A DNA stretch of 23,307 bases, taken from a virus. The stretch is taken from positions 1 to 23,307 of IMG/VR virus record IMGVR_UViG_3300006190_000016; one strand, given 5' to 3'. The position numbers and the translations under genes are program-made. Below, one piece after another: positions 1 through 23,307 of the stretch. The stretch's first letter is position 1. Every line of letters begins with the position of its first letter. The notes beneath the pieces are model-generated. The model made no database searches. It was not told the DNA's origin and was given only the letters and a program-made list of their open reading frames with translations.

Positions 1-3000
1 TAGGTCAGATATAGTAGTATCCAGAGAAGTAAGTATGGTGTCCTTAGCTACTCCCATTTGCTTAGATAGCTGCTCAATTTTAGCGTCTAACTGCTCATCA
101 GTAACCTGCCCCTCATTGGCTACTCGTAGTTCCCCAATAGCATCCCATACCTCTGTACGGAGTGTAGCTATCTCAGCTACCCTATCGTTGTTTAGATCTG
201 TCATCTTACTGTCTAACGCAGCGTCATCAGTGTTTATAGTCTTCAGTAACTCTCCTCTAGTTACTTCTAAGTCGCCAGACACCTTCGTTACTGCGGCAGC
301 GATTGCCTCATCCCGAGTGGTACCTTCTACCTCCATAGCCTTAACAAATTCGTCGGCTAACCTGCGTTCTACGTCTATAATATTATCGTTAGTCGCCTTA
401 ATATCGACAGCAATCTCATCACCTAGTCTACCAAGGGCAGTCGCTAGCATGGCGTGCGTAACAAAGTTATTGTCGGCCTCTACTAGATTATTTATAGCCC
501 CTTCAATAGCCTCTATACGGGTAACGTTGGGGTCGTTATCCATAATCGCATCAATCTGAGCATTGAGGTCGTCTCTAAGAGCATTTAGTTCATTTTGCGT
601 AGCAGGGATCGCGGTGCCAAACTCTGGGTCGTTTTGCAATCTCTGTTGTATCTGAACCTCAGCGGAACCTACTGTCTTACGAGTAAACGTAGCGACTTCT
701 TCATCACTTAGTGTGTAGCCTTTTGATTCCGCAAAGTCTCTAACCTGTTGCTCCGTCATAGTGTAGCGTACATCTTCTGGCTCAGTAGCTAACCACTCAC
801 CGATAGCCACGCTGATGTTTTCGGGGCCATACTTATTTTGGAACTGCTGCATCTGAGCGCCAGTCAAGTAAACACCGTGGTCATCTATACCCGCAGTACG
901 TATCTTCCCAGTTCCAACCGTGGCGATACCATAGCCCGGCTTTTGCGCTACGAATTCACCAATACCGGCTTGTGCGTCTTCTAATGTATCGCCAAGGAAC
1001 TGTTCCGCCTGTGCATCAGTAATAATTCTACCGTTACTAAGGAACTCGTTCTTAATCTGCTCTACAGTTACAGCAGGGGTACCTACATCCGTATCGGGGT
1101 CTTGTATATCTAGTTTTAATACTCCCGTTACGTTCTCTTCCGTATCCTGCCCTACGTATAAATCTGCTTCTTCGTCGGTAAGAATGACACCCTCTGCAAG
1201 CGCAGCTTCTTGCACTTCTCCTCGGTCTGTGAATAGGGGGTCAATGTATTCGGCAACGTCGGCGGTTAGGTCTGTATCAGCGCCAACTGCACCTACAAAG
1301 TTTGATATGTCAGCATCGCTAGCTGCAAACCCTAAGTCTTCAAACATCACCGACACTTCTTGACTACTGTTATATTCTGAGTCAAAAGACAAGTCTAGTA
1401 TATCTGTGCGGATAGCAGTGTCTTCTATACCGAAGTTATTTAGCACGGCTTCCACATCTGCCGAACTACCGCCGTTACCTATCGTGTCCGCTAGTTCTAG
1501 TTGGAAAGTGGGATTTCCGTTCATTAGAATCCTACCCTCTACACTGCTCGGATCACTACTACCGGGGGCACTAGGGTCAATAATATTTAGTCCGCCTACA
1601 GTACCTGCGACGGTACCTTCGAGAATTGCCCCCAAAGTTGCGGACGTAAGTATATTTTGCGACCAGTCGCGATCGGGGTCTAGTCCAGAGTTATATATTA
1701 ACAACTCCTTAACGGCTGCTACACTACCCTCTTCTATACCCCCAGTTATCGCTTCTGAACTCACGGGCTTGAGAGTTTCGTACATCTGCAAGAATGTATT
1801 TTTCTCTTTAAGTGTGGCTGTAGACATGTCTTTGCCAAACACTTTTTTGTACATGTCCGCGCCACCGATACCCATAGTTAGGCCAGTAACCATCATAGAA
1901 CTCATACCTACGGCGTGGGCGTTCGCAGATGCAAATCTTTCTGCTTCTTCTGCGGTCATGGGGGCTTCCATCTCCCCGGTTACGGCATTAAATTTTGGGG
2001 TTGTAGCTAGGGCATAGAACTCATCGTATGCGCCGCTAGCTTCTCCGCCGTACGCCTCCGCCATGTCGATTGCTACAGCTCCAGTAAAACCAAAAGTATT
2101 AGACATAGCAGATACAATCTCGTCAGACTGCTTTAGTCCTCTACCTATAACTTGTCCCGCGAGTTTGAACCCACCACCAAACAATAACGTAGGTACCTCT
2201 TGTATGACTTCTTTCATCACGAGGTCTTTTACAAACATGTCGGGGTAAGTGCTTATAGCTTCCCAGACTCCATCACTTTCTAGCAGCGCGTACATCTTAT
2301 CGCGCGCTTGTCGATAGTCTTCTGTATGCGTGGCGTTAGCCATACCACTTATAGCGTTTGTTACTTCTTGGAAGGTAGAACCCGGTATCTCGGATTGTCC
2401 AGATTCAAAATCTTCTATCATGGCTTTGTGTATGTTTTCGTTATACTCTAACCCAGCCGCAGCATAGTGTGGCGCAGGAGACATACCTATAGGGACGTTC
2501 TTAACAGTCTCTATAAACCAATCTATGCCACCCATAAACTCGTTAGTTGCTTCAATTACGTTTACGATGTCGTCTACAAACTGCTCGGCTGATTTACTTC
2601 CCGTCTGGGGGTCGCCACTTATTATGCCGGAGACACTACCGGAGTAGGGCAAAGCAAAATCTGCATCCTTATATTTCTCTAGAGTATCTAGCATGCCCTT
2701 AGCGGTCTCGTACCACCAGTTACCTGCGACGTCTTCTCCCACGCTTTGGGGCATCTCTCCAAGGGTTTTTAGCCATGCTTCGGGGTCTGTAACCAGTAAG
2801 GTCTCTAGGGGATCACTTGACCCAAATGCGGCTTGAAACTCTTCGGTTTGCATGGCTGGAACGGCTTCTGTTAAGTTACCCTCCGCGTCTTGCTCCTGCA
2901 CGTATGTCGTGCCGTTAGCATTGGCTTCGTAGAACCTAAACCCACCATCATCCGTTTGTTCTGTTATCGTCTGGTTCTCGGCTAACTTAATGCCTCCGTT

Positions 3001-6000
3001 TACGTAAGATACGTCTTGTCCATCTGGCCCAGCAAAGGTGCCATTTAGAGGCTTCATCTCTCCATCTACTATTGCGTACTGGTTGTTAGTCTCCTGCACG
3101 GTCAGTACATTGTTACCAAACCTATCCGTACCTTGAAGGACTAGTCCGTACTCGTCGTCGTAGGAAACAGATTGCATACCCTCAGTGGACACCACTTCCC
3201 ACGTTAGTTTGCCTGTTACAGGGTTAAAGGTCAGTCGCGCATCCCCGGACACCACATCTGCCCAGTCCGCAGCGCCCCCAAGTGCGATACCCATAGAACT
3301 TTTTTGGTTGCTCTCTTCTACTACTAATTTACGCCTGTCCCCAACGGGTACGAAGTCCCCGACTTTTAAATCCTCAAACGGTAATCCAGCCGCCTCAAGC
3401 CGCTCTTGCATGCTGCCAATGTTTTCTTCCGTAAGAACGTACTCTTGAGCGCCACCCAAATCAGACAGTGCCATAAGAGAACTTTGCACGCGCCATGTTA
3501 GTGCGGCTTCGTTCGCTAGTCCGTCTTTTAGAGCCTGTATGTCGCCCCCATAGGTCTGATTGAGGCGGTTTCTAATTCTTTGGAGTTCTTCTGGAGATAG
3601 TTTAGCTGGATTTATACCCGCTGCGGTTATAGCGGTGTTCATCAACTTATTAAATGCGGCGTCGTACTGCGTCCCAAACTCTTCTGCATTAGCAGCGTCG
3701 CCGTTTCTTAGGCCGTTTTGTAGGTAGTGGTCGTACGCACTCTCTCCCTCAGGGATGTTGTGTTTTTGTCGGTACCAAGACTCATCAAAATTAGGAGCAA
3801 GGTTTGACACTGTACCTTTTTCCAGTTCTAAAAATGCGGGGGTTAGATTGTCGTTCAGTATGACTGTAGCCTCGTTGAGGTCGTCACTAGCGTTGTTAAA
3901 ATCCTCGACCGCATCATTATGCGCATTCTGCGCATTGGTCATGTTATTGTCGTACGTCTCTAGGAGAGGTTGGTACTCTGTAGTTGCTTTATCTATGTAC
4001 GCAGTTAGGGCGTTGTTGTACGCGTCTATATCTGACTGGCGACCTGTAGCTTCCGCGTAAGTTTGTAAATCCTCAACGGATTGCCACTCATCTTTCATCT
4101 GTGTCTGGATAGCGGCGGCGTCTGAGTAGTTCGTATCGTAAACACCTTGTTGGCGATCCATCTCTTCAGTAGCCAGTCTTGTATTAGTGAACTCCCCAGT
4201 TACCTTATCCGCCATAACGGCAAGGTCATCCCCTAGGGTTCCGTCACGTATGGAGTCCTTCGCAGCGGCAGCGGCGGCGCTACCAATCGTCATCAAAAAC
4301 GCAGTAGAAGCGTCTCCACCCAAAGCGGCGCTAACCACAGCGCTGTTGATTGCTTGGGTCATTAACCTAGCCCCCACAACGTCGTTCGCGTATTCGCCTA
4401 TATTTTCTTCCACTATTTTAGTAGTAATAGTTGCCGAAGTTAGCGCCTGAGTCATAGCCGCTTCGTCTATCTCCCCATTTACTACAGCGTCCTTTAGCCC
4501 TTCTTCAATAGCATCTCGTGCCCCCTCAGGAAGGTTTTTGAACGTATCTCCAGTAGCTACTTTTAGCCTCTCCCTTACAGCGTCCATGGAGTCTAGTGGT
4601 ATACCTGCGGCTTTGGAGGTGTTTATAAACCCGTCCAGCACAGATGTAGCGGCGTCAGTTATAGGAGTTAGTACTTTAGTGTCTATCTTGTCTGCTATAG
4701 CTTCAAAGTCATCGAAGATGGGCTGTAGTACGTCATCATCAAATTTAGACAGTAGGTCATCTATATCAGAAAAATCAACCCCCACAGCAGCTTCTATGCC
4801 GCCGAGTATGGGCTGTAACACCTTGTCATCAAAAGCGCTTAGGGCGTTTAGGGTAGTCTCAGACAGATTCACACCGTACTCTTTTAGTACCGCCTCTATG
4901 TCATCCCCAACTCCGGTGGAGGCAATCCAATCTTTAACCGCCTCAGTCCCCGCAGAGGCCAACGCCTCCTCAAAAGAATCTCCGGCTATCATCTTATTCG
5001 TAACGTCGTTTAGCCCTTCTATTATTGCGGGGCTGAAGTTATCAGCAGTAATCCCTAATTTAGCGAAACCCGACTGTATGAAGTTTCCACCATATGTAGA
5101 CATCAAAAATTCTTTTGGGTCGCCTGTCCCGATAGCGTTGAGTAGTAATATTGTTTCGTTGTAGGTCATTGCCCCTAAACCTACACCTGCTAGTAGCCTC
5201 GCTTTTTCGGCGGCACCGGCAGCGGTAACGGCTGCGTCTGTGGCTCCACTGGCTTTCGATGCGGCTTCGGTGGCTTTCACTGCTTTTTCCACATCGGCGG
5301 CACTAGGAGGAGGAGTAATTTTCCCTGCTATCTTTAGCCCGGCGATAGCAACGGTAACATAATCCATACTGGTTATCGTCTGACCATTAGCTGCCCGTAA
5401 AGCCACCATAATAGCGGCTGGAATCGGCCCCATTAAGGATATAGCCGTATTCATAGCGTTAAGCGCGCTGTTCCACTGGTCTTGAGTACTGTCCCAATAC
5501 GACTGTTCTTGCCCGTTGTTTTTCTGACCATACAGCAAATCGTACTGATTTAGCGTGTCTAGGGGGTCATCTTGATCCTTAAACGAGTCATATATATCGT
5601 CAGACACTACCTTCCACATATCTCGGGGATCAGCACCAAAACCAGCAAAAAGAAAGTCGGTAACGTCATCCAGTACCCCCCTTTCAAAGTAATCTTCAGG
5701 GTCGCCAAAACCTATTTGCGCCAATGCGTAGGGAGTAGCGGTGAACAACTCGATTCTAGGATTTTCGTCGAAGATTAGTTTTCCGTCCGCCCCCCTTCTT
5801 TCTGTCTCTTCCGTATTAAGTGAGGGGCCAGCAACAAACTCCTCATTCCACACGTCATAGTAGAAGTAGGAGTTGTCCGAGTTTTCGTTGAGTAGCGACA
5901 CAAAATCCCGCTTAAAGTCGTCTTCCTCTATGAATCCTCTGTCCCGTCTACTCTCTAGAAGGGTCATTTTTAGGTGGTGTGGGGAATCTCCATAGGCTTT

Positions 6001-6990
6001 TAAATATGCACCTACGTCTCCAGACTCTATAATCTCATCCATGTACTCAATGTAGCCCTGACGCTTACGCTCGAACTCTTTAGCGATTATCAGCTTGCCC
6101 GAAGCTCCGTGGCGGTTTTGATCCACCATATTTCCTTCAGCATCAAATTGGTCAAACCACTCTTGCGCAGTGGTGGCATCCACCCCCCGGCTTATCATGT
6201 TGTTGTAGGTGTATATGGCGTCGTATTCTTTATATTCCCTCGTACCCGAAAAAGACTGAAACCCTGTTTCTCCAGAAGTGTCGTACTCTCCGCCCGCCAG
6301 ATTATCGACAATAGTGCCGTCGGCTAGAGTGGTGTATTTTTGGTCAAAAGCGTTGAACCCCAACATGCCCAGCTTCTCTTGGTCATACTCTTTATACGCG
6401 TCACGGGTGCTACTAAGTACCCTCTCCATATACAGGTTTGGGTTTAGGATGTAAGCATCTTGATCCCAAGGAAAACGCTGTAAAGTCTCTTGGATACCGC
6501 GTTCTCCATACATAGCACGGGAGAAACTTGCGAGATCATCTACTTGCTGTTGTTGGAGTTCCCACTCCCCCGTAGCGTGCTCCAAAGCACCACCACCACC
6601 ACTGCCAGTAAAGTCTGAAGCTACTGGAGGTGGCACGTTACGTACGGTCTGACCCCAATTCTCTAGGGCCGCGCCGTATGATGTGTCATTATTAAAATCC
6701 GCCCTGTCAGGTTTTAGTACGTTGCCTGTATACCCGCGAGTTGAAGCCCAGTCTCGCGTAGGTATCGGAATATCCCCAAACTTAGCTATCCGCTCATCGT
6801 CCCACGTAAGCCACGATATATCGAATCTTTCCCGTACAGCTTGTTTAGCTAGGTTAAGGTCGCCGGAGCGAATGGTTTTACCGTCTTTTAGGTCTTGATG
6901 AAACTGCTGTACAGCCGGATCACTATCCAACATATCGTAATACGAAGGAGCGGGAGTATTAGCTAGCCATTGCGCGTGAGCTTGAGACAT
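1..6990 (-). CDS. Giant phage virion protein, partial (C-terminus beyond left edge); candidate internal/ejection protein
   Basis: Reading the minus strand from ATG at 6990, every in-frame codon to base 1 is open: 2,330 residues with no stop in the window. The ATG lies one base after the stop of the upstream gene (TAA-T-ATG). Visible segments: a hydrophilic Tyr/Asp/Trp-rich N-terminal region (1-500); hydrophobic Ala/Gly-rich stretches near 511-550, 584-627, 850-930 and 1591-1770; an FDDxVLQPI repeat (720-777); a WYRxKH...AYDHYLxNG module (1068-1097); four helical repeats (about 1880-2118); and a predicted coiled coil from about 2131 to the edge. I see no catalytic motif. Its place at the end of the virion genes, and its size, recall the large internal proteins ejected with podovirus DNA (T7 gp16 is the classical analogue), but this is inference. 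A polyvalent or fibre-like protein is possible. The coding call is very secure; the role is not. Confidence 0.9.
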   Translation of the reverse strand, partial: MSQAHAQWLANTPAPSYYDMLDSDPAVQQFHQDLKDGKTIRSGDLNLAKQAVRERFDISWLTWDDERIAKFGDIPIPTRDWASTRGYTGNVLKPDRADFNNDTSYGAALENWGQTVRNVPPPVASDFTGSGGGGALEHATGEWELQQQQVDDLASFSRAMYGERGIQETLQRFPWDQDAYILNPNLYMERVLSSTRDAYKEYDQEKLGMLGFNAFDQKYTTLADGTIVDNLAGGEYDTSGETGFQSFSGTREYKEYDAIYTYNNMISRGVDATTAQEWFDQFDAEGNMVDQNRHGASGKLIIAKEFERKRQGYIEYMDEIIESGDVGAYLKAYGDSPHHLKMTLLESRRDRGFIEEDDFKRDFVSLLNENSDNSYFYYDVWNEEFVAGPSLNTEETERRGADGKLIFDENPRIELFTATPYALAQIGFGDPEDYFERGVLDDVTDFLFAGFGADPRDMWKVVSDDIYDSFKDQDDPLDTLNQYDLLYGQKNNGQEQSYWDSTQDQWNSALNAMNTAISLMGPIPAAIMVALRAANGQTITSMDYVTVAIAGLKIAGKITPPPSAADVEKAVKATEAASKASGATDAAVTAAGAAEKARLLAGVGLGAMTYNETILLLNAIGTGDPKEFLMSTYGGNFIQSGFAKLGITADNFSPAIIEGLNDVTNKMIAGDSFEEALASAGTEAVKDWIASTGVGDDIEAVLKEYGVNLSETTLNALSAFDDKVLQPILGGIEAAVGVDFSDIDDLLSKFDDDVLQPIFDDFEAIADKIDTKVLTPITDAATSVLDGFINTSKAAGIPLDSMDAVRERLKVATGDTFKNLPEGARDAIEEGLKDAVVNGEIDEAAMTQALTSATITTKIVEENIGEYANDVVGARLMTQAINSAVVSAALGGDASTAFLMTIGSAAAAAAKDSIRDGTLGDDLAVMADKVTGEFTNTRLATEEMDRQQGVYDTNYSDAAAIQTQMKDEWQSVEDLQTYAEATGRQSDIDAYNNALTAYIDKATTEYQPLLETYDNNMTNAQNAHNDAVEDFNNASDDLNEATVILNDNLTPAFLELEKGTVSNLAPNFDESWYRQKHNIPEGESAYDHYLQNGLRNGDAANAEEFGTQYDAAFNKLMNTAITAAGINPAKLSPEELQRIRNRLNQTYGGDIQALKDGLANEAALTWRVQSSLMALSDLGGAQEYVLTEENIGSMQERLEAAGLPFEDLKVGDFVPVGDRRKLVVEESNQKSSMGIALGGAADWADVVSGDARLTFNPVTGKLTWEVVSTEGMQSVSYDDEYGLVLQGTDRFGNNVLTVQETNNQYAIVDGEMKPLNGTFAGPDGQDVSYVNGGIKLAENQTITEQTDDGGFRFYEANANGTTYVQEQDAEGNLTEAVPAMQTEEFQAAFGSSDPLETLLVTDPEAWLKTLGEMPQSVGEDVAGNWWYETAKGMLDTLEKYKDADFALPYSGSVSGIISGDPQTGSKSAEQFVDDIVNVIEATNEFMGGIDWFIETVKNVPIGMSPAPHYAAAGLEYNENIHKAMIEDFESGQSEIPGSTFQEVTNAISGMANATHTEDYRQARDKMYALLESDGVWEAISTYPDMFVKDLVMKEVIQEVPTLLFGGGFKLAGQVIGRGLKQSDEIVSAMSNTFGFTGAVAIDMAEAYGGEASGAYDEFYALATTPKFNAVTGEMEAPMTAEEAERFASANAHAVGMSSMMVTGLTMGIGGADMYKKVFGKDMSTATLKEKNTFLQMYETLKPVSSEAITGGIEEGSVAAVKELLIYNSGLDPDRDWSQNILTSATLGAILEGTVAGTVGGLNIIDPSAPGSSDPSSVEGRILMNGNPTFQLELADTIGNGGSSADVEAVLNNFGIEDTAIRTDILDLSFDSEYNSSQEVSVMFEDLGFAASDADISNFVGAVGADTDLTADVAEYIDPLFTDRGEVQEAALAEGVILTDEEADLYVGQDTEENVTGVLKLDIQDPDTDVGTPAVTVEQIKNEFLSNGRIITDAQAEQFLGDTLEDAQAGIGEFVAQKPGYGIATVGTGKIRTAGIDDHGVYLTGAQMQQFQNKYGPENISVAIGEWLATEPEDVRYTMTEQQVRDFAESKGYTLSDEEVATFTRKTVGSAEVQIQQRLQNDPEFGTAIPATQNELNALRDDLNAQIDAIMDNDPNVTRIEAIEGAINNLVEADNNFVTHAMLATALGRLGDEIAVDIKATNDNIIDVERRLADEFVKAMEVEGTTRDEAIAAAVTKVSGDLEVTRGELLKTINTDDAALDSKMTDLNNDRVAEIATLRTEVWDAIGELRVANEGQVTDEQLDAKIEQLSKQMGVAKDTILTSLDTTISDL

Positions 6991-6991
6991 A

Positions 6992-7789
6992 TTAGTTTTT
7001 TACCAGTAATCCAGTGAATGAGGCAGCGCCATCGTTATTACCTGAGCCAGTGTCGAGTGAGCGACACTCTATATCAGTCTTCTCGGGGATGGCTAGGGGG
7101 CGTGGATATAATACGTTTAAATACGTCTCACGTAAAGGGTGCTTAAAGTCTGAAACAAACGGAGAGTCTGCAACTGGAGACCTAGTAACGAAGTTACCCA
7201 AAGAAAAATCGGCGGCGGTGTTTAGGCGAATACTATAACGGAATACTACAGAATCTAGGTACAAGGTGTATCCGGCAGGCACAGTGTATATCGCAGCAGC
7301 ACTACTGTTACGCAGTGTACTAGAGTTAGCGTTATCTTGTACCAAGTATTTTGTGCCTGTAGGTACTCCACTACTAGTCCCTACTGAGTCTGTTACATAT
7401 ATGTCTCCAAAGTTTTTTGTGTTTGTCCCCACAGTTACGCTAGAGATCCTAAAAACGCGTATATAAGTGCTAGCGGTGGCTACCTGTGTACGCCCCTGCA
7501 TGATTATAACTTCAGACTGCAAGTTATAGTTGGCGTCTAGCCCCTCAAGTAGGAGGGTTTTAGTCCCTGTCTGATTTCCAGAGTCCCCGTCGTCGTTGTT
7601 AGAACTACTACTCACATATAAAGTAGCCGCAGAAGTACGGTAGGGCTGTAACCCCCCGCCCCAACGAACAGTCTCTTCAGTGGTGTCGCCGTCGCTAATG
7701 TCAGGGTTTACCCCCCATATAAATACGGGAATGACACCTTCTACGTCACCTTTTGCTACTTGTAGTCTGTATGGGTCTTGAGTAGCCAT
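6992..7789 (-). CDS. Beta-rich virion protein, second of a tandem paralogous pair (265 aa)
   Basis: No enzyme motif is visible; the composition (Ser/Thr/Asn/Val, short alternating strands) suggests a beta-sandwich virion or tail-surface protein. Its central and C-terminal parts align with the 307-aa product encoded just before it. Shared landmarks in the same order are LLLEGLDANYN, a TQV...YIR.F segment, VTVG..KN.G.IYV, SGVP, SAAA.YTVPAG and TLY.D. The N-terminal 50 residues differ and instead contain an IPVFIWGVNPD stretch. It starts at 7789, one base after the stop of the paralogue, and ends one base before the ATG of the giant gene, so it sits inside a tightly coupled unit. Most likely a tail accessory or receptor-contact protein; a capsid-surface role cannot be excluded. 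Confidence 0.85.
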   Translation of the reverse strand: MATQDPYRLQVAKGDVEGVIPVFIWGVNPDISDGDTTEETVRWGGGLQPYRTSAATLYVSSSSNNDDGDSGNQTGTKTLLLEGLDANYNLQSEVIIMQGRTQVATASTYIRVFRISSVTVGTNTKNFGDIYVTDSVGTSSGVPTGTKYLVQDNANSSTLRNSSAAAIYTVPAGYTLYLDSVVFRYSIRLNTAADFSLGNFVTRSPVADSPFVSDFKHPLRETYLNVLYPRPLAIPEKTDIECRSLDTGSGNNDGAASFTGLLVKN

Positions 7790-7790
7790 A

Positions 7791-8714
7791 TTAGTTCGCT
7801 ATTAGCACTCCGGTAAATTTACCTGTTACTTCGGCAGCGTTCGAGTTAGTGGAAAAAGTAATTAGCTCTACATCCACTTTTTCTGTCAACTTAATGTAGT
7901 TGGGGAAGTCTACATTTAGTAAGTTAGACCTTAGGGGGTAGTTAAAGTAGGCCACCTCTGCCCCATTAGTTACAAACTCCTGAGATATAAGCGAGATAAA
8001 CGAGAACCCTGAGATGGTAGCCCGTATGTCAGTTTTAAGCTGTACTAGGTCTATATACAAAGTGTGTCCGGCAGGTACAGTGTATGCCGCCGCTGCGGAC
8101 GTGTTTAGGGGAGCGTTATCGTCCGCACTTATTATTAAATAGATAGCGTTGTCAGGAACTCCACTAGTAGCCCCAGTAACAGCTACGTATACTATACCTG
8201 CGTTTTTACCCCCAGACCCTACAGTTACAGCCTCTACCTTAAATAGACGAATATAGCTTAGCGAACTTTCTACCTGAGTCTGTCCGTTTAGAGTAATAGT
8301 TTCCGATACAGCATTGTAGTTGGCATCTAACCCCTCAAGCAGGACTGTCCTAGCCCCCGAACCTGCGGAAGTATCGTTGGTATTCGCACTACTAATAAAC
8401 ACTGTAGCGGCCGAAGCGGGCTTTACCATACGCCCTCCTTGGTACTGTATGGTCTCTGCTGTATTCTGAGCTTGATCTTTATTGTAGCCAAAAACCGTTA
8501 TATTAGACGCTCCGGGGATCTCTCCTCGGGCTACCTGATCGTCGTAAGGCACGTCTACCCCCGCAATATTGCGTAGAGCGTTGTCTAGTTGGTTGAAGTA
8601 CTGACGTAGTATACGGTTGTGTTCGTTTGTCGCCCTTGGACTATACTCTGACTTAGCATTAGGTAGAGATGGAGCAACAAACGGTATGTTGTACTTAGTA
8701 GTATCCCCCGGCAT
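7791..8714 (-). CDS. Beta-rich virion protein, first of a tandem paralogous pair (307 aa)
   Basis: This product has two parts. Residues 1 to about 60 are polar and contain a short helix-like stretch (RILRQYFNQLDNAL) that could anchor the protein to the tail. The rest is beta-rich and matches the 265-aa neighbour across LLEGLDANYN, the TQV...YIRLF segment, VTVGSGGKNAG, SGVP, SAAAAYTVPAG and TLYID. The ATG overlaps the stop of the 629-aa gene by one base (TAATG), indicating coupled translation. The pair looks like a gene duplication in which the second copy lost or replaced the N-terminal segment. The function is unknown; the context (between a hub/nozzle-like protein and a giant protein) favours a tail or virion accessory protein. 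Confidence 0.87.
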   Translation of the reverse strand: MPGDTTKYNIPFVAPSLPNAKSEYSPRATNEHNRILRQYFNQLDNALRNIAGVDVPYDDQVARGEIPGASNITVFGYNKDQAQNTAETIQYQGGRMVKPASAATVFISSANTNDTSAGSGARTVLLEGLDANYNAVSETITLNGQTQVESSLSYIRLFKVEAVTVGSGGKNAGIVYVAVTGATSGVPDNAIYLIISADDNAPLNTSAAAAYTVPAGHTLYIDLVQLKTDIRATISGFSFISLISQEFVTNGAEVAYFNYPLRSNLLNVDFPNYIKLTEKVDVELITFSTNSNAAEVTGKFTGVLIAN

Positions 8715-10603
8715 TATCTTCTCCCATCAGGGCGGATGTCTAGTCTTTGTACTCCCGACTGCCATGCTACGCCCGAGTCAGTAGACTCTAGTTTTATAGA
8801 TATTTGTCTACCACGGATACGTAAGTATATCTGCCCAGTGTATTCCTCTACAGGAGTGGTAACAGTACGTAAGACGGTAGCACTAGAGTTTCCCCCCACG
8901 CTGGCGGGAGATGCCCGCCCAGACCCAGAGTCTGCGAGTGTAGACAACGACATGTTTATCGCCGCACCGTCCACTGTAGACCCATCAAAGGTCACATCCG
9001 GTAGTAGTCTCCGCACAAAGGAAAACTTATCCCCATCGTCGATGTCAAACTGTGCGGAGGTTATAAATGCGTTAATAGGATTTACCGTGGCTGTCTCCAC
9101 GTCGTCGTTACCTACTTCATGTTCTACCAACGTGTTGTTGTATGTAGCGGCGTACGGATGCCCCTGTAACCCTGAATCTAACCACGCGGTGCGCCCCATA
9201 GTGCCGTAGTACCAAATATCTTCTTGGTAGTTGTAGACTACGTACTTGTCATTAGTGCTAGAGGTGCTTGATGGGTAGAACCACCATACCTCATGGAATG
9301 CTTCGTTAGTACCAGATGTAACTTGGTTGTATTGCGAGTCGTTAAAGTCGTTAAAGATAAACTTACGTAGGTCACAGCGTAACGGTTGTGTTGTACCGTC
9401 GTACTTGTAAAACTTATCTCTACCCATCCAATAAGCAGTGCCGTTAGCGTAAGCAACAGAGGCTTTACTAGCAATAGAAGTGTTCTCTCCTACTAGCTGT
9501 GCCGCCCATACTGCGGGTGCCCCTACGTATTGAAATGCGTACATGGCGGAATCTGTCCATACTAAGATTTCCTGCCTAGATTGGATAGCAGATACTATCT
9601 TACTGCCCTTAGACAGAGTAAGGCTACCGGCTTGGTTTGTAGCGGAGGGTGCCCAGTTAGTAGCGTCTTCTTGGTCTGACCAGCGGATCAACATATCGTC
9701 TTGATCTGAGCCAAGGTATGGGTTACACCCAAAAGCAAAGCAAAATCTACTAATGTCAGATACAACGATACCGTTCTGTTTGGTAGGTACCCCTGACGCG
9801 CCAGTTTCGGCAGACAATAAAGTAGCTCTAGTAGTCAACGTGTCACTAGCATCCCACAGGAAGATGGGGCCACCCACAGGGCCAAAGATAAGGTCTTCGC
9901 CGAAGTTAGCTTGGCTCCACAAACGGATTTGCGAAATAGCGGATAGCACGGTTCCATCTTTGTGCCCCCAGTCTCCCTGTCCCCAAGTACCACCACCCCA
10001 ACCAGAAGTAGGTACATCAATAGCTGATCCGGTGTTTATTTGGTACGCAGCAGTTACGCTAGAACCCCCGCCAGTAGCCACACTTGTAGCGTTAGCGCCA
10101 GTATCTACAACAAACGACTGCCCATTAGCAGCTATAGAGATTATCTGATGTTCTTTGTTTATGTTAGCAGCGACTATACCCCCAACATCGGCTGACCCCC
10201 CGAGGGTAACGAAGTCATTCAGCTTGTATCCGCCAGTAGTATCTGCAATGGATATTTGGCTTTCTGTACCGCCAGTTGTGTTAGTGGTGATCGGATTGGC
10301 CGCGAGAGTAGCCTGTGCCTTACGCAGTGGGGTGATGTCGTTGAATACCGCACCACTTTCCAGATAAAACTTCAGGTGCGTACCTACACCGAATATGTCC
10401 AGCCCAGCTAATGTAGACCAATTCCACAAAGAACGGCACACGCCTAGGAACGTATTGCTAGATATGGCTTGCCAGCCCCCGATCTTCTCAGGGTTGCCTT
10501 GGCGGAAACGTACCTTATCGGACTCCCACCAGCCACCTTCACTAGTGTACCGAGTATTCTCTCGGTTTACTCCGGGCTTAATTACTATCTTCTGTATGGT
10601 CAT
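8714..10603 (-). CDS. Large tail/virion protein, nozzle- or hub-like (629 aa)
   Basis: A long protein beginning with KIVIKPGVNRENTRY, then a GGWWESDKVRFR.G.PEKIGGW segment, a motif I associate with tail proteins of podovirus-like phages. Regular Trp/Gly-containing strands (for example LFGPVGGPIFLWD-type and AYWMGRDKFYKYDG) suggest a beta-propeller. Residues about 100-210 form a Thr/Gly/Ala-rich insertion ending in a GWGGGTWGQGDWG segment. The likely role is a distal tail hub or nozzle comparable in position to T7 gp12 or P22 gp10; I see no direct signature of either, so the name is tentative. It follows the lysis cassette after a 75-base gap (10604-10678) in which I recognise no promoter or terminator. 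The ribosome-binding site is weak (AGAG about eight bases before ATG). The stop overlaps the next ATG. Confidence 0.85.
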   Translation of the reverse strand: MTIQKIVIKPGVNRENTRYTSEGGWWESDKVRFRQGNPEKIGGWQAISSNTFLGVCRSLWNWSTLAGLDIFGVGTHLKFYLESGAVFNDITPLRKAQATLAANPITTNTTGGTESQISIADTTGGYKLNDFVTLGGSADVGGIVAANINKEHQIISIAANGQSFVVDTGANATSVATGGGSSVTAAYQINTGSAIDVPTSGWGGGTWGQGDWGHKDGTVLSAISQIRLWSQANFGEDLIFGPVGGPIFLWDASDTLTTRATLLSAETGASGVPTKQNGIVVSDISRFCFAFGCNPYLGSDQDDMLIRWSDQEDATNWAPSATNQAGSLTLSKGSKIVSAIQSRQEILVWTDSAMYAFQYVGAPAVWAAQLVGENTSIASKASVAYANGTAYWMGRDKFYKYDGTTQPLRCDLRKFIFNDFNDSQYNQVTSGTNEAFHEVWWFYPSSTSSTNDKYVVYNYQEDIWYYGTMGRTAWLDSGLQGHPYAATYNNTLVEHEVGNDDVETATVNPINAFITSAQFDIDDGDKFSFVRRLLPDVTFDGSTVDGAAINMSLSTLADSGSGRASPASVGGNSSATVLRTVTTPVEEYTGQIYLRIRGRQISIKLESTDSGVAWQSGVQRLDIRPDGRR

Positions 10604-10678
10604 GTTTAATCTCTATTAGCGGTTTAATATATGACTAGTTTAGGTAGTGTAGCGCCTTATATCCGGCCAGTTATAAAC

Positions 10679-11029
10679 CTAGTAACACCACATCACTTCT
10701 TTGCTACATCGGATGTCAATGTGTACAAAACCTTTGGCTATGCCTATACCACCGAAGCCCAGTTCTAGAGCTTTCTTTACTATAAGGCGGCGTTGTTGGC
10801 CTCCAGATACTTTTATGTCTGCGGCGATACCTTGAGCGTGTGTGCCCGGAGTCGCTTTGCGTTTCTCAATACTATGGAGAGGGCTTCTGTACCCAGATGT
10901 AACTATGAAAGGAAACCCGCAGGCTTCTCGTAGGTCATCTAGTTGGTCAATGAAGTCAGGCTCCATCTCGTTCTCGCCGGTCTCTTGGCAGTCAAAATCG
11001 CTTATCTTGAAGTACTTGTACCGGCTCAC
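10679..11029 (-). CDS. M15A-type peptidase endolysin (116 aa, GTG start)
   Basis: Peptidoglycan-cleaving zinc peptidase of the M15A (D-Ala-D-Ala carboxypeptidase-like) family. Numbered from the GTG, it reads MSRYKYFKISDFDC, then FIVTSGYRSP (41-50), GTHAQGIAADI (62-72) and FVHIDI (101-106). H64, D71 and H103 fit the family's H-x6-D ... H zinc ligands, with D105 beside the last one. A longer frame starts at 11110, but its first 27 residues lie inside the holin gene and do not look like the family. The GTG at 11029 overlaps the holin stop (GTGA) and gives the usual domain-only length, so I chose it. It releases progeny together with the holin. Residue W114 near the C-terminus is typical of the group. 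Confident in family; substrate bond not determined. Confidence 0.9.
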   Translation of the reverse strand: MSRYKYFKISDFDCQETGENEMEPDFIDQLDDLREACGFPFIVTSGYRSPLHSIEKRKATPGTHAQGIAADIKVSGGQQRRLIVKKALELGFGGIGIAKGFVHIDIRCSKEVMWCY

Positions 11030-11403
11030 TTGCGCATTCCCATTATCTTGCTTGCTCCTCGTATACCAAAAGAGCTTGAGATAGCGATAAACAGTAGATA
11101 TTGATACCATTCTGGTAGACCTTCTAGTGCGGCAAACCCTAATGTAACTCGGTCGATTATCGTAGTGTCATCAGCAATAATAGCGTAGCCCACCATGAAT
11201 ACAGGTATGGCTAAGACGACCGTCCAGAACTCATCTTTCCAGCTTGTTGCCGAAGCATCAGCCATCTTAGATTCCCAGTCCGCATCGTTTTGGATGATTT
11301 CCATCTTGGCTTGGTGGACAGCCTGCTTTTCTTCAGCTTTGTTTTTAAAATAGCCTCCAACAAGTTTAGATACTGGAGCAATTAAGCTAGTCAGATTTAA
11401 CAC
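11026..11403 (-). CDS. Holin, 3TM (gene-transfer-agent/phage) type (125 aa)
   Basis: A small membrane protein with an amphipathic, charged N-terminal half and hydrophobic segments around 60-78 (FWTVVLAIPVFMVGYAII), 84-94 and 99-117 (YQYLLFIAISSSFGIRGA). The pattern WKDEFW...P...GF..L...P.WY...L...SFG.RG resembles the 3TM holin family found in gene-transfer agents and many phages; I judge this by eye. It would permeabilise the inner membrane and let the M15 peptidase reach the wall. The start is GTG at 11403 with AGGGAG about ten bases upstream, overlapping the preceding 57-aa gene by 17 bases. Its stop overlaps the endolysin GTG. Together these three genes form a lysis cassette. Confidence 0.78.
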   Translation of the reverse strand: MLNLTSLIAPVSKLVGGYFKNKAEEKQAVHQAKMEIIQNDADWESKMADASATSWKDEFWTVVLAIPVFMVGYAIIADDTTIIDRVTLGFAALEGLPEWYQYLLFIAISSSFGIRGASKIMGMRK

Positions 11404-11560
11404 GGTTAGTAAGCTCCCTCACGGTATCAGATTCCCATATTCTTAATGCGAACCATATGATACTGAATATACCGGCAACGGGCGGAACCCATGCGGCCAC
11501 GGTCAATAGTGCTGTTGAACCTGCTACCACGTCTAATGCATCCTTCGTTTCGTCAATCAT
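11387..11560 (-). CDS. Small one-TM holin-like protein (57 aa)
   Basis: A short gene that reads MIDETKDALDVVAGSTALLT at its start, then VAAWVPPVAGIFSIIWFALR (21-40), then a charged tail with IWESDTVREL and a TAG stop. It has one strong hydrophobic segment (about 16-40), an acidic N-terminus and a basic/mixed C-terminus. This layout matches small putative holins I associate with phages: a proline pair inside the membrane segment, followed by RIWExDTV. The ATG at 11560 is one base after the TAA of the tail-fibre-like gene. It overlaps the 3TM holin gene by 17 bases. It could be a second holin, an antiholin or a pinholin; the sequence does not decide. Confidence 0.72.
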   Translation of the reverse strand: MIDETKDALDVVAGSTALLTVAAWVPPVAGIFSIIWFALRIWESDTVRELTNRVKSD

Positions 11561-11561
11561 T

Positions 11562-12470
11562 TTATTTAGCCACCCATCCAGTGTCGCCTGTACCAGACTC
11601 TTTTACATATAAAGAAGTACTCTCTCCCCCATCAGACCTCATGTATAAAGACCCTACTACAGCAGTTTGACTGCTTTCAGGAGTACCAGAACCAGCGTAA
11701 ATAGATGGAGTACCGACTTTAATTGCTTTACCCGCAGGGAGGTCAATACCCGTAGCACTAGTGGATACGGCTGTAGCGCCGGAACCGTGCTTGAGGTCAA
11801 TCGCGCCATCCACGTCCATTACAAAATTGTTTGCCCCACTAACAGTACCCATCTCAATATCAATGGCCTTAATAAGTAGGTTTCCAGAACCAGTTTCTTG
11901 GATGATGGAGTCACCAGAGGTAGCGTCGTGGTAGATTTGTAGATCACTACCAGCGCCAAATATAGCTCTAGAAGTGTCACTAAAAGTAATGTCGTCGCCA
12001 GCGGATACCGCGATGTCCTTACCCGAGGTGCTGTTACCCGCGTCAAGTACGTTTTCTAGTGTGCCGGACGGGACTACTACGTTGGTGCCATCACATACTA
12101 GAAGGGCGGTGCCGCCGTTGGGTACACTGATACCAGTCCCCGACGGTGTTTTTAGCGTCGCTGCTTGTCCACAAGTGTTCTGCACAACGAAGATCTTGGA
12201 GTTCGCAGGGCAAACAACTGTAGCCGCGCCTCCCAAGGCAGTGCTAGTATCCGTCAAAGTAAGGATAGCTGCCCTAGACCCCGAGGATGCGCCATCAACT
12301 ATAGATAGCGTGTGAGAGTTACCTGCCCAAGTGTTGATTACCTTTCGTCCCGCAATGGCTTCTTCCACCATATTGGTAACTTTGTTATTTACTTCGTCGC
12401 CCCAAGTGCCATCTAGCTCCCCTTGTACAGGGAGTCCGAGCTTTAGGATTGTAGAATATGCTGTTGCCAT
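11562..12470 (-). CDS. Tail-fibre-like virion protein (302 aa)
   Basis: The N-terminus contains LKLGLPVQGELDGTWGDEVN, a module that I associate with phage fibre or appendage proteins where it precedes repetitive beta structure. The middle carries DITFSDTSRAIFGAGSDLQI and YHDATSGDS-type strands, and the C-terminus ends in GSLYMRSDGGESTSLYVKES followed by GTGDTGWVAK. The composition is Gly/Ser/Thr/Ala-rich without enzyme motifs, as expected for a trimeric, beta-helical fibre. It may form or attach host-contact fibres. It sits between the 148-aa beta-rich protein (13-base gap) and the lysis cassette, whose first gene begins one base after its stop. Confident that it is a virion gene; the fibre assignment is an inference from composition and terminal modules. 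Confidence 0.82.
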   Translation of the reverse strand: MATAYSTILKLGLPVQGELDGTWGDEVNNKVTNMVEEAIAGRKVINTWAGNSHTLSIVDGASSGSRAAILTLTDTSTALGGAATVVCPANSKIFVVQNTCGQAATLKTPSGTGISVPNGGTALLVCDGTNVVVPSGTLENVLDAGNSTSGKDIAVSAGDDITFSDTSRAIFGAGSDLQIYHDATSGDSIIQETGSGNLLIKAIDIEMGTVSGANNFVMDVDGAIDLKHGSGATAVSTSATGIDLPAGKAIKVGTPSIYAGSGTPESSQTAVVGSLYMRSDGGESTSLYVKESGTGDTGWVAK

Positions 12471-12483
12471 TTTAGTATCTCGA

Positions 12484-12930
12484 TTAAGTTAGTCTAACTA
12501 TAGCATTATTTATGTCGGCAAGGGGGAACTGAACAGTGAACGTACCACTAGAAACTGTTTTAGGGCCACCAAAGTCTAGGACTACAACAGCGTATTTAGC
12601 GCCACCCCCCGCGTATATGATCGCTCCACTAGCAGTAAAGCTAGCGCTAGTCCACGAGGCGTCTGCAAAGTCCGCCATGATGGTACCTGTAGTAGCATCT
12701 TTGGAGGTCGTTAGTGCGATAGCCTTACCCGTTGTGTAACCTCCCGTAGCGGCAAGTTCTCCTACTCCAGAATTAAGGCTAGCTGTGGTTGGGCCTACAT
12801 CAACACTGTCATCTATTAACGCTATAACCCAGCCACTAGAACTAGTCCAGTCAGGCGCGCTTGATAGTCCGTCTGGATTACCCAATAGGAACTGCTTAGC
12901 AACATTTGTAATACATTGTTCTATAGCCAT
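12484..12930 (-). CDS. Beta-rich virion protein of unknown role (148 aa)
   Basis: The product begins MAIEQCITNVAKQFLLGN and continues as a Gly/Ala/Thr-rich, strand-rich protein with FTASGAIIYAGGGAKYAVVV and DFGGPKTVSSGTFTVQFPL near the end. I recognise this C-terminal pattern from short proteins in tail or decoration positions of aquatic phage genomes but know no assigned function. The ATG directly abuts the TAA of the 221-aa connector gene (no intervening base). It precedes the fibre-like gene. Likely a structural accessory protein, perhaps an adaptor between connector and fibre; that role is a guess from position only. Confidence 0.8.
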   Translation of the reverse strand: MAIEQCITNVAKQFLLGNPDGLSSAPDWTSSSGWVIALIDDSVDVGPTTASLNSGVGELAATGGYTTGKAIALTTSKDATTGTIMADFADASWTSASFTASGAIIYAGGGAKYAVVVLDFGGPKTVSSGTFTVQFPLADINNAIVRLT

Positions 12931-13596
12931 TTACGCCACCGGTACCCTTATTTGTCCATCACGATATTCATCGCGTCTTTGTTTACCTTCAACGCGGATC
13001 TTGTACTCTGTTAGACTCTGCTGGAACATGTTGTCGTAGTTAGCAATAATATCCTGCTCCGCCTTCATAAAGCGTGCGGCTTCTACCAAGCACCCGTTAA
13101 GTAGTACATTAGGGAACTTACCTGACAGTATAGTCTCGCTAGTAGCGGGGTTTAGACTACTGCTGGTCAGGCTTATAGGTTCAGACGCATAACGTAATAA
13201 AACTTGTAAGCCGGTTGAGGTGATTGGCTGAACCTCTATAGTCGTGCCAGACGACCCCAACGCGTAGTACTGCGGTATGTTACTGTCTACTTCAGAATCT
13301 CCACCCGTATAAGGGAATGCCTCTCGAAGAAAAGACGCGTCTTTCTGTATGAGTTTAGTAGTCTTGCTGCCCGGATCTGTTAGAGACACGTCCAATATAT
13401 ACCTTAGATCGGCGGGCAGTATGACAGTACTAGCGCCGGAAGAAAGGCTTAAGGAATCGGTTTTTACAGCATCCCCGGAATCTGTGACCGCGAATATTTT
13501 ATTTTCTACCTGAGTTATAAACAGGTTTAACTGGGCAGTTGTGAATGTCTGCTCAGTGATGTCTTGTATGTTCGCTATTAACTCGTTATACGTCAT
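12931..13596 (-). CDS. Head-tail connector / tail-tubular-like protein (221 aa)
   Basis: It starts MTYNELIANIQDITEQTF followed by TTAQLNLFITQVENKIF, a helical N-terminus typical of podovirus connector (gatekeeper/tail tubular A-like) proteins. Next come LPADLRYILDVSL, a QYYALGSSGTTIEVQPI strand block, and a C-terminal helical segment ending in a basic QRRDEY tail. The strand-helix layout is that of proteins that ring the portal exit and bind the tail nozzle. The ATG overlaps the stop of the zinc-ribbon gene (ATGA), so translation is probably coupled. It lies two genes after the gp4-like adaptor, which fits a connector stack. The family assignment is by pattern only. Confidence 0.78.
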   Translation of the reverse strand: MTYNELIANIQDITEQTFTTAQLNLFITQVENKIFAVTDSGDAVKTDSLSLSSGASTVILPADLRYILDVSLTDPGSKTTKLIQKDASFLREAFPYTGGDSEVDSNIPQYYALGSSGTTIEVQPITSTGLQVLLRYASEPISLTSSSLNPATSETILSGKFPNVLLNGCLVEAARFMKAEQDIIANYDNMFQQSLTEYKIRVEGKQRRDEYRDGQIRVPVA

Positions 13597-13946
13597 GTAA
13601 TCTCTACCGTAACTGTTCCAACTTCTAGTTTTAATACCAAGAAGTTATCTAATACACCAAACCCCTCCCCATTAAACCCTACGGGATTGAATCTCGCCTG
13701 TTGAATTACTCTACTAGCCTCTAACCCCTGATCTGGTCGTGGGTCACGTAGCGCCTGTGGGTCATATACAGGAAACTCACCTAGTCTATTCTGTGGGTGA
13801 TCCCCATTCCAACACGAAGGACACGCCTTTATATTTGTAGACGTACCTTTCCTAACTAAGCTCTTTAGCTGTTTCAGTTTGTACCTAAACCCGCACAGGT
13901 CACAAAAAGCGAATGCCTTTTTACCGGCAGCGAACTTACTGCCCAT
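13593..13946 (-). CDS. Zinc-ribbon virion-module protein (117 aa)
   Basis: A small protein with two CxxC pairs: C15-D-L-C18 in AFCDLCGFRYKL and C42-P-S-C45 in KACPSCWNGDHPQ, spaced as in a zinc ribbon. The second half is Pro/Asn/Gly-rich (FPVYDPQALRDPRPDQGLEA) and ends in a strand (VLKLEVGTVTVEIT). Similar CxxCGFRY...CPxCxxxxHPQ proteins occur between connector genes of tailed phages, so the site is conserved although the role is not known to me. It may be a structural zinc-stabilised adaptor rather than a DNA-binding regulator, given its location. The start overlaps the upstream stop by one base (TAATG) and its stop overlaps the next start (ATGA). Confidence 0.85.
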   Translation of the reverse strand: MGSKFAAGKKAFAFCDLCGFRYKLKQLKSLVRKGTSTNIKACPSCWNGDHPQNRLGEFPVYDPQALRDPRPDQGLEASRVIQQARFNPVGFNGEGFGVLDNFLVLKLEVGTVTVEIT

Positions 13947-14632
13947 TATGGGTGCCCCATTCTAGGTACGAATCTGACCGACGCCTTCTCTCTATCTTCG
14001 TTAGCCGCCAAAGTAAATTGCTCGTCATACGCACTTTTTAACATAGGTAGTCTAGGCTCTAATTCCGGCACCTTCATAGCTATATAGTATGCTAGTCCTG
14101 CTACAAGGCAAGGGAAAAAGCGGAAGTTCATGTCCGCAGTTTGTATGCCGTCACCTGCGTCTTGTACTCTACGTATGCGGTAATAGTTTATAGAATACCC
14201 GGCTTTATCGGGTACAGGCCATACTGTAGCTACAGGTTTCTCTGCCCCCCGGTTAATCATAAGTTGTATGGGTCTGCCTTTAGACAACTTGTTTGGGATA
14301 GTCGCGTAAGTACTCACACTGATACGTGTTAGGCTAAGGTCGTTCTGAGTAGTCACGTTCCCTGTATTGGTACGTAAGGTATGTTCTAGTAGGTCAACAG
14401 TATCGGCGGGGAGGTCTACAGTTGCTACACCGCTAGTTAGGGTTACTGTACCTTCCTCGATAGTCCACATGTTGATGCCACGGTTCTGCCACTCAATAGT
14501 AAGCAGATTCATAGAGCGCCGAGCAGTACGTAGGTCGTAACCAGAGCGCATCTCGCGTCCAGCTCTCTCCCACGCCTCTTCGGCGATCTCGGTGAAATCC
14601 ATGTCGAACGCTGTAGTATTCGATGTAGCCAT
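13946..14632 (-). CDS. P22 gp4-like head-completion adaptor (228 aa)
   Basis: A mostly helical protein with DFTEIAEEAWERAGREM, then LRTARRSMNLLTIEWQNRGI and NMWTIEEGTVTL, the arrangement seen in tail accessory factors of the P22 gp4 type that bind below the portal. A strand block follows (VATVDLPADTVDLLEH), then YSINYYRIRRVQDAGD, and a terminal helical region (RFFPCLVAGLAYYIAMKVPE). A frame extends four codons upstream to 14644, but the ATG at 14632 overlaps the 60-aa gene's stop (TAATG) and has GGGGA about six bases upstream, so I prefer it. Role: seals the filled head and connects it to the tail. The P22-type portal in the same operon supports this. Confidence 0.82.
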   Translation of the reverse strand: MATSNTTAFDMDFTEIAEEAWERAGREMRSGYDLRTARRSMNLLTIEWQNRGINMWTIEEGTVTLTSGVATVDLPADTVDLLEHTLRTNTGNVTTQNDLSLTRISVSTYATIPNKLSKGRPIQLMINRGAEKPVATVWPVPDKAGYSINYYRIRRVQDAGDGIQTADMNFRFFPCLVAGLAYYIAMKVPELEPRLPMLKSAYDEQFTLAANEDREKASVRFVPRMGHP

Positions 14633-14814
14633 TATTTTCCCCATCCTGATTTAGCTGTAACTTTAGCTTTCTTAGCTAGATCGCCGTAATGGAACAATCT
14701 TACACTGCTTTTACTATGAGTTTTACCAGTGTGAAGAGAGCCGTCAGCCATTTTATGTAGGCCGCCCTTATGCTCTTTACCGTCTTTTTTGTAGTGCTTA
14801 ACGCCCATACCCAT
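14632..14814 (-). CDS. Small basic protein, KHYKKDGKEH type (60 aa)
   Basis: A very basic, His/Lys/Gly-rich protein: MGMGVKHYKKDGKEHKGG, then LHKMADGSLHTGKTHSKSS, then RLFHYGDLAKKAKVTAKSG. There is no hydrophobic segment or Cys. I have seen this KHYKKDGxxxKGxxHKMxDGxxHTGKTHxxSSxRLxHxxDL pattern only in phage genomes and know no function. It is the last of five consecutive small basic genes, starting two bases after the preceding stop, and its own stop overlaps the adaptor gene's ATG. A plausible role is binding packaged DNA or the inside of the head, but nothing in the sequence proves it. Confidence 0.82.
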   Translation of the reverse strand: MGMGVKHYKKDGKEHKGGLHKMADGSLHTGKTHSKSSVRLFHYGDLAKKAKVTAKSGWGK

Positions 14815-14816
14815 GG

Positions 14817-15116
14817 CTACTTCCTCCGCTTAGCAGGAGACACTCTACGTGGCTTACCCGCTGGTTGTCCTAGTCGATTCTTCTCGGCTATCTTACTCTT
14901 CTTCTCCGCACTAGACATCTCACCTGAGGTCTTTGGCGTCTTGGAAGATACACGCTTAGAAGGACGGCAGTAAGGAGTACCCCTACCCTCGCCTTTCTTT
15001 CTACCACAAGCCTTGCCGGTCTTAACGTCTTTCCAATCTTCCTTGAACCAACGCTTTAGAGACGCACCCTTCTCGGTTTTACGTACTCCACCGCCAGACT
15101 TATAATATTTACGCAT
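14817..15116 (-). CDS. Basic Cys-containing protein, DUF5872-like (99 aa)
   Basis: Starts MRKYYKSGGGVRKTEKG, followed by ASLKRWFKEDWKDVKTGKAC (about 18-37), GRKKGEGRGTPYCRPSKRVS (38-57), SKTPKTSGEMSSAEKK and a basic tail. The block LKRWFKEDWxDVxTGKxCGR...PYCRPSKRVSxKTPKT is, from memory, the core of the DUF5872-type domain found in marine phages and large eukaryotic algal viruses; I could not check it. Two cysteines (C37, C50) are the conserved ones. The first residues MRKYYKSGG resemble the start of the neighbouring 45-aa product (MRRYYKKGG), suggesting duplication or a shared N-terminal tag. Start overlaps the 45-aa stop (TAATG). Role unknown. Confidence 0.82.
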   Translation of the reverse strand: MRKYYKSGGGVRKTEKGASLKRWFKEDWKDVKTGKACGRKKGEGRGTPYCRPSKRVSSKTPKTSGEMSSAEKKSKIAEKNRLGQPAGKPRRVSPAKRRK

Positions 15117-15253
15117 TACTTACCAGCCTTCTTCTTTCGGCATTTAGCGATAGCTCCAGACGCATACGCGGAAGGGAAGACCTTGTAGCTGGCCTTCACC
15201 TTCTTATAGCATGAGTCTTTTACGGTACCGCCTTTCTTGTAGTACCTACGCAT
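15116..15253 (-). CDS. Very short basic protein, YKVFPSAYASGAIAKCRK type (45 aa)
   Basis: This short gene starts with ATG at 15253, overlapping the stop of the 157-aa gene by one base, and ends with TAA at 15116, overlapping the next ATG in the same way. The product is MRRYYKKGGTVKDSCYKKVK (1-20), ASYKVFPSAYASGAIAKCRK (21-40), KKAGK. Perfect TAATG junctions on both sides and a recognisable motif make it a real gene despite its size. The CYKKVKxxYKVxPSAYASGAxxKCRK motif recurs, as I recall, in marine phage and algal virus basic proteins, sometimes fused to other modules of this cassette. Function unknown; highly positive charge suggests nucleic-acid contact. Confidence 0.85.
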   Translation of the reverse strand: MRRYYKKGGTVKDSCYKKVKASYKVFPSAYASGAIAKCRKKKAGK

Positions 15254-15726
15254 TAGCGCATCTTACAGGCTTTACCACCACGTGCCATACCGTAGCCACG
15301 TACCTTGCCGCCTTTCTTCATCTTAGGCATGCCTGCGAGTGCTTCCATACCCATTTCGCCACCCATAGCGCCAGCTTGTTTCTTACGCTTAGGTAGTTCC
15401 ATCTTAGGCATCATACCCTTCTTAGGCATTGCTTTCTTCTTAGGCATTGCTTTCTTCTTGCTGGCTTTCTGTTTCTTTAGGTTTGCAATTGCCGCAGCAG
15501 CCTGTTCATCATCAAGCGGCATGTTGCCTTGCCCTTTCATAGGCATAACATCGCCACCATCCTGATACGCTTGCATCTTTCCGCCTTTCATCATCTTAGG
15601 CATTTTCTTTTTGGCTACTTCAGCCTCTGCCATACCTTCTTTCGTGTATGGGAATTTTTTACCAGCTACATTAGGCATCTTACGGCCCTCCAATTCTTTA
15701 GGTATTTGTGATCGTGAAATTGTCAC
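15253..15726 (-). CDS. Lys/Met-rich repeat protein sharing the capsid-protein N-terminus (157 aa, GTG start)
   Basis: Starts with GTG at 15726 directly after the previous TAG. The N-terminus MTISRSQIPKEL matches that of the major capsid protein (MAISRSQLLKEL). The rest is extremely rich in Lys, Met, Gly and Ala: KKMPKMMKGGKMQAYQDGG, a short acidic helix (LDDEQAAAAIANLKKQ), then repeated KKAMPK units (about 88-105), MPKMKKGGKVRGYGMARGG and CKMR at the end. KGGK motifs occur several times. No enzyme motif is present. It may bind DNA or the capsid inner surface; the shared N-terminus raises the possibility of a capsid-directed peptide. A purely repetitive, fast-evolving virion protein is the cautious reading. 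Confidence 0.83.
   Translation of the reverse strand: MTISRSQIPKELEGRKMPNVAGKKFPYTKEGMAEAEVAKKKMPKMMKGGKMQAYQDGGDVMPMKGQGNMPLDDEQAAAAIANLKKQKASKKKAMPKKKAMPKKGMMPKMELPKRKKQAGAMGGEMGMEALAGMPKMKKGGKVRGYGMARGGKACKMR
15422..15457 (-). repeat. 18-bp perfect tandem repeat coding KKAMPK
   Basis: The plus-strand unit ttaggcattgctttcttc occurs twice head to tail (15422-15439 and 15440-15457). It encodes two six-residue KKAMPK units in the 157-aa basic protein. Further partial copies (cttaggcat) recur at about 15323, 15403, 15590 and 15670, so the whole gene appears to have grown by short in-frame duplications. Confidence 0.95.
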
Positions 15727-16053
15727 CTAACACTTCCAACGCTTACGCGCTTGTCTTAGTCTTGAGTTAGGGTCTTTTGCTGCTTTAGGGAACTTCTTCA
15801 TCTGCCCTGCGGAACGTGCGCAATAAGACTTACGTCTAGATGCGCGTTTTCCTTTAGGCTTATCTTCCGTTACAGCCGTTTTTAGTTTACTGCCGGGGTT
15901 GTTCTTACGGTATTTAGCTACACCTTTAGCGGTCATGCCCGCACCGGATTTAGTAGGACGTTTGTCGCCGCTCTTCTGGCTCATCCCCTTCATGCCGGTG
16001 CCGACCTTCCCACCTTTCGCTAGCTTATAACAAACTCCGAAATCATTACGCAT
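15727..16053 (-). CDS. Small basic protein with RRKSYCARSAGQMK motif (108 aa)
   Basis: Begins MRNDFGVCYKLAKGGKVG, continues as Lys/Gly/Ser-rich sequence (KGMSQKSGDKRPTKSG; GVAKYRKNNPGSKLKTAVTE) and ends with RASRRKSYCARSAGQMKKFP (about 69-88) and KAAKDPNSRLRQARKRWKC. The terminal RRKSYCARSAGQMK...KDPNSRLxxARxxWKC block is strongly patterned and, to my memory, recurs in marine phage and algal-virus proteins of unknown function. It carries KGGK like its 157-aa neighbour and ends in Cys. It opens the run of five basic genes, four bases after the second 93-aa gene. The ATG at 16053 is preceded by no clear Shine-Dalgarno, which fits coupling to the upstream gene. Confidence 0.83.
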   Translation of the reverse strand: MRNDFGVCYKLAKGGKVGTGMKGMSQKSGDKRPTKSGAGMTAKGVAKYRKNNPGSKLKTAVTEDKPKGKRASRRKSYCARSAGQMKKFPKAAKDPNSRLRQARKRWKC

Positions 16054-16057
16054 AGTG

Positions 16058-16339
16058 TTAGCTCCAGAAAAACGTCATGGAGGTTATATTAGCCTTGTTT
16101 TGAAGCCATATTTCGTTCTGAAACCGTACACCGTTACCCGGAATGTTTACCGAATGTACGTCACTGTTAGAGAAGGTAATATCTAATAGTTCCTCCCCCC
16201 CGTCACCATCCAAAAGAATAATTCTAGGGTTACCACTACCGCCAGACTTAACCTGTAGCTGTCGTAGACGGGCAGGGCCACCACTAACTGACCCGGTAGC
16301 GGTTATACGTTTAGAAGTAATATCTACTTTTTGAGACAT
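16058..16339 (-). CDS. Small beta-rich protein, second tandem paralogue (93 aa)
   Basis: Pairs with the 93-aa product just before it: both are 93 residues long and share GPARLRQ, SG.PR..L.DG.GG, LLD..F..SD.HSVNIP and G..F. The last quarter differs (EIWLQNKANITSMTFFWS). Strand-rich with a conserved HSVNIP turn, it looks like a small trimeric or pentameric decoration, collar or fibre-head protein, but I know no named relative. A strong Shine-Dalgarno (AGGAGG, seven bases before ATG) predicts high expression, in keeping with an abundant virion component. Confidence 0.83.
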   Translation of the reverse strand: MSQKVDITSKRITATGSVSGGPARLRQLQVKSGGSGNPRIILLDGDGGEELLDITFSNSDVHSVNIPGNGVRFQNEIWLQNKANITSMTFFWS

Positions 16340-16348
16340 ATCACCCTC

Positions 16349-16630
16349 CTAGGATAAAAACACAGTCATTGCTTCGAGGGCAGTAAATGTCGCTACATGT
16401 ACCCCACTACGAAACAATATGCCGTCCGCAGGGATATTTACCGAGTGAGTATCACTAGTAGTAAAATCCAAATCAAGCAAAGTAGCACCTCCATTACCGT
16501 CCGTTAAGGTAAGTCTTGGGCTGCCACTACTAGAGGTAAAAACTTCGACCTGACGTAAACGCGCGGGGCCAGTAAAGTCAATATCCCCCGTGGCGTTTTT
16601 ACGTACAGCAAACACATCTGAGCTAGACAT
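16349..16630 (-). CDS. Small beta-rich protein, first tandem paralogue (93 aa)
   Basis: Sequence landmarks are FTGPARLRQVEVFTSSSGSP, RLTLTDGNGGATLLDLDF and TTSDTHSVNIPADGILFRSG. It is equal in length to the following gene's product and similar throughout the middle, so the two arose by tandem duplication and then diverged. It has a strong Shine-Dalgarno (AGGAG, about seven bases before ATG at 16630). It follows the 197-aa protein, the first gene after the promoter at 17333-17362. Likely a repeated-copy virion surface protein; a host-range or stabilising function would both fit. Confidence 0.83.
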   Translation of the reverse strand: MSSSDVFAVRKNATGDIDFTGPARLRQVEVFTSSSGSPRLTLTDGNGGATLLDLDFTTSDTHSVNIPADGILFRSGVHVATFTALEAMTVFLS

Positions 16631-16646
16631 ACGCTACTCCTAGTTA

Positions 16647-17240
16647 TTAAGCTGCGAAAACGAACGTGCCAGTAACACCTGTACCGATGCTATCAAGGTC
16701 AGTGGAAATGTTCCAAATACCCGCAGTAGTACAGTAGAAGTAAATACGTGATCCCGTGCTCATACAGTTAGTAGCAGCGTTAGCCGGAGTAAACTTCAAT
16801 GCAGTTTCGCCTAGAGTAGAAACATCAAACGTCAATGCGTTAGTAGCGGTGCTCTCAACTACAGAGCCTGTAGCAAAAGCGTCAGTGCCTGCACAGTCAA
16901 AACGTAAGAAAGCGGTACCGCCAGCAGTGTCTTTGCTTTGCGAGTGGATACATACTACGCCTGCAGTAGCGGCAGGGAGAGTAGTAATCTGTTGAGCAGC
17001 GCCCGTAAATGGGTTGACGTTAATTCCGGCGACGTAGGTATTGGTAGCGCCAGTGGCTTTAGCAGTGACTGTTTGGCCAGCTAGAGTAGGTTGGAGATTT
17101 ATACCTAGGACATCAGTGGTAAGATTACCATTAGAATCCATAGTAGTTTGAGCGGTGATTGCACCAGTGTCTTCGTTCTTTGAGATTACTTGGAAGCCGT
17201 TCTCAGAACGAACCGCACCAGAAAAAGTTGTATTAGCCAT
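16647..17240 (-). CDS. Virion protein candidate, first gene after the internal promoter (197 aa)
   Basis: The N-terminus MANTTFSGAVRSENGFQVIS is a pattern I associate with phage structural genes next to the capsid gene. The remainder is Thr/Ala/Gly-rich and strand-forming, with AAQQITTLPAATAGVVCIHS and a C-terminal GSRIYFYCTTAGIWNISTDL stretch. There are no catalytic motifs. It is the first gene of the second transcription unit, with an intrinsic terminator and promoter in the 172 bases before it and a 12-bp palindrome ending about ten bases before its ATG. The GAGAAC upstream is only a weak ribosome site, in contrast to the 93-aa genes. The role is unknown; a head-surface or fibre-base protein is likely. 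Confidence 0.83.
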   Translation of the reverse strand: MANTTFSGAVRSENGFQVISKNEDTGAITAQTTMDSNGNLTTDVLGINLQPTLAGQTVTAKATGATNTYVAGINVNPFTGAAQQITTLPAATAGVVCIHSQSKDTAGGTAFLRFDCAGTDAFATGSVVESTATNALTFDVSTLGETALKFTPANAATNCMSTGSRIYFYCTTAGIWNISTDLDSIGTGVTGTFVFAA

Positions 17241-17249
17241 TATATAGTT

Positions 17250-17261
17250 CTCACATGTGAG
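17250..17261. repeat. 12-bp perfect palindrome in the leader of the 197-aa gene
   Basis: CTCACATGTGAG is a perfect inverted repeat that ends about ten bases before the ATG at 17240 and lies downstream of the promoter. It covers the place where a ribosome site would be. It could be an operator half-site pair or a small hairpin that masks the GAGAA; a chance palindrome is also possible. Confidence 0.5.
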
Positions 17262-17332
17262 TTAAGGCAAATCTGTCTACATGTCGTCAGTCGGGTCTGT
17301 CAGATTCACCGGATTGTTTCCCGATACATATA

Positions 17333-17362
17333 AACATACCACAGTGTGTAACTTTATGTCAA
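17333..17362 (-). promoter_or_regulatory. Sigma70-type promoter with extended -10, behind the capsid terminator
   Basis: On the minus strand, a perfect -35 (TTGACA, 17362-17357) is followed by an 18-base spacer and a -10 TATGTT (17338-17333). TGG immediately precedes the -10, giving an extended -10 (TGn). Transcription would start near 17326 and run into the 197-aa gene with a leader of roughly 85 bases. It starts only a few bases after the terminator U-tract, so it restarts transcription for the minor structural, connector and lysis genes. The match is strong but is a sequence prediction only. Confidence 0.72.
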
Positions 17363-17366
17363 ACAT

Positions 17367-17390
17367 AAAAAAGGGGGCCGAAGCCCCCTT
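17367..17390 (-). terminator. Intrinsic terminator after the major capsid gene
   Basis: Minus-strand RNA would form an eight-pair perfect stem (AAGGGGGC with GCCCCCUU) closed by a UUCG tetraloop, followed by a run of six U. The stem spans 17371-17390 and the U-run ends at 17367. It begins 22 bases after the capsid gene stop at 17413. The U-run is on the minus-strand side only, so it terminates the head-gene transcript. This is a textbook rho-independent terminator. Confidence 0.93.
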
Positions 17391-17412
17391 AGTACAACTT
17401 GTTACTACGCGA

Positions 17413-18321
17413 TTAAGCGCCCGGAGATCCGAAGACACCCAGTGGGTCAGAAACGCCGAATGAATAGCGCTCACGAGCCTTGTAACGGCTGTTGCCTGTA
17501 TCGAAGTCGCCGTCCATAGAAGTAGCCATTGGGCTACGAACGAAGTGCTTCAGGCCATTAGGGATGTCAGTAGTCAAGAACCAGTTGTCTGTATCAGTCA
17601 AGTAGTTATTGATAGTGTAACCCTGTGGTACAACACCGTTGCTCTTAATGGCGTTGAGATCGTTATCAGCAGTGCCTACGCGACCTTCAGTCTCCAACAA
17701 ACGAGTAGCAACGAATTGCAGGTTTGGTGGAATGATTAGCTTCTTAGGCTTAGCAGCGATCAGGAGACCACGCTCGTCAGTCCAGCCAGCGATCTGAATA
17801 ACAGCAGCTTCCAAAGAAGTTTCGTTAAGATCAGCAGCAACGGCTGGTTCGTTAGAGTTTACACCACCGCCAACCAATGGATGGTCAGTAGCACAAAGTG
17901 ATTTACCATCACCATAAGTAGTGCCAGCAGCAAAAGCGTTGTTCAGAATGTCTGCGCCTTTAACCTGCTTAGTGTAAGCCATCGCACGAGCAAGCGCTTT
18001 AGTATAACGAGATGACAAAGAGTCATACAGGTTATCTTCAATTGCTTCTTCAGTGATAGCGAAACCCATAGCTACAGTTTCGTGAGTGTAACGAGCAGTG
18101 AATGCTTCTTGCGCGTTATCGTACTCAATTGCTGCACCTTCCGCCTTAGTTGGGGCAGAGCCAAAACCAGACAGCTTAGTTTCTTCTTCAAAAGAACGGT
18201 CAGAGTTTTCAGTCTCGAAAATCTCTTTGTGCTCTTCGCCATATTTTGCGTACTCTAAACCGAACAGTGCGTTCAGGCCGGGTAGCAATTCTTTTAGTAA
18301 TTGACTTCTTGAAATAGCCAT
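17413..18321 (-). CDS. Major capsid protein, Mu gpT-like (302 aa)
   Basis: Forms the icosahedral head shell. Features typical of the Mu gpT-type (HK97-fold) capsid family are GFAITEEAIEDNLYDSLSSR (86-105), a helix with YTKALARAMAYTKQVKGADI, a GDGKSLCATDHPLVGGG segment near 135-155, and KKLIIPPNLQFVATRLLETE further on. A KARERYSFGVSDPLGVFGSPGA end completes it. The N-terminus MAISRSQLLKELLPGLNALFG is preserved, with no obvious large delta domain, as expected when a separate scaffold exists. A strong Shine-Dalgarno (AGGAG nine bases before ATG) and a strong terminator just downstream suggest high, self-contained expression. It lies in the order scaffold, 148 aa, 205 aa, capsid. Confident. Confidence 0.9.
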   Translation of the reverse strand: MAISRSQLLKELLPGLNALFGLEYAKYGEEHKEIFETENSDRSFEEETKLSGFGSAPTKAEGAAIEYDNAQEAFTARYTHETVAMGFAITEEAIEDNLYDSLSSRYTKALARAMAYTKQVKGADILNNAFAAGTTYGDGKSLCATDHPLVGGGVNSNEPAVAADLNETSLEAAVIQIAGWTDERGLLIAAKPKKLIIPPNLQFVATRLLETEGRVGTADNDLNAIKSNGVVPQGYTINNYLTDTDNWFLTTDIPNGLKHFVRSPMATSMDGDFDTGNSRYKARERYSFGVSDPLGVFGSPGA

Positions 18322-18336
18322 TAGTTATTTCTCCTA

Positions 18337-18954
18337 TTATGACGTTACATCGCCGTTGGCGAATGCGTGGTATGAATTGTTGAACTTAACGAGGACGTCT
18401 GTGAAAGCATCGCCGACAGCAGATTGTCCAGCACGAGTACTAAAACCAACAATCTTAAATCCAGCGGTAGTATCTTTAGAAGATGCGTCAAGAGCCAGAA
18501 TAGATTTACCAGTAGTAGTATTAACATCATCCGTATCAGGAGTAGATGCAAAGAACGTGTTCTGCCCAAGAGCAGTTTGAGCGACAGTGTTATCGCACTG
18601 AGCTTGGAAAGTAACGCCCGGATCAGTTACGACGAACGCAGTAGCGTCAGCAGTGTTAGCAGGGAAGTTCTGTGCAAAGATCAACTGACCTTCGCTGTTT
18701 ACGTATTCACAACCAACGAATACACCCAAAGCACCGCCATTAGCAACACCAGCAAAATTGTTACCATCGTTAGCGGAACCTGTATCAACCGATAGCTGAA
18801 CGAAACCATCTTTTAAAATTACGACTGAACCGTAACCGATGTTTACATTGTAACTGGCGGCTTTAATTAAGAAGGAGTCACGAGCGCCCGCGTAGGGAGT
18901 CCCGTCAGCCTTCTTTACGGGAACTAGCCCGTATGGAGTAGCTGTAGTAGCCAT
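18337..18954 (-). CDS. Head decoration-like protein (205 aa)
   Basis: It begins MATTATPYGLVPVKKADGTP, then SFLIKAASYNVNIGYGSVVI, and has a strand-rich body with GALGVFVGCEYVNSEGQLIF and SDTDDVNTTTGKSILALDAS-like loops, closing with VKFNNSYHAFANGDVTS. No enzymatic motif is visible. The position immediately upstream of the capsid gene and the beta-rich composition suggest a capsid-stabilising decoration protein; I know similar proteins of unproven role in aquatic phages. It starts after a 30-base AT-rich gap with AAGG about ten bases before ATG, and ends 15 bases before the capsid ATG. Confidence 0.84.
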   Translation of the reverse strand: MATTATPYGLVPVKKADGTPYAGARDSFLIKAASYNVNIGYGSVVILKDGFVQLSVDTGSANDGNNFAGVANGGALGVFVGCEYVNSEGQLIFAQNFPANTADATAFVVTDPGVTFQAQCDNTVAQTALGQNTFFASTPDTDDVNTTTGKSILALDASSKDTTAGFKIVGFSTRAGQSAVGDAFTDVLVKFNNSYHAFANGDVTS

Positions 18955-18984
18955 TATTATATACCTTATAAAATTTTAGTTTAG

Positions 18985-19431
18985 TTACCCTTTACCAAAG
19001 GTAACTTTCGATTTCCTATCATTAAAGATAGGCATTCTCGGATCATTTTCTCGCATCAGATTGTTGTCAACAGATTGAATCTGAGCCGTAGACTGCTGTC
19101 TATAGTAGTCATTTCGCTCGTCAACCATCTCTTGAGCTGCCTTACAAAGAATCAGTCCACCAATTACCACGTTGTCTTTAAACCTTTCGTTTTCAATAGC
19201 GACAAGTGTGATCTCTGGATGATCTGAAGCCTTTACTGGCTCCCAACCTTCACGAATTTTAGATGAGACGTTAGTAGCATCAACAGTACCTTGCGTGCTT
19301 GTACGAATCCAGCGAAATTTATATCCGTCTTGAGGGATTGGAGAAGGCAAAACTTCTGGTCTTTTCCAAGCGGTCTTACGGACAGTCTTCTCACGGGTTG
19401 TTACTTCACGATTAACTCTGTTATCAGTCAT
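18985..19431 (-). CDS. Conserved head-module protein of unknown function (148 aa)
   Basis: A polar, charged protein: TTREKTVRKTAWKRPEVLPS, then DGYKFRWIRTSTQGTVDATN, SSKIREGWEPVKASDHPEIT, and a helix NVVIGGLILCKAAQEMVDER followed by a polar tail with NDRKSKVTFGKG. The block YKFRWIR...N...KIREGWEPVKASDHPE is distinctive, and I associate it with capsid-assembly regions of marine phages. Its start overlaps the scaffold stop (TAATG), so the two are probably made together. It may be a minor head protein or scaffold partner. Function not known. Confidence 0.8.
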   Translation of the reverse strand: MTDNRVNREVTTREKTVRKTAWKRPEVLPSPIPQDGYKFRWIRTSTQGTVDATNVSSKIREGWEPVKASDHPEITLVAIENERFKDNVVIGGLILCKAAQEMVDERNDYYRQQSTAQIQSVDNNLMRENDPRMPIFNDRKSKVTFGKG

Positions 19432-20384
19432 TATACTTTCCTCATCTCTTCAGCAACCTTTTTGGCGTATAGTTCTAGGGGAACTCCCAACTTCTTGGCG
19501 ATAGCCACTTGTGTTTGCGTTAATGTGACCTTCTTAGGGGCCGTGCTCCGCGAAGCGGGTGCAACCACACTTGTCTTCCGTCTAGCTTTTGGTACTTCCT
19601 CATAAGTGTCTTCAAATTTATCTGGAAACACTTTCTGCATACGAGCATCAATAGTCTCGTAGTATTCATCACTTGTAGGGCTTACACCGTCATTTATTAA
19701 CTCTTCGTGTACCCCCAAAGCATAGCCAGTCATGGCTTTGTCTGTGTTAAACCAAGAGTTTTCCTCTGCCCAACCTGAGGCGCGGTCATTTCTATTGGCT
19801 CTTTGTGGTATTTGTACACTACTTTCTTGGGCTTGTAAAGGTCTAAAATTCTTTACTTTGTCCGCCTTTAAACTCGCTGCATTTAGCTTCTCTTGTGCGT
19901 CTAGTAGTTTATCCGCGTCTCCTGCTTCATATGCGTTCTTATATGCACGTTTAGCAGCCATAGTCTCTAAAGCCGCTTGCTTTTTAGCTTGCTCAAGTAA
20001 AACGTCTTGGTTCTTACTAACAGTACCTTTGAGGTTTTTGTTCTCATCGACAAGCTGTTGCGCTACACGCTCTAGTTCTTCACGTTCCCGCTCAGCGCTC
20101 TCTTTTGCTCGGCGCTCATCATGGTAGCCTTTACTAAAGTGCTTAATACGGTTACGTACTTTCTCAGAGTAATTCTCTAGCTCCTCGTCAGTTACTTCTT
20201 CCGGGGGGGCTGACGCCTTACGCTTACGGTCTTTTTTAGGCGTATCGTCAACTACCTCAATACTAATTTCTTCTCCTTTTTTGGGGGCTTTACCTACTAC
20301 TTCTGCACTGGAACTCTCGATCTCAACTTTATTTCCTACGTCGTCTCCCTCAGGAAACTCAAACTCTACTTTTTCAAAAGCCAT
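19431..20384 (-). CDS. Scaffold-like capsid assembly protein (317 aa)
   Basis: Highly charged and helical, with an acidic N-terminal half (EFPEGDDVGNKVEIESSSAE; EEVTDEELENYSEKVRNRIK) and a strong coiled coil at about 85-125 (RAKESAEREREELERVAQQL; VDENKNLKGTVSKNQDVL). An Ala/Lys-rich helix (KKQAALETMAAKRAYKNAYE) and a basic C-terminal helix (LTQTQVAIAKKLGVPLELYA) follow. The layout between the co-chaperonin and the capsid genes and the composition are those of phage scaffolding proteins: an assembly core with a basic capsid-binding tail. No protease motif is seen, so maturation probably relies on scaffold exit. The best ribosome site in the window (TAAGGAG six bases before ATG) predicts high output. 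Confidence 0.82.
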   Translation of the reverse strand: MAFEKVEFEFPEGDDVGNKVEIESSSAEVVGKAPKKGEEISIEVVDDTPKKDRKRKASAPPEEVTDEELENYSEKVRNRIKHFSKGYHDERRAKESAEREREELERVAQQLVDENKNLKGTVSKNQDVLLEQAKKQAALETMAAKRAYKNAYEAGDADKLLDAQEKLNAASLKADKVKNFRPLQAQESSVQIPQRANRNDRASGWAEENSWFNTDKAMTGYALGVHEELINDGVSPTSDEYYETIDARMQKVFPDKFEDTYEEVPKARRKTSVVAPASRSTAPKKVTLTQTQVAIAKKLGVPLELYAKKVAEEMRKV

Positions 20385-20394
20385 AACTTACTCC

Positions 20395-20772
20395 TTACGC
20401 TCGTGATATTTCACGGGGGTCGCTAACGACAGCCTCTACAGAATCATCGTTCATCAAACGATACTCTAGACCATCAACTTTAAATCGCGTGCCAGTATTA
20501 GCACGGAACATTACATAATCGCCAGTCTCACACCAAGCGCCAGTAGGGAAGCGTTCTTTATCAGCGTAAGCACCTTTGCCTAACGCCATAACTCTACCCA
20601 TAACAGACAAGATATGTTCATGGTTTTGATCTTTGGTAGACTTAATAATGCCACTACTACCGTAGGTTTCATCTACCTGCGGTATAGCTATTAAGACCCT
20701 GTAGCCCACTGGTCTGGGCAGCTTCTCAAGTAACTCACTATCTACATCACTTATATCAGTCATCGTCATCAT
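20395..20772 (-). CDS. GroES/Cpn10-like co-chaperonin (125 aa)
   Basis: It aligns by eye to the co-chaperonin fold: GYRVLIAIPQVDETYG (23-38) corresponds to the first strand, SSGIIKSTKDQN (39-50) to the mobile loop with its hydrophobic tripeptide, MGRVMALGKGAY (58-69) to the GEVLAVGNG strand, TGDYVMFR (83-90) to VGDIVIFN, and EYRLMNDDSVEAVV (103-116) to the C-terminal strand. Expected role: partner of the host GroEL in folding capsid or portal, as T4 Gp31 does. The frame has three starts (20772, 20769, 20763); the first overlaps the 64-aa gene by 17 bases and none has a clear ribosome site, so 20763 is equally possible. No GroEL-like gene is in the window. It lies between portal and scaffold. 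Confidence 0.85.
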   Translation of the reverse strand: MMTMTDISDVDSELLEKLPRPVGYRVLIAIPQVDETYGSSGIIKSTKDQNHEHILSVMGRVMALGKGAYADKERFPTGAWCETGDYVMFRANTGTRFKVDGLEYRLMNDDSVEAVVSDPREISRA

Positions 20773-20950
20773 CCAAAAAATTACGCGAAAGGTCGTTTAC
20801 GTAAGATAAGCTGACTTTTAGACCTCGAATCAAGCCAACTACTTCCCGGTAATCGGCGTAGTCTTTCACTGCGCCCCCACCAAGATGTTCTTCTGCTACG
20901 GAGATTTGCTCCGTGATTTGTTTATTTAGCACGTCAAAGACGGTAGTCAT
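20756..20950 (-). CDS. Small conserved phage protein with acidic tail (64 aa)
   Basis: Predicted helical: MTTVFDVLNKQITEQISVAE, then a G-rich turn (HLGGGAVKD), YADYREVVGLIRGLKVSLSY, VNDLSRNF and five Asp residues at the end. The YxxYRxVVGxIRGL block is one I associate with short proteins placed beside phage portal genes, with no assigned function. It starts two bases after the portal stop and has AAGGA about six bases before ATG. The last codons (GAT/GAC run) also supply the first ATGs of the co-chaperonin in another frame. A role in portal or terminase assembly is a guess from location. Confidence 0.8.
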   Translation of the reverse strand: MTTVFDVLNKQITEQISVAEEHLGGGAVKDYADYREVVGLIRGLKVSLSYVNDLSRNFLDDDDD

Positions 20951-20952
20951 AG

Positions 20953-23307
20953 TTATTCCTTAGGTTTTTTACTCGCCTCTAGCTTGACCTTACCTAACTC
21001 TAAATCAAGTTTGGTGTTTGCGGTCTTCCTATCGGCGGCTAGTTTTGCGCCCGCTTTCTGAGCGTCGATTTCCAGCTCTTGTTGCTTGAGCTGTAGTTCA
21101 GCCTGATCCATCTGGGCGTCGGACTGCTGTGCTTTAGCCTTGAGTTGTAGCTCTTGCATTTTGAATTGCGCATCGGTCTGGTCTTTCTGACCCTTGCGTT
21201 GTACTTCTGATTGCTTAATCTGTAGCTCCTGCTGCTGCATCTGGATGATTGGGTCTTGCTGTTTCTGCTGCGCTTGGGCTTGTGCGGCCTGCGCTTTATG
21301 CTCTTGCGAAACCTGACCGCCAGCGTTAGCTTGGAGTCTAGATAGTTGAACTTCGATCTCTGGAGGTAACTCTTCGTTTGGCTTAGGCAGCTTGACGCCG
21401 AGCTTGTCTTCCAGTTGCTTACGGTATCTAAACCCTATGTGCTCAGCGATATGTGCTTGTAGCGCCGCCATAATTTGCTTTGCTTGTGGGTTCTGTCCGA
21501 TACCTTGCATAACCATTGGATCTTGCATAAACGCTTGGTGTGTTGCTATATGCGCTTCGTGGTCTTGCTCAATAAACGCTTTAATAGGCGTACCTGATAG
21601 TGCGTTCATGTTTTCGCTTACGGGATCAGTCAAGTTAATGTCCTCGTCCGTAGGCACTAGCTTATCTGCGTTCTTAATGCCTAAAACTTCAAGCATCTGG
21701 CGGTGCAACTGTGGTAAGTCGTAAATCTGCGGAGCCTTCTCCGCCATCTGTAGGGCTGCCTGATACTGTACAACGCGTTGGGCCATTGTAGAGCTGTTAG
21801 GGTCGCTTACAGGGATTACGTCCACCATAGCGTAGTCTGACGCACGCGCTGTTACTTCGCCTCTAGCAGGCTCGTAGGCGTACTCAGAGGGAGCTTCTTC
21901 TGCCATGATAGCTTTGAGCATCTTAAACTCTAACTTCATAGCGAAGTGAACTCGGGCTTGTACTGCTGCCATAGGCTTCAGCGTACGCTCTAGTAGCGCC
22001 AGCGTAGTGCCCACAGGGGCATTGGCTGACATGTCAGAGATGTTCATATCTGCGATAGCGCCTAATCTACGGCCTTCGTTAGTAATCTTATCCAATAGGG
22101 CTAGTAGGGTCTGGCTAGGCTCTTTATAAGGAAGAGTCATAATGTTGTCGCGGATGCTACCTGATGGCACATCTACGTCTTTAAACTCACCCGGCTCGAT
22201 TGGAGAGTCGTCACCTTTGATACGTAAACCACGGGACTTCAAGCCACCCGGTAGGTTAGAAAGCGTACCAGAGTCCACCAATTGCCGTATAATCGACGTT
22301 CCTGCTTTAGCGTACCCACCTATAATGTGAATCAGTCCAAGGCCGTAGAAGCCAAATCCGGGCACATACACGTAGTGTACAAAATGCTGGCGCTTGAGAG
22401 TTAGGGGATCTGACTCATCCCAGTTACGGCGGATAGCTAGGATTTCTCCCGTGCCTCGCTCAATAGTAACTACGTAAGGCTTAGCGATGTCGTCTTCTTC
22501 AGAGTCGCCAGAACCGTCAATAACTAGGTCAGCATGGATCTCCATAAGGGTATATCGACTGTCGTCTGTTAGAGTGAAGCCGCCGTCTTCTGCTTTAGCC
22601 TCTTCGATGTCCGTATGGAACGACACAGGATCACCTAGCTCTATATCTGTATAGAAGCCGCTTACTTGTAACTTACGGATCTCGTTCTTGGTCTTGCGCA
22701 TTATGTGGCAGACACGTTCGGCAGTCTCGATGTTAGACGCGCCGTATGGCACTATAACGTCTTCTGCGGGGATATAAAGGGCGCACTGCCGTCCCATATT
22801 AGGATCGAAGTAAACCTTCTTAAACGCGCTCCCTGCGAGTCCTAGGCTGTATAGCATACGCTCATGCTCAGAGCGGTACTCGACCATACGCTCGGTAAGT
22901 TCGTAGTTCATGTCCGCTTTCACGCGCTCTGCGGCCTCTACCTTCTCTTTATTCTCCATACCTAGGATCTTGACCTTAACAGGGCCAGCGGCGGGGAATG
23001 TCTCACTCATAGTCTCTGCTTGAAACCGAATAGCTGCTTCCGCTAGTATAGTAGAAGTCACGCCACAAGCGCCTTCCCAAGGAGTAGTACGCTCTTCGGT
23101 CTTAAATCCTAGGACATCTAGCCCTTTAACGTAGGCGTCTGCCCAGTCTTTCCGGCTGTCTTGGTCTGCCTCTACAAGCCCTAACAAGTCGCCAGAAAGC
23201 TCCTGAAGCTCCTTCTCATCTAAGGATTCAGCTAAATTTTCATCGAACCCACCTTCTCCCATCTCGTTTCCGGGGATGATAGTGATTTCTACAGAACCAT
23301 CGTCAAG
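20953..23307 (-). CDS. P22-type portal protein, partial (5' end beyond the right edge)
   Basis: Forms the dodecameric DNA entry and exit ring at one head vertex. An ATG exists at 23262, but 15 further open codons (LDDGSVEITIIPGNE) run to the window edge, so the start lies outside; at least 784 residues. Portal features include RKDWADAYVKGLDVLGFKTE, TPWEGACGVTSTILAEAAIR, FPAAGPVK, LYSLGLAGSAFKKVYFDP, and HFVHYVYVPGFGFYGLGLIH. The C-terminal 120 residues are Gln/Lys/Ala-rich and heptad-like (ELQIKQSEVQ; QELQLKAKAQQ; ELQLKQQELEID), probably a helical barrel extending into the head as in P22. It opens the head module; the terminase genes would be expected further right. Confidence 0.9.
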   Translation of the reverse strand, partial: LDDGSVEITIIPGNEMGEGGFDENLAESLDEKELQELSGDLLGLVEADQDSRKDWADAYVKGLDVLGFKTEERTTPWEGACGVTSTILAEAAIRFQAETMSETFPAAGPVKVKILGMENKEKVEAAERVKADMNYELTERMVEYRSEHERMLYSLGLAGSAFKKVYFDPNMGRQCALYIPAEDVIVPYGASNIETAERVCHIMRKTKNEIRKLQVSGFYTDIELGDPVSFHTDIEEAKAEDGGFTLTDDSRYTLMEIHADLVIDGSGDSEEDDIAKPYVVTIERGTGEILAIRRNWDESDPLTLKRQHFVHYVYVPGFGFYGLGLIHIIGGYAKAGTSIIRQLVDSGTLSNLPGGLKSRGLRIKGDDSPIEPGEFKDVDVPSGSIRDNIMTLPYKEPSQTLLALLDKITNEGRRLGAIADMNISDMSANAPVGTTLALLERTLKPMAAVQARVHFAMKLEFKMLKAIMAEEAPSEYAYEPARGEVTARASDYAMVDVIPVSDPNSSTMAQRVVQYQAALQMAEKAPQIYDLPQLHRQMLEVLGIKNADKLVPTDEDINLTDPVSENMNALSGTPIKAFIEQDHEAHIATHQAFMQDPMVMQGIGQNPQAKQIMAALQAHIAEHIGFRYRKQLEDKLGVKLPKPNEELPPEIEVQLSRLQANAGGQVSQEHKAQAAQAQAQQKQQDPIIQMQQQELQIKQSEVQRKGQKDQTDAQFKMQELQLKAKAQQSDAQMDQAELQLKQQELEIDAQKAGAKLAADRKTANTKLDLELGKVKLEASKKPKE

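Follow-up and report, generated by a model that had tools for sequence, protein, structure and literature searches.

The window analysed here, a linear stretch of 23,307 bp that constitutes an entire IMG/VR record, carries on its minus strand a single open frame of 2,330 codons, which starts with an ATG at 6990-6988, adjoining the stop codon of the upstream gene, and runs stop-free to base 1, where it is still open at the window edge. The chance of such a frame from base composition is ~6e-58, and its GC content at the three codon positions (0.58/0.40/0.46) stays even from one end to the other. As the window is the whole record, the 3' end of this giant gene is not recoverable from it. Compared to the complete nearest homologue (2,502 residues; IMGVR_UViG_3300000115_000078, loci L008/L135/L137), which occupies the same location and ends with its own stop codon, the giant of the window misses ~170 residues at the C-terminus. 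The stop-free minus-strand frame of at least 2,330 codons, reported in a preliminary description of this DNA, is thus borne out, with the following features.

1..6990, minus strand: giant gene, proposed ejection protein; 2,330 codons up to the contig edge, which cuts off the 3' end; 2,502 residues in the complete homologue
3691..6990, minus strand: variable N-terminal part, residues 1-1100; 27-45% identical to the nearest homologue
691..3690, minus strand: conserved core, residues 1101-2100; 80-94% identical to the nearest homologue, dN well below dS
1336..2406, minus strand: E-domain, residues 1529-1885; predicted all-helical in a low-confidence model; conserved family-wide, in 49 other contigs
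1558..2007, minus strand: part of the E-domain, residues ~1662-1811; aligns with the N-terminal domain of the N4 virion RNA polymerase (vRNAP), N4 gp50 ~318-443
595..762, minus strand: predicted small helical repeat, residues ~2077-2132; sole part of the first AlphaFold2 model with pLDDT near 90

The giant gene is real and under purifying selection, as its core is highly identical to that of the homologue with dN well below dS. Beyond the core the identity drops to ~30%, and the tail hub encoded upstream is 92% identical between the two records. Sharp steps in nucleotide identity lie inside the giant gene at window positions ~3690 and ~690, corresponding to residues 1100 and 2100. Because the synonymous divergence also steps sharply, the comparison suggests that the N- and C-terminal modules have been swapped by recombination around a core under purifying selection. 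Positive selection on the N-terminus was considered and rejected, since a dS step from ~0.3 to over 2 favours replacement by recombination instead. Within the variable part, residues ~500 to 900 are hydrophobic and rich in Ala and Gly.

Structure prediction by AlphaFold2 gave low confidence both for residues 1100-2135 (mean pLDDT 45) and for the E-domain (41 sequences, mean pLDDT 48), the latter being all helical. The Foldseek comparison proposed in the preliminary description was carried out on these two low-confidence models and yielded nothing significant against PDB and BFVD. We therefore use the models for two points, namely that the E-domain is predicted to be helical and that the prediction is good for one small repeat around residue 2100.

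The strand of the giant also encodes portal, GroES-like, capsid, adaptor-like, endolysin-like and tail-hub proteins, and the neighbouring features are listed below.

6992..7789, minus strand: phrog_8198 protein, second tandem copy, adjoining the giant gene
7791..8714, minus strand: phrog_8198 protein, first tandem copy
8714..10603, minus strand: phrog_3287 virion structural protein, named "stabilization protein" in relatives; from annotation and position, a P22-gp10-like tail hub
14817-16053: three small and highly basic proteins (99-157 residues, net charge +25 to +28), between the capsid and adaptor genes
17413..18321, minus strand: major capsid protein, 69% identical to the capsid of Planktothrix phage Pag-Yong1
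20395-20772, minus strand: GroES-like gene of the structural module, also in HTVC027P, CRP-902 and Pag-Yong1
20953..23262, minus strand: portal protein, phrog_1216

The closest capsid, portal and hub proteins belong to Pag-Yong1, the pelagiphages HTVC023P and HTVC027P, the roseophages CRP-901 and CRP-902 and phage DSL-LC04; these genomes measure 52-65 kb. HTVC023P-type phages have been described as Podoviridae (PMC9599517), and CRP-901/902 have been placed in the same family as HTVC023P/027P (PMC10149686). The giant comes from an aquatic short-tailed phage. As for the smaller neighbours, the homologous phrog_8198 tandem pair in L135 consists of paralogues 42% identical to each other, and other known relatives of phrog_8198 are mostly found in large Synechococcus phages. 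The last of the three basic proteins has a C-terminal region common to several function-unassigned PHROGs.

As the giant changes fast, its relatives were reached through the neighbouring genes first, and later through alignments of its domains and core. The E-domain is carried by 49 other IMG/VR contigs, a set that includes near-identical copies from related samples, and the complete genes encode 1,409-3,005 residues. The largest complete member (L182:6971-15985, 3,005 residues) is cysteine-free and has the same C-terminal tail, a segment with a GGIIxxNxELLRLLGE-like sequence that is conserved in nearly all complete relatives. Searches of Pfam, PHROGs, NCBIfam, INPHARED and GTDB genome contigs gave no match to the giant family; tblastn of the window giant against the 50,697 phage records of INPHARED found no relative, and no isolate in INPHARED carries the giant gene. 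Moreover, a single-peptide search of IMG/VR with the window giant found nothing, and sequence searches of the PDB, both single and profile, returned chance matches only.

In the relatives, the genes are arranged in the order of hub, (phrog_8198), giant, a, b, c and d. The phrog_3287 tail hub is located upstream of the giant in 48/48 contigs with room, and genes a/b lie within 54 bp after the giant in 20 of 21 complete cases (20/20 with room), the exception being L149, where the contig ends ~210 bp past the giant gene. We presume that a-d constitute an ejection-gene cluster. As these four genes follow on the same strand, the earlier statement that the giant ends the structural operon is wrong; it seems to be the last gene because the contig stops inside it. 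At loci L014, L022, L028 and L046, the place of the giant is taken by a protein of 745-1,001 residues, which has regions in common with some giants and a similar C-terminal ending. The isolates HTVC023P/HTVC027P, CRP-901/902, Pag-Yong1 and DSL-LC04 share homologues of genes a and b (by BLAST), the hub-then-cluster order and a nearly cysteine-free cluster; however, they lack a homologue of the giant and have smaller genes at its place.

The wide length range at one locus, from 745 to 3,005 residues, raises the question of whether the giant is not a pilot that engages the membrane but a tape-measure-like ruler or tunnel protein, whose length determines that of a periplasmic tube. Its Ala-rich helical composition would agree with such a function, and the tape measure of phage lambda, which also exits the virion, is likewise cysteine-free. 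Nevertheless, the relatives (CRP-901/902 and HTVC023P-type phages) are short-tailed and have no tail tube to measure, and the giant sequence outside the core is module-like instead of a uniform helical repeat. In addition, the tape-measure name given in DSL-LC04 derives from gene a, namely from a short motif at its C-terminus, and has no basis in the giant. Altogether, we consider a ruler very unlikely.

Gene d encodes a very large, polyvalent-type protein in five of the relatives.

L137:16957-21402; L142:16521-21338; L152:14959-19785; L159:11757-16523; L141:11830-16485: gene d

The N-terminus of the gene d product resembles phrog_6958, annotated as "virion structural protein". The protein contains an HExxH motif, and the LPD39 domain scored above the Pfam cut-off in 4/5 proteins tested. 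A polyvalent protein, one of the identities first suggested for the giant, therefore occurs in such clusters, but outside the window. The giant resembles large polyvalent proteins (LPD), among which gene d of the relatives qualifies, in size and in likely virion packaging; in contrast, it has no LPD or fused-enzyme domain match. The absence of any enzyme signature noticed at first sight was confirmed in Pfam, PHROGs and NCBIfam, where no enzyme family was matched. One may still imagine the giant as an ejected polyvalent effector that chiefly carries anti-defence or host-takeover enzyme domains in its N- and C-terminal modules, as these variable modules could be swappable effectors, the adjacent gene d is polyvalent, and both polyvalent proteins and a podoviral RNA polymerase appear among the structure matches below significance. 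However, neither the window giant nor its nearest homologue matches an enzyme or LPD family, and gene d already fills the polyvalent role, so that we regard this possibility as highly improbable.

Profile comparison pointed to a similarity between the E-domain and the N-terminal domain (NTD) of the N4 vRNAP. Against the single sequence of N4 gp50, the best place of the E-domain profile is residues 340-442, without significance. A vRNAP-NTD profile was built from twelve schitoviruses, its region being chosen from this best place itself. Alignment of the two profiles by hhalign gave a probability of 85%, a single-comparison P of 5.9e-6 and a score of 45 over 125 collinear columns, compared to a score of 12.4 for the reversed profile, at most 18.4 for sixty column-shuffled decoys and at most 20.4 for five unrelated families of the same phages. 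With six distant vRNAPs, leaving out N4 and its nearer relatives, the probability is 71% and the register is unchanged. Four disjoint subsets of the giants kept this register in one direction of comparison or in both, with a strong match (68%) only for the subset that includes the window giant. The N-terminus of gene d also aligns weakly with the same vRNAP region (65%), and its direct match to the E-domain is weak (probability of 5-8%). Against the proteins of T7, P22, SP6, phiKMV and P-SSP7, the E-domain profile performed no better than decoys, and the E-domain HMM scored no higher than its shuffled or reversed decoys on the proteins of these five phages and N4. Because the P-values are those of single comparisons, the region was picked by N4 and single sequences show no match, homology between the E-domain and the vRNAP NTD is likely, but not proven. 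Furthermore, N4 gp50 matches four vRNAP Pfam families, none of which was found in the window giant or the complete homologue; judging from these domain searches, the giant has no recognisable RNA polymerase, unlike N4 gp50.

The proteins of the locus are also depleted in cysteine. The window giant contains 0 Cys in 2,330 residues, where the composition of the other window proteins would predict 16.9 (P ~4e-8). The giants of the family have 0 or 1 Cys each and genes a-d have 0 Cys in ten loci; the tail hubs of giant-bearing phages have 3-6. Among the reference phages T7, P22, N4, SP6, phiKMV and P-SSP7, 18 ejection proteins have 2 Cys in 15,049 residues, including N4 gp50 with 0 Cys in 3,500 residues, and 50 control virion proteins of non-ejection type have 160 Cys in 25,449 residues; the ten controls devoid of cysteine are all under 580 residues. 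This cysteine-poor criterion was measured here on six reference phages and is not a published definition; we found no statement of such a rule for ejection proteins in the literature searched, and older literature may hold one. A plausible cause would be that the chains are threaded unfolded through a narrow channel and emerge in the oxidising periplasm. Ejection proteins are not alone in lacking cysteine, since the T4 long tail fibre gp34 (1,289 residues) also has 0 Cys.

This fibre shows that a long fibre can be cysteine-free, and the giant gene lies next to the tail hub, as might be expected of an external fibre or tail-tip protein with a shaft of coiled coils and repeats and a variable part for contact with the host. 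In the nearest homologue, the C-terminal part includes a collagen-like GXX stretch containing SAYxxA repeats, and repeats of this type are often seen in phage fibres. However, the giant has a conserved middle and 1,100 variable residues at its N-terminus, the reverse of the usual fibre plan of a conserved N-terminal anchor and a variable C-terminus. Its hydrophobic, Ala/Gly-rich segments, its predicted all-helical core and the profile match between the E-domain and the vRNAP NTD also speak against a fibre; no fibre family was matched, and the other long receptor-binding proteins tested (N4 gp65, lambda J and P22 gp9) have 8-11 Cys. The suggestion of a giant fibre is thus disfavoured, and we regard it as unlikely.

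Of the three identities offered in the preliminary description, the DNA-ejection protein is the best supported, by gene position, cysteine depletion and the N4 vRNAP NTD-like domain. The giant gene lies after the tail protein genes in a late structural operon, within what we take from its gene content to be an ejection-type cluster, and neither enzyme nor fibre families were matched in Pfam, PHROGs and NCBIfam. The C-terminal tail that nearly all complete relatives have kept is a further point in favour. Counting against this role are a net charge of -235, far more acidic than that of the reference ejection proteins, and the lack of a sequence match to the ejection proteins of T7 or P22. On balance, we consider it probable that the giant is an ejection (pilot, internal virion) protein. 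In the course of infection, for which we infer packaging, ejection, membrane insertion, their order and the copy number of the protein, the giant would be stored in the capsid and exit via the portal and the short tail, preceding or accompanying the DNA, as a chain of small domains that can separate from one another. It might then contribute to a conduit through the Gram-negative envelope. The E-domain would engage the inner membrane, a role also ascribed to the NTD of the N4 vRNAP, and the variable terminal modules would contact partners specific to the phage or the host. An anchoring or packaging signal would be a suitable function for the C-terminal tail conserved in the relatives.

Compared to known systems, the window giant resembles gp50 of N4 (Schitoviridae) in its giant size (3,500 residues in N4), its lack of cysteine and its coding together with smaller ejection proteins, presumed ones in the case of the giant, and the domain threading through the tail proposed here for the giant is the same as that proposed for gp50. 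They differ in that the giant has no match to polymerase, plug or helical RNAP domains, its matching domain is central rather than N-terminal with variable outer modules, and the virion genes around it resemble those of HTVC023P-type phages instead of those of N4. The gp14/gp15/gp16 of T7 and the gp7/gp20/gp16 of P22 are likewise encoded after tail proteins and nearly cysteine-free; however, they have no detectable sequence similarity to the giant, which is more acidic and larger (~1.8 times T7 gp16 or more, in agreement with the first estimate that it exceeds this protein). Homologues of the gp15/gp16 ejection proteins are known to vary strongly in size (PMC8954989). Members of the giant family exceed the sizes of T7- and P22-like ejection proteins. 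These giants most likely represent a family of ejection proteins that is unusually large and new to the databases searched.

The passage of very large proteins and DNA across two membranes has been detailed for only a few short-tailed models (T7, P22 and N4/DEV). The present family, with members of up to 3,005 residues and no match in the searched databases of isolates and protein families, would extend the ejected proteins of aquatic phages by a large class. We tentatively put forward, as a possible rather than a probable generalization, that giant ejected proteins (1.4-3.0 thousand residues) of uncultivated aquatic podoviruses share the membrane-insertion module of the N4 vRNAP without the polymerase. 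In that event, the vRNAP NTD would exemplify a general injection module that has different cargoes attached to it and that also opens the polyvalent protein of the cluster, and near-total exclusion of cysteine would be a general mark of phage-ejected proteins. If real, the link to the NTD of the N4 polymerase points to a common injection module that could be tested in vitro with a fragment of ~360 residues. If the cysteine rule holds widely, anonymous phage genomes could be scanned cheaply for ejected proteins.

The giants of one subgroup (L012/L162, L160 and L163) have several EF-hand or dockerin-like calcium-binding loops (DxDxDG). A calcium-driven refolding was considered and dropped, as these EF-hand motifs are real in the subgroup but missing from the window giant.
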